Assembly: GCA_963920705.1 (NCBI GenBank) | Contig: OY987226.1 | Location: 30,670,424-30,734,423, forward strand | Reading direction: 5' to 3' | Origin: Odiellus spinosus | Lineage: Eukaryota; Arthropoda; Arachnida; Opiliones; Phalangiidae | DNA: 64,000 bases | Shown here: positions 1 to 64,000 of the stretch, one piece after another | How the letters are laid out: each line of letters starts with the position of its first letter | Numbering within the stretch: position 1 is the stretch's first letter | The notes under the pieces: generated by a model | Databases searched by the model: none | Told to the model about the DNA's origin: nothing | The model's input: the letters and a program-made list of their open reading frames with translations, nothing else | Made by a program: the position numbers and the translations under genes

Positions 1-950
1 ATCTTTGCGTTCCCGGGGATTTTTTTTAATTCCATCGGGTATATTTAAGCAAAGATTCTTGTCCCAATGGACCGAATCCTAAACCTGGATAGGTGCGGGT
101 TTTTCGGTCGAATGGGACAGTCCCATTGGACCGAATCCGCCAAAGTGCGGAGTATTCGGTCGAATGGGAATGCGTTCGGTCCATTGGGATTCGGTGCAAT
201 GGAACTGAAGCGGAAAAAACTATATATATAAATATATATACGAAATGCCATCCACAAGGTCAAAGGCCAAAGGCTATTAAAAAGAACGTCGCTAGCTTTC
301 AACGGATCGCTCCCTGGACTAGACTGGTCAGGAAGACGACAAGTACAGAGGAAACAAAAAGTACTTGGTCGGCATATTCTCGGACCTCAACGAGTCTCGA
401 GTTTGTTTAATTAAAATAGTAATCGGGTTGTTTGACGCCTCGCATAATTCAATCGCGTCGAGAAAGTATACGAACGGTCCCGGTAAAACGACGAAAGTGC
501 GTATGTGCGACGGTGTTTGAAAGAGAGAGTGAGAGCGAATGAATCGGTGATGTACTATGGTGTTTTCTTTTAATTTCGTATATAATATTTTGGAGGGATT
601 TTAAATTGTTTGTCGGGATTACTCGATTAAGGGGAAAGGTTAACTTTAAATTGGGTACTCAGATTATCAGTTGGTTAGATTGTTTGATAAGTTACATATT
701 AAAATATTTTGCTTGGATATTTATATCGGACCATTTATTTCTTATCATCCCCTATACCGAGATTACCCGGTGAACACTTTTAACGTGAAGCCTTGTTTTA
801 TGTTAGCGCTAGGGGAAACCGACAAGTAAGTCCTTGAAAGAGAACGGTATCGAAATTTGCGTGACAATATATTATATTTTTTTTAAACCAAGAAACAAGA
901 AGTCGCGTATGACTAAGCCAAGCAATTCCTAAAAAACTTTAAAAGCATGG
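1..950. other. Gene-free AT-rich flank with clustered short inverted motifs
   Basis: I see no gene here. Between about 60 and 200 the motif CCCATTGGACCGAATCC and its reverse forms recur several times in both orientations, followed by a TATATATA tract near 222-240. The same combination (GGACCGAATCCCATTCG, then a TATATATA tract) appears at 39290-39410 inside the P element, so this is probably the edge or interior of another dispersed repeat. The open frames here are short, overlap on both strands and show no recognisable domain. Confidence 0.4.
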
Positions 951-1612
951 AGGATTCCAAACATTAAAAAAAACATAGAGGATGGCAAACAAAAACAAGA
1001 TGGTTAAGCCCATAGGAATAGCTAGACCCATGACATTGTAAAAGAGGCTGAAATGAATGATGCTATAGTAGGGGCTTGTTATGCATGCATAATCCTCTTT
1101 GAGCAATTTGAATGGCGTTTCGAGATTCCCTTAAACACGAAGTTGCGTAAAGTTTTTCAAATCATGCTTTTCAAATCATGTTTATCAAATCATGTTTTTC
1201 AAATCATGTTTTTCAAATCATGTTTTTCAACTTGGCTACCTGTGAACGCGTCTTCATATCTAATCTTTATTAATTTATCTTGGATACCCGTGTGAACGCG
1301 TTTATATCTAGTCCTTTTTATTTATCTTGGATACCCGTGTGAAAGCGACTTTATATCTAATCGTTATTAATTTATCTTGGATACCCGTGTGTACGCGGCT
1401 TTATATCTAATCTTAATTTTTCTTTGATTGCAGTCTGAACGCGGATTTATATCTAATCTTTATTAATTTATCTTGGATGCCCGTGTGAACGCGGCTTTAT
1501 ATCTTATATTTATCCATTTTTAATTTAGATATACGTGCGAACGGGCATTTATATATTATCTTTGTCATTTTAACTTGGATACTCGTGCGAACGAGCCTTT
1601 ATATCTATTCTA
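951..1612 (+). repeat. Dispersed repeat block, copy 1 (AAATCATGTTTTTC array plus ~50-bp tandem units)
   Basis: A direct duplicate of 5446-6165. Both copies carry the segment around AAGCCCATAGGAATAGC, then a short array of AAATCATGTTTTTC-like units (1150-1230 here, about 5605-5725 in the other copy). Tandem units of about 50 bp follow, built on CTTGGATACCCGTGTGAACG and TTTATATCTAATC. The open frame across the array is a by-product of the repeat and is not thought to be a gene. Confidence 0.7.
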
Positions 1613-3422
1613 TATTATATCAAAAATTTCTTTGCGAACAAAGACCCAGAAGGACATGTTATGGCCTTGAATGTCTGACAGATATTTAATTTTCTTTTAA
1701 AACATTAAATTTAAATACAATTAAATTTTCTTTTAAAACATGAAATTTAAATATAATTAGATTTTCTTTTAAAACGAAATTTAAATATAATCACAATCTG
1801 GCACGATTTAGAGTTTCAAATTTCAAAACAACTTCATTTTATTCACTCGGAAATATTTAAGAAAAAACATAACAGACGATTTTCTCCCATTGACGCTTAA
1901 CATTAAATTTCGCTTAAATATTTTTCAGGGAAAACGTGTATTGAACTGTTATTTTTCAGTATAACGCGAGTCCACTTTTTGTTTTCTTAATTTAACCCGA
2001 ATTTCCACGACTCACAATTGAACGGATCGTTAAAAATACTCGCCGGTTTATTGGAATGGGTATATGATAAAGGGAAATGTGTTTTTTAAAGCCCGTTTAA
2101 AGTCACCTTCTTTTCTAACTTAGCAGACGACGCAAACCATAACAATTTGTACTTTCAAAGCTATATTGCGCGCGCGAGGGAAGAGAATTTCAAAGCGAAG
2201 AATTTTAGAGCGGATAAGGTTTTTAAATAAATTGTAATACTTTCGTTTTTCTTTTCATTAAAACCGTACAATTTAAATGATGATTTCCACAAGGGACCAC
2301 TAATTAGTTATTAGGAGTTATAATAAAACATTATCCATGGATTTGGTTTGTTCGTTTGCAACCTAAATTAAAATATGGGGAATTTTTTTCCCTTTAAATT
2401 CCTTGTATAAGCATTCATAAGCTAACATGAACGAATTGCCTCGACTAAAATCGAGGAGTTATAATAAAACATTATCCATGGATTAGGTTTGTTCGTTTGC
2501 AACCTAAATTAAAAAATGGGGATTTTTTATTCCCTTTAAATTCCTTGTATAAGCATTCATAAGCTAACATGAACGAATTGCCTCGACTAAAGTCGAGGAG
2601 TTGTAATAAAACATTATCCATGGATTAGGTTTGTTCGTTTGCAACCTAGATTAAAAATTAAAATATGAGGAATTTTTTCCCTTTAAATTCCTTGTATAAG
2701 CATTCATAAGCTAACATGAACGAATTGCCTCGACTAAAGTCGAGAAGTTGTAATAAAACATTATCCATGGATTAGGTTTGTTCGTTTGCAACCTAGATTA
2801 AAAATTAAAATATGAGGAATTTTTTCCCTTTAAATTCCTTGTATAAGCATTCATAAGCTAACATGAACGAATTGCCTCGACTAAAGTCGAGGAGTTGTAA
2901 TAAAACATTATCCAATTTAGGTATGAGATCAGATCATAGAACTTTGATTCTATGCCTAAAGCCAAAGCTAAATTAAGTCAATTTTTCTGTCGAACGAAAA
3001 GTTTCGTTTTGTTTGACACGCAATCCCTGAAAAATAATTAAGCGAAATTTATTGTTAAGCGTCAATGGGAGAAAATCGTCTGTTATGTTTTTTCTTAAAT
3101 ATTTCCGAGTGAATAAAATCAGTTGTTTTGAAATTTGAAACTCTAAATCGTGCCAGATTGTGATTATATTTAAATTTCGTTTTAAAAGAAAATCTAATTA
3201 TATTTAAATTTCATGTTTTAAAAGAAAATTTAATTGTATTTAAATTTAATGTTTTAAAAGAAAATTAAATATCTGTCACTTCAGACATTCAAGGCCATAA
3301 CATGTCCTTCTGGGTCTTTGTTCGCAAAGACATTTTTGATATAATATCTGTCACTTCAGACATTCAAGGCCATAACATGTCCTTCTGGGTCTTTGTTCGC
3401 AAAGACATTTTTGATATAATAT
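1613..3422. mobile_element. Foldback-type element with ~320-bp terminal inverted repeats
   Basis: The sequence at about 1613-1932 is repeated as its reverse complement at about 3026-3347. Landmarks shared by the arms are GGCCTTGAATGTCTGACAG, the run of TTTTAAAACAT units and AACAGACGATTTTCTCCC. The outer 75 bp of the right arm is duplicated in tandem (3272-3346 and 3347-3421). The interior holds four full and one partial copy of a 141-148 bp tandem unit, starting near 2314, 2455, 2597, 2745 and 2892; most copies contain a small palindrome, CCTCGACTAAAGTCGAGG. No open frame of note is present. Long arms with internal tandem repeats and no transposase are characteristic of foldback (FB-like) elements. 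Confidence 0.75.
2314..2910 (+). repeat. Tandem array, ~145-bp unit, inside the foldback element
   Basis: Four full units and a partial fifth, each beginning near GTAATAAAACATTATCC and ending with CCTCGACTAAAGTCGAGG, a self-complementary 18-mer. Copies differ by scattered substitutions and small indels. Confidence 0.8.
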
Positions 3423-3469
3423 CTGTCATTTCAGTCTAATATATATAAGTGTTAACTTATATATTAAAA

Positions 3470-4920
3470 GACTAGCCCTTTAAAAAGTGATTCAGTCAAA
3501 TCTCTACATTTTTACCATTGCCCTTTAAACCCAATTAAAATTAATCTTTTCATAATTTTTGATGTTAATAGCTGCGGCAGCCGCACTTGATTCAGTCAAA
3601 TCTCTACATTTTTACCAGTGCCCTTTAATCCCAATTAAAATTAATTTTTTCATAATTTTTGATGTTAATACTTCCGGCAGCCGCACTTGATTCAGTCAAA
3701 TCTCTACATTTTTACCATTGCCCTTTAAACCCAATTAAAATTAATTTTTTTCACAAATTTTGATGTTAATAGCTAGGGTAGCCTCACTTGATTCAGTCAG
3801 ATCTCTACATTTTTACCAGTGCCCTTTAAACCCAATTAAAATTAATTTTTTCACAATTTTTGATGTTAATAGCTGGGACAGCCGCACTTGATTCAGTCAA
3901 ATCTCTACATTTTTACCAGTGCCCTTTAATCCCAATTAAAATTAATTTTTTCATAATTTTTGATGTTAATACTTCCGGCAGCCGCACTTGATTCAGTCAA
4001 ATCTCTACATTTTTACCATTGCCCTTTAAACCCAATTAAAATTAATTTTTTTCACAAATTTTGATGTTCATAGCTGGGGCAGCATCACTTGATTCAGTCA
4101 GATCTCTACATTTTTACCATTGCCCTTTAAACCCAATTAAAATTAATTTTTTCACAATTTTTGATGTTAATAGCTGGGACAGCATCACTTGATTCAGTCA
4201 GATCTCTACATTTTTACCATTGCCCTTTAATCCCAATTAAAATTAATTTTTTCATAATTTTAGATGTTAATACTTTCGGCAGCCGCACTTGATTCAGTCA
4301 AATCTCTACATTTTTACCATTGCCCTTTAAACCCAATTAAAATTAATTTCTTCATTTTTTATGTTAATAGCTGCGGCAGCTGCACTTCTTTCAGTCAAAT
4401 TTCTACATTTTTACCATTGCCCATTTTTGATGTTAATACCTCTGGCAGCCCCAAAGCGAGACACTGAAATCTCTAAATTTTCCCCATTGCCCTTTAAACC
4501 AAATTTAAATTAATTTTTTGATCAATTTTGATGTTAATACCTCCGGCAGCCGCAGTAAAATCTTTATATTTTCCCCATTGCCCTTTAAACAAAATTAAAA
4601 TAAATTTTTTGATCAATTTTGATGTTAATACCTCCGACAGCCGCAGTGAAATCTTTATATTTTCCCCATTGCCCTTTAAACCAAATTTAAATTAATTTTT
4701 TCATCAATTTTGATGTTAATACCTCCGACAGCCGCAGCGAAATCTTAATATTTTCCCCCATTGCCCTTTAAACCAAATTTAAATTAATTTTTTCATGAAT
4801 TTTGATGTTAATACCTCCGACAGCCGCAGTGAAATCTTTATAATTTTCCATTATCCTTTAAACTAAATTCCAATTAATTTTTTCATTATTTTTGATGTTA
4901 ATACCTTCCTTATTGCCGTT
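3470..4920 (+). repeat. Satellite array, about 14 units of 90-103 bp
   Basis: The landmarks TTGATTCAGTCAAATCTC, TTTTTACCATTGCCCTTTAA and TTTTGATGTTAATA recur every 100-101 bp from about 3489 to 4290. A shorter 90-95 bp variant that has lost part of the unit continues from about 4440 to 4900. The variants follow one another in blocks, as expected from unequal exchange. The open frame at 4264-4467 is a chance reading of the units. Confidence 0.85.
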
Positions 4921-5024
4921 CGGAATGGCAAGTCGTTCGGAATTTCACTCATTTTTAAAAAGGAGAATACTTTTAAGGCGGAGAAATTGAAACTTAATGT
5001 TATTCTATGGGATTTAGATTTTTT

Positions 5025-5445
5025 GTAGGAGACTTACCTTTCAGATTTATTTTCTAATGATTCCAGATATTTTTCGGGCTTTATTTTAAGACTAATTTTA
5101 TAATTTTACACCGATTAGTTTGGCCACAATCTATCTATAAAAACGGCAAAAATATGAAGGAGGAGAAATTAAGTCATTAGCGTTCAATACCCATAGCCTC
5201 CAAACCTAGCGCGTGAATTTAAAAAGCTAAAGAAAACCTAAGCCTAATTTGTCAAATAAGGCTTAGGTTTTTGCCTTTAATTTTTCGTCCGTTTTCATAA
5301 ATAGATTGTGGGCCAACTAATTGGTGTAAAATTATGAAATTAGTCTTAAAATAAAGCTTGAAACTTAATTCATACCACACGGAAAATTCAAGTCTGAAAA
5401 ATATCTGAAAGTATTAGAAAATAAATCTGAAAGGTAAGCCACTTT
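5025..5445. mobile_element. MITE-like inverted-repeat element, copy 1
   Basis: Arms of about 120-150 bp face each other: the left arm opens with ACTTACCTTTCAGATTTATT and the right arm ends with AATAAATCTGAAAGGTAAG. The centre is a smaller palindrome, AAACCTAAGCCTAATTTG followed by its inverse. Related copies lie at 11998-12415 and 12502-12890. There is no coding capacity. I cannot fix a target-site duplication by eye, so the superfamily is left open. Confidence 0.7.
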
Positions 5446-6535
5446 CAACAAGACGGTCAAGCCCATAGGAATAGCTAGACCCATGACATTGTAAAAGAGG
5501 CTGAAAAGAATTATGCTATATCAGGGGCTTGTTATGCATGCATAAACCTCTTTGAACAATTTGCATGGCGTTTCGAGATTCCTTTAAACACGAAGTTGCG
5601 TAAAGTTTTTCAAATCATGTTTGTCAAATCATGTTTATCAAATCATATTTGTCAAATCATGTTTGTCAAATCATTTTTGTCAAATCATTTTTGTCAAATC
5701 ATGTTTGTCAAATCATGTTTTTCAACTTGGCTACCTGTGAACGCGTCTTCATATCTAATCTTTATTAATTTATCTTCGATACCCGTGTGAATACGTCTTT
5801 ATATCTAATCTTTATTAATTTATCTTGGATACCCGTGTGAACGCGTTTATATCTAGTCCTTTTTAATTTATCTTGGATACCCGTGTGAAAGCGGCTTTAT
5901 ATCTAATCTTTATTAATTTTTCTTGGATACCCGTGTGTACGCGGCTTTATATCTAATCTTAATTTTTCTTTGATAGCCGTCTGAACGCGGATTTATATCT
6001 AATCTTTATTAATTTATCTTGGATGCCCGTGTGAACGCGGCTTTATATCTTATATTCATTCATTTTTAATTTAGATACCCGTGCGAACGGGCATTTATAT
6101 ATTATCTTTGTCATTTTAACTTGGATACTCATGCGAACGAGCCTTTATATCTATTCTATATTAAGTCATTTTATCTTGGATACCCTGTGAACACGCCTTT
6201 ATATCTAATCTTTATTAATTTTTACCTTGGATACCCGTGAAAACTCACCTTAATATCTAAAATTTATTAATTCATTTTATCTTGGACACCCGTGAAAACA
6301 CGCCTTTATCCAATCAAACTACTAGAAAATATTGAATATCTTCAAAAATATCTTTTATATTAAATTTATGTTTCAGCAACATTGGTTTTTAGATTAAGTT
6401 AAATCATTTAATCAGTTTTAATTTCAATTTAATGGAATATTACGCTTCAATTCAGTAAAAGCTATAACCTCAGAAGGCTAAAATAGACTCGAATCCAAAA
6501 GATACTATATAAGGCGTTCGTTTATCATTATAAAC
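5446..6535 (+). repeat. Dispersed repeat block, copy 2, ending at the Harbinger insertion
   Basis: Its first 720 bp duplicate 951-1612. From about 6163 it matches 13236-13610. The match is interrupted at 6536 by the Harbinger insertions and resumes at 11351, so 6163-6535 plus 11351-11765 is one ancestral block corresponding to 13236-13985. It carries the same ~50-bp tandem units with CCCGTGTGAACG cores. Confidence 0.75.
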
Positions 6536-6682
6536 TTAAGCCGACTACACATTACACCGTTTTGGGAGCGTGCGCGTCGTGGCGCACCGGGCCGTTTTGA
6601 CGCCATCAACGTCGATGGTAGGTACGTCGCGCCCCGCAACGGGATGAGAGTTCACATTTTCGCGTCTGCTTTCTGCTCAAAA

Positions 6683-8425
6683 ATGGATTCGGATTCTGAA
6701 AACGACGACTTGGCTCTTGCCATAATTTTAACTAGAAGAGGCAGAAAGCGCAAAAATAGGAATGTGTGGCTTCATCCATACTTAACAAGGCGAAAAAGGC
6801 TTTCGGAATTTAATAATTTACTGATTGAATTTAGAATAGAAAATCAAAATTTTTATTTCCAATATTTTCGTATGTATCCCGCCACAATGGATCATCTGCT
6901 AAGTCTAGTGGGCCCTAAGCTCAAGAAAATTCATACTCAATTTCGTGAACCTATTTCTGAAAAAGAGCGTCTAGCAATAACGTTAAGGTGAGCCAAAATA
7001 TATTGTATACTTATATAATTCAAAAGATCCATCATAACAAAGTTTGATTAATGTTTGAAATAGATATTTGGCTACCGAAGATAGCATGCAGACTGTATCA
7101 TTCAATATGAGAGTCGGAAGATCCACTACTTCACAAATTATCAGAGAAACATGCAGGGCTCTATGGGATGCGCTACAGCGCGAATATCTTCCTCAACCAT
7201 CTCTTGCCAAGTTTTCTTCAATTAGTAAACACTTTTGGCACAAGTGGCAGTATCCAAATTGTTTGGGTGCCATCGACGGTAAACACATTCGAATTCAGGT
7301 AATCTTTATAGCACTATCTTTACACTAGATTCTTTGAAACCATTTTTAATCGTTTTCAAAAGGTGTGAAAGTAAAACCTCTTGGTCAAAAAATGGAATAA
7401 GTCGCTTGAAAAGTAGATCTGAACATTGTAAACGGGTTGAAAAAGGTTTCATGGAGCTTATATCTAGCCTTCACTAATATACAATCGAGTTTTGAGTGTT
7501 AGTTCCATCTTAAACAAGCAACACTTAAAAAGATTAATTTGAGATTGTTTTTCAGGCCCCCCACAACTCTGGCAGTGATTTTTTCAATTACAAAAAGTAC
7601 TTCAGCATAGTTCTGTTGGCTATTTCTGACGCTCAATACAGACTAGTCACTGTGGATATTGGCGATAGCGGACACCATAGTGATTCAGGAATATTAACAA
7701 ATTCTACGTTTTGGAAAGCCCTGACAGCTAACAAAGTAGAGATTCCTCCACCCGCACCTTTACCTGGAACAAACGAAGTCATACCTCATATGCTCATAGG
7801 AGATGGTGGCTTTCCACTCAACAAATAAATTATAATATATTATATAATTAGTATATGTTATTGTACAATAATTATCAATCATAATTCTATAGTTTTTTGA
7901 TGCGTCCTTATAACCGCCCAAATTTACCAAAAGAGCAAAAGATTTTCAATTATAGATTATCACGGGCAAGGCGAATACTGGAGAACACGTTTGGAATTTT
8001 AGCAGCAAGGTGTGGAATAAATAATATTTGTACATTATAAACATTTTTACACCACGTATAATTAATCCTTTAGGTGGAGAATCCTTCTTCGACCCATTAT
8101 TGCGTCGGAAGAAACCACATTGGAAGTAGTGAAAGCCATATGTGTTCTCCATAACTACCTCAGGGAAATTGTTTTAAACAAAGAGTCTAAATGTGAAAAT
8201 AAATACTGCCCCCCTAATTTTGTAGATAGGGAACATCAAGATGGAAAAATCATTCCTGGGGAATGGAGACTGGAGACTTGTGTAGATAACGTAGCTAACA
8301 TGAGAAAATTAGGTCGTCAGAGTGCTAGAAATTATACCAGGCAAAGCGAACAAATTCGTGTGAAACTAACAAACTTTTTCAATTCTGAAATTGGTAGTGT
8401 ATATTGGCAAGATTTTCAAATATGA
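6683..8425 (+). CDS. PIF/Harbinger DDE transposase (HARBI1-like), five exons, one lost splice donor
   Basis: Five exons can be read: 6683-6987, 7064-7298, 7556-7824, 7893-8009 and 8074-8425. They sum to 1278 nt, a 425-residue protein of normal length for the family. Visible landmarks are RYLATEDS and FNMRVGRST early, GAIDGKH with the first catalytic Asp in exon 2, IGDGGF with the second Asp in exon 3, and ILENTFG with the catalytic Glu in exon 4. Introns 1, 2 and 4 have GT-AG ends. Intron 3 starts AT at 7825 where GT is needed to keep phase; read through, it gives an immediate stop at 7826. The upstream ATG at 6644 is possible, but MDSDSEN at 6683 looks the natural start. The protein would cut and paste the element together with the MADF partner. 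This copy is probably inactive because of the donor change. Confidence 0.88.
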
Positions 8426-8516
8426 AGTTCGAAAAATTTTATTAACAATAAAATGAATTAACAATAAAATGAAGATGATGTGATGTGAAAGTATGCATTA
8501 AAATTGACAAATAATT

Positions 8517-9742
8517 TCATTCAGAACCATATTCTAGTTCAAACAATATGTCTTCAATTTTTTTCGAGCTAAACCCTGTTTTTTCGGTTCCAACGCCTCT
8601 ATTCGAGAAACCAATGACATGCAATATAGCCCAACTGATGACTGGGTTTTATATTCGCCTGGATTTTTTTTCTGTCCGCAATATTCTTTAGAATTTCCAG
8701 TTCTAAATCTTCCTTTTTTCTTTTTGTATTTGGTTGCCTCTTAACTGGTTTGCTTTCATCCAACGAGCTTTCATCTCTGAAATTATTTCAGTTTTATTGA
8801 ATGCGAAAAGTGGCTATTACAATCCACAAGGCTTTTAGAGGAAGCAGATAAAGAAAAAGAATTTAGTTTAGTTAGCAAGTATCATAGATGTCACAAGCAA
8901 TCAAGCATAAGTTTTTTGTGTTTAATCTTTTTTCCATAATATTCCTAACAGATAATTATTAATTAGTTAAATTCCTCTAAAATCCTTGCTATAATTATAG
9001 AAATATAAGCAATAAATTACTTAAATCCAGAAGATTGACCATCAGTAAACGCTTCACCATCACAGCTAAGTTCTAGATCTGGTGGGATTATAAATCCTGA
9101 AGCCCCAGATGTTTCATTGTCAGTTACATCACCTCCACCTTCAGATAGTTCCGAATGCGTGTTTTCATCAGTTGAATTGTCTCGGTAGTTGGAAATGGTA
9201 CTAGAAAAGTGAAAAGAAAGTTAACATACTTTTCGAGAATTTCAGAAGCCAGTTTATAACCTTTTGTGCTTTATATGATCATTCAAGAAGCTCAACTGGG
9301 AATACAAGGACCATTTTTGCGAGGCAATAGCCTCTGACCCTGTAGGCAAATTTGCCATCTTCTTTTCCCTTGTGTAACGATCTCTTATCGTTTTCCACCT
9401 TTTTTTTGACTCGGCCTCTACGGGAATAAAATTTGTATTTTAACTTGATTAAGAATTAGGTTATATTGAAAGAAAACCTTGGTTATTTCTTGAATGTGTG
9501 TACCGCATAATTCCCTTTATTTGCACAATATTTAGGAATAGTCAAGGCTTCGCAAAATAAGCTCTCTTGTATGAGTTTATACTAAAAACAAAAGATAACT
9601 AACCTGTTGATAACAGCTCCATGGAAATATCTCTCCATAATCCTTCTTTCTTTTTAAAATCTTTGAAATCTGCTCTACGCAAATCGTAAATTTGGGGCCT
9701 TCTTCTAACGGCTTCAATGAGTCTTTCGTCAAAATCCGCCAT
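8517..9742 (-). CDS. Harbinger accessory MADF-domain protein, four exons, two homopolymer frameshifts
   Basis: Exons on the minus strand are 9742-9604, 9417-9261, 9200-9021 and 8776-8517, all with GT-AG introns and matching phases. Residues 1-100 form a MADF domain: RLIEAVRRRPQIYDLR, LWRDISMELLS, and SKKRWKTIRDRYTREKK. The C-terminal exon ends in a BESS-like stretch (MSLVSRIEALEPKKQ). Reading that exon through needs one extra A in each of two A-runs, at 8664-8671 and 8558-8564; with both the gene sums to 738 nt (245 residues). In this superfamily the partner protein binds element ends and helps bring the nuclease into the nucleus. The indels could be decay or homopolymer errors in the assembly. 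Confidence 0.82.
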
Positions 9743-9764
9743 TTCAATTTCAGTCTAGTGTAGA

Positions 9765-10230
9765 TTCCCCCCATTTCACCCAAAATATTTCCCCCAATTA
9801 CCATTTCGCCCAATCCCATTTTACCCAATTCCCATTTCTCTATGTACATTTCACCCAATTCCCATTTCACCCAAATCCCATTTCGCCCAAATAAATTTCT
9901 CCTAAAACGACTGAAAAATAATATTTACATGAATAGATTTTATTTTTTTATTTGGTTCCTTCTACGTCCTTAATTAATTCGGCCCTAACTTCATGATATA
10001 TCTGAAATTTATTATATGAAGCGTATTTTTATTTACAAAAGTTGTAAACCTAACCTAACCTAACCTAAACTTCATTCGTTGAAATCCCAATAATCTATAA
10101 AAAAATTGTAGGCTATAATCCCTGGTTGAAAGTGACATAGGGGTAAACGGGAATTGTGGCTAACGCGATTGGGTGAAACGAGAAATAATTTTTTTGGGTA
10201 AAAGATAATCATTGCCAAATCCTATTTTGG
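9765..10230. repeat. Short-period CCCAATT/ATTTCACC repeats and an interstitial telomere-like tract
   Basis: From 9765 to 9890 a degenerate unit of about 16 bp (ATTTCACCCAATTCCC) repeats; inverse versions (GGGTGAAA, TTTGGGTAAAA) lie at 10165-10225. At 10049-10068 there are four copies of CCTAA, the complement of the arthropod telomere repeat TTAGG. This subterminal region of the Harbinger element contains no gene. Confidence 0.6.
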
Positions 10231-10463
10231 GTAAAATGGGGGGACACCCTAGTGGAGTCGGGATTTTTTTACGAAGTGAAGAAAAAAAAAACGACACGCA
10301 CGCCGCCAAAGCTCGGAATTCGAAGCTTTGGCGTTTCGCGACGTTTCCTTCGCGCCGAGGTGACGGCGTAGCATTTTGAGAGCGTTTTGACGGCGTTTGG
10401 AAAACGTTGCGCCGCGCCACGACGCGCACGCTCCCAAAACGGTGTAATGTGTAGTAGGCTTTA

Positions 10464-11347
10464 AGCTTACTACACATTACAGCGTTTTGAGAGCGTGCGT
10501 GACGCGAGGTGGCGCGGCGTTTTGATGGCGTCACCGCTGGTGATACGTACGTCGCGCCACCCAACGGTGTGAAAGTTCACATTATCGCGTTAAGCATCGT
10601 GGTCAATAAAATTTTTGAAGCTTATACCATTTTCAGTCAAGGCGTAACTAGCCGGTTTGATCAGATTTAACAGGGGTTTAATGACAATTAACTTTATGTT
10701 TATTGAACTGAGAAGGCTATGGATACCTCAGTTAAATCTGGTTAAACCAGGATTAATTACTCTTCGTGTGAAGAGGGTATTACACTTTTCCAAGAGAAGC
10801 TTATATCAAATTCATTTAGAAATGCGCTTTTCTGTCACCTCAAGCTAGATAACCTGGTTTAGTAAAGCAAAGCTAGATTTAAGCTTCAACATAGACTTTC
10901 CACTAGCCAAGCAGTCACTTTCTGTGTCTCGAAAGATTGAATGTGATAATATGGTAACCAAGGCTTAGTGGACTAGCTGTATAATATATTGTAACTGTAA
11001 ATAATAAATTGGCGAAACTAACCTACTGTACATAATTCTGAACCAATGATAGTCCACAAAACCTACTTCTTTTTGAAATCTTAGAAATCTGGTTATTTTC
11101 GATCCTAAATTGCCGATTTTTTACGTACCGACTTTAATTGTCGAATCTGCCATTTTTACCATGAAACGGAGTTAAAACGTCACGCACGCTCTCAAAAGCT
11201 CGGAATTCCGAACTCTCGCGTTTTGAAGCGTTTCGTTGACGGCGTGTCGATGGCGTAGCGTTTTAGAAGCGTTTCAGCGACGTTTCACAAACGCCGCGCC
11301 GCGTCACGTCACGCATGCTCTCAAAACGGTGTAATGTGTAGTAGGCT
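10464..11347. mobile_element. Non-autonomous Harbinger-related element, TSD TTA
   Basis: The ends match those of the neighbouring Harbinger element: ACTACACATTACAGCGTTTT on the left and its inverse, ending AATGTGTAGTAGGCT, on the right. TTA flanks it at 10461-10463 (shared with the first element) and 11348-11350. The interior has no transposase. About 10620-10800 resembles 37310-37440 in reverse orientation (GGCGTAACTAGC, ATTGAACTGAGAAGGCTA), so a small third repeat is embedded. Confidence 0.8.
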
Positions 11348-11350
11348 TTA

Positions 11351-11765
11351 GAAGCGAGTAACGGTTGCTGCTCTTCAATGAGCTGAAGTGGATATACGTT
11401 TTCAGCAAGGTAGAAGCTAATAACTGTATATCTAATAATTTTATTGGAGAATGAAGCGCCGTGGGACGACGTCTTCTTCCGACGTCACACACAGACAGAA
11501 CCTCTCCGTACACTAAAAGTTCAGTCGGAGAGGTAAGAAGACGAAAATTTTTCCGATTCGATGACGTAAAAGACGGAAGCTCTCCGTGAACTAAAAGTTC
11601 ACTTGGAGAGGTAAGAGGACGAACGATTTTTCTATTCGATGACGTATTTCGTCTTCTTGTACAACGCGAACGCGAACGCCCACGCGAACGCGAACGCCCA
11701 CGCCCACGCGAACGCGAACGCCGCAGGGAATACAGTACCTAGACCCCACTAGGGTTGGGTCTAGC
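11351..11765 (+). repeat. Right part of duplicated block with paired hairpins and a GC-rich minisatellite
   Basis: It continues the block broken by the Harbinger insertions and matches 13614-13985. It contains two hairpin-forming segments, CTCTCCG-N-ACTAAAAGTTCA-N-CGGAGAG, at about 11505-11535 and 11580-11612. TGACGT cores lie nearby. A GCGAACGCCCAC-type minisatellite (about 11660-11720) is expanded here but nearly absent in the second copy. A closing inverted repeat, CTAGACCCCACTAGG...GGGTCTAG, is near 11735-11764. No gene is seen. Confidence 0.7.
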
Positions 11766-11997
11766 TAAAAAACCAAATCCCATAGAATAACATTACGAAT
11801 TGGCCATGACCGAAACTAGCAAAAAAGCCAATTATGGTTCAACTTCAAAATTAATTTTAAAATACTTAGACTAAATATTAATTAATGAAACTTGAAAAGT
11901 TCAACATTCGAACCTTGGTCTACCATTTAAAAGTGATTATAACTGTAACAAATAATTGCTCTTTTAGTTCTGCGATGCAAGGGATTTAGATTTTTTG

Positions 11998-12415
11998 AAA
12001 GAGACTTACCTTTCAGATTTATTTTCTAATGCTTCCAAATATTTTACGGGCTTTATACCGATTAGTTTGGTCACAGTCTATAAACGGCAAAAATATGAAG
12101 AAGGAGAAATTAAGTCAGAGTTCAATACCCATAGCCTCCAAATCAAGCGCGCTCCTCCTGCACGTGATTTTAAAAAGCCATATAAAACCTAAGCCTTTTT
12201 TGTCAAATTAGGCTTAGGTTTTTGGCGAATCTATTTCTCCGCCTTGTTGTTCCCTCCGTTTTCATAAATAGATTGTGGGCCAACTAATCGGTGTAAAATT
12301 ATGAAATTAGTCTTAAAATAAAGCTTGAAACTTAATTCATACCACACGGAAAATCCAAGTCTGAAAAATATCCGGAAGTATTAGAAAATAAATCTGAAAG
12401 GTAAGCCACTTTCAA
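11998..12415. mobile_element. MITE-like inverted-repeat element, copy 2
   Basis: Same structure as 5025-5445: a left arm from ACTTACCTTTCAGATTTATT, a central palindrome around GTCAAATTAGGCTTAGG, and a right arm ending TCTGAAAGGTAAG. The short open frames here are readings of the repeat. Confidence 0.7.
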
Positions 12416-12501
12416 AAAACCAAATCCTATAGAATAACATTACGAATTGGCCATGACCGAAACTAGCAAAAAAGTCAATTATGGGTCAACTTCAAAATTA
12501 A

Positions 12502-12890
12502 TTTTAAAATACTTAAGACTAATTTCATAATTTTACACCGATTAGTTTGCCCACAGTTTATTTATAAAAACGGCAAAAATATGAAGGAGGAGAAATTAGG
12601 TCATTAGCGTCCAAATCAAGCGCGCTCCTGCTCGTGATTTTAAAAAGCCATATAAAACCTAAGCCTAATTTGTCAAATTAGGCTTAGGTTTTTGGCGAAT
12701 CTATTTCTCCGCCTTGTTGTTCCCTCCGTTTTCATGAATAGATTGTGGGCCAACTAATCGGTGTATTATTATGAAATTAGTCTTAAAATAAAGCTCGAAA
12801 CTTAATTCATACCACATGGAAAATCCAAGTTTTAAAAATATCCGGAAGTATTAGAAAATAAACCTGAAAGGTAAGCCACTTTCAAAAAAC
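12502..12890. mobile_element. MITE-like inverted-repeat element, copy 3 (left arm shortened)
   Basis: The left arm starts internally at AGACTAATTTCATAATTTTA; the central palindrome and right arm (ending AATAAACCTGAAAGGTAAG) are present. Flanks on both sides repeat the segment AAACCAAATCC-ATAGAATAACATTACG, so copies 2 and 3 appear to have been duplicated together with host-repeat DNA. Confidence 0.65.
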
Positions 12891-13235
12891 CAAATCCCAT
12901 AGAATAACATTACGAATTTGGCCATGCGCGAAACCAGCTAAGTACCAAAAAAAGGGTCAACTTTAGAATTAATTTTAAAATACTTAGACTTAATATTTTT
13001 AAATGAAACTTGAAAAGTTCAACATTCGAACCTTGGTCTACCATTTAAAATTGGTTTTAACCGTAACAAATAATTCCTCTTTTAGTTCTGCGATGCACGG
13101 GACATGTCCTCGAAAAAGTCGATTTTAATGTTATTTCAATGGGGAAATGGAGCGTTCTGATTGGCTAGAGGCTGAATTTGTGAAATAACATTACAGATGA
13201 TGATGGGCCCATAACATAGAACGCTGTCGCGTTCA

Positions 13236-13985
13236 TAGAATTAAGACATTTTATCTTGGATACCCTGTGAACACGCCTTTATATCTAATCTTTATTAATT
13301 TTTAACTTGGACACTCGTGAAAACTCACCTTAATATCTAAAATTTATTAATTAATTTTATCTTGAACACCCGTGAAAACACGCCTTTATCTAATCAACCT
13401 GTAAGAAAATATTGAATATCTTCGAAAATATCTTTTATATTAAATTTAAGTTTCAGCAACATTGGTTTTTAGATTAAGTTAAATCATTTAATCAGTTTTA
13501 ATTTTAATTTAATGGAATATTACGCTTCAATTCAGTAAAAGCTATAACCTCAGAAGGCTAAAATAGACTCGAATCCAAAAGATACTATATAAGGCGTTCG
13601 TTTATCATTAAAAACTATGAAGCGAGTAACGGTTGCTGCTCTTCAATGAGCTGTAGTGGATATACGTTTATTGCAAGGTAGAAGCTAATAACTGTATATT
13701 CGAATTTTATTGGAGAATTAAGCGCCGTGGTTGATGACGTCTTCTTCCGACGTCACAGACAGAACTTCTCCGCGAACTAAAAGTTCAGTCGGAGAGGTAA
13801 GAAGACGAAAGTTTTTCCTATTCGATGACGTAACAGACAGAACCTCTCCGTGAACTAAAAGTTCGCTCGGAGAGGTAAGAGGACGAAAGATTTTTCTATT
13901 CGATGACGTATTTCGTCTTCTTGTACAACGCGAACGCCGCAGTGAATACAGTACCTAGACCCCACTAGGCTTGGGTCTAGCTAAA
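13236..13985 (+). repeat. Uninterrupted paralogue of the Harbinger target block
   Basis: It matches 6163-6535 joined directly to 11351-11765. At 13612-13622 the sequence reads through AAAACTATGAAGCGAG, whereas the other copy carries both Harbinger elements at that point. The hairpin pair (CTCTCCG...CGGAGAG) and TGACGT cores are conserved at about 13768-13870. There is no gene. Confidence 0.75.
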
Positions 13986-14550
13986 AACACGGAGGATGTC
14001 AAAAAAAAAAAAATAAAAAATAAAATAAAACATGGAGGATGCCAAACTTAAAAAAAAAAACATCGAGGATGCCAAACTTAAAAAAAAACATGGAGGATGC
14101 CAAACATAAAAAACACTAGAAATGAAAAAGTTTGATTTGAAAAATGAAAAAGTTTCATTTGAAAAATTAAAAAGTTTCATTTGAAAAATTAAAAAGTTTC
14201 ATTTGAAAAATGAAAAAGTTTCATTTGAAAAATGAAAAAGTTTCCTTTGAAAATGAAAAAGTTTCCTTTGAAAATGAAAAAGTTTGATTTGAAAAATGAA
14301 AAAGTTTGATTTGAAAAATGGAAAAGTTTCAATTGAAAAATGAAAAAGTTTCATTTGAAAAATGAAAAAGTTTGATTTGAAAAATGAAAAAGTTTGATTT
14401 GAAAAATGGAAAAGTTTCAATTGAAAAATGAAAAAGTTTCATTTGAAAAATGAAAAAGTTTCATTTGAAAAATGGAAAAGTTTCAATTGAAAAATGAAAA
14501 AGTTTCAATTGAAAAATGAAAAAGGTTCGATTGAAAAATTAAAACATGGG
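13986..14550 (+). repeat. Two minisatellites: CATGGAGGATGCCAAAC units, then 21-22 bp GAAAAAGTTTCATTT units
   Basis: 13986-14110 holds four units of about 30 bp with a GGAGGATGCCAAAC core separated by A-runs. 14115-14545 holds about twenty 21-22 bp units (AAAAAGTTTCATTTGAAAAATG and variants). The long frame on the minus strand is only the repeat read as Phe/Ser-rich peptide. The GGAGGAT core also appears near 955-985. Confidence 0.8.
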
Positions 14551-15000
14551 TGCACAAAAAAAATCTAAATTTTCATAAAGCTAATTTCCTACGTTGGCAT
14601 TGCATATGCGGTGTGGCTTTCCTATGGGCTTGACCATCTTGTTTAAACTTGGATAGGAATTGGTGTCGTAAAACTTAAACGTCTTATACCGCCTCAAAGG
14701 AAACTATTCTTTCCCCAAGGGGTTTCTTTTTTCTTGACGCAAAGGGCACCGGGATTCGACTGCAACAGCTCCGCTCTTATAAGCTTGAAATTGCTTCTGC
14801 TGACAAGTAAAGCTGTGAAACGTATAGAGATGTTTCTTTTTAAAACTAGCGAAAAAAGCTATCAACCTTGTCCGGCTCGAGTGGTTTGGCCTCTTTCTCG
14901 ATATTTTGAGTCGGGAGTGGGAGATGGAACCCTTTGTTTCACGCGGACGGAGGAATGCCACCGCCACCACCCACGCGTAAGTACCTTTTATTCCCTTTAA
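14551..15000. other. Unassigned segment between minisatellites
   Basis: Overlapping open frames of 88 codons exist on both strands (14704-14970 and 14734-15000), but neither shows a domain or splice context I recognise. The segment near 14615-14640 is the inverse of 992-1013 and 5450-5470 (AAGATGGTCAAGCCCATAGG), so part of it belongs to the dispersed repeat field. Confidence 0.35.
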
Positions 15001-16905
15001 TAAGCTCAGGGAAATATGTTAAACTGAAATATCAGGAAATGAAGAAATTAAGTTTGATAAGGTTAGGAAATCTTATATTAGTAAGGTCGGGGAATTGAGA
15101 AATTTGGCTTAAGGAGCTCCGGGAATTAAGAAATTGTGTGTAATAAGGTCAGAGGATAATGAAATTGGGTTTAATAATGTCAGGGAATAGTCAAATTTGG
15201 TTTAAGAAGTTCAGGGAATTCAGAAATTGGGTGTAATAAGGTCAGGGAATAATGAAATTTTGTTTAATAGTGTCGGAATAATGAAATTGGGTTTAAGAAG
15301 GTGAGAGAATTAAGGAATTGGATGTAATAAGGTCTGGGAATAATGAAATTGGGTTTAATAATGTCAAGGAATAATGAAATTTGGTTTAAGAAGGTCAGGG
15401 AATTCAGAAATTGGGTGTAATAAGGTCAGGGAATAATGAAATTGGGTTTAATAGTGTCAGGGAATAATGAAATTGGGTTTAAGAAGTTGAGAGAATTAAG
15501 GAATTGGATGTAATAAGGTCTGGGAATAATGAAATTGGGTTTAAGAAGGTCAGGGGATAATGAAATTGGGTTTAATAATGTCAGGGAATAATGAAATTGG
15601 GTTTAAGAAGGTGAGATAATTAAGAAATTGGGTGTAATAAGGTCAGGGAATAATGAAATTGGGTTTAATATTGTCAGGGAATAATTAAATTGGGTTAAGA
15701 AGGTGAGGAAATTAATAAATTGGGTGTAATAAGGTCAGGAAATAATGAAAAAGGTTTTAATAATGTCAGGGAATAATGAAATTGGGTTTATTTATGTCAG
15801 GGAATAATGAAATTGGGTTTAAGAAGGTGAGAGAATTAAGGAATTGGATGTAATAAGGTCTGGGAATAATAAAATTGGGTTTAATAATGTCAGGGAATAA
15901 TGAAATTTGGTTTAAGAAGGTCAGGGAATTCAGAAATTGGGTGTAATAAGGTCAGGGAATAATGAAATTGGGTTTAATAGTGTCAGGGAATAATGAAATT
16001 GGGTTTAAGGTGAGGGAATTAAGAAATTGGGTGTAATAAGGTCAGGGAATAATGAAATTGGGTTTAAGAAGGTCAGGGGATAATGAAATTGGGTTTAATA
16101 ATGTCAGGGAATAATGAAATTGGGTTTAAGAAGGTGAGATAATTAAGAAATTGGGTGTAATAAGGTCAGGGAATAATGAAATTGGGTTTAATGTTGTCAG
16201 GGAATAATTAAATTGGGTTTAAGAAGGTGAGGAAATTAATAAATTGGGTGTAATAAGGTCAGGAAATAATAAAAAAGGTTTTAATAATGTCAGGGAATAA
16301 TGAAATTGGTTTAAGAAGGTGAGGGAATTAAGAAATTGGGTGTAATAAGGTCAGGGAATAATGAAATTGGGTTTAATTTTGTCAGGGAATAATGAAATTG
16401 GCTTTAAGAAGGTGAGGAAATTAATAAATTGGGTGTAATAAGGTCAGGAAATAATGAAATTGGTTTTAATAATATCAGGGAATAATGAAATTGGTTTAAG
16501 AAGGTGAGGGAATTAAGAAATTGGGTGTAATAAGGTCAGGGGATAACGAAATTGGGTTTAATAATGTCAGGGAATAATGAAATAGGGTTTAATATTGTCA
16601 GGGAATAATGAAATTGGGTTTAAGAAGGTGAGGGAATTAAGAAATTGGGTGTAACAAGGTCAGGGGATAACGAAATTGGGTTTAATAATATCAGGGAATA
16701 ATGAAATTGGGTTTAAGAAGGTCAGGGAATTAAGAAATTGGGTGTAATAAGGTCAGGGAATAATGAAATTAGGTTTAATAAGAGAGGGAATAATGAAATT
16801 GGGTTTAATATTGTCAGGGAATAATTAAATTGGGTTGAAGAAGGTGAGGGAATTAAGAAATTGGGTGTAATAAGGTCAAGGGATAATGAAATTGGGTTTA
16901 ATAAT
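15001..16905 (+). repeat. AT-rich satellite, ~30-bp subunits in higher-order arrays
   Basis: About sixty subunits of roughly 30-32 bp, all variants of GTCAGGGAATAATGAAATTG followed by GGTTTAATAAT, GGTTTAAGAAG or GGTGTAATAAG. Three subunit types cycle in a recurring order, giving a higher-order period of about 90-125 bp. Some larger blocks are copied almost exactly. There is no coding capacity. Confidence 0.88.
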
Positions 16906-16957
16906 GATTTTTAAAAGCCACAATTAAAATATACACGTTGCAATTTAGTTTATTGTA

Positions 16958-17312
16958 TCTCCCTAACCAGGTTTCGTAATTTTAGAATGATAAGTTTTTA
17001 AGTTAAAAATTAAGCATCAAAGCTTTACCATGTAGCTAGAGTTTGGTGTTTCAACCATTAACTCGCGAGATGTTTTCCTGCCGTTTTCAAAATATATAAA
17101 TAGGTATTTAACTATAATGAGAGTAGATTAACACTAATCTACTCTCATTATAGTTAAATACCTATGTATAGCTTTTTGAAAATGGTTAAAGCACCAAATT
17201 GTACGTGGTAAAGATTTGCACACGCTACCAAATTACATTGATGATTAATTTTTAACTTAAAACCTATCACCTTAAAATTACGAAACATGGTTAGGGAAAT
17301 TTTTAACACTTG
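16958..17312. mobile_element. Palindromic (foldback) MITE, ~175-bp arms
   Basis: The left end CCCTAACCAGGTTTCGTAAT pairs with the right end ATTACGAAACATGGTTAGGG. The arms are imperfect but meet in an almost perfect palindrome at about 17101-17168, centred on TAGATTAACACTAATCTA. No open frame is present. Confidence 0.8.
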
Positions 17313-17330
17313 ATTAGATGCAACAGGTGT

Positions 17331-17397
17331 CCAGCTGGAAGGTCATGTCACCAAATAGGTGGCGCTCCTTCCATGCAAATTTCTGGAATATTCCAGC
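17331..17397. repeat. Short inverted repeat, GCAACAGG/CCTGTTGC
   Basis: TGCAACAGGTGTCCAGCTGGAA on the left pairs with TTCCAGCTGGACTCCCTGTTGCA on the right, around a centre containing AGGTGGCGCT. The boundaries are too small to classify. Confidence 0.55.
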
Positions 17398-17811
17398 TGG
17401 ACTCCCTGTTGCAAATCTCCACCCCTTTTTCTTTGCATAAAAAGAGATGTTGTAGAGATAAGAACACAAATTGATAATGTATTTCAAAACAGATAGATCG
17501 CGTTCTCAACGAGAATTTATAAATAAAAGATTGAGTAAACGCTTAGAGTAAAGTTGTAATTATTTAGGTAAGAAAAAAATCATCTCGTCACTTCGGATGA
17601 AAGGAGATCAACGTTAATTACAACGCAAGGGTTATATAATATTTAGAAAAAATCCCTTAAAGGAAGATTATTAGGTGAAAATTCCATACCCATTTTAATT
17701 TTTTACCTGATTCCTTGCAATTAAATATATCCTGCTGAATTTTTTCACATTTTTTAAAAAATTATTTCGATGAGAATTAATTATTTAAAACTTAATTAGG
17801 CTTAGCTATGT

Positions 17812-18232
17812 GTTTGAATTTTTCACTGTTGCCAAAGGACCAATCAGAGCTAATCAGAGAGGAGACTCTATGGAAGTTAGATCGTAGAGCTCCTAGCGAC
17901 ATCTAGGTGATAATATAAAGATCTTGGTTTAAATTGAAGATTTGAAATAGAATTGTTTACTAATTTTCTCCAATAGAAGCAGCAGCTACGTTTTAGAAAC
18001 TATAAGCTTCGCTAGTAACGAGCTTTGGATGATAATGATGCCTACAATCTTTCATAAACCTAATTCTCATAAAAATCAAATCCAAAATTTAAACGAAGAT
18101 CTCTAGTCTCTACGTTATCACCTAGATGTCGCTATTTTAGGGGCTCTACTTTTTAACTTAGTAAGTTGGGGAGATGAGTCCTTGGTTCTGATTAGCTTCT
18201 TGGCAATGGTAGAAAAATTCAAATACATGTTT
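17812..18232. mobile_element. Palindromic MITE, ~200-bp imperfect arms
   Basis: The left arm (TGTTTGAATTTTTCACTGTTGCCAA, AGCTAATCAG, CGACATCTAGGTGATAA) recurs inverted on the right (TTATCACCTAGATGTCG, CTGATTAGC, TTGGCAATGG, AAAAATTCAAATACA). It has no gene. Confidence 0.7.
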
Positions 18233-19036
18233 AGGATATAAAACTTTAAAAAATATTTTCTAATAGTATTTGTACTTCAAAAATTATGAAAAAGTCAGGG
18301 GAGCATATTTTTACATAAAGAATCGGGAAAAAAAATACTTCATTTCAGCTAATAGTATCCCTTTAAAGGGATCTCCTCACAATTCCTCCGAAAGGAAAGA
18401 AGTGACCCTGGGGAAAATAGATTAGAGAATATGATAGAAAATAAGTAGAGAAATCCTCCCAAAATATTTCCCGGATACATAGATTAAATAACTAGGTTTA
18501 GAAAAACTGTTGTTTGGGGCAACTTATATTGGTATAGTCATAAGTGGAGAAGATAATCCGCCTATGGTATAGTTTCATAAATATTTTTTACAACATATTG
18601 ATACTACTATAATCGAACGTTTAGATGGTGGTGAATGTCTTAAGTTTAAAGAGAATCTCAAATTATTTGAGGGTGCTCATTCCACAGCGCTGTTGTTTAC
18701 GAAAATATTACGCGATTTGTTAGTGTACTAGAATGTGATGTACTACTATGAAAGAAATATCCATCATAGAGCTTTTAAAATTTTTAGACAACTGAATTTA
18801 GTAAATATTCTACTAGCATACTATGAAAGGACAAGAGAAGACCGCCGTATTTAGATTTTCGCACCGAAAGAGGGAAGAGTGGTTTGAAACTGGGGTTGTC
18901 TGGAATTACCCGGCAATAATGAATAACACGCTTCCAAAATCTGTAATTTCTCTCTCTTATCAAGTCTCGCAATTGCAACCTTATTAGCGTCTCGCATACT
19001 TCATTTTAACACTGGTTTTTGAGTAAAATAATATAT
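18233..19036. other. No gene seen
   Basis: AT-rich sequence. The longest frame is a 64-codon minus-strand frame at 18784-18978 with no recognisable domain or splice context. CCTTTAAAGGGATCTCCTC near 18361 resembles the inverse of GGAGATC/CCCTTAAAGG motifs at 17600-17665, suggesting a further degenerate inverted repeat. Confidence 0.35.
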
Positions 19037-19367
19037 TGTAATGGGGACCCCTTTATACCTTTAATGAAAGACCATGCTTTCAACCCCTGAAGAAACCTCC
19101 TGTAGAGGGCGCAAACGGCGCCTTGTGTCATGTGGGATCATCATTATCATACCTAGAGTGTCACGTGACTTCCAGGGAAATCATTCATAAAAAGGAAAGC
19201 TACAAACCTAGGGAGATCAATTGGTGGGAGAACGAACTCAGGATATCATGTTTAACCTTGAATTATTTATAATGTTATTTGTTTAAATTATATTATATGA
19301 TCCCATTAAAATACTCTAAGAAGTGAAACCAGTTTGATTATTCCCAGTTAAAAACCCACTAGTTACA
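19037..19367 (+). repeat. LTR of a Gypsy family (TGTAATGGGGACCC type)
   Basis: It starts TGTAATGGGGACCCC and ends CCCACTAGTTACA (TG...CA ends). A candidate primer-binding site, TGGAGGCATCGC, starts at 19370. It is related to, but clearly diverged from, the LTR at 30014 (shared GAGGAAACCTCC-like, GAACTCAGGAT and GTGAAACC segments), so the two are probably not the pair of one insertion. It contains TAGAGGGCGC at about 19096. Confidence 0.65.
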
Positions 19368-19381
19368 AATGGAGGCATCGC

Positions 19382-20329
19382 TGATTGTTTTTTTTTTTTT
19401 TTTTTGCGCCCGTTATTGTCATTTTTTTTCGCGCCGTTGTTTAGTTGCCATTAGGGCCATTGCCGATTAGTTTTTGCGCTCGTTGGTTTCGTTTTTTCGC
19501 GCCGCCGTCTTTCATTTTTTTTCGGTCGGGGTGTGTGCAGCCCCATCTGCTGTGAACATTAATTTCCAGGGGACACTACTAATTTCTGTGCCTAATTTCA
19601 GCCCCATGTGTTTGGACAGCTATTGAACTATCATCCCAGGAAGTGTTACATTTACGTTTTTTACCGGTGCGTTAAGGTGTTTGGTTCAACTGTTTGTTGT
19701 GGAGTTTTTTTGGGGTTCTTTGTATTTGATAAGTGCGAACCTCCATCAACGCTCGCGGAGGCCTAAATGCGCTCATTGCATTGATTCCCTTCAATTCTCC
19801 CTTCAGAGGAACAAGTTCCTCTTTTTGCCGACATAATTCTGGACATTATCTTCAAGTGGTATATCTTTCTACAACGGCTATTAGTGTTGTGCTTTATGGA
19901 AACATCTTCCTGGAACTCATCAATTTATTGTACCTGTTGGTGAATAATTGGAAGAATTTGAGTATCATATCCATGTTATGTTGCTTGGATTATAGTTTAT
20001 CTAACTTACCCAACAAACATTTTTTCTGACTAATTAGACCATGGGGAGTTAAAAAAAAAAAATAGTTAAAAAAATATTGTTCCGCCGCAAATATTTTTAA
20101 TTTTTTTTAATAATCCTACCCTAATCCTACTACTAATCAACGCGTCGTACATACTCGTTCATCACCCTTGGAGGAAGTATGTTAGATGGAGGCGCCGACT
20201 GCCTATAAACTTCGTTACTCGTAGCGGCCTCTCCTACGGCGACGCGCATACCGTTACTAAGGTAACGCGCATATTTAAGGGGGGCGTCACGACTCACTTG
20301 GCTCGGGAAATCCATTTTACCTTTCAAAC
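19382..20329. other. LTR-element leader or remnant, no clear gene
   Basis: Sequence downstream of the LTR, with T-rich runs and GCGCCGTTG-like repeats (19400-19520). A 98-codon frame at 19733-20029 has no Gag-like features I can name. Around 20169-20204 lies a segment (TTAGATGGAGGCGCCGACTG) whose inverse occurs at 25401-25436 on the far side of the Mag-like element, so this is the broken left half of the Mag insertion target. CTTTCAAAC ends at the TSD. Confidence 0.4.
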
Positions 20330-20581
20330 TGTTGTGTTTGTGGGAGTAATGTAACCAGTAGATAATACGTTTAATTTACTATATTTATTAATAACTTAGT
20401 TACATATCTTTTTCTACAAGAGACGTTCATTTTACGCGACTTGTCTGTTTCCTCTCTCTCTCTCTTTTTTGGGTCAATTCCCACTTTTTAGTTTTGGTTT
20501 TGAACTCACTTTCTCCAGAGAGTAGCGACACCTGATGCTTACAGGGCGTAACTTTAGCGCGCGATATTCGAATCTATTACA
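20330..20581 (-). repeat. 3' LTR of the Mag-like element
   Basis: On the coding (minus) strand it opens TGTAATAGATTCGAATATCG and closes CACAAACACAACA. It is preceded on that strand by a purine tract, GCAGAGAGAGTAT (plus-strand 20582-20595), the likely polypurine tract for second-strand priming. A CT-repeat lies at 20451-20467. Confidence 0.92.
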
Positions 20582-20682
20582 ATACTCTCTCTGCAAAAGT
20601 AAATTTTAACTCTTTTAAAATTTGTACTAAATGTGCGAGGTAAAAGCATATAGAGAGTAAACTAGTCCTTGAGAGTCTATTA

Positions 20683-22413
20683 TTAAAGATTTAGGCGTTT
20701 AGGTGCTTCTCTGCGTCTAGTAGAACGACGTAATGGATGAGAAGTGCTCGGAGATGTTGGCGTGATTGGATTTTGCGGAGCTGGCGCAGGAGATTGTATT
20801 TCCTCAGCTTGAGGTAGTAAGACGGTTGCAGATCCTTGAGCTTCAGCGGAAATAGGTGCTTCCTCGGAAGTGAGCAAAGAAGGCTGTCCAACATCTGTAT
20901 TAGGTGTGACAAAAGAGGAAGGAGGGTCTGGGAAGTCAGAGTTTGGAGTGTTCGAGGAGTGGTTCTCCAAGCTTGTTTCCTCAAGACATTTTTCGGTTTT
21001 GTTTGGTGTTGTAGTGGTATGATCTTCTCTCATTTGATTCGCATGGCGGCGAACTCGACCGTCCTTAGTTTGAATTTCAAAAACCATTTTTCCTAGTAAT
21101 TGAGTAACCCTTCCTTTAATCCATTGTGGTCCTCGTGAATAGTTCTTTAGAAAGACACTGTCGTTTAGGTGGAATGTCTCCTTCCTTGAGAGAGATATTT
21201 CTTGCGGATGCTGGTTAGTGTTATGGCAAGGGTTGAAGATATCCAAGGAAGTGTACATTTTCCTACCCAACATTAGCTCGGCTGGGGACTGCCCATTTAC
21301 TGAAGGTGTGCGTCTGTAGTTAAAGAGAAATTTGGCAATTCGTGCTTCGAGACTTCCTTCATGGTATTTTTGCAAACCCCTGTCAACTTCGTCTGTGAGG
21401 TCGGAAGTTGTACCATCCAATTTTTTCAAAGTAGACTTAGTTGTTCGTACTGCGCGTTCGGCTCTCCCATTTGATTCGGGATGATAAGGAGGTGAGTGGA
21501 TTAATTCGGTGCCATTTATTTCGAGAAATGTGAGAAAATCTTGACTAGAAAAACACGTAGCACTGTCGGAAACTAAAGTTTTTATTATACCATAGCGAGC
21601 CATATGATCTCTGAGGTGCGTTATCACTGCAGATGTTGATGTAGTGTTAGTTATTCCTACTTCAATACATTTTGATGCGGAGTCAACCATGATAAGCAAA
21701 TACTTGCCCTCAACTGGTCCTGCAAAGTCAATATGCACCCTTGACCATGGTACGGTTGCTGGAGGCCAAGGCGTGTACTGTCGTGGAGGTTTTGGTGCAT
21801 GAATTTGGCAAGCATGACAAGCTTTTACCAGTGTCTCAATGTCCGAGTCCAGGTATGGCCACCAAACTTTCGTGCGAGCTAGTTGTTTCATGTGAACCAT
21901 GCCCTGGTGTGAACTATGTAAGTCTTGGAGAATTTGTGGTCGGAGAGATAACGGAACAACTACCCGATTGCTGACTAGAAGAATTCCTTTGAGGATTGAA
22001 AGGTCATCTCGTTTCCTATAGTACGCTCGTAATTCGTCTGGAATTTTGTTTGGCCAAGACTTCATGCAATAAGATATCACTCTTTGGATGTTCGCATCTT
22101 TCGCCGTTTCGGCAGCCATGGTGGACATGTTAATTGGTCCTTTATTTATTTGATCTATCATGTAGACATATTCATTGGGTAAGCGGCTTTCGTGATCAAC
22201 GTGAGGTAAGGGTAACCTGCTTAAAGCATCAGCATTGGCGTTATGGATGCCCTTTTTGTAGATGATTTTGTATTGATAAGAAGCCAGCATGAGTGCCCAT
22301 CTTTGTAGACGTGCAGCGGCTGTGGCTGGGACAGGCCTGGTTTCGGAGAAGATGGCTGCGAGAGGTTGATGATCTGTAAACCAAAGTGAAAGATCGTCCG
22401 AGGATGTAGTCAC
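20683..22413 (-). CDS. pol: Gag-Pol, second frame: end of RNase H and integrase
   Basis: The frame picks up with TDHQPLAAIF, typical of the RNase H to linker region, and runs through the integrase. The zinc-binding part shows LHSSHQGM and CHAC. The DDE core shows HIDFAGPV, VSDSATCF and PESNGRAERAV, supplying the two Asp and the Glu. The tail is Pro/Ser/Thr-rich and ends APKRLNL. The ATG-less overlap with the first frame (22241-22413) is the frameshift zone, not a genuine second start. It converts the cDNA into an integrated copy. Apart from the one-base break it looks intact. Confidence 0.92.
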   Translation of the reverse strand: MTTSSDDLSLWFTDHQPLAAIFSETRPVPATAAARLQRWALMLASYQYKIIYKKGIHNANADALSRLPLPHVDHESRLPNEYVYMIDQINKGPINMSTMAAETAKDANIQRVISYCMKSWPNKIPDELRAYYRKRDDLSILKGILLVSNRVVVPLSLRPQILQDLHSSHQGMVHMKQLARTKVWWPYLDSDIETLVKACHACQIHAPKPPRQYTPWPPATVPWSRVHIDFAGPVEGKYLLIMVDSASKCIEVGITNTTSTSAVITHLRDHMARYGIIKTLVSDSATCFSSQDFLTFLEINGTELIHSPPYHPESNGRAERAVRTTKSTLKKLDGTTSDLTDEVDRGLQKYHEGSLEARIAKFLFNYRRTPSVNGQSPAELMLGRKMYTSLDIFNPCHNTNQHPQEISLSRKETFHLNDSVFLKNYSRGPQWIKGRVTQLLGKMVFEIQTKDGRVRRHANQMREDHTTTTPNKTEKCLEETSLENHSSNTPNSDFPDPPSSFVTPNTDVGQPSLLTSEEAPISAEAQGSATVLLPQAEEIQSPAPAPQNPITPTSPSTSHPLRRSTRRREAPKRLNL

Positions 22414-24838
22414 GATTTTTGCTTATGCCAAAGACTATTGCTAGCGCTTCTTTCTCGATTTGAGGATAATTTCTTTCTGTCGTGGTTAATGACCGAGAAG
22501 CGTAAGCAATTGGCTTTTCATGGCCATCAATCGAGTGTGAGAGAACGCTGCCGATACCCACTGGCGAAGCGTCGCAAGAGAGGTAGAGTGGTAGTGACGG
22601 GTCGTAATGTACAAGAAGTTTGTGGGATGTTAAGCAAGTTTTAGCTTCAGTGAATGCCGTTTGTTGCGTTTTTCCCCAATGCCAAGGTGATCCTTTGGTT
22701 AAAAGGTTGTAAAGAGGAGCGAGGCGTGTAGCGTTATTGGGTATAAATTTTGTGTAATAATTTACGAGACCAATAAAAGCTCGTAGTTCTTCAACATTCT
22801 TAGGTGCTGGAGCGTTTTTTACAGCTAGGAGTTTTCCTTCTTGAGGGTGTACGCCTTTCGCGTCCAAAACGTAGCCAAGAAAATCGAGAGAGGTTTGAAG
22901 AAATGTGCATTTGTGTTTGTTGAGTTTTAATCCTGCTTCTTCCAAGATTGAGAAAACTCTGTCTAGTTGTTCTAGGTGGATTGGTATAGTTTCGGCACCT
23001 AGTAGAATATCGTCCAAGAATGGAGATATTTTGTCTTCATTGCGAAAAAGACTTTCCATATATTTTTGGAAAACAGCCGTTGCCGAGGAGACTCCGTATG
23101 GAAGGCGGTTATATTTGTAGAGACCCATCACTGTGTTTACTACAACTAACTCCTTAGATTGTTCGTCAAGTTCTAACTGACTATAAGCCTCTCGTAAGTC
23201 TAACCGTGAGAATATCTTGCATCCCGTCATTTTGGAGAAAATATCATTGGCTCGAGGTAGAGGATATTTATCCGCGTCGATGGCAGTGTTTGCTGTTAGT
23301 TTGTAATCACCGCAAAGTCTAACTGAACCGTCCGGCTTCATTACTGGGACAACTGGCGCGGCATAATCTGCGAAGGGTATTGAAGTGATAATTCCAGCTT
23401 TTTCCAGTCTGTCGATTTCGTTCTCGACCTTTTCTTTGATGGCGTATGGTAACGACCTCTGCTTGAAGAAGCGAAGTACTGCGTCAGGCTTCTTGTGTAA
23501 ATGTACCTTGACACCTTTCAAAAGGCCAAGGCCGGGAGCGAAAATATCTTGGTGTTTCTCCAAAATTGAATTTAGTGTTAGTTCTTGAGTTTCGGTGTGG
23601 TGTGATAAGCTGTCCAAAACTTGTAGCGTTGAGAAAATCCACTTTCGGCCACAGAGACTAGGTCCATCCCCTTTTGCGACAGCTAAGGGTAAGTAAGCCG
23701 TCTTGCCGTCGTAGTCTATGTTAACCCGTGAGATACCTAACATGTCAAGTTTGTGTTTCGTAAAGGCTCGGAGGTTGCGTGTGAAAGGTTGTAGTGGTTC
23801 TGTGTCTGGAATCTTTCTGAAAGTGTTTTCCGAAACTATGGAATACCCAGAACCAAGGTCAATCTCGAAGCGAAGTTCCTTTTGATTTACGTGACATGTC
23901 ATATAACACGGTTCGGGAACGGCCATAATGTCGTCATGTTCTGTTGATGAAGTTCCATCATCGATGTGATTGAAACCTGTACCTTGTTCGTCATAGAGTT
24001 GATACTCCGGCTCAGCAATGTGGTGAGCTTTCGGTCGTGACGATGTAGCGCTAGATAAACAAACTCTAGAGAGATGTCCAATTTTTTTACATGTTGAGCA
24101 TTTAGCGTTTTTGTAAGAACAATCTTTAGTGCTATGATCTTTGGTTCCACAACGAAAACAACGTCCGTTGTGTCGAGTTGGTTTATCAAAATCCTTTGAT
24201 GCTGACGGAGGATGTTGAGTTTTTCCTTTTCCTCCGAATGAGCGAGAGCCGGTTTTCTTCGTGGACCCAGTGTGGTGTATTTGTTGCGTGGTTTCTGAGT
24301 TGAAGTGTTTCATGTCCGACGTGTCTTTAGCGGCTATTTCAATGTTTTCTGCGAGCTTGATAGCTTGATTGAGCGTGAGGCTATCTTCTTCCAAGAGGCG
24401 ATTTTGCATTTGCTCATTTTGGATACCGCAGACGAAACGGTCTCTGATCATAAGATCGAGTGTGGTTTGGAAGTTGCAGTGTTCTGATAAACGCTTGAGT
24501 TCCGCTACAAAGTCTCTAACCTTCTCGTTTGGTTTGCGGTTACGACTGTAAAACTTGAATCTTTGTGTGATTTCTCTCGGTTTGGGGTCGTAATGTGATT
24601 TTAACGCGTCAGTTAGTTCCTGTAACGTTTTAGATGATGGTTTATCAGGAACCATTAAAGCTCTCAGCCGTTTATAAACCTCTGTGCCAACACAGGTTAA
24701 GAGAATCGCTATCTGTTGAGGCTCATCCTTGATCTTATTAGCCGTGAAGTAATGTTCCAACCTTTCATAATACGAAGTGAAATTTTCCTCTTTGGGATTG
24801 AATTGAGTACACTGACCGTATGTAGTGGCGTGAGACAT
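22241..24838 (-). CDS. gag-pol: Gag-Pol, first frame: Gag, zinc knuckles, protease, RT, RNase H
   Basis: The likely start is MSHATTYGQ at 24838; the frame is open a further 20 codons upstream. The Gag matrix/capsid part is followed by two CCHC knuckles, CFRCGTKDHSTKDC and CSTCKKIGHLSRVC. The protease region reads FEIDLGSGYS, with Leu where the usual Asp-Thr-Gly triad has Thr. RT motifs include KPDGSVRLCGDY, FSRLDLREAYSQLEL and the catalytic FLDD. RNase H shows LSCDASPVGIG. After about SFTLV the frame drifts into nonsense until a stop at 22241, while the next frame takes over. The break is one surplus base in the TAAACC run at about 22377-22382 (plus strand). Confidence 0.92.
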   Translation of the reverse strand: MSHATTYGQCTQFNPKEENFTSYYERLEHYFTANKIKDEPQQIAILLTCVGTEVYKRLRALMVPDKPSSKTLQELTDALKSHYDPKPREITQRFKFYSRNRKPNEKVRDFVAELKRLSEHCNFQTTLDLMIRDRFVCGIQNEQMQNRLLEEDSLTLNQAIKLAENIEIAAKDTSDMKHFNSETTQQIHHTGSTKKTGSRSFGGKGKTQHPPSASKDFDKPTRHNGRCFRCGTKDHSTKDCSYKNAKCSTCKKIGHLSRVCLSSATSSRPKAHHIAEPEYQLYDEQGTGFNHIDDGTSSTEHDDIMAVPEPCYMTCHVNQKELRFEIDLGSGYSIVSENTFRKIPDTEPLQPFTRNLRAFTKHKLDMLGISRVNIDYDGKTAYLPLAVAKGDGPSLCGRKWIFSTLQVLDSLSHHTETQELTLNSILEKHQDIFAPGLGLLKGVKVHLHKKPDAVLRFFKQRSLPYAIKEKVENEIDRLEKAGIITSIPFADYAAPVVPVMKPDGSVRLCGDYKLTANTAIDADKYPLPRANDIFSKMTGCKIFSRLDLREAYSQLELDEQSKELVVVNTVMGLYKYNRLPYGVSSATAVFQKYMESLFRNEDKISPFLDDILLGAETIPIHLEQLDRVFSILEEAGLKLNKHKCTFLQTSLDFLGYVLDAKGVHPQEGKLLAVKNAPAPKNVEELRAFIGLVNYYTKFIPNNATRLAPLYNLLTKGSPWHWGKTQQTAFTEAKTCLTSHKLLVHYDPSLPLYLSCDASPVGIGSVLSHSIDGHEKPIAYASRSLTTTERNYPQIEKEALAIVFGISKNRDYILGRSFTLVYRSSTSRSHLLRNQACPSHSRCTSTKMGTHAGFLSIQNHLQKGHP

Positions 24839-24983
24839 CGTAAAGCTTCGGAGGCAGGCGGAGCGTGGCTTGAATAAGGCTTGAAAGGCGTAGAGCAAAG
24901 CTTGAAGCAGATAGCGGAAAGCTGAAAATCGGGTTAGAGAGGGGAAACTTGCGTCCTTGTAGATCCCATCTCCGTCGCCATTC

Positions 24984-25235
24984 TGTTGTGTTTGTGGGAG
25001 TAATGTAACCAGTAGATAATACGTTTAATTTACTATATTTATTAATAACTTAGTTACATATCTTTTTCTACAACAGACGTTCATTTTACGCGACTTGTCT
25101 GTTTCCTCTCTCTCTCTCTTTTTTGGGTCAATTCCCACTTTTTAGTTTTGGTTTTGAACTCACTTTCTTCAGAGAGTAGCGACACCTGATGCTTACAGGG
25201 CGTAACTTTAGCGCGCGATATTCGAATCTATTACA
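24984..25235 (-). repeat. 5' LTR of the Mag-like element, followed by the primer-binding site
   Basis: It differs from the 3' LTR at two sites (CAACAGACG versus CAAGAGACG, and TTCTTCAGAG versus TTCTCCAGAG). On the minus strand the LTR is followed after two or three bases by TGGCGACGGAGATGGG (24966-24981), the expected place and TGG start of a tRNA primer-binding site; I do not assign the tRNA. Confidence 0.9.
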
Positions 25236-25394
25236 CAAACTAAACGGCGGTTATTCCGGTCTACACTTGCTTGCTTATTCCATGACGTACGGCGCGAAGG
25301 TAGAAGCGCGCGAACGCCGGAGCTAAGGGGTCACAAAAAGGGGAAAACACAGCGCTCTAGACCCGGCAATCCTAACCATCGTTTCAATAGAAAA

Positions 25395-25653
25395 ACGAAC
25401 AGTCGGCGCCTCCATCTAACATACTTCCTCCAAGATCACCCGAAGCAGATTACCACCGGGCTAGTATAGCCCTGTCTATTTATACAGGTTAAAACAGAGA
25501 CATCAGTTCAGTTCTATAACAAAACAGTGGCGCCCTCCATAGGTTTCCTCAAGGGTTCAAATTATGATAAAGTCCCATTTAACAGCATGCCGTTCATGAA
25601 CCTAGGTAAGCTTTTGGTCTTTCGTTAAAGATAAAAAAAGGGTCCCCATTACA
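25395..25653 (-). repeat. LTR fragment in reverse orientation (TGTAATGGGGACCC family)
   Basis: Read on the minus strand from 25653 it begins TGTAATGGGGACCC and shares about 130 bp with the LTR at 30014 (AAAGCTTACCTAGGTTCATGA, CCCTTGAGGAAACCT). Further on is TGTATAAATAGACAGG, a plausible TATA box (about 25467-25483). It ends abruptly against integrase sequence at 25654, so a related element or solo LTR inserted, or recombined, in the opposite orientation. Confidence 0.6.
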
Positions 25654-26460
25654 AGGTCATAGAGGTAGAACCTCTAGCTCTGCCAAAATTAGGGCTCGTT
25701 ATTATCATCCTCAATTGTACATCCTGGTAAAGAAATATGTTAAGGAATGCGAAGTTTGTCCACGATGCAAGAGCAGAAATACAAAGCGTCCAGGTCTTAT
25801 GATCCCCTCGTATAAAATACACCCAGGATATTTAGTGGAAATAGATATTACGGGTCCATTACCCTGTACTAAAAATCAGAATCGATTCCTGGTAGTAATG
25901 GTCGATTATTTTACGAAATATGTTGAAGTTTTTCCCGTCAGAAGCATTACAGCTCCAATATTGTGAAAAGTGTTGCTCCAATATATTTCTAGGCATGGTA
26001 CTATGGCTGCCATTTTATCAGACAATGGGACCCAATTTATATCTAACCTTTGGAAACAATTATGTCATAAGTTGAAGATTAAAGTATAATTTACTTCTCC
26101 TTATCATCCCCAGGCCAATATGACTGCACGAGTAAATAGAGTTATGGGTGAAATCATGAGTATATATACAGGAAATGTACATATAATATGGGATGAACAT
26201 TTACCATTGATTCAGTTAGCTATTAATAGTACAGTACACGCATCTACTGGTTATTCCCCTTTTTATCTCCACCAAGGTTATGAACCCACGTTACCCTGGG
26301 ATGAAAGAAGTTTTGAGTCCCAATTAATGTAGAAACTGTTTTAGAGTATGGAAAAGGACCTATATATGACTGGCAAATAGCTATAGATTTCGCACAGGAA
26401 ATAAATAAACTAGCTAGCATGAAACAGAAGTATTTTTATGATAGAAACTATACCAGCGGA

Positions 26461-27210
26461 CAGGGTTGGCAAAAACAGAGTTTTTTTTTAAAAAAACAAA
26501 AATCATGTTTTTTTTTGTTTAAAACACGAAAAATTGTTTTAAACTGTTTTTAAATGAGACCAAAAAAAAACACAAAAAAACAGTTTAAAACATGTTTTTA
26601 AACACGTTTAAAACACTATGTACATGTATTTTCATCTATTTAGAAGGCCGCTTAAGGCGCCACTATTAGAAGTAAGGCAACTTTAGTTTTGGTTTTAGAA
26701 TCCATAGACATAACTTTTGGTTTTAGAATCTAGAGAAAGAATACACATTTTGCCTTAAGCGTAATAGAAAAAGGTTCCAAAAGCGCCTGCTGTTTTCAGG
26801 TTTAGTGTATTCCTAAAATAACTAATTAATAACTTAATTTACTGTTACTATGAGTTCGGTCGGTCGGAGAAAAGACCCAGTTTGGGTATATTATAACCAT
26901 GTAGAACCAAATGAAAAATGTAAAAGCTCTAGAGCTAAATGCAAGAAGTGTGGTACAGAGGTAGTCGGGCTAGTTGCTCGAATGAAGTCACATTTAGTTA
27001 AGAGCCTCACAAAGATTAAATGTTCAATAATATGGAAATGAAACTACTTTAAAAAACTTATTTTAAACACAAAAACATTCCTTAAAAAAAACATGTTTTA
27101 AACAATTTGTTTAAAACGTTTTAAACAAACCAAAAAAAAACCTTGATGGTTGTTTAAAACATGTTTAAAACAAATGTTTTAAACATTTTGTTTAAAACTT
27201 GCCAACCCTG
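26461..27210 (+). mobile_element. hAT derivative, TSD CCAGCGGA
   Basis: The ends are CAGGGTTGGCAA and its inverse, TTGCCAACCCTG. The 8-bp duplication CCAGCGGA lies at 26453-26460 and 27211-27218. Subterminal regions are full of GTTTAAAAC-type motifs in both orientations. It interrupts the integrase C-terminal region of the older Gypsy element. At 750 bp it lacks the transposase core. Confidence 0.93.
26850..27041 (+). pseudogene. BED zinc-finger fragment of a hAT transposase
   Basis: A 63-codon frame starting MSSVGRRKDPVWVYY, with CKKCGTEVVG and RMKSHL, matches the N-terminal BED finger of hAT transposases (aromatic pair, CxxC, H). The DDE and dimerisation parts are absent, so it is the relic of an internally deleted element. 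It might still bind element ends. The fourth zinc ligand is not obvious after the His. Confidence 0.75.
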
Positions 27211-27956
27211 CCAGCGGAGAACTTGAAGTGGGTCGGTTAGTATGGAAGTTGGGTCATAGATTGTCAAATGCTGCTGCCAAGTTTTCTGCTAAGTTTGCAC
27301 CTCATTGGGAAGTCCTTTTCGTATTGTTGAAAAGATTTCCGCAGTGAGTTATGTAATTATAGAGATGAGTACTGGAGCCCTTGCTGGCACCTGGCACATG
27401 GCACATTAATCAATTAAAATTATATATGTGTACGGCTTCCCTAGACACACAGGAAGTCTTAGAACCTCAGATTATCCCAACCGTTGTAATAGAACCAGTT
27501 GTAGAAGAACCTCCCGTCGACCCAGATCAAACTTTTTTGATGTTTCCTCCAGCCAGAATTGCTCCCACTGATATCGCCGATGATTCAGAATTATTAGAAG
27601 TTATTGTAGTACAGGATAATACAGTACCGGAATCCGTAGAACAAATAGAATCTTCCTCGTCCCATATTTTAACCCAATAGATACCAGTTTAGATACTTCA
27701 AATATAACCGATTCAGATGAGCCTTTGAATGACAGAAATATAAATGATCAAGTGGGTAGCTCTATAGTTATCGAGGAACCTTCTAGTGGAAGTGAGAATG
27801 AGGAAATTCCTCGTTATTATTTATGGTCAATTGTCAGATTTTCTAATCCCCTTATAGAAGAGATACCGGTTGATTTAAACCCAGTAGTTGATCCACAACC
27901 CCTTGTTGTTAATACTGACCCTGTTGTAGCTACAAGTATGGGAGAAATGGATAATC

Positions 27957-28160
27957 CATTGTTAAAAGCTTTTTCTTACGGTTGGCATAGGGAAGTGGTA
28001 TTCCGTAGATCCCAAGTTTCGCGTCTTGGAGACGTACATTATTATACCCCGGGACCTAATGTTAGAAAATCACGTTCATTTCCTGATATTGAAGAATATC
28101 TCTTATTACATGCAGTTGCACCCCAGATTCTAAATAGGTCTAACTTTTCAATGAAAACTA
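27957..28160 (+). other. MBD/TAM-like domain segment
   Basis: The segment reads as an uninterrupted domain of about 68 residues within a 151-codon open frame (27725-28180), even though neighbouring pol is broken. Conserved positions seen are the GW pair, the basic RREV-like strand, the D-V-x-Y-Y strand, P-G turn, RS and the closing Y-L helix. MBD folds read methylated CpG; TAM versions (BAZ2 family) bind nucleic acid more broadly. Assignment is by eye. Confidence 0.75.
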
Positions 28161-28232
28161 TACCTATTGCTTATCCCTAATATGAATCTGTATGCCATTC
28201 GTGATTTTATTGTTGTCCATATATTTTTATAG

Positions 28233-29731
28233 ATGCATTTATCTAGAGGGTCTTATCGAGGAGGCCTGTCTCCTTCTAGGAGTCGTACAACGTTGCATTC
28301 TAACATTGATATGGAACAAGAGTCATTCGATGCACTTAAGAGAATTCAAATATTAGAAACCAAACTACCAAGTACCCCTTCATCGAGTGAAACCCATTTG
28401 AAGGAAGAATCTTCAGTAGCTCTTAATTCAGCAAAGAGTCTTTCCAGCCAAAACCCATCGAAAGATGAACCTTCATTACCGCTTAATTCAGAAGAAAGTA
28501 GTTCAAGTCAATCTCAACTGACGGAGGACTCTTCATTACCGCTCAATTTGGTAGAAGAAAGCATTTCAAGTCAAACCCAAATGAAGGAAGAATCTTTAGT
28601 AGCGCTTAATTCAACAGAGAATCTTTCAAGTCAAACCCCATTGAAAGATGGACCTTCATTATCGCTCAATTCCGAAGAATAAAGTATTTCTAGTCATCAA
28701 CAGTCGAATGACAATGAAACTTTATTGTCTGTAGGAGTCTGTAAGGAACTTAGTCGCGATTCTGGAAAAGAAGAGGTAAGTTCCATTTGCTCCCAAACCG
28801 TTCTGTCCCCTTCAGATGGAAGTGTTTCACAGGACATTATTGGTTATGCTCACCCTGAGCCTAAAAACGTTTCGCCCACTCATTCTTTATCAGTGCAGGA
28901 TAACCCTATCCTTTATGTGGATATTTAATTTTCGTTAGGACTATTTTCCCATGAAAATAAAGTAACGATACCCTTTCATAAATATGTTGAAACACATCCC
29001 CACTTATTCCCCGGCATCTTTGAAGGGTGTGTTGTTCACGTGGGAGCTAAACCGGACGATTTAACTTCATCTCATCTTCTTCAGTATGGCAAGACCTCGG
29101 GTGTTTATATGGTTGTAGGAATTTCCCCAATGTTCGCTCGAGCCTTTTGTAGTCGGGATATGGGTCCCTTAGTCAGAGAAAGTTTGGGGTAGGCTGGAGT
29201 TCGGGAAATTGGAAATATTGGCCTCGATTATACCCAGACCGTACTAGCCTCATGTTCCAAAATCCAGCAGGAAGTGGCTTTCCGTAAACAACTAGTAATA
29301 GCCGAGGAACGGGGACAACCTGTGTTTGTCCACTGTAGTCAAGCGTTTAATGAGTGTATAACAATCCTTCAACACGAATTGCCTAGTAACCACCCTATTA
29401 TTATTCTTACTTTTTGGGCAATATATTCCATGCCCGTCAATTTTTGAGTTCCTTTTCAAGGGTTTATTTTCCTTTCAGTCCACTGTTAGCTAGGTTTAAC
29501 ACTGTTGCCACCAGAGTAGCCCTACGACAAATCCCCATTAATCGTATCTTGGTAGAATATAATGCCCCGATGATAAAAACCATTGGTCTTCCATTACCTG
29601 AAAATACTCCTAGTACCTTGGGGGTAATTCACCCTTTACTCCACCTTATGGCTGAGATCCGTAAGGAGTCGGTATCCCAATTTGCTTACCATATTCGCGA
29701 TAATACCTCTAGGGTTATTGGAGTTAAATAG
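28233..29731 (+). pseudogene. ORF3 in env position: SR-rich start, peptide repeats, TatD-like nuclease domain
   Basis: The ATG at 28233 directly follows a good splice acceptor (TATTTTTATAG). Residues 1-20 are Ser/Arg/Gly-rich (SPSRSR). 28380-28682 encodes five repeats of about 20 residues with LKEESS-ALNS cores. After stops at 28680 and 28926 the same frame gives a TatD-like fold: VVGISPMFA, REIGNIGLDY, QLVIAEERGQPVFVHC; after a shift near 29410 it continues as PINRILVEYNAP, ENTPSTL and an AEIRKESVSQFAYHIRDNT tail. The Glu of GEIGLDY and the His of V-x-H-C are kept. The GIHPH pair and the Asp of ETDAP are changed. An in-frame stop at 29190 interrupts it. TatD enzymes are metal-dependent nucleases; this copy is decayed. 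Confidence 0.75.
28380..28682 (+). repeat. Five in-frame 60-66 bp repeats in ORF3
   Basis: Units encode variants of SSQTQLKEESSLPLNSEE. Reading frame is kept through all five, and synonymous changes are scattered, which favours a once-translated repeat over a random minisatellite. The composition (Ser/Glu/Leu) suggests a flexible or coiled linker. Confidence 0.7.
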
Positions 29732-30013
29732 ATTTCTTTAATTACATTTTTTGTTGGACATTGTTTAGTCTTTCTCCCATCTTGCGGTTTGCTTCATTTT
29801 TTTTTTACTGCTCACTGTGCGGTTTCTTTTGTTTTGATAATCGGGTTACTTTCGTTCCTACTACCACGCTTTAATTTTTTTTCATGATGTTGTGTTTTCC
29901 TCGATTTTTGTAATTGTGTTTTCTCTCATATTAAACCCCTGATAACCTTCCTTGTTGTTTTTTTTTTTCTTTCCCTTTCCTGTGATCTTCCATTATTTGT
30001 GGCGGGTGGGTAT
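29732..30013 (+). other. Untranslated 3' region of the TatD/MBD Gypsy element with polypurine tract
   Basis: T-rich sequence with no frame. It ends GTGGCGGGTGGGTAT immediately before the LTR, a plausible, slightly degenerate polypurine tract. Confidence 0.5.
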
Positions 30014-30389
30014 TGTAATGGGGACCCTTTTTATAACCTTTATAATGAAAGATCCAAAGCTTACTTAGGTTCATGACCTGCATGCTATGAAATGGGGTTC
30101 ATTCATGGTATCAACCCTTGAGGAAACCTCCTAATGAGGGCGTTGCCGAGGGATCACATGGCCTTAATAGATATCATGTGACACCCAATGGAAGCCTCTA
30201 TATACTACAGGGATGAACCTTCATGAGGGGGGATTCTAGCGGACGACCCAGAGAAGAACTCAGGATCTCTTGTTGACCATTATATTAAATACTTTAACTT
30301 TGATTTGTAACCCATCGTAATTACTTTATAGATTATTAAACCAGTTTATAATAATTAAACCAGTTATAATATATTATTGTGAAACCGCA

Positions 30390-31687
30390 CTTATAAGTGT
30401 CTATAAAAAGATCATTGAATATCTGGATACGAGTAATTACGCGCTTGGAGTGTTTTTAGATCTCCGGAAAGCCTTCGATATGGTGCACCACGAGCGATTG
30501 TTAGACAAATTGGAGAGGCTAGGTATTAGAGGTAGCGGCTATAATTGGTTGAGATCCTTCTTAAAACTTCGCTATACGCAAACAAAACTGAACAACGTCA
30601 TATCCGGACAACAAATAGTTATTAAAGGTGTCCCGCAGGGATCGGTACTATCACCTTTATTATTTAATCTATATGTTAATGATATCACGTATATATCTGA
30701 AAGCAATATTTTCACATTATACGCTGATGATACCCTAATCCTGGAGGGAGGCCCAGACCTGGAAAAGATTATAGATAGAATTAATCTTTATATGGATAAA
30801 ATTAAAACCTGGCTTGAGGATAATTTCTTAAGGTTGAACGAAGACAAAACCGTGTATATGATTTTCAATAACGTAAATACAACACGTTGCTGTCAGAATT
30901 CTGTTAAATTTGGAAACACTATCCTCAAAGAAGTTAAACTTTTTAAATATCTTGGCCTATGGTTTGACCCACATTTAAAATGGAATCATCACGTTGATGA
31001 GGTTTCTAAAAAAATAACGTATAGCGCTTATTTAATTTATAGTAACCGAATGATATTAAATCAGAGATTAAAACGGCTCCTATACTATGCCCTTATGCAC
31101 TCCCACTTAAGTTATTGCCTGACAATTTGGGGAAATACATCTAAGGGCAATTTAAACCGTCTCCTTGTAATCCAAAAAAGGACTTTAAGAACGATGGTGA
31201 ATGAAAAATTTCTGGCACATACATACCCGATCTTCCTGGGCCTTAAAATTCTACCAATTCACCAACTTTGCGATTTTTTCGCGCTTATTTTTATCTTTAA
31301 GTCTTTGGCTTCTCAGATGTATAATCCCTTCGAATATAGTAGACTCTCAATATATTTCACCCGTAAAAAGCATATCCTCCACGTTCCTTTTGCCCGGACC
31401 TCTTTAAAACTAAAATCAATTTTTTGCTATGGTGTCAATTTATATAATGAACTTAATCCACCAATATCAATAAATTTAGAACGCTTTAAGGTTATAGTCC
31501 GAAATTTCCTTGTAATTAAGAATTTGTTCTAGTATTTAATTTCTAATGTTTTTTGGATTTTATTTTATTTTATATTTAATACAACTAATTTAGAAACAGA
31601 AGATTTGTGGCATAAAAGTCGTTATCGACTTAGCCATGTTCCGCGAAATTTACCTGTATAATATAATGAAAATAAATTATTATTATA
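30390..31687 (+). mobile_element. 5'-truncated non-LTR retrotransposon (LINE) in the LTR
   Basis: It begins inside the RT domain and ends with a short 3' UTR and an AATAAATTATTATTAT tail, typical of target-primed insertion. The precise target duplication is not clear. Confidence 0.8.
30450..31532 (+). CDS. LINE reverse transcriptase, C-terminal half, open frame
   Basis: An uninterrupted 360-codon frame, also open upstream to about 30393 (SVYKKIIEYLDTSNYALG). RT motifs are LDLRKAFDMVHHERL, GVPQGSVLSPLLFNLYVND, the catalytic YADD and a following LNEDKT. The thumb-like region (YLGLWFDPHLKW, HSHLSYCLTIWG) continues to the stop. The Jockey/CR1 group is likely. The endonuclease and ORF1 are lost through 5' truncation. 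No frameshifts are seen, so the insertion is younger than the LTR element it splits. The annotated ATG is internal to the domain. Confidence 0.9.
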   Translation: MFLDLRKAFDMVHHERLLDKLERLGIRGSGYNWLRSFLKLRYTQTKLNNVISGQQIVIKGVPQGSVLSPLLFNLYVNDITYISESNIFTLYADDTLILEGGPDLEKIIDRINLYMDKIKTWLEDNFLRLNEDKTVYMIFNNVNTTRCCQNSVKFGNTILKEVKLFKYLGLWFDPHLKWNHHVDEVSKKITYSAYLIYSNRMILNQRLKRLLYYALMHSHLSYCLTIWGNTSKGNLNRLLVIQKRTLRTMVNEKFLAHTYPIFLGLKILPIHQLCDFFALIFIFKSLASQMYNPFEYSRLSIYFTRKKHILHVPFARTSLKLKSIFCYGVNLYNELNPPISINLERFKVIVRNFLVIKNLF

Positions 31688-31751
31688 GTTATTTCCTTGA
31701 CTCATACCCGCTAGTTACACTTTTTTGAACGTAAAAATAATTATCTCGCAG

Positions 31752-31924
31752 ACGGTTGTGCCATATTCCAGTATTTCTTCTCCCAAAAGTCGATTTAGCG
31801 TTTTAAACAGCCATCATTCGTATTTCATTTTATCCGATAATGGGACCATTGGAAGATACGGCGTTGAAATTATACTTCGTAAAAAACTGGAACGATATAT
31901 CAGCAAACAAAAAATATAAAAAAA
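31752..31924 (+). pseudogene. TRPM-channel exon (N-terminal homology region), with terminal stop
   Basis: After the acceptor TTATCTCGCAG the frame reads SSISSPKSRFSVLNSHHSYF, then SDNGTIGRYGVEI, LRKKLERYISKQKI. This matches the strongly conserved N-terminal cytosolic segment of TRPM cation channels, where a serine/proline-containing stretch, VLN, HSHF, DNGT-GKYG-E and L-K-IS-QKI occur in that order. A consensus donor (GTGAGT) follows at 31925, but an in-frame TAA at 31917-31919 comes just before it. So this is either a pseudogene fragment, a gene with an early termination variant, or a local sequence error. The LTR of the Gypsy element ends only 37 bp upstream. No other TRPM exon was found in the window. 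Confidence 0.72.
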
Positions 31925-33234
31925 GTGAGTATTATGCCTAGTTTTTAAATTAATGGAGACTAAGGAATGAAAACGAGTGATATATTACAACTGAAAACAG
32001 GCTTAGCAGGCATCTTTGAGGCGTTTGTTTAAATTGCAGCCTAATCCACCAGAATAAACAACATATACGTATCAATTTGAAACCTTCCCGGAAAATAGTC
32101 TTAGCTGGATTCGTGGAGATCAGCCGAATTTCTTCTTGTTGAAGGGTCAGGGACCAATGGGTCTTTGCTAGACCCGTCGATAAGGCGAGATCGCCGCTAG
32201 AATTCCCATTACATTTGTTTGGTCGCTGACTGCTCTATAAAAGAGTGGACAGCCTGTGTTTGAATTCGCAATAGGAACACTCGTCGATAGTTTCTATTCA
32301 AAACTGTTAATTGAATTTTTTAAGCTCGATTTAGCGTTTTTAAGAGAGATTATGTTTTTACGATGTTTAACGCGCCTTTTAAGTTAAATAAATTTAGTTT
32401 CACGAAAACAGCATTTCGAACTGCCACGGTCGCCATGAAAGGCGCGTCTATAATGGCATCTAGCCTGGCTATATGTACGCTCTGTTTTCCCTCGAGTCAG
32501 GGGTTCTGAGAAAGTTTTACGTTGGGAACGACCCCTTGTTTCCTTTACCAATGAAAGACACAAAGTTTTCCTAACGTAGATTCTCAGAAGCATGCGCTTT
32601 TAATGACAGACGAACTGCAATACAATCTACGAGGAGAACTCGCGTAGAGGGCGCTGCTGAAGAGGGTCATTCCCCCTGATGCCACCCGAAACACTAAATA
32701 ATCCCGGGAGAAAAGTCACTCTTGGTCAATGAGAGGATGAATTTTTTACACGATGATCGAACTAGGATATATCTTAAATATTTAATACGTATTCCTTAAC
32801 TAAATTCTATAACAAGTTCATGTTATAATTTAATACTCTAATTATTAATAAAGATTAACTTAAAAGATCTACGGACATGTATTATCTATATTTTTATTAT
32901 TAATATCAACAGCAATCTCTTTTTATACAAAGAAAAAGGGGTTGCAACTTTTGATCTGGTATCCTTTTGTTATTAAATAGACAACGTGATTAATCTTGAT
33001 TTAATTTATTTAACCATATTAAATTACACTACTTATTAATCACTTCAGCTAAGCCTAATAAAATATGAGTTAACCTCCTAACCAGCCACCACCAAACAAG
33101 CATCAGAAGTGAAACCGCTATCACGTGGCAAAACTTTAACTACTAGAGCTACAAAAATGACGTCATTTGGGGGCGTGTCTATCAAAAAAATTGGAGGATC
33201 ATATAGTTGACCTTTGCACCCCCTTAAAGGGAGA
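31925..33234. other. No gene seen; segment shared with ~55.45-55.65 kb
   Basis: About 32085-32130 (CCCGGAAAATAGTCTTAGC then GGATTCGTGGAGATC) matches 55489-55530, and both are followed within 60-150 bp by a TATA box (CTCTATAAAAGAGTGG at 32234; GCTATAAAAAGAGCG at 55571). They look like promoter or LTR parts of one repeat family. TAGAGGGCGCTGCTGAAGAG is at about 32645. A 69-codon minus-strand frame (32384-32593) is unsupported. Confidence 0.4.
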
Positions 33235-33585
33235 GTAGGAGGTCAGAGGTTATCTAAGTCTTACTCTCATGATGTTCAATGTGCAAGTCTCATGAAATGC
33301 ATAGAGGGTAGAAAGGAGTAGAAGGCTTGGCTTGGAGAGTTCTCGCTTGACAATTTGCATGTCAACTTCCGGTATGCGCGCGACTTTTTCTATTACATCA
33401 TAGAGGCTCTGATTGGTTCATTGGCGATGAACCGGATGTAAAGAGACAAATTTTTCAAATGAATAACACAAAAAAAGCGAGAACTCTAAAATTGCCTTGC
33501 CAAAGCCAGGCCTACTCCTCTTCTTTCTACCCTCTATGTGAAATCTAACACTCCCCTTGACTTAGATAATCTCTAACCTACTTAT
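33235..33585. repeat. Inverted repeat overlapping the Copia 3' LTR start
   Basis: GCATAGAGGGTAGAAAGGAG and AGAGTTCTCGCTTGACAATT on the left recur inverted on the right (AGCGAGAACTCTAAAATTG, CTTCTTTCTACCCTCTATG). TGAAAT flanks the tighter repeat on both sides (about 33293 and 33540). GAGGTTATCTAAGTC and its inverse extend the symmetry outward. It could be a MITE near the LTR start or two LTR ends in opposite orientation. Confidence 0.55.
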
Positions 33586-34480
33586 AAATTAGTCTTCTCA
33601 ACTTAGTTTCATTAATATACAAAATTTCTCTAATTTTCTCACTGGTAACAGTTTTGTAAATACATTATTATTATCTGTTCTTACAAACATTAAATAAATT
33701 TCTATTAAAACAATCTCGAATGAAATGGAAACGTATATCAATATGTTTTGAACGGTTATTCTCAATCACATTTCTAGAAAAATCATTAGCCGCTTGGTTA
33801 TCACAATACACCCTAGTTAAATCTAAATCCAGTTTATCTATGCATAGTTTATAAAGTTCATTCATAATCGGAGACAACCAGGCTAGTTCTTTTGCCATCT
33901 CCGCTAGGGCGATATACTCGGACTCCATTGTCGACACTGCAACACAGGACTGCTTGACCAAACTGATACCTAAGGTGTTGTGATAGTGAAGCGCGTATTC
34001 CTCAGTGTCTCTCACGTACTGCAACACACTTTTCAGGTATTTGCTATGATTTTTCCCGGGATTAGATGAATATCTTGCAAGCCGTGATACGATAAACGTT
34101 ATATCTGGTCTCGTTCACTGTGAGAAGTAAAGAAGAATTCCAATTAGTTTTCTATACGGGCTCTCGTCTTCGTTTCTTTCTGATGTCTTCTCATTCTTAA
34201 TTAACAGTGTTCCACTGGAAAGAGGGATTTCTGTTTTCTTATCTGAAGGCTGCATATTGAATTCTTTCTTTATCTTATCAATATAACTTCGTTGGTGAAT
34301 AAGTCCTCCATGTCTAGGGAATTCGAATTCCACTCCGTGGAAATATTTTAGATCTCCCAAATTGGTGACTTCAAAAATTGAGTTTAGCTTCTTTACAAGC
34401 TTTTCCATCAGATCAGAGTTCTTGCCAAATATTACAGGGTTCGACATAATAAAACCCAGCCCAGTGGGTGGGGAAGTCAA
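33551..34480 (-). pseudogene. Ty1/Copia pol remnant: end of RT and RNase H
   Basis: On the minus strand 34480-34115 encodes the end of RT (NLGDLKYFHGVEFEFPRHG, HQRSYIDKIKKEFNM, SPYRKLIGILLYFS). After a stop, 34027-33671 encodes RNase H (QSCVAVSTMESEYIALAEMA, RVYCDNQAANDFS, KHIDIRFHFIRD). The SxxESEY and DNQ-A motifs are diagnostic of Copia. A polypurine tract, AAGGGGAG, lies just before TGTTAGATTTCAC (plus-strand near 33550), the probable 3' LTR start. Integrase, protease and Gag are missing to the right, where the minisatellite begins. Confidence 0.85.
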
Positions 34481-34624
34481 ATGCCGTTGAAGTACGAGTA
34501 CTGAAAACTGTTCAATGCTTCATAGCCGTAACGAACACAATGGAATGTATATTCTGTACTTTTAACTATACCTTTGGTTGAAAATCCCTTTGAAATGCTT
34601 TTTGATTGTTGACAAGTTTGTTTC

Positions 34625-36345
34625 TGCTTGTACATTGAAACTTCTGGCCCGGCTGAATCTTACTTCTGGCCCCGGGGCTGAAACTTTCTCCTGGCCCCGG
34701 GGCTGAAACTTTCTCCTGGCCAAGGGGCTGGAACTTTCTCCTGGCCCAGGGGGCTGGAACTTTCTCCTGGCCCAGGGGGCTGGAACTTTCTCCTGGCCCA
34801 GGGGGCTGGAACTTTCTCCTGGCCCAGGGGGCTGGAACTTTCTCCTGGCCCAGGGGGCTGAAACTTTCTCCTGGCCCAGGGGGCTGAAACTTTCTCCTGG
34901 CCCAGGGGGCTGAAACTTTCTCCTGGCCCAGGGGGCTGAAACTTTCTCCTGCCCCAGGGGGCTGAAACTTTCTCCTGCCCCAGGGGGCTGAAACTTTCTC
35001 CTGCCCCAGGGGGCTGAAACTTTCTCCTGGTCCAGGGGGCTGAAACTTTCTCCTGGTCCAGGGGGCTGAAACTTTCTCCTGGCCCAGGGGGCTGAAACTT
35101 TCTCCTGGCCCAGGGGGCTGAAACTTTCTCCTGGCCCAGGGGGCTGAAACTTTCTCCTGGCCCAGGGGGCTGAAATTTTCTCCTGGCCCAGGGGGCTGAA
35201 ACTTTCTCCTGGTCCAGGGGGCTGAAACTTTCTCCTGGCCCAGGGGGCTGAAACTTTCTCCTGGCCCAGGGGGCTGAAACTTTCTCCTGGCCCAGGGGGC
35301 TGAAACTTTCTCCTGGCCCAGGGGGCTGAAACTTTCTCCTGGCCCAGGGGGCTGAAACTTTCTCCTGGCCCAGGGGGCTGAAACTTTCTCCTGGCCCAGG
35401 GGGCTGAAACTTTCTCCTGGCCCGAGGGCTGAAACTTTCTCCTGGCCCGAGGGCTGAAACTTTATTCTGGCCCGAGGGCTGAAACTTTATTCTGGCCCGA
35501 GGGCTGAAACTTTATTCTGGCCCGAGGGCTGAAACTTTATTCTGGCCCGAGGGCTGAAACTTTATTCTGGCCCGAGGGCTGAAACTTTATTCTGGCCCGA
35601 GGGCTGAAACTTTATTCTGGCCCGAGGGCTGAAACTTTATTCTGGCCCGAGGGCTGAAACTTTATTCTGGCCCGAGGGCTGAAACTTTATTCTGGCCCGA
35701 GGGCTGAAACTTTATTCTGGCCCGAGGGCTGAAACTTTATTCTGGCCCGAGGGCTGAAACTTTATTCTGGCCCGAGGGCTGAAACTTTATTCTGGCCCGA
35801 GGGCTGAAACTTTATTCTGGCCCGAGGGCTGAAACTTTATTCTGGCCCGAGGGCTGAAACTTTATTCTGGCCCGAGGGCTGAAACTTTATTCTGGCCCGA
35901 GGGCTGAAACTTTATTCTGGCCCGTGGGCTGAAACTTTATTCTGGCCCGAGGGCTGAAACTTTATTCTGGCCCGAGGGCTGAAACTTTATTCTGGCCCGA
36001 GGGCTGAAACTTTATTCTGGCCCGAGGGCTGAAACTTTATTCTGGCCCGAGGGCTGAAACTTTATTCTGGCCCGAGGGCTGAAACTTTATTCTGGCCCGA
36101 CGGCTGAAACTTTATTCTGGCCCAAGGGCTGAAACTTTATTCTGGCCCAAGGGCTGAAACTTTATTCTGACCCAAGGGCTGAAACCTGTTTAGGTCCGGG
36201 GGCTGAAACTTTCCTCTGGCCCCGGGGCTGAAACGTTTTTCTAACCCGGGGGCTGAAACTTTTTTCTCGTCCGGGGGCTGAAACGTTTTTTTCTGAACCG
36301 AGGGCTGAAACCTTTTTCTGGCCCGGGGGCTGAATCTTATTATTA
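34625..36345 (+). repeat. 1.7-kb GC-rich minisatellite with 26-bp and 25-bp unit classes
   Basis: 34650-35415 is made of 26-bp units (GGGGGCTGAAACTTTCTCCT then GGCCCA). From about 35420 to 36130 the unit is 25 bp (GAGGGCTGAAACTTTATTCT then GGCCC), repeated about 28 times with almost no variation. 36130-36345 holds degenerate units. The switch from a variable 26-mer to a homogeneous 25-mer shows a recent expansion of one variant. Confidence 0.92.
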
Positions 36346-36990
36346 TTATTACCATTATTATTATTGTTATTATTATTATTATTAAGAAGGGGGTGGCCGG
36401 ACAGATCCGGCCAAGCACGTCGACTAGTAGTCCATTGTACAGCTCCCAGACAATTTATGACTTAAACAGTCTGTGTTGAAGCGAAGAATTTGCTTCACCG
36501 GGATGTCAGAAACCTCATGGGTTTCTATTTGATGCTCAAACCTCTCAGCCGAGTAGTTACCACAGCTGCACAGAACATGGGAGGTTTCAACAACAAGGCA
36601 CGCCCTGCAGAGTGGATCGTCCCCAATGCCAATCAGGTGGATGTGCCTGTTGAGTTGACAGTGTCCAGTTATTAGACCGCTAACCAATCGAGTACTAGGC
36701 CTAGAGAGCGCGAGTAAATACCTCGCTCTTTGCTTAGTCGGACCAAGGATGAATTCCTTGGTTTGTCTTTGATCATCCATCTCCAACCAAAGTCTTAGTT
36801 GGTGGTCAGTCATGACTTTACGGAATTGGTTTCGCACCATGCCAATCGGTAGAGGAGCAGTGGGTTGTGTTGGAGGGTCATTGAACGAAACTAAATAATC
36901 TCCACATTCATTTGAAATCGCCTTTTCTATTCGAATATTACATTTTTCTACGTCACTAGTGATGAAATAATTGAAAAAGTAAATTTTTTG
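36337..36990 (-). pseudogene. LINE 3' terminus with RNase-H-like C-terminal region and (TTA)n tail
   Basis: On the minus strand 36960-36424 reads MVRNQFRKVMTDHQL, QTKEFILGPTKQRARYLLAL, GLITGHCQLNRHIHLIG and DPLCRACLVVETSHVLC. This is the C-terminal tail common to several LINE clades (LTGHC-LNRHLH, then a CxxC-H-C motif). It is followed on the same strand by a trinucleotide tail, seen on the plus strand as (TTA)n at 36337-36384. The fused N-terminal residues from 36961-37041 are flanking sequence. The element is strongly 5' truncated. Confidence 0.82.
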
Positions 36991-37309
36991 GAAGAAAGAT
37001 TTTCCAAAGCAGAAACTATAAAAGGCAATCGTCGCTTTCATACGTTTGTTCCTTTGAACCGCTGCCTACGTTAATCAAGGCCCGTGCGCGGTGTTCTCGA
37101 GGGGGCGACTTTTAGGAAACGTGACTTCTTGTTTTCTCTTTATTTTACCGTGAGATGGCACTCCGAGCTGTACCGAAATAAGGGAAAATCTATTAATTTG
37201 GAAATATTAAGGCGGTAATTTCAAGGGGGCATCCATAAACATATTTTTGTTTATTAAAACTAGTTGATTTTAATGTTTTTGATGATAATAAAAGTAGTTT
37301 AAATGGAAG

Positions 37310-37440
37310 AAACCTTATACCCTCTTCAGACGAGGCGAAGTTAGCCTTCTCAGTTCAATGAAACTCGGTTAAGTGTGATTAAACCACGGTTAAATCTAAT
37401 TAAACAAGCTAGTTACGCCTCGTCTGAAAAGGGTATTAGA
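37310..37440. repeat. Small inverted-repeat insert within the P element
   Basis: ATACCCTCTTCAGACGAGGCG on the left pairs with CGCCTCGTCTGAAAAGGGTAT on the right. Its interior (TAGCCTTCTCAGTTCAAT, AACTAGCTTGTTTAATTAGA inverse) resembles 10620-10800. It is a small dispersed MITE. Confidence 0.65.
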
Positions 37441-37535
37441 AATTTAATTTAAAAGTATTTAAAATGAAAGAAACCATAAAATTTTAAATTATAAAAGCTT
37501 TATTAGGAATTATTTTCTTGTGTAAGGTAATTAAT

Positions 37536-38638
37536 TTATACTTTCAATACTTTCCTGGATAACGGTTTAGAATTATGAGTTTTCTTAATTTCTTCCCGAT
37601 CCGAGATATCACGAGCATGATTGTGTAACAGTGGCTTTAAATATTTTGAAAGTAACAATTTAATTAAATTTTCATTGCCTGGACAGTGGCATTTTAGAGG
37701 TTTTATAAAATGTGGGAAAATTATTTCGCAGTATGTTGCTAGTACTAGGCAATTCGGTAATACATTAATTGAATTTTGGGCACAATCTGTTACAATTGTT
37801 TTAAGGGAAATAAAAAGACGGCTAGGGGTACCGTAGACCCCCATTGTCTTGAGCTTTAATTAACTTTGGCAATGGTGAGTTCGAGGCTGGATGGGTTAGC
37901 TTCTCTACACAGTTATCACATTCGGAATGCTCTTCTGCGACTCTTAACTAAATATCCTCCAATTAATGCAATTGTGCAGTTGCTTATGGTTACAGTACAA
38001 CCATCTGAAATTATGAAAGTTTTAGAATTCGACACGAGACATCTGATTAGACAAATATTTAACATTTTACCTTTTTCTGTAACATTCTCCATCATCTCCA
38101 AAAGTTTCCGAAGGTACGATGAAAGATGAGTTTTCATTTCTTCAGCCTGGGCCACAACTGAGAGATCTCTGTTTTCTTTGCGCTTTTCAATTTGGTTCCT
38201 CGTATTATTACCGTAAATTTTTGAAACTTCAATATTGTTTCCACGGTTTGCGTTGCAATATGTGGACGCTTTTAAGATTCCAATCTGAAGGGCTTGCTCG
38301 AGGCCCAAAGAGCATGACCTTGCGTCCATGCAATCGTTAAAACCACCACTTCTTAGCTTGCTGAAACTTTCTTCAATGGTGTCGCTTGATAATTTTCGGG
38401 TTAGCACAAAATGAAACCCAATTTCTAGCAAATGTTTAGTTACTGCTATTGTAGATTTTGTAGTCATTACCAAGGCTTCGTACGTTTCATCAGTGAATCG
38501 TTCGGTTTTTAATGTTGCATGGGTTTGAATCCCTTCGATGAACATGAGGAAGTCATTTTCAAGCTGGAGGCGTTCATTTTTTCGTGGTAGAGTTTCCAAT
38601 TCTTCGCGATGTTTTTTGCGGGATCTTTCTAAAGTTCT
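37536..38638 (-). pseudogene. P-element transposase, C-terminal exon, frameshifted
   Basis: An acceptor (TTTGTCTTTGTAG) precedes LERSRKKHREELETL at about 38638. The frame carries FTDETYEALVMTTKSTIAV, HFVLTRKLSSDTIEESFSKL and GGFNDCMDA. The Y/F-VLT-K-L-D-IE-FF-R pattern is the late RNase-H-like block of P and THAP9 transposases. The first break follows GGYLVKSRRRAF near 37925. The next frame gives CDNCVEKL and QDNGGLRYP, the cysteine-rich C-terminus, and a second break near 37830 leads to SRLFISLKTIVTDC and the end at 37536. Two frameshifts and missing upstream exons make it inactive. Confidence 0.8.
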
Positions 38639-38699
38639 ACAAAGACAAAATTTGTAACAGTTTCTTTATTAATCCTAAATGAGGTAGACTTAAATAGAA

Positions 38700-39916
38700 A
38701 CTGGGGATATTTCCGTTAACCGACCCCCACTAAATAACGATGGTCATAGACTATTTAGGGCCTGGGGAGTTCAGAAAAAATAATAAAAAAATCTCTGGCC
38801 ACAGGAAGTTTGAGAAAACCTTATTTGAAAATTTGAAATTCCCATGCTAAAGGAATCGATAAAAAATCACTTCGTTATAGGGTTGCATTCTCCCTTTAAA
38901 TCGTGACGCGAATGATCGTTTAATATTGATTGTTTATGGAAAATTCGTAAGTGAAATATTGTTGGACCAAACTATTAATTAGCCCGAGAAACGATCGCCA
39001 AAAATTGGTCAATTTGGGCGTTTGTTTTGAGGAAAATGATAATAATCCCTGTTCGAGAGGGAGTCGTAAATTTCTTAATTTGACAAATCGAAACTACGTT
39101 TCTTTCGATTTCCGAAACGTGGAAAAGAAATCAAAAGTCGTAGAGAAACGGATTAAGGGTTGGGTAAATATTAATAGCGACGCTCGATACTCGCCAATAC
39201 ATGTTTAATTAGCAATCGAGAACGCGTTAATTTTGCATTCCACCAAGAGAGAGATAATGAATTGACTTCGTTGAAAGGGGGTTTCCATTCAACCGAATCT
39301 CATGGGACCGAATCCCATTCGTCCGAAAAATTCTAGCTGAAATTTGGAAAATCTAGCCCAACGGCGGGTTTCGATTGAATAAGAATTTGATTGAAAAAAT
39401 TTATATATATGTAGCGTTACTTTATAAGCGGAAAGAAATATGTTATACTTCGACGGGGTTTTCGTCTTACCGTTGTCTAGTGATAGTAAATCTTGTTTCG
39501 AGTCCCCGTCGATGAAGGTAAGTTTCCAAAATATATAATTTGAAATCGATAATAATATAGACTGGTGATCACGAAAGCCTTAGCGTCGTCGACTCCAAAA
39601 ATTATCATAAAAATAAAGTTTCATTAAATGTTTATTCTGTAAAATTAACATATTTTAATTTAAAATTATAGCTTACCCATTAAATAGCAAGCCATATTTG
39701 CGGCCGCTACACCCCTAGGCCCTACTCTCCACAAGCAGCTGGGCAAAAATGGTTTCAGGAAAATCCGGCTAAAACGCAACGCGCGGGGAAAATAGGTATT
39801 TCAAATATTTCTAGTCAAGCTCGCAGCGCTCGCGGTGAGGGAATTTGGCAACTTAAATTGCCAAACGAAAAATAAAAATCAGTTCCGCGAACGGGCCTTG
39901 ATTAACGTAGGCAGCG
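38700..39916. other. P-element 5' region, no recognisable exon
   Basis: The region contains an 85-codon frame (38951-39208) without known motifs, the GGACCGAATCCCATTCG motif cluster (39290-39320) shared with the left edge of the window, and TATATATA near 39402. THAP-type C2CH sequence was looked for on both strands and not found. Confidence 0.4.
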
Positions 39917-39923
39917 TTTGAAC

Positions 39924-41445
39924 TCAATCCAAATTCAAACAGGGCCATTTTCCTCGATTTAAGAGGATATTGCGTTAGAAACATTATTGCTGGTGGACAT
40001 GGAAAAAAAGCTATATTGGAAGAATGGAGTTTTCAAATTAATTTCGAGATTATTTTGTTTCATTTATGTAGCCTCTATTCCAATAATTATTATTGGCCAC
40101 TTAATAAAGATGAAAGCTGTGTCTTACCAGAAAACATAACATTTAATTCAAAATCCTATATCTTTGGTGTCGCTTGGGAACACAATAAATATTTGGAGGA
40201 TCAAATAATTAGGGATCTTCTACGAGTACTGGTTGAGGACCTGGATCAATGCAAATATTGACCCATCTCGAAAATTTCAATATGTTGTGATCCAGATTAA
40301 ACTCATTCGTTGCTAGCACTATTTGACTTTAAAATTTTAAATAAAAAATACATAGTTTTATCATAATATGAATATTAGCATAATTTAACATAATTATGCC
40401 TTTTTCACTACGGACTACGTAAGCCTAAAGTGTCCTTCCTCCATGGTAATTGTATCTTATTACATATCAAAAATTTAAACCCATTTCCCCTAAGACTACA
40501 TTTATTGGGGCTTATAAGCAGACGAAAGTGAAAATAAGTTCTAGGATATAGCTTTATTGCGGCATACTTATGTTTAATTAAAATAGTATGGGTTTTAACA
40601 ATCTGCTTTCTGAGTGCTGACAATTGAACGTGGAACAATCTATAGGATTTGTTTGGGGCACGATAGTCAAGTTTTCAAGCACTCGCACATATCTAATGAA
40701 TATATTAGTTCTTATGGCTCACTTGTTTTTTTTTTTTTTTTCCCTGTCCTTATCTGTCTGCCAAATTCCTCAATTAGTTGCAAACTTGCTGAAATTAAAT
40801 TGATGGTAATATGAGATATAGCAGGATAGCACACTGAATGATGTGATCTATCTTATCTATATATTTCCAAATCGATGGACGGGGCCCGTAATGATCTTTG
40901 TTTAGAGGGCTGCAAAATGAAAAAAACTCAATGCCAATGCCGGCCAACTCCAACGGTAAATGTTTTATAAACGCTACTGCCACCCTAACGCCATTGTAAA
41001 TCTTCGCAAAGCCTCCTAACTACCATACTAAAAACAAAAGAAAATGTAATCCCTGCCAAAGCCAATTAATAAGTTTCACTAGATTCCCACTCAACGTAAT
41101 CCGCTAGGCTAAAACTGACATTGATTAACCTAAAATGGTTAAGTTTGTTGAGTAAAAATTTTAGTGAGAGAGACGTATATAGGCCACGTTTTTACCACCA
41201 CTTCTTCACCCCGCAATGGCTCGATGCAGTGTCTTATTGCTATCAGCCCTTGCCTGATGCAATCAGCAGGAAGTGGCAACGCCATTATAATTTTTATGAT
41301 TTTTCTAGGGAATCCAGAACGAGATTACCTAGAACCACATCTACATGGTAAACTCGAGCAAAGGGATCCACACTAACTCAGCGTTATATAGCCCAATGGA
41401 CGTAAAATAATCACAAATAATGAAAATGTAATTCATTATGTAGGA
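39924..41445. other. Unassigned region; one 81-codon frame of unknown nature
   Basis: 40016-40261 (+) encodes MEEWSFQINFEIIL, ENITFNSKSYIFGVAWEHN and a DQIIRDLLRVLVEDLDQ end. The composition is protein-like and the frame is open upstream to about 39966, but I recognise no family and see no clear splice pattern. The rest, including frames at 40408-40638 and 41121-41376, shows nothing convincing. Confidence 0.3.
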
Positions 41446-41855
41446 CAGGGGTCCCTGGCCAACCTTTTCGGCTCAAGGGCCAAATTCGAAAATTCCAATT
41501 AGATCCCAGGCCGCATGCATCAATTAAATTTGCATTAGGAAGTTTCAAACCACTCTTCATTCAATGAGCAATAATTCGTACCACGTAAACTTTGTGAAGA
41601 GAATCAGACGATGCAAAGCAACGACCAGTGCAGAAAAAAAGATTTCCTAATTATTGAGACCTCATAAGAGGGAAAATTCAAGGTTACGATGCCGCAGTTC
41701 GCCGAAGACAATCGCCTTACGAAATTTCCTTTATACTCAAAAAGTCGAATTCGAATTTGCTTAAAATTTGCCGCGGGCCGCAAAACCATTAAGGATAGAT
41801 TACGATCGCGCGCCACAATTTTAAACACGGCGGGCCACGTGTTGGGCTACCCCTG
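41446..41855. mobile_element. hAT-type MITE, TSD ATGTAGGA
   Basis: Ends CAGGGGTCCCTGGCCAACC and GTTGGGCTACCCCTG are imperfect inverted repeats with the CAGGGGT start of many hAT MITEs. The 8-bp duplication ATGTAGGA is perfect at 41438-41445 and 41856-41863. Internal motifs (GGGCCAAATTC, CGCGGGCCGC, GGCGGGCCACG) also fit. It lies right at the edge of the Helitron helicase remnant. Confidence 0.92.
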
Positions 41856-41869
41856 ATGTAGGACTTGTA

Positions 41870-42560
41870 ACATTAATAATACCTGACATAACCTGGAACC
41901 AACAACCAGAAAATCTGGCTCCAGAGAAAATATGGTGCAAATCTTGTTGCAATCCCCAGAGCGGATTATTACCAAGGAATCCAGAGTAAGGCCTGTCTTG
42001 AGTTTTCGGAACTTGAAAATCGAAGCTGTCGCCAACTGGTTAAAATCCCCCACAACCAAAAATGAGAGTCCCTCGAAAGTATTTTCGGACCCCATGATTT
42101 TTTGGCATCTTGAATTCACTCTCATGAGGATTCCCACTTCAGCCATTGAAATCTTGTCAATTATTATCAAACTCGGGTCCTTCCGGGCAACACTAATTTT
42201 GTTCAACATTTCCGATTCCATTCGCGACATGGGACCCCGGTATTGGCTTTACGGGAAGTGAGAACGGGAACGACCCTCCAATGTGGAAAACCGCTCCCGT
42301 GTAAGCACACTTTAGAGCAATTACGCTCGAGTTGTCAGCTCCTGTCTGTTTATACGGCATTGATCAAGACGCTTTTTCCCACTCCTGCTCCTCCAGTAAC
42401 AAAAAGTCGTAATGGCTGGCCAACTTATGTTTTGAAATGACCAAGAATGTACCCAAAAACTTCATTTTGTCTGTTGTTCAAATTCTGAACCATTTGAGCA
42501 TACTCTTTGTCCTTTACGTATCTAACAATATTTACTATTGTGTAATCTTCGACCGTGAAC
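41870..42560 (-). pseudogene. Helitron helicase (Pif1-like) remnant
   Basis: On the minus strand LNNRQNEVFGYIL is followed by a Walker A, VTGGAGVGKSVLINAV (about 42353-42400), then after breaks by SLIIIDKISMAEVG, where the Walker B DEIS has become DKIS, and LSFLVVGDFNQLATA (42110-42010). These are motifs I, II and III of the Pif1-type helicase half of Helitron Rep-Hel proteins. In-frame stops and shifts are present. It is in the same orientation as the Rep remnant at 48.9-51.2 kb and in the right order to be the C-terminal half of one original gene. Confidence 0.8.
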
Positions 42561-44090
42561 TCGCGATATTCCAATATCGGTTGGACATTAGTAACGTCAA
42601 TTTGAGCTCGTTCTCTAGGAATTCCGCTCTTGTGCGCTTAAAGCGAGTGTCTGCTCGATTTAGTTACGATTTCAACCGCTAGATGTAGTAATTTTTTTGT
42701 AAATTTGAAAAATATTTGAAAAATGGACCTTTTCATCTAAATCCCATGATTGGATAAAATGTGTCACGTGTGTACAAAAACTTAGACTGGGGCTTCAATT
42801 GGACATACAACGTAATGAAAAGGGTAGCCTGCTAACGCGTCTCGCTAAACAGTCCATTTTCTCTCGCGTCTGTCTTGGTAGCTCAGCTGTACCGGCTGTT
42901 TCTCTCTTTCGGTTTTAAGTTCTACTTTTGAAATCGGTCTGGCAGCGGCGCTCTTATTACGCGGCTACGATACCACGAATGAAATTCGAATTGTTTGTAA
43001 GTTTCTAAGTTATGTTTAAACTATAAATTAACAATATAAATACTAATAAAAAATTTTTTTCAGAATCTTTTGAATGAATGGTTGTCACAGGTCAGGATTA
43101 TTAAAATGTAGGCCATGTTCTAAAAACTTGAAACTTGGACGGTAGGGGCCTTAGCCGGCTTCCGCCTCCGAGTTTCCGCGCGGCCGCGGCAGCCTTCGCC
43201 GGAGTTTGGTTTACGAAGGCCGAGGCTGATTATCGTGAAAATCAAAATGTTTTTACTTATTTCAAGTAATTTTAAGTATTTTAATGTTTATTTAAATATA
43301 ATTTAATTAATTATACTGCTAATTTATTCCCATAGAGTCTTTGGCGGGTGCCAGGATTTCTTCAAAGTTCAAAAATTTGTTTGGCTTATAAATTGTTTTG
43401 GAAAATTTTGAAATTTTGACCATAGAGTTCCTGAATCTCTACTATCTTTCTCCGAATTTCATTAAAAGTGGCTAGGCATAGTAATGAAGGTATGTAATCT
43501 TAAGATATAAACAAATTATAATATTACAGAATTCGCCTTTATAAATAAAGATTGTCATGTGCACGAAAATAAATTTGGCCAATAAAATTGGTAATAATTC
43601 ATTTCGAATTACAAGAACAGTTATTGCTGTTCATTTAAGATTTTGAAGGAGTAATCTCACAAAATAGGTGTCTTCATATTTTTTGTTAACACGGTCCAAT
43701 TACGTAATCAAATGATTTAGAATGTTGTTTTTAAAAAGAGTACGTAAAAAATTAACTAAAGTAGAAAAGTATTTCCCGCATTAGCAACAACGATAAAAAG
43801 CCAAATTTCTCCTCAAGGCTCGACAGTTATTATGTATTTTCTTATAAAGTTTTAATTATTTTGCCAATTTGAGAGTAAAAAAGAACTGTTTACCACCAAA
43901 CTATTCTGTAAAAGCTCTAAGTTCAAAAACCACTAACTAACCAAAAGAGCAAATTAATTGCTTATTTTTAATGTTTATTCGTCATTAACTTAATTATTGG
44001 TTTGAAAATCAATCTGGAATATTGCTATAAAATTCAAAACTGAAAGATTCATTAGCAGGCCTTTATACTCTAAAATTAAAGTGATACTGT
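42561..44090. other. No gene seen; one GC-rich patch
   Basis: 43140-43225 is sharply GC-rich (CCGCGCGGCCGCGGCAGCC) in AT-rich surroundings and partly self-complementary (GGCCTTAGCCGG, CGAAGGCCGAGGCTG). At about 42890 GGTAGCTCAGCTG resembles a tRNA A box but no B box follows. No coding region is supported. Confidence 0.35.
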
Positions 44091-44094
44091 AACT

Positions 44095-44455
44095 GAACTT
44101 TCGCGATTTCGGGAAAAACTTTCGCGATTTCGGGAAAAACTTTCGCGATTTCGGGAAAAACTTTCGCGATTTCGGGAAAAACTTTCGCGATTTCGGGAAA
44201 AACTTTCGCGATTTCGGGAAAAACTTTCGCGATTTCGGGAAAAACTTTCGCGATTTCGGGAAAAACTTTCGCGATTTCGGGAAAAACTTTCGCGATTTCG
44301 GGAAAAACTTTCGCGATTTCGGGAAAAACTTTCGCGATTTCGGGAAAAACTTTCGCGATTTCGGGAAAAACTTTCGCGATTTCGGGAAAAACTTTCGCGA
44401 TTTCGGGAAAAACTTTCGCGATTTCGGGAAAAACTTTCGCGATTTCGGTTGAACT
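44095..44455 (+). repeat. 21-bp minisatellite, 17 near-identical units
   Basis: The unit TTCGCGATTTCGGGAAAAACT repeats exactly many times, with degenerate units to about 44490. Because 21 is divisible by three, several frames stay open on the minus strand, giving artefactual proteins of SRKFFPK or NRESFSR repeats (43990-44547). I do not treat them as genes. Confidence 0.92.
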
Positions 44456-45480
44456 CGTGATTTCGGGTGAGCCATCGCGATTTCGGGTGAACCATCAGCT
44501 TTGTCTCTCTTGGGAAACTGTATATTGAGAGCATTCATATGTGTCAAGGGTCAACAAAAACAGTAAATGAAGTAGAACTTCATTTATTCGTCGTTAATGT
44601 AAATCAAAATAAAGCTGTTATCATAGCTGTGTGCCGGAGATCTGGCTCAGCTCGGGTATAGAGCTCCCTTCGGGCTCAAAACTTTACTTGCAGCTCACAT
44701 TGGGCTCAAGCAAATATACATGGTAGGTTTCAGTTTAGCTCGGACTCGGTTTATTTTGAAATTCAACATATTTAAGTTATGGAATGAGCCCGAGAATAGA
44801 TAAATAATTATTATATAATCATACTGTTTATTGGATGATTGATTTAGACCCCTATCATAGCACACAGAAGGGTGTCTATTTCTCAAAAACAAATTGGCTC
44901 TCGATATCAACACAATACTGTAAATACAGCAGTCTATTAAAAAAAACATTGAGGAAGTACATAGAAACTTCAGAGTATCCTTGAGCCAAGCCACAAAGCA
45001 ATATTACAGTTTTATTTACAGGTAATGTAACTCTTGGGAACAGAGGTTGCTAATACGGGAAATAATTATATTTTCATATGTATACGTAGTCTAAATTTTC
45101 TAACTATATTATTAAGTAATTGCAACTGACGGCAAATCTAAAATTTTAAATACCAAAGCCAAAAAAGTACGAATTTATTTTTATGATTCGTGGAAACGAA
45201 AATATCGTAATTTTTGTTTTGTCTTTTCCACGGAAAAATTACTACATGCAAATACAATATAGTACCCTATCCCTCCCCTTTAGGTAAAAAGTCTTATTTT
45301 GTGAAATTACTCCTTTAAAATCGTAAAATAGAGTAGTATTGTTTCAGGGGCAATAAACGTCGCAGGTTGCCAATGAAAGGGACTCATTTTGATCAGAATA
45401 GGCTATTTGAAGAAATCTTGAATCAGGGTTGCCGAAGGTCAGGAAAAACAGGGAAAAGATCATGGAATTTTAATAGCCAT
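44456..45480. other. No gene seen
   Basis: AT-rich unique-looking sequence. The 99-codon minus-strand frame at 44695-44994 lacks any recognisable domain. GAGCTC/GGGCTC-rich text near 44640-44710 is a short degenerate repeat. Confidence 0.3.
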
Positions 45481-45483
45481 TTA

Positions 45484-45690
45484 ACCCACTAAATGTTTAA
45501 TTTTATCCCACTAAATGTTTAATTTTATCCCACTAAATGTTTAATTTTATCCCACTAAATGTTTAATTTTATCCCACTAAATGTTTAATTTTATCCCACT
45601 AAATGTTTAATTTTATCCCACTAAATGTTTAATTTTATCCCACTAAATGTTTAATTTTATCCCACTAAATGTTTAATTTTATCATTTGGG
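45484..45690 (+). repeat. 22-bp minisatellite, nine units
   Basis: The unit CCCACTAAATGTTTAATTTT plus AT is repeated nine times with practically no variation, implying recent expansion. Confidence 0.92.
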
Positions 45691-47784
45691 ATTTACCTTG
45701 AAGAAAGCATTTGAGTCTGTGAAATCCCATTTTTATATATTCTCTATTCTTTTGTATAAAATGAGAATTGGGGGGAGGGAACCTTGAAAATAATATGGTT
45801 TCTTTTAAGAGTTATTTTAGCAGTATAAGGTCTAATTTCACCTACTTTTCTCACCCATATAATGCCCATTCTCCCTTCCCATGAGGGAAAGTAATATCTT
45901 GTCTATTTTTTAGACCATGCGCCCTTTCACAAAACTATCTCTCTAATAAACGGAATGTGACCTTGCAGCAACTAATGAAGTTATGATAGAGAGAGTTTTA
46001 TCAGGGAGGTCTTTTCGCCAACTTGTCGTTGTAGAATAAGATTTCTCAAATGTCTTTTTGGAGGGCTACTTTTTGGATTATTTTCTCATGGATAATAAGG
46101 ACAATAGCCTGATCTGCCACGCTTTTTATGGTCCTTTTGTAATTTTTTAGGGTAGGAAAGAGGGATGGGGTTTAAAATTGAACATAATGGTTGGAACCTT
46201 GCATAAAGCAAAGAGTAAGTAAGCCAACAAGAACGGCGGGGGGAAGGGCGCTATACCTCAATAGTAGTAACAGCTTTTCTGTTTTTTCACCGCCCCCACT
46301 GGGTGAAAAGGCACAGGTGGCTTGCGGATTTGTAAACATTACAGCCCCTCCCTCAATTGTCTTTTAAGTCATAACAGAGCTTAAATTTCCCCTCTCCTCC
46401 CGGCCCTTATATGAGGGTTAACAAGGTACTCAGCACCCTTAAATTATTTGGACATCCTCAAGACAAAATGAGATCTTTACCATTTATTTTAGTTCGTGAA
46501 CTTCGTGGCGCTATTTTTCGAAATAGATCATGTGTAAAAATCCTTAAAATATTTTTCCTTGAAAAATTACTTCCTACAGAAACTTGTAAGAATTATTTCT
46601 TTCCTGGGAAGAATTTTCGGTATTTTCATTGAAAATACCGAAAATGGTTCAACCGCCCAAAGAGGAAAAATTTCATTATTGAGATATTCCCCTGAATTAT
46701 TAAAAGTACTAAACCTGAAAACAATTGTGACCGATATCATTAAGAATTAGTTTTTAAAATATTTTATCAAGGATTAACGTTTAGACTATTTTTGGATTAG
46801 ACCCCTAATTGCGTATAATATTGTAACAAAAACCCTTTCAATCCTTCCTCCCCCAGACAGGCGCATCTTCCTCCCCCAGACAGGCGCATTTCCAAACCGA
46901 GTCGGAAATGTAGCCTGGGAAAATATCCATGAGAAAGTGGAAAATATAAAACTCCTAAGAGCGATGTAAATAGTTTAGAAGGGGGTAGGAATAGTTTCAA
47001 AAAGGGGGTAGGGAACCCACTGAATCAGACCTGTAAAGGGGAATGATGATCGCATGCCCATATTTCATCCCCCTTTGCTTGGCTGATTCTGTACTATCTG
47101 TAGGTTGCTTAGCTCCTTTGTAGGGGCGAGGGGGTCAAAAAAAACGCAAGATGTCTATAGCGGGGGAAAAATAGAACAGTAGGCGAAAATAGACCTTACT
47201 CGCTTTTTAACACCTGTTTACACATTAGAGGGGGGAGTTAAAGTTGTTTCCCGGCTAAATTTTTCTATAATGTAAGGGTAAGGGCATGAAGAGCGGCTAC
47301 AGTTTTAACTCGTTTCGTTCATAGCCTCTGAAACTGTGCTTTCCCCTCCAATTCCTCGTTTTTACTTTCCCCCATTTGGCCAAACAAACTGAATCGCCAA
47401 TCTTTTTCAAATTTCCTCCTTTCGTCTCTTGTCCAAGAAAATCCTAAATTATAGAAATGCAGCTAAGGCGGCTAGAATTTAGCCTGTTGTAATTTGACCT
47501 GATACAGACGAGTGCTGGATGTGAGGACGTCACTTGACCTTGACTGCCCACCAAAAATGCGCATTTAACACCTTCCATATTGGGGGGGGGGCACAATTGT
47601 GAAATTGTTGTATTTTGTAAAACACTATAAAGTGCCAGCTGTACATATTTTTCAATAAAGGATAATAATAAAATCCAAAGCCCTCTAACACAACTTTCCT
47701 TTATTCCAGGGCTGTCAGTAGCTTGTGGAAGCAATTCCAACGAACTGATAATTATTTCGCAAATTTTTAGTGTTTGATTAAAAA
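45691..47784. other. No gene seen; purine-run and small palindrome region
   Basis: Many G- and C-runs (GGGGGAGGG, CCCCCAGACAGGCGCAT in two tandem copies at 46845-46890, and a nine-G run near 47583). A 16-bp-arm palindrome, TTTTCGGTATTTTC-ATT-GAAAATACCGAAAA, lies at about 46613-46643. The small frames here have no family signature. Confidence 0.35.
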
Positions 47785-48912
47785 CATTATTTATGTTTTA
47801 TGCGGTACACATTTAGCACACAGTTTTTAGTGCCCCCTCTTAAAAAAATTTAAAACGATACGCAACAACCCTTTGTGCCCTTTGTTTTCCTATACAGATA
47901 TCTAGAAATTATATTAAATTTTAAAATTAGCTCAATTGACTTGCGCAATAATATAGATATTAATTAAAAATGGTGCCATGAAGGCCACCGAAACTGCAGT
48001 CGAGTTTTTAAAAATAAACTTTTAACGCTTGGGCACGAGAAAACTTTCGTTGTTTCTTCATTTTTAATTAATATCTATATAGAAATTATAATTATCTTCC
48101 ATGAAAAAATGGTTTGAATATAATCGTCGTTATTTTCAAGAAGGGAAATTAATCAAGTTTGTTTTTATTTAACATAACGCGTAATTCGACTAATCCATCC
48201 GCTTATATTTCAGGGATTGTAACTTTTTTCAATGTAGCCGCGGGCTGCAATTTATTCGTTAACGATTGAAACGCTCTTGTTACGTCTTGTTACCTTGTAT
48301 AAGCCTGATAGCGCTAAGGCTTTAGCCGTTTTAAGACTCGGCAGGTATAATGTACCTCGCAGAAAGTAATACATTTGATTACGCTACCGGACTATCGATT
48401 TGTTTTGGTCGGTAATTGTAATCAAAAGCAAATTCGATATCGTCGTAATATTACTTAGTCCACTAATTTCTATTATTCACCATCACATTCGGGCGCTTGT
48501 GAAATCCATTGACAAAGGCAGACATAAAGAGACGATTTTTCTTTACTATAGGCTGTTTAAATCATATACTATTTTGTATTTCGGAATATAATATAAGAAA
48601 TAAAGAAGCTTTATCAAACTAACCAAATCTATTTTACGTAACTAAACTAGTTCTCGAAAAAGTACCCTTAATGTCCCGCCATTGGCCTAAAAAGCGGGCC
48701 CTAGCCGTCCTAGCTATATTCCTCTACTCGCGGAGTAAAAGGGGGGGGGTGAAACACGAGGGGAGACAAAGTAGCTTATTTCCAGGACTGCTAGAAAAAA
48801 AACCGTTACTGCAAACTGGAAAATGATAGATGGCAGCACATTCAGTCAGTTTTTAAGCGTCGTGCGGTGGAGCAAACTCAAGGGGCAAGGATCGCGCCGA
48901 CACTCGCTTTAA
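47785..48912 (+). repeat. Left arm of a ~1-kb inverted repeat pair
   Basis: It matches the reverse complement of 56848-57835 along its whole length. Landmarks are TTTAGCACACAGTTTTTAGTGCC at the outer end, ACTTAGTCCACTAATTT and GTATTTCGGA in the middle, and GATAGATGGCAGCACATTCAG, GGGGCAAGGATCGCGCC at the inner end. By eye similarity is about 75-85% with many indels. The two arms enclose roughly 8 kb. Confidence 0.8.
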
Positions 48913-49040
48913 AGTCCGATTGATTTACAAATTCACGCCTCTTCAACGAAATCAACTCCAAATTTGTCTCATAAACTTCCTTGATATTGTTCTCCATTAT
49001 ATCAGTTCTCATTTTGCCACGGAAAATACAAAATTTGTTG

Positions 49041-49142
49041 TCGATAGAAATCTAAATTATCTTTTTTAATACTGTCGATAGAAATCTAAATTATCTTTTT
49101 TAATACTGTCGATAGAAATCTAAATTATCTTTTTTAATACTG
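49041..49142 (+). repeat. 34-bp unit, three copies, in the Helitron remnant
   Basis: TCGATAGAAATCTAAATTAT plus CTTTTTTAATACTG repeats three times exactly. As 34 is not divisible by three, the expansion shifts the Rep reading frame. Confidence 0.9.
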
Positions 49143-50436
49143 TAATTTCTAAATCGAATGATTTTGGCGATCGCTCGTTTTCGTACGAAACCCTTCGAAT
49201 CTTTCAGAGCAAGCCAAACAGAGGGAACTTCACCTTCTTCCTCATTAAGGTTTAAAACGGGTGCCCCTCTGCCTCTTTTCTGGCTGAATTCGTACCACGC
49301 CGCTAATTCAAATTAGACAAATTGAATCCAACGTACCTGGCCTGAAGTGATAACGGTTCAATAACCCATCTGCGAATATGTCCGTGCTATCTTCCGGTAG
49401 ATCAAGCAGCTGTGACTTCGGCCGAAGAATATGGACACGTTTCTCCGGCTGAATAGTGTTGATATAAACCGTAGCTTGACAAGCTTGGACACCGTGATCT
49501 GCAGGCAAAAATAAGCCGCTTCTTGAGCAGAAACCTCCTGCCCACTGAGAAATTTGTTGGCAATTATCGTTAGCCTTTGTTTAATCGTGGAGCCAGCTTT
49601 CTTAGCAGATTTTTATGGCCTATAGTAGTATCTAAGAGATTCCCCGTTGAGATTTTCCAATGTACGCAGTGATGTACATTATGCAAACTTATGCGTTTAG
49701 GGCGATTTCAATATCCATATTTGCACACCATAATCTGAGAATGTCTTTGTTATTAGCTTTCACTCTTCTCGAGCACATCTCTTCAGACGAATGGTCTTTT
49801 TCTTCAGTTTCAGACACAGACACAGTCAATGTAAACCTGTTCCGTCATTTTAAGAGGATTGAAAGTTTTCTCGAATGTTTCCTGAGATCCGCTTCAAGAG
49901 TTAGAGCAAAGATTGCTTTCTCTACTCTTTCTGATTCTTTTTCAGTGCAATACACGTAGTCGTCGGTCTAGTTTCTCAGTTCCGGATCCTGAAGGTACGT
50001 CCTGGGGGCCATGGAACTCCGAAACGGCAAAGTGTCGTTTCACCCTGCTTGACCTTACACGTTCTCGTGTGTTTGTGAGGCTGAAGCGGAATCAGGCCAG
50101 TCAGCTTATCATCTTGGGACTTTTCGCAAGATATTAAATTATCAGCAAAAGCCGCAACTTCATCGGCGTGCGAATCATCCGCATTGGAGCACCAGAAACC
50201 CAAATTAAGCTGTGGATATGTGGGCTTACTCGATGCTGGAACTATACTCCGTAGTATAGTCAACCACAGCCCCCTTACGGTGCTGCTTTGCTTCTTAGGG
50301 ACTTCAACAAAGCTCGAAACCTGTGATCAAAATATCGATCTTCTTGAATTAACTTTGTATTTAAAAGATATAATTTGTTTTTCCTGATCTGTTGTTCGAC
50401 TTTTACCAGCAGTAACCAGCAAAGCGTTGATCAGCT

Positions 50437-50517
50437 CGGGCCAACGCGTTTCGGCCAGGCCAACGCGTTTCGGCCAGGCCAACGCGTTTCGGCCAGGCCA
50501 ACGCGTTTCGGCCAGGC
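50437..50517 (+). repeat. 19-bp unit, four copies
   Basis: GCCAACGCGTTTCGGCCAG is repeated four times. It is GC-rich compared with its surroundings and sits within the Helitron remnant. Confidence 0.9.
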
Positions 50518-51710
50518 TTACTGTCAAAAAGAATTTAGGAATGGCAGGTTTTCTAGCCATAGCTTAAAGATCTCTGGATTTACTTTGCCAAAAAGCTGGA
50601 GAGTTCCGAAAATCCGAAATCCGTCGTCATGATTAATTAATTCTTCAAAAACCCCTTTCGACTCTCAATCTCCCATTCTCCCTGCGCTAAAGCTTTGACC
50701 ATCAGCTGCCGTAGTTTTACGCAAGCAAATATAAATGGCTTGACTAACTTTCAAGGTTTCAATTTTAAATCACTTAAAAAAAAATTGTTACGTCACTGGT
50801 ACACCTTCTATCCGAACAAAGAGCGGAAAGTTTTTCCCCGCCAGGCTCATTACTAACGGCCCAAGAACCCTCAATAGGTCCTGCTTCCTCCTCTACCAGA
50901 GCCCTATCATTTTCGTTAACGACGAAATCCACGACCTCTTCTAACACAGAGAATAAAAGTTCTTCGGATAGTGTGACGTTTTTTTTTTTCTATAAAATGG
51001 CGTGCCTACTAATAACCAGAGGGCAGCTAGAATTTGCTTTGGGCGTACGGTTTCGAATATGAATGGATGATCGTACTGCATGCGACGCATCAATTTAATC
51101 TTAATTGTATGAGTGTTATCCGGCAGCCTTGGCAAAACTGAACATGATGTGTCCACATTTCAATTAACGTTCACAATCGTGCCCTTAGAACCCTTGGAAA
51201 CACGGATTAAATTGTTTCGTATCTATAGAAGCGTTAATTTATGACTAGTTCTCTTTTGCCGTATACGAAACGCTCTATAATCCCATTTTCCTTCAACTCT
51301 TTTTCTCCTCACTGGCCTTACCAACGCTTCTCTCCCTCCTTATTTTTTTAATGTTCTCGGCACTTACAGACTCCGAGGCTTGCGGTTGCTTATATCAAAC
51401 TCGAGGTATCGAAACGATATTTAAAGATTAGATTTCAAATATACGTTGTATTTAAAACAATTACTTTATACACGAGTGCTTTGAAGCACAATAACATAAA
51501 TGTTATAGAAAAATCAACTTGTTGGTACGAAAATCTTTATGAGCAATTATTTAATAGTTTAGTAGGCACCCAAACATACAGGGACGGATTGGAGGTGAAT
51601 GTTCAATCTGCGAGTAGTCTCCGTACTAGTCTGTTCTTCAGAATCTTAACGGTCGCGGGATGGATCAACGAATATTCACAATCCGAAGAGGGCTTGTATG
51701 TTATCTCACC

Positions 51711-51954
51711 TCAATTGAAAAGATCTCTGACATCTTTTATATCAGAATAATTGTAAATCTGAGTATCGAAATAGACCTGGGCCTTGGTCGCTGGTAGTTT
51801 GATCGTGTACGTCGAGTTATCACTTTTCTCGTCGAATCTAGGAATGATTCCTCCCATCTTGTCGATTGGATATGGCTTTCCAGTCTTCAACTTCAGAGAG
51901 ATCCGGTAGAGTGTTGATTAATTCCTTTTTTCGTTTATTCGAGCTGCCGGCCAT
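51711..51954 (-). pseudogene. Short unknown reading frame, frameshifted
   Basis: From the ATG at 51954 the minus strand reads MAGSSNKRKKELINTLPDL. After a one-base shift near 51880 it continues TGKPYPIDKMGGIIPRFDEK, STYTIKLPATKAQVYFD and ends DVRDLFN at 51711. The second part is protein-like and vaguely resembles small proteins of arthropod mobile elements with a YPI-KM-TRFGEK pattern, but I cannot name the family. Confidence 0.4.
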
Positions 51955-52413
51955 GGCGAGAGTTGTGATATTTTTGACTAAAAATTTGGGTTTATATATC
52001 ACCTGATATAGGTATTTAGACGAAAAAAATTGAGGTCCACTGGCCTGTTCGGATTTTTAAGTTGGCTAGTTGGAAAAGTTTAGTATGTAGGTCACATCTT
52101 AAATCCTACCTTCGCGGATTTTTGTGTCTTTTTTTAGATCTGGTCAAAACTTTTTCAAAAAAGCAAGGATCTATTTTATTTTAGAAACGTTCTGACTTTA
52201 ATGTTAGATAGTTGGAATAGTTAATTTCCGGGTTCACGCTTCGGAACAAGTATTATCCAGATTTTTAGATCCGAATAGATCTTTAACAATTTATTAGAAA
52301 AAAATTGAAACTGTTAGAAAATGAGGATTTTACTTCCTTTCAACCGAGTTCGGACTTCTAATGTTAGTTAGCTGGCATAGTTAATTTTCTAGTTCACAGC
52401 AACCTTAGCTCTA

Positions 52414-53010
52414 GTTGAAGTTCTGAATAACAATAATGCGGAAACTGAATCGGAATATTTAAAACACATAATACGCGTTTTTGTATGCAACGAAATAATA
52501 AAAAATCAAATCGTTATAACTATTAGATTACGTATTCAAGTAAGTCCTAGTTTCACGATGTTCGAATTTATCGATAGTCGAGATTGCGGGCGATATATAT
52601 TACAAACCGAATGTTCTTTAGGGATCATTCATAAATGCCAAAATTTCAACAAAGCCTCTTATATACTCGGGTATATATGTCATTCTAAAACAGCTGTAGA
52701 AGGAGTTATCAACACGGCTTTATAAAGATTCTCTACGAATTACGGTCGACGTTAATAATTAAAAAGAACACTTTAAACAAATCCAGAGGATACAACGGGT
52801 ATTTAATGAACATTGCCAAATTAATGGAGATATTACAAGTACTGACCTGGCACGGAGATACCAATTGTTGTAACTACGCGTCACAACAAGACGGACAGTT
52901 TTTACGCCCTCAAGTGGACGCCTTCAAAAAGCATGGTTTTATAATCCGAGTGGAAAAGTGTTTTCAAATGATTCTGTATATCAAAAAGAATATGATGAAA
53001 TTTATAACCG
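52414..53010 (+). pseudogene. Family A protein, copy 1 (virus/Polinton-like, unknown function)
   Basis: The frame 52414-52725 includes FEFIDSRDCGRYILQTECSL, YILGYICHSKTAVEGVINTAL. It is clearly homologous to the larger minus-strand copy at 59903-60607 (DGRDCAQHIQSTECHLGSIH, LVLGFICHSAAAAQSVINTA). A shift at about 52722 continues as KILYELRSTLIIKK and GYLMNIAKLMEILQVLTW, and a second shift near 52960 gives AWFYNPSGKVFSND, matching CVYNPQNKIFCYD in the other copy. I recognise no domain beyond paired Cys/His. It lies just upstream of, and co-oriented with, polymerase B copy 1. It is broken and presumably inactive. Confidence 0.65.
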
Positions 53011-53089
53011 TATATGAAATAAAAACACATTTTTTTCCAATCAATTTTTATTGTATCAAATTTATTTCACATACTATTGCAGACTATCG

Positions 53090-53530
53090 TATAGCCACCA
53101 TGAATCATGCTGGGCCGTAGCTGATCTCGAGCGTTGTACTAAATGTTTTTGCTATTACGGTTGGGATCCGTGTTTCCAAGCGCATCTTTTAAACGGAACA
53201 TGTGCTTCGAAAAGCGTTGTTTGACATGCGGGCATTTGTTGGGGGAAAACCACGACTGTTTGTCACCATGTCAACAATGTCTCATTAGACACCCTGAACA
53301 GTTTCATTACGTTATGCCTCTTTGTACGTCGCGCGAAAAAAGCCGCTTAATGTTTTTCGATACTGAAACTATTTTAGAAAACAATATGTTTACCCCCATT
53401 TTATTAATTAGTGAAGCTGAATTGGAAAATGGTAGTTACGAAAAATTGAGTTTTTACGGGAAAGATTGCGTAGATAAATTTTTAGATTATCTTTTATCCA
53501 CGGAGGTAATAATTAGTTCTCAGAATGTAC
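53090..53530 (+). pseudogene. DNA polymerase B (protein-primed type), N-terminal fragment, copy 1
   Basis: A cysteine-rich segment (CTKCFCYYGWDPC, then after a shift CFEKRCLTCGHLLG and CQQCLIRHPE) is followed by SRLMFFDTETILENN and FYGKDCVDKFLDYLL. FFDTET is the exonuclease I motif (D-x-E) of family-B polymerases; the preceding Cys/His cluster and the GkDCvdkFLdyL pattern occur in polymerases of Polinton/adintovirus-like and related protein-primed elements. The homology ends near 53530, where an inverted second copy begins. ExoII/III and polymerase motifs are absent. It is a fossil fragment. Confidence 0.68.
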
Positions 53531-53559
53531 GAAAGCGTAAAACTAGAAAAGCCCGTTTT

Positions 53560-54620
53560 CAACACTTTACCGTGTTAAGTCATTTTGGGTATTGCTACTT
53601 TTACTCTTTTCGTAGCGTGTTGAACATAATCCTCTTTCGTTTCGAACAAATAGTTCAAAAATTGATCAAAACAATCACAGCCGCGAAATGTTTTGTAATT
53701 GTAGTCTCAGTCATCTTGTTCAATAGCTAAGACGAGAAGTACCGGGACGTGTTCTTTGTTCTTAACAATAGTCTCCGAGTCATAGTAACAATATCTAACC
53801 TTCTCGTAAATAGTATCCAAAGGCATGACATAACATTTGTTCTTCTCGTGTTTCCTTTTGCAATTTCGACAAGGTTTGTTACACTCGTGTTTTTCGCCGC
53901 GTTCTAAACCGCATTGTTTACAGCTTTAAAAGTTTCGCATACATTATTCGCTTTGTGTAAATTAAAATCAAACTATACCTTCTAAGTATCTACTATATTT
54001 TCGGCAAATAGCTTCACTAATGGTTCCTCATGAAAGACGTTAGTCTTACATCTATGACATATTAAACGCGGCTCGCACGTATGACCTCGTTTCTGTTTAT
54101 CATTTGTAAATATTTTTAAACAGAGGAAGCAATACGAACTAAGATAGTGCAAGTCTTTAAGGACATGCACGTGCTGGTTCACAGAGACCAAAAATATTTG
54201 TTTCTCACGAAACGGACCAATGAAAATCGGTTCGAAATTTTCTAGTTTATGAACAATAATTTGATAATCAGTTAAATAATTCTGAAAAATTTCAACGCTA
54301 TCCAAATATAAGGGCGCTGCCTCGTCCATGCTAGGCTCGGTATCATTTATCCCGACAGACTGAAGAGAAATTCCCCAATCACTTTAATAAAAGGCGAACT
54401 TCTAGCTGCTCTAAACCGGTAAATCTAATTACGGAGCTCTTATTCCAGTTTTCGTTGGTAAAATTTAAAGAATCTTTAGAATATGAAACAACATCGTGCA
54501 TGAATGAAACATCCGGTACTTTAATGGATAAAATGTTATATATACAAACAATATTGCCTTTCGTATATTGAGAAAATCGTACGAAAATTTAAGTGTTCGT
54601 CCTGAAGTCATTACTCCGAA
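53560..54620 (-). pseudogene. DNA polymerase B, N-terminal fragment, copy 2 (opposite strand)
   Basis: On the minus strand an upstream segment (54610-54400: SIKVPDVSFMHDVVSYSKDS) leads to 54329-53982 with IVHKLENFEPIFIGPF, YCFLCLKIFTND and CEPRLICHRCKTNVF. After a gap it continues with CKQCGLERGEKHEC, CRNCKRKHEKNKCYV, YCYYDSETIVKNKE and CDCFDQFLNYLFE (to about 53640). The block order equals copy 1, and DSET replaces DTET. An in-frame stop follows at about 53725. The two copies converge tail to tail and are diverged in sequence, so they are not a recent palindromic duplication. No polymerase catalytic motifs follow. Confidence 0.65.
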
Positions 54621-54685
54621 TATAAGAAAAGTCAATCCCCTGAGGGGTTAAATCATGGTCTAATAGATACCATCCATCACCGACA

Positions 54686-54757
54686 TTTAAATGGGGTGTA
54701 TGTTGAAAGTTATATTTACTCTTAAATGGGGTGTATGTTGAAAGTTATATTTACTCT
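54686..54757 (+). repeat. Tandem duplication, ~37 bp
   Basis: AAATGGGGTGTATGTTGAAA plus GTTATATTTACTCTT appears twice in a row. Confidence 0.85.
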
Positions 54758-54759
54758 TT

Positions 54760-55811
54760 AATTCATTAAAACTCTCGTTTAATTGCCTTCTAAGACTTTT
54801 CAGAATATAAAACACGACATCGGCATTAGTGATATATAATCCATCGATAAATGTTGGTAATCTTTTGAGCCCTTTTTGTTCATTTAATAATTTTTAAATC
54901 CAAGTTAATCGATTGGATTAGGCTATAAGTGCCTGAAACCGAAGTCTAAAATCCACGGGTGTGTTATGATAAATATAATATATAATCGAACAAAGAACTG
55001 GTCGAATTTCGGGAAAGGTTACGGGCTATAAGTCAAGAAGCTATTCAATATCGGGCGAGTTGGATTCTCAGAGGAAGCTAATACGAAAAGATTGACTCCT
55101 AACGACTCAAGTTCGCCGGATCAAGAAGGATCAGACCTTCTTTACCGGATTTATAATCGAAGGATACGTTGTCTTACCCGTTAACTAACGAAGCCACGTC
55201 AACGTCCAACAAAGAGGTGTAACAAACGAACACTTTCTTAAATTATAGTTTCGTTCTTCGGTGGGGTAATGAAATTTATTCCTCCATAAATACATAGAAA
55301 TAAAAATTGCTGATACATATAACCTGTTTCTGGGGGAAATATACCCTTTTTTAACTTCTTGGCACAACTTAAAGGGAGAATGCAGCTTAACATGTGATTT
55401 TTTTATCAATTCCTTATTGATTAAATATGCCTAGTCCACTAATGAAAAAATGTACGAGCAAATAAATTTAAAACTTACCCGGAAATTAGTCTTAGCGGGA
55501 TTCATGAAGATCCAACAATAAGGACCCTTAAACCTGTCTAAGAAAGCACCCATTGATGCGAAAGATAGAGCGCTATAAAAAGAGCGAATCGTAACATTTT
55601 ATACGATGATTGAAGTGAGAGTATTACATTTTATTTTAAAATATGCAATTTAATTATAATCATTATCAGACCGTTAAAAATTATGATTTTTCTTTGTATA
55701 TTTGTCATCAAGTGGAATATTGCGATAGACATTTATTCAACTCCAACCGTAATTTTAACTCCATTTTGTCAAAGAGCTATACGCTATATAAAATTAATGT
55801 TATATTCGTGA
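54760..55811. other. Unassigned interior with a promoter-like segment
   Basis: Frames on the minus strand (55409-55185) are short and lysine-rich without a clear family. About 55430-55650 shares a core with 32085-32290, including CCCGGAAATTAGTCTTAGC and a downstream TATA box (GCTATAAAAAGAGCG at 55571-55585), and resembles a promoter or LTR start. No other gene is seen. Confidence 0.4.
55565..55610 (+). promoter_or_regulatory. TATA-box promoter candidate
   Basis: GCTATAAAAAGAGCG in a conserved segment that recurs upstream of a TATA box at 32234. Transcription would start around 55600. No intact gene follows on the plus strand, so this may be the promoter of a lost gene or LTR. Confidence 0.35.
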
Positions 55812-56080
55812 CTAAAGGCTAGTGTTAACGTAAATATGATTATATTCACGATCCGATCCTTTACTCATGAAAACTACATCCAATTTTTTATAATATACTA
55901 CCTCACCCTGATAGTTGCAGTTGTGGTTAAAACAGTATATCACTCTAGCGTTCTGGTCACATTCACTCACATATTTTTGAGAAATCATATTTTCCTCCCC
56001 GCACCATACGCATACAAATCTATCGCCAACGAGGGGGCAACGACCTGTCACGAACAAAGCGTTCAAGTTCCAGGAACTGA
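55812..56080 (-). pseudogene. Family B zinc-ribbon-like protein, copy 1
   Basis: The minus strand reads FVCVWCGEENMISQKYVSEC, then ARVIYCFNHNCNYQGEVVYY, KLDVVFMSKGS and ends YNHIYVNTSL at 55812. CxxC, a spacer of about 25-28 residues, then CxxxxC matches the other three copies of the family in this window (60556-60895, 62471-62760, 62874-63156). Good splice acceptors (TATTTCAG, GTGACAG) precede the conserved part, so this is probably a 3' exon. The likely role is metal or nucleic-acid binding, inferred only from the cysteines. Confidence 0.55.
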
Positions 56081-56439
56081 AATATACAAATATAAGATTA
56101 TGTATAAACAATGGATATACTCGTTTAAAGAAGTCACTCACGGAATATCAGCCGGTACAATTTCGGGAGGATACTCTATATCACCGCCTGATTCATATCC
56201 CTCTTCCAGACTGTCAACGGGCTCGACAGCCTCATAATCAGCTAATATCGCCTTGAGAGTGTCTTCTTAAAAATATATCACGCACCCAGAATCTTCTAGT
56301 TACGTTTTTTTTTTCCATCTTCGATACAACAAATAAACTTCTAGAGTTTTAATTGTTTCGAGCCTAACGTCGTCCATCTTTAAACTATACACACACGGTT
56401 CGGTTCTGCTCGGAAAGTTCGAATTCAAGCTTCTCTAGA

Positions 56440-56847
56440 TGGCGTTTTTTATTTATTTTTTCGCCCAGTGGAAATCACCCCGCGAAAAAAAATAAGGAAA
56501 GCGGAATTTCCGCTTTTCACGATTTTGGGAAAATTTTATCTGCAAAGAAATTTGCCCAGTGGAAACCGAGTGTAAGAAGTCTCTGGAAAGAAGCGAAATT
56601 GGCGATGCTTTAACCGAGATTAGCGAAACTCGTATAGCGCCCACAGTTGACCTAGAGGCACCACCTACGGAAGGAAGCGAGCTGGGCTTTCTCGCTAAAA
56701 TTGACGGAAACAATCTCTTACTAAAAGATGGGGTAAACGCTCTTCATACCCTTAGAGAAGAAATCTCGGGAGACTGCGGATCACCGCGTTACTACCGAAG
56801 AGCATGTTGTGGAAATTCCTACAATAACGCCTTACAGCAGAAATCTC
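56440..56847 (+). other. Inner flank of the right inverted-repeat arm, possible 110-codon frame
   Basis: 56559-56891 (+) encodes METECKKSLERSEIGDALTE, APTVDLEAPPTEGSELGFLA and runs into the repeat arm. It is acidic and protein-like but unrecognised, and a minus-strand frame overlaps it fully. A short palindrome GCGGAATTTCCGC lies near 56500, and CGCCCAGTGGAAA-type repeats at 56461 and 56548. Confidence 0.3.
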
Positions 56848-57835
56848 ACCATTCTGTTAAAGCGAGTGTCGGCGCGATCCTTGCCCCTTGAATTTGCTTC
56901 ACCTCACAACGCATAAAAACCGACTGAATGTGCTGCCATCTATAGTTTACAAGTTTCCAGTAACGTTTATTTTCTAATAGTCCTGGAAATAAGCTACTTT
57001 TTATCCCCACGCTATCAACCCCCCTCCTGAGTAGAGGAATGTTTGATTTTGTCGCTAATGGTTGATTTTTAAACCAATGGCGGGATATTATGGTATTTTT
57101 CCGAGAATTACACAGTATAGTTATGTAAAATAGCTCTCAATTAAGAAAAAAATGACATTGGGTTAGTTTATATAAGGTTTTTATTACTTTCAATATACTC
57201 GGAAATACAAACTAGTGCAAATGAAAGAGTACAATAGAGTAAAATCGCCTCTTTACGAGTGCCTAGGTCAATGGATTACACAGGGACCAGGCATGATGGT
57301 GAAGAATGAAAATTAGTGGACAAAGTAATATTACGATATCAGATTTAGAACTGTGAAGTTTTTGCTTCTGATTTGAATTACCGCCCAAACGGCTAGATGA
57401 TGATGGCAAAGTATTCAGGTAAAATATTTTTGGGATTTCTGTTGAGTTGTCATATGTAATACTTTCTTTTTAGTACATAATATATGTCAAAAGACCTAGA
57501 GGCAATTTTCATAAAAAGATGCTGTTTCTTCTAAATCATAAATCAGTTAAAATTTCCATTCATGCATGCCCTTTCACCATTATATAAGACATGGCAAACC
57601 CAAATGCATTATTATATTAAATAAAACCAAACTGGCTTAGTTACCCTTCTTGAAAACAAAGCAAATAACGACTATGGTATTCTAACCATTTCGTCATGGA
57701 AGATATACTTTTCTAAAAAACAGTGTAGGAAAATAAAATGGACACAGGTTTGTAGAGGACCGTACTTAATTTTTAATAAAGGGCACTAAAAACTAAGTGC
57801 TAAATTTATAGCACATAAGTTAAAAAGCATTAAAT
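56848..57835 (-). repeat. Right arm of the ~1-kb inverted repeat pair
   Basis: Reverse complement of 47785-48912. Shared blocks are GGCGCGATCCTTGCCCC, CTGAATGTGCTGCCATCTAT, AAATAAGCTACTTT, CCAATGGCGGGA, AAATTAGTGGACAAAGTAATATTACG and GGGCACTAAAAACT. Long terminal inverted repeats flanking a DNA polymerase B are a Polinton/Maverick hallmark, but the target duplication could not be identified. Confidence 0.8.
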
Positions 57836-59902
57836 TAGTAACACATAATAAGTTAAAAAGCATGATACACCAAATATTTGTGGTTTAATTAAATATGTTA
57901 GGAAACCAACAACCGGGGGCGAAAAAAACCCTCAACGGAGTCTTTTACTAGAGAATTATCGACCATGATATATTATATGATGAAATTATAGATTAAGAGG
58001 TATTAAATAAGAATACTTGAGTTATGAAGGCAAATTTGGTTTGAACATTTAACGGTAACCAAAGGACAATGGGAAAAGGCTTCGTTATATAAGGAAAAAA
58101 CCCCCAGCAGTTGGTGGAAAAACTAAATACGGTATAGATATATTTCAAAAGCTTTATGCTCATTACAACGCGCGCAGTTGAACGGATGCTTGAATGATTT
58201 TTTAGACATAATATTGGGTGACGTCAATTATTAGAAAAGGTATTTTCAGTAAGGTTGTCCAATGATGGTATCTATATAAAAAAAAATCCGTATTGATGAT
58301 AAGGTATAATCTTAAACCTACCTTTCCCGTTTATGTTTTTGTATGGCTCTTGTTTTTATGTCTGTTTTTCCCTTATTCCTCCTTCGAAGTCCTGCCACCA
58401 TGCGACGCGTTTTGATATGGGTGATCTTCTTGCTACGGAATCTTTTTTGTTATCCACCAAGACCGCTGTTATGGTTGACTAATGATGGTTCTATAAAAAA
58501 AGATTTAGGTATTAATGATAAGGTATAATGTTAGACGTACCTGTCCCATTTAAGTTTTTATTACTCTTCTGTTTAAAATCTCGAAATTTGCTTCTCCCTT
58601 AATTCTTCCTTTGAAGGCCCTGCTTCCATTCCACGTGTTTTTGAAATCCGCAATGGATGATCTTCATCCAATGGAACCTTTTTTTTCAAAGTGCCCTACA
58701 AATAACATTGAATAACATTGTTAGCCTATTCCTCATAAGTTGTATTTACAAAAGTCTAAATGTACCTCGAAGTTTTCCCTTTGCTCGAAAATGGCTAACA
58801 TTAAATCGGGTATATACAAGTATTTCTTTTTCTCATAGACGGGAACAACGTACCATGCCTTTGTACGTTTGCTATAGGCTCGTGTATCCCTTAAAACGGG
58901 GAAAAAATTCTAGGTTAGTATTGGTTTGGTCGCGTTTGTATATTTCAAACACTCATGACTCTGATGACCTGAGATATAACTTTAGGAGGATTATCAAATA
59001 TCATGCACGACTTAAATTGCCCAAAATCTGTTTGTTGTCTACAGCAAAACTATACGGTTATAAGTTTTCAAAACTCTTCCCTAAAATATATCTTCAATAT
59101 GTAAAGGTCTAGTGTACAAAATCGGATAATTCAGAATTTTTAGATTTGGTCAGGTGTCAGTAATTTCAACTTGCAAATAAGCTATAATTCAGTAATGACA
59201 ATCACTTTTCCTTGAACGATTTTACAATTTCTATTTTCCAAATTAAAATTTTTACCTTTGTTTTCCGTCTTTAGTCACTGCCCTAGGTCTCCCGGTGTGT
59301 TTATTGTGGTATATGGCCGCCAATTTAATTCTAATTTGGTAACCCCAGTATCTATTACAGGATTAAATTGATACAGAAATCTCACATCAATTTTAAATAT
59401 ATTTCACCCTTACCCAAAAGCGATTCTCTTTGGGGCGTACATGAGTATCAAACTGTGGTAACTTTCTAGAAACCCAGTGTGCCTATGAAAGTTTTAAAAA
59501 AATTACACATTGTTTATATGTATTTCTTATTTAATCTCATGCTCACCTAAAGTTTGTAAAATACTTCATGTTTTTCAATAAGTAGTTTCTCATGGCTTCA
59601 TTTCTTAGCTTTAGAAATGTTGGAGTGTTAGGTTTAAGCCAGGGATGCTTCTCGAGAGTAGTTAGGACCCGCTATTCGAGCGCAACATTACAGAAGGCAG
59701 GAAGGAGAGCTACGAGGGTCTTTTCGCGATATATAAGTGTTTAAAGGGTTATTTTTTTTGTTTTTTTTTTCGTGTAATTCGTCAAAGATGACAGCTTGTC
59801 AAAGTTTGACAGGACAATGTAACTTGTTTTAAATCCAATTTATTCAGAATACATTAAATCCAATTTATTCAGAATACATTACATACCAAGTGTCACTACA
59901 CT
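57836..59902. other. Mostly non-coding; tandem duplication and one unknown frame
   Basis: 58255-58460 is duplicated at 58470-58690 in diverged form (AATGATGGT-TCTATA, GATAAGGTATAAT, CCTTCGAAG/CTTTGAAGG-CCTGC). A 151-codon frame at 58657-59112 contains MPLYVCYRLVYPLKRGK and DDLRYNFRRIIKYHARLKLP, which is protein-like but unrecognised. AATCCAATTTATTCAGAATACA is duplicated at 59832-59880. Confidence 0.35.
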
Positions 59903-60607
59903 TCAAACACTGTTTATCAAAGTATCATAACAGAATATTTTATTTTGTGGGTTATATACGCAAGGCCTCAAGAAGGTGTTTATATAGTTTAAAGTTGGTT
60001 TATTAACGCGACAATCTTCAAAACGCTCATCTAGGTATGTCCAGTGATAGTGTCTAAATTTTGAAATATTTCTATCAATCTCAGCTAGTTTCAGGAGGTT
60101 CTTTTGATATGCGAGACCAGCTGGTCTTCTGACATGACGTTGTTTAGTGGTTCTATTTGAACCCAGCTCGTATAGGATTTTAAGCATTGCTGTGTTTATG
60201 ACGCTCTGCGCAGCAGCGGCGCTATGGCATATGAATCCCAGTACGAGTGCAGTTTTTCTAATACTTTGACACCGCCACCTTTGTTTGTCGTAGTATTTAT
60301 GTATTGAACCAAGATGACACTCGGTTGATTGAATATGCTGGGCACAATCTCGCCCATCAATCACCATTGGTGTAGAGATATACCTATTAAGATGCGCTGT
60401 TAATTCCAGAACTACTCCTTGTGAATTGTTTAACATTTCGGTACATATTAATTGCCTTAAGTTGTAGTTCAACATTCGGTATTTTTTAACGTATGGTTTT
60501 CTATTTGCTAAGATTTCAAAGAGACATAAAGAACCTAATCGGGGTACTTTCGTAATTAGGTTTTCTGTAATTGCACATTTTTCGAAGAAATGGTACGATG
60601 AATACAT
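59903..60607 (-). CDS. Family A protein, copy 2 (234 codons, unknown function)
   Basis: This is the longest intact frame in the right third. It opens MYSSYHFFEKCAITENLI and contains KVPRLGSLCLFEILANRK, a conserved core DGRDCAQHIQSTECHLGSIH, WRCQSIRKTALVLGFICHSA, and ends CVYNPQNKIFCYDTLINSV. The core and C-terminus are shared with copy 1 at 52414-53010, which sits beside polymerase B. It lies directly downstream of a Family B reading frame on the same strand (60556-60895), overlapping by about 50 bases, so the two may be expressed from one transcript. No signal peptide or membrane segment is evident. I do not recognise the family; the pairing with polymerase B suggests a viral or Polinton-like origin. 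Confidence 0.55.
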   Translation of the reverse strand: MYSSYHFFEKCAITENLITKVPRLGSLCLFEILANRKPYVKKYRMLNYNLRQLICTEMLNNSQGVVLELTAHLNRYISTPMVIDGRDCAQHIQSTECHLGSIHKYYDKQRWRCQSIRKTALVLGFICHSAAAAQSVINTAMLKILYELGSNRTTKQRHVRRPAGLAYQKNLLKLAEIDRNISKFRHYHWTYLDERFEDCRVNKPTLNYINTFLRPCVYNPQNKIFCYDTLINSV

Positions 60608-60895
60608 TTTTTAGTTCTTTGGATATACACACGCGTACTTTCGGGTTGGAAACTTCGAACACGGCGTTTGGTAACGCAGACGTTTCCAACTAAACACGTC
60701 ACAATGTATACAGAAAAAACAGATGAGAGTTCTTGCATATAGTTCTGAGGTACAATGTGTGATACGTAGTCACTCTCTTTAACATAAACAGCGGATTTAA
60801 AACACACACAATGTGAATTTAAACAGAAGTAAACTGTTACGTCCAGAGTTGGTTTAATCGTGATAGCGCAACTTTGTTGACATGAATAACAGTGA
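60556..60895 (-). CDS. Family B zinc-ribbon-like protein, copy 2 (3' exon)
   Basis: A good acceptor (TTATTTCCAG near 60896 on the minus strand) is followed by NQNLVHCYSCQQSCAITIK, VTVYFCLNSHCVCFKSAVYV, SDYVSHIVPQNYMQELSSVF and a basic C-terminus (TKRRVRSFQPESTRVYIQRT). The CxxC ... CxxxxC layout matches the other Family B copies. Upstream exons are not identified. It overlaps the start of Family A copy 2. Confidence 0.5.
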
Positions 60896-61083
60896 ACTAG
60901 ATTTTGGTTTATTTCTGGAAAATAAAATATATATTATAAGATAACCAGGAAGTAAATCTTAAAGTAGAATGAGGATCTAAAATAGCCTACAATAGTCATT
61001 TGACCTAGACAAACCAGGAAATCTTACATGAAAAGTACCTAAACCCGGACTCTGGCTATTGACCGTCTGACCTATCTCCATCC

Positions 61084-61112
61084 CTATAAAACGAATTTTG
61101 GTCCAGTACTAT
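61084..61112 (+). promoter_or_regulatory. TATA box and initiator-like site upstream of the acidic peptide gene
   Basis: CCCTATAAAACG places TATAAAA at 61084-61090. CCAGTACT about 25 bp downstream resembles an arthropod initiator (TCAGT-type). The ATG of the peptide gene lies about 65 bp further on. Confidence 0.5.
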
Positions 61113-61172
61113 TTCCCACACCCACGTTCAAACACATTGGCGAAAGTTATCCAAACGTATCTAAACAAAAAA

Positions 61173-61472
61173 ATGGATATGCTGATCATATTACTGGCGT
61201 GCGGCGTTTTGTTCAGCGCTAGCGAATTAGCTAGTTTTAACCCCATGCTGGATGTCATTCTGGAGGAGGAGGAGAAGGAGGAGGTGTTGGAAGAGTTGAA
61301 GGAGGAGAAGGAGGAGGTGTTGAAGGAGGTGTTGAAGGAGGAGCTGATGGAGGAGGAGCTGGAGAATAACCAGGAGGAATTGGAGTTGGAAAACGAACCA
61401 TGGTACCATGACGAAGGGGAGGATGATGAGGTCCCCATGCAGGCTGTCGAAGAACATTTTGAATTTATGTAA
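61173..61472 (+). CDS. Small secreted acidic (Glu-rich) peptide
   Basis: The ATG at 61173 starts MDMLIILLACGVLFSASELA, a textbook signal peptide with cleavage expected around ASELA. About 80 residues follow, dominated by glutamate and leucine in short E-E-V-L-K-E-E repeats, then WYHDEGEDDEVPM and a HFEFM end. A TATA box, initiator, short 5' UTR and downstream AATAAA signals (about 61800) make it a plausible single-exon gene. An upstream in-frame ATG at 61098 would add 25 residues before the signal peptide and is less likely. The coding strand is GAG/GAA-rich, so repeat slippage shapes its length. No family is recognised. Confidence 0.5.
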   Translation: MDMLIILLACGVLFSASELASFNPMLDVILEEEEKEEVLEELKEEKEEVLKEVLKEELMEEELENNQEELELENEPWYHDEGEDDEVPMQAVEEHFEFM

Positions 61473-61891
61473 GCTATATAATTATTATCATAATTAATTT
61501 TTTAAATGGATTTGAGAATAGTTAGATTATACTATTATATCATTTTAATTCGATATTTGAACATAGCGTAGTATGGGTTATTATTAAATGATTAGTTTTG
61601 ACTAGTCACGACTGAAAGGGTTAAGTGAAAGTGAAAGTATAAAAGGGGTTAAGTGTACATGAAAAGTTGTTTCTATATATGTGTCACATTTAATTTATAT
61701 TAGAAAACTTTGTAGGGATTATGATACACCAGCCTCCCCTGCCCCTCAGTATACTGAAAATTTCTCAAGAAATCCGCAACGATATATTCCAATTTACAAA
61801 AATAAAAAATAAAAAATTTCAAAAATAAAATTATAAAAGCTTTAATAATGTTTTGATTTATATTTTTTACAATTATACATATATTTTATTT

Positions 61892-62158
61892 CTACATAAA
61901 AATGTAATCATCATCCGAATCTGCTAGATCGGCAACCGAGATATTTAGCAAGTCCTCATTGTTTAGGAGGAAATCTCCATAAAATTTGACCGATTCGCGC
62001 GCGCACTTTGATGGAGAGATATGATGCATTGAGCAACATTTTTTAGATTTTCCGAACTTTTCGCAACCGAGTTGTTCTAGATTAATAACGGGTGCATTTA
62101 GCAAGGCCGCTAATTCCTCGCACTTCTCCAGCCCCTTGCTGTAACCGTGTCCTTATTA
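61892..62158 (-). CDS. Unknown small protein, cysteine-containing with acidic tail (3' exon)
   Basis: The minus strand reads GYSKGLEKCEELAALLNAPV, INLEQLGCEKFGKSKKCCSM, HHISPSKCARESVKFYGDFL and ends ADLADSDDDYIFM at 61892. It may be the last exon of a spliced gene (acceptor-like TTAATAAG near 62156). Further upstream on the same strand another protein-like stretch, ELSAGLFVNNKVKVVHLATY, lies at about 62355-62290. I do not recognise either. Confidence 0.4.
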
Positions 62159-62470
62159 ACACTTAACTTAGCCAGATGTTGCTCGAGTACCGGGCCAACC
62201 CGTCATTCCACCCGAGACCCGTCAGGTTCCACCGACAATACGTATTCGAACTCCTGATCTTGGATGGGAGGATATCGCTGGAGAAGGGGGTTTATATGTC
62301 GCTAGATGTACCACTTTCACTTTGTTATTAACAAAGAGTCCCGCAGATAATTCTTTCACTTTAAATCCATACTCCATTTTTCCTTTTTGTAAGTTTTGCC
62401 CGATCGCGTATACAGCATATCGACAATTAACACATTGTTCAAGTCTATAAAATAAAAATTTATTTTTCAG

Positions 62471-62760
62471 TCAAAACTGCCCGTATTGTCGATCTACGGA
62501 AACGCACGAAGTTGCGTATCCGTTTCCATCATATCCAATTCCAACAATCTACTGCATGAATGAAATTTGCATGCACTATCTAACCAACGTTAAATTCTAT
62601 ATTCAAAATATATCTTATTATGTAAATGTTTTTACTAATGATGGGGGGTGTAGAGTCTCAAAAACTAGATATTTCTTTATATATTGAGAGTCTTCTCCCT
62701 AATAAACGAAATCTGGAAGATTTTCAAATTGAGAGAATTAATTACGATTAATATTTCAAA
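62471..62760 (+). pseudogene. Family B zinc-ribbon-like protein, copy 3 (3' exon, frameshifted)
   Basis: After the acceptor ATTTATTTTTCAG the exon reads QNCPYCRSTETHEVAYPFPS, IYCMNEICMHYLTNVKFYIQ, and VNVFTNDGGCR. One base is off relative to copy 4 near 62660, bringing a stop at TATTGA; the last residues (NLEDFQIERINYD) continue in the other frame. CxxC ... CxxxxC is intact. It forms a tandem pair with copy 4. Confidence 0.6.
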
Positions 62761-62873
62761 ATCTTCCAAGTTTGGTTTCTTTTTTAAATGCTCCTTTCAT
62801 CAGTAAAAATGTATATTCGCCGAAAACATGTACATCATTGTGCAAATCAATAAAATAAAAATTTATGTTTCAG

Positions 62874-63156
62874 TATCTGGTGTGCTCACTGTGGTTCTAA
62901 GGACATACACGAAGCTATGTATCCATTTCCTTCACACATACTTTCAGCATTCTACTGCATGAACGAACTATGCATGCATTATCTAACACTCGTTGAAATG
63001 GTTGATGTTGATTACGATCTTACTGTAAATGTTTTCTTTAACGAAAGGGGGTGCAAATCGGCTAAATTTATGGGAATTTCTTTATATATTGAGAGTCTTC
63101 TCCCTAATAAACGAAATCTTGAAGATTTTGAAATTGAGAGAATTAATTACGATTAA
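62874..63156 (+). CDS. Family B zinc-ribbon-like protein, copy 4 (3' exon, open)
   Basis: After the acceptor TTTATGTTTCAG the exon reads IWCAHCGSKDIHEAMYPFPS, FYCMNELCMHYLTLVEMVDV, VNVFFNERGCKSAKFMGISL and ends EDFEIERINYD. It is intact, in the same splice phase as copy 3 and a tandem duplicate of it (unit about 405 bp including the preceding intron end). The cysteine arrangement suggests a zinc ribbon. Upstream exons are not found; the 5' part may lie before copy 3 or be lost. Confidence 0.58.
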
Positions 63157-64000
63157 TATTTCAAAATCTTCCAGATTTGGTTTCTTCCTTTTATGTGTAA
63201 AAACGTTCCTTTTTTTAATGTAAATAAAAAATTATGTAATATGTACCAAGGCGTAAGTAATCATATCTGCTAAATTTAAACAAATTAGTTTTAAGGTCAG
63301 TTTATCTTTTTTAAACACTCTCTACGCATCTCTTCTCTTTGTATGAAAGAAGCTACATTTTCAGAACGGTGACTATTTAAACAATGTTTAAAATGTATAA
63401 ATGCAAGCATTCTATTGGTCCGAAGGTCCAGATAAGTTTTTCAAAGTTATTAAAGACTTCTAAAATAGGCAGATACGGTTTTTCCTCATTAAAAAAATCA
63501 CGTGATTTTTTATCACTTCTTCATGTTCCATTAAAATGTGATAAACACATTCAGATAATGGAATGGTGACGTTGTTGTCAGTGTTCAGTAAATTTACCGG
63601 TAAAAAAGTTGTAAACGAGTCGATCGTTTTTTGTTCTTAAGTATACATTCCCAAACTACCATGGGTATGATGATGGTGTTTAAAGTTTTCACTAATATCA
63701 CTAATTCGTAGTTTGCCCCTATTGGATATACGGCTATCTTCTTAGTAGTTAGATTTAAATGGCGAGTGCTGCGTTCTAATATTTATAAATAATCTATTAG
63801 AATAATCTACATAGAGAATAAGTTTGAAAAATACTTACGAGTCGTTGAGCTGGTCATGGCAGTGAGAGACTGGTGTTCAAAGAGCGTTAAAAGTTAGTTG
63901 GTATTCGGTGGAACGACAAGAAACTTGTGATGCTTTCTAATGTTAAACATACATATTACATACTTAACCTCAATTTTATAAAAGCGAGACTACGTTGCGA
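63157..64000. other. No confident gene
   Basis: A 61-codon frame at 63384-63569 (MYKCKHSIGPKVQISFSKLL, LSLLHVPLKCDKHIQIMEW) is protein-like but too short to place. The rest is AT-rich with no domain or clear splice structure. Confidence 0.3.

Follow-up and report, generated by a model that had tools for sequence, protein, structure and literature searches.

Ty3/Gypsy-type LTR retrotransposons in the genome of the arachnid Odiellus spinosus carry a methyl-CpG-binding domain (MBD) at the C-terminus of pol, after the integrase and an acidic linker. We put the probability that this MBD, as part of the integrase, would tether integration to methylated CpG at roughly two in three. The lineage, with a BAZ2-type MBD and a second ORF encoding what looks like a dead TatD nuclease, looks new.

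The copy in the window (the whole 64,000-nucleotide stretch of contig OY987226.1 that was analysed) is what remains of a Gypsy element on the + strand (about 25654 to 30142), decayed, truncated at its 5' end, and interrupted by a hAT insertion. An earlier note on this DNA had placed a retrotransposon with an MBD at 25656..28182; both were recovered, and the element was found to continue beyond 28182 into a second ORF with a TatD-like domain and, from 30013 on, the beginning of an LTR. Its first part (25654..26460, + strand) is interrupted by stop codons and encodes the zinc finger of the integrase and a portion of its catalytic core; the Pfam scan gave a PF17921 match in frame 25610-25966 (E 1.4e-10) and a weak rve match, and the DNA matches L019, a relative with an open pol frame, at 87%. 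The integrase C-terminus named in the note is present, and the gap between it and the core is a nested hAT-type insertion with a BED zinc-finger frame (26461..27210; zf-BED 3.6e-4 in 26838-27041). This insertion is flanked by the 8-bp duplication CCAGCGGA at 26453-26460 and 27211-27218, has terminal inverted repeats (CAGGGTTGGCAA/TTGCCAACCCTG), and corresponds to a gap in the comparison with L013, which is without it. Downstream, all on the + strand, follow the C-terminal part of the integrase with the motif GTWHINQLK (27211..27455; open frame 27369-27680; 73-86% DNA identity to L015, L019, and L035), the acidic linker (27456..27952), the MBD of BAZ2/TAM type (27953..28126), and a TAM-like tail with an NFS motif (28127..28177), placed by alignment and comparison with the BAZ2 TAM, in which the pol frame ends. 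The MBD, delimited with the aid of alignment, matches PF01429 in frame 27620-28180 (E 4.3e-7; 29.9 bits against a cut-off of 21), which bears out the domain proposed from the letters. As had also been claimed, this frame and that of GTWHINQLK (27369-27680) are separate in the window copy, with one frameshift in the linker; the linker is in a single frame in L019, L028, and L035.

The second ORF of the window copy begins with a low-complexity N-terminus of imperfect 114-nt repeats (28233..28682, + strand), and its TatD-like domain (28929..29728, + strand), which contains stops and a frameshift, matches PF01026 at 2.5e-11 (29193-29447) and 4e-6 (29390-29731). The 3' LTR start (30013..30142, + strand) is a partial match, 80% to the LTR starts of L054 and L058, and begins TGTAATGGGG as the LTRs of the family do. 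An inverted LTR fragment of the same family (25527..25654, - strand; 131 bp aligned at 77.9% with the LTR starts of L054 and L055; inverted pairs I1 and I3) abuts the truncated element and is the cause of a long inverted repeat with 30013-30142. A reading of this repeat as transposon ends was dropped, as the match to the family LTR makes it an inverted LTR piece. Beside the window copy lies a different Gypsy element with no MBD match (20329-25235, - strand; 253-nt terminal copies 99% alike). Elsewhere in the window we observed an RVT_1 frame of 403 aa, probably of a non-LTR element (30321-31532; E 9.6e-27), and long tandem arrays at 34590-36270 and 15065-16505, with units of 25-26 bp and about 31 bp.

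A PF01429 search of the same assembly gave at least 150 matches above the cut-off (the best 150 of 415 candidates, all 150 passing); among the matches listed, many lie in stop-free frames of 1000-1700 aa, and at least one (L001) is a BAZ2-like host gene. The window's 186-aa MBD frame, used as query, retrieved 111 matches in the assembly, some in frames of 1349-1385 aa. In L019, L028, and L035, the integrase zinc finger, core, and SH3-like C-terminus are followed by the MBD in one frame (Pfam, with some domains under the cut-off), and the MBD of L019 scores 37.6 bits against PF01429. The proposal that the integrase is extended by a BAZ2/TAM-type MBD was thus right, and where pol is open the two share a frame; the integrase, linker, and MBD of these relatives rule out a one-off fragment. 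An 844-aa frame (L049, the same copy as L028) has RNase H (PF17917, 9.4e-32) ahead of PF17921 (3.7e-20) and rve (4.3e-15), and a gag with a CCHC zinc knuckle was found upstream, above the cut-off in L050, L052, and L072 and below it in L060 and L066. LTR pairs of 300-568 bp bound nine of the 12 copies examined at both ends (none in C14, C3a, or C45); six pairs are identical and the others 99.7, 99.2, and 95.2% alike, and every one of the nine has a 4-bp target duplication (TTGT, GAGA, AATT, CCGT, ATGC, AAAT, ATTG, CGAC, ACCT). The LTR pairs and target duplications indicate that these are integrase-made and in part young insertions rather than gene fragments. The MBD-bearing group is Ty3/Gypsy-type by its paired LTRs, target duplications, CCHC gag, and RNase H before the integrase. 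The broken, frameshifted state of the window copy would fit a chance fusion, in which a fragment of a host MBD gene lies beside a dead integrase and has no function in the element; this is extremely improbable, since open-frame copies, identical LTRs, and target duplications contradict it, as do purifying selection and the occurrence of an MBD in two superfamilies. The copies on C14 and C3 (L050 and L052) form a near-identical pair in which the 5' LTR is absent and which starts at almost the same inner point.

The mCpG-contact residues R, D, Y, R, and S are kept in all ten aligned Gypsy MBDs; an integrase was seen in front of five of these (L019, L028, L035, L073, and L088, weakly in L088), two (L018 and L039) were placed by DNA similarity, and three (L065, L067, and L093) by MBD type, L065 and L067 also by their LTRs. 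In the window copy, a His replaces the first Tyr of the DVYY motif. Six further pieces lie outside the alignments: four keep all contact residues, and the second Arg is N in L082 and H in L091. Sequence, fold, and tree all place the Gypsy domain nearest, among MBDs, to the BAZ2 TAM. That domain is described as lacking selectivity for methylated DNA, and this kinship would suit an integrase-bound, methylation-blind module that, like the BAZ2 TAM, raises affinity for target DNA with no choice of methylated sites. Insertion flanks without clear CpG depletion and a gene-density bias that is not MBD-specific (both detailed below) point the same way. Nevertheless, the Gypsy elements have retained the D, Y, and S found in MBDs that read mCpG; these residues are missing from BAZ2A, from BAZ2B (which has E, A, and Q there), and from the BAZ2-like exon of the host. 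The Copia-type MBDs of the same genome match MBD2/MeCP2 best. We find a methylation-blind module unlikely. The MBDs of L035 and L039 differ by amino-acid changes with zero synonymous change (dN 0.021, dS 0), which we counted against the tethering reading.

Many of the relatives also have the second ORF. A TatD match lies downstream on the same strand at 42 of the 56 Gypsy-type MBD places used, and a Gypsy-type MBD lies upstream at 42 of the 79 TatD places used, this pairing having drawn on 56 of 111 MBD-frame matches and 79 of 92 TatD rows. The aligned second ORFs are 342-443 aa long from stop to stop and resemble TatD/TATDN deoxyribonucleases, with matches to PF01026 (E to 2.5e-33) and PDB 2gzx (E 9.4e-26). 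They differ from these enzymes at what we took to be the metal-ligand positions: the E of GEIGLDY, the H before FSG/FTG, and the D of ETDxP are replaced in all seven aligned Gypsy ORFs, the H that follows PV survives in two of the seven, and no HxH was found among their conserved N-terminal columns. With its metal ligands replaced, the TatD-like protein looks like a dead nuclease that has been retained, perhaps as a nucleic-acid-binding accessory. The TatD ORF is absent in C1, C136, and C4, where the LTR lies about 225 bp past pol. In the C3b lineage (L072/L073), the interval from pol-MBD to the 3' LTR holds a second ORF of 1001 aa (L073:685-3687), for which no match was found in Pfam or NCBIfam.

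Copia elements in this genome carry a different, MBD2-like domain, located between the integrase and the reverse transcriptase (RT). Among the matches listed, 45 of 150 MBD matches are followed on their own strand by RVT_2 at a distance of 130-235 bp, and an MBD precedes 45 of the 140 RVT_2 rows used; within 1.5 kb, none of the 150 MBD matches had one of these 140 rows ahead of it or on the opposite strand. The RVT_2 search gave at least 160 matches, with the best 150 of 649 candidates scored and the 10 weakest listed rows left out. The 105 MBD matches with no listed RT include Gypsy elements, fragments, perhaps elements with unlisted RTs, and at least one host gene (L001). The order integrase, MBD, RVT_2 is found in one frame in L009 (rve below the cut-off), and L007 and L010 show parts of it. 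Copia-type MBDs match MBD2/MeCP2 best (Copia-type profile against MBD2, E 2.7e-18) and differ from them in sitting inside a pol frame, in the integrase-RT interval. Contact residues are complete in 13 of 15 aligned Copia-type MBDs, and the residues lost among domains of this type are the Tyr in L075 and the second Arg in L082 and L083. Ten of the 15 rows have Copia context (L005 via L007, L008 via L009, L010, L075, L084-L087, L089, and L090), and five (L074, L077, L079, L081, and L083) were placed by MBD type alone. In a dN/dS comparison of the MBD, four unsaturated Copia pairs gave 0.25-0.63, which was likewise counted against the tethering reading. Gypsy and Copia lineages without an MBD coexist in the same genome.

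The presence of a BAZ2/TAM-type MBD in Gypsy and an MBD2-like MBD in Copia suggests two captures, and on these domain comparisons MBD capture probably happened twice. Our main reason for reading the MBD as an integrase accessory is that the order of pol differs between the two superfamilies and the integrase is the shared neighbour. The same observation bears on an anti-silencing role: at methylated copies of the element itself, the MBD would compete against the MBD2 or BAZ2 proteins of the host, and its position next to the integrase would be incidental. LTRs that appear methylated, judged by CpG depletion, and conserved reading residues would suit such a decoy, but a decoy could sit anywhere, and both captures lie beside the integrase despite the differing pol order; we hold this explanation to be improbable.

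In chromoviruses, which are Ty3/Gypsy elements, the integrase carries a chromodomain at its C-terminus. The Gypsy elements described here likewise have a chromatin-reader domain behind the integrase, and differ in that this reader is an MBD; in the MBD-bearing Gypsy copies scanned with Pfam, no chromodomain was found behind the integrase, where the MBD stands instead. Of the 149 chromodomain matches listed, one lies in a frame of at least 1000 aa and the others in frames of at most 422 aa. Many chromodomain-like matches, in frames of 371-420 aa, have scores that recur exactly and apparently come from a further repeat family. MBD capture in retrotransposons has a precedent from 2019, in work by de Mendoza and colleagues that reportedly concerns Copia elements found in a centipede and in a spider, whose MBD is said to bind methylated CpG and whose insertions are said to be biased. 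Its subject is the capture of a functionally active MBD in one family of arthropod retrotransposons (de Mendoza, Pflueger and Lister 2019, Genome Res 29:1277; PMC6673714). The Copia elements here resemble that family in having a host-type MBD in an LTR retrotransposon, and given this precedent they most likely belong to the published kind. The window element differs from it in being Gypsy, with a C-terminal BAZ2/TAM-type MBD and, in many relatives, a TatD second ORF. The earlier note's statement that no such lineage had been described would thus hold for Gypsy elements, none with an MBD having been found in the literature searched, including work citing the 2019 study, and does not extend to retrotransposons of arthropods at large. 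DNMT-bearing retrotransposons are also retroelements with a captured DNA-methylation gene; they capture writers, whereas the elements here capture a reader (de Mendoza 2018, PMC5890265). Searches of a 5.8-billion-protein set and of viral contigs gave no result; because these collections seem to contain few animal genomes, we attach little weight to this.

The host has a DNMT1 exon (PDB DNMT1 match, E 3.4e-27), DNMT2, and SRA-domain matches, one of which crosses stops, probably an intron; the SRA-domain gene may be UHRF1. CpG is depleted in the LTRs of eight of nine copies (ratios 0.37-0.73; C3b, 1.02), and the ratio of the whole window is 1.00, as would be expected of methylated elements in a genome with sparse methylation. 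The flanks of the nine insertions have ratios of 0.30-1.20, with no clear depletion. Two of the nine lie in tandem arrays (L056/L057 and L068/L069, on C216 and C136; units of about 23 bp and 384 bp). MBD-bearing elements have 0.85 gene landmarks per 2 Mb, against 1.16 for random positions (one-sided p 0.007); the figure is lower still, 0.44, for Copia elements in which no MBD was detected (MBD-bearing against these, p 0.85). In one-sided comparisons of gene density, the MBD-bearing set gave p 0.03 against one MBD-free Gypsy lineage and p 0.17 against other rve elements. The MBD-bearing set comprised 60 stop-free frames of at least 1000 aa (43 chosen by eye among the PF01429 matches and 17 among those to the window's MBD frame), with Gypsy and Copia mixed and duplicates retained, 46 of them on 16 large contigs. 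The MBD-free sets comprised 51, 57, and 44 (44, 53, and 32 on large contigs), absence of an MBD meaning absence among the matches listed; four of four such places that were scanned had none. The landmarks were 232 rows, with weak rows dropped, and four contigs were sized approximately. A homeobox cluster was observed on contig C4.

The mechanism that we favour for the Gypsy elements is that the MBD would remain attached to the integrase, with the acidic linker as a flexible tether, and would bind methylated CpG in target chromatin; the bound MBD would then keep the integration complex at such sites, the part played by the chromodomain in chromoviruses. Of the interpretation first offered for the window copy, the integrase-MBD architecture stands, and we infer the tethering role from the reading residues kept and the DNMT1 and SRA matches of the host, although the flanks are without clear CpG depletion. 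We would like to note that the undepleted flanks, the gene-poor bias common to Copia elements without a detected MBD, and the undepleted LTR of C3b are points against tethering, as are the contact residues lost in a few MBDs and the lack of methyl selectivity described for the BAZ2 TAM; the location results are compatible both with steering and with its absence. The broader proposition, that Gypsy elements independently captured a BAZ2/TAM-class MBD with methyl-CpG-reading residues and that, within one genome, the CpG methylation of the host guides the integration of Gypsy as well as of Copia elements, we rate at even odds.

If two superfamilies did capture methyl readers from two classes of MBD, the elements would be a case of convergence rather than an isolated curiosity. 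MBD-bearing and MBD-free lineages of both Gypsy and Copia in a host with DNMT1 offer a natural experiment on methylation-guided insertion, and the seemingly dead TatD second ORF would be a further capture. Together, the findings suggest that DNA methylation may help to steer where MBD-bearing elements land.
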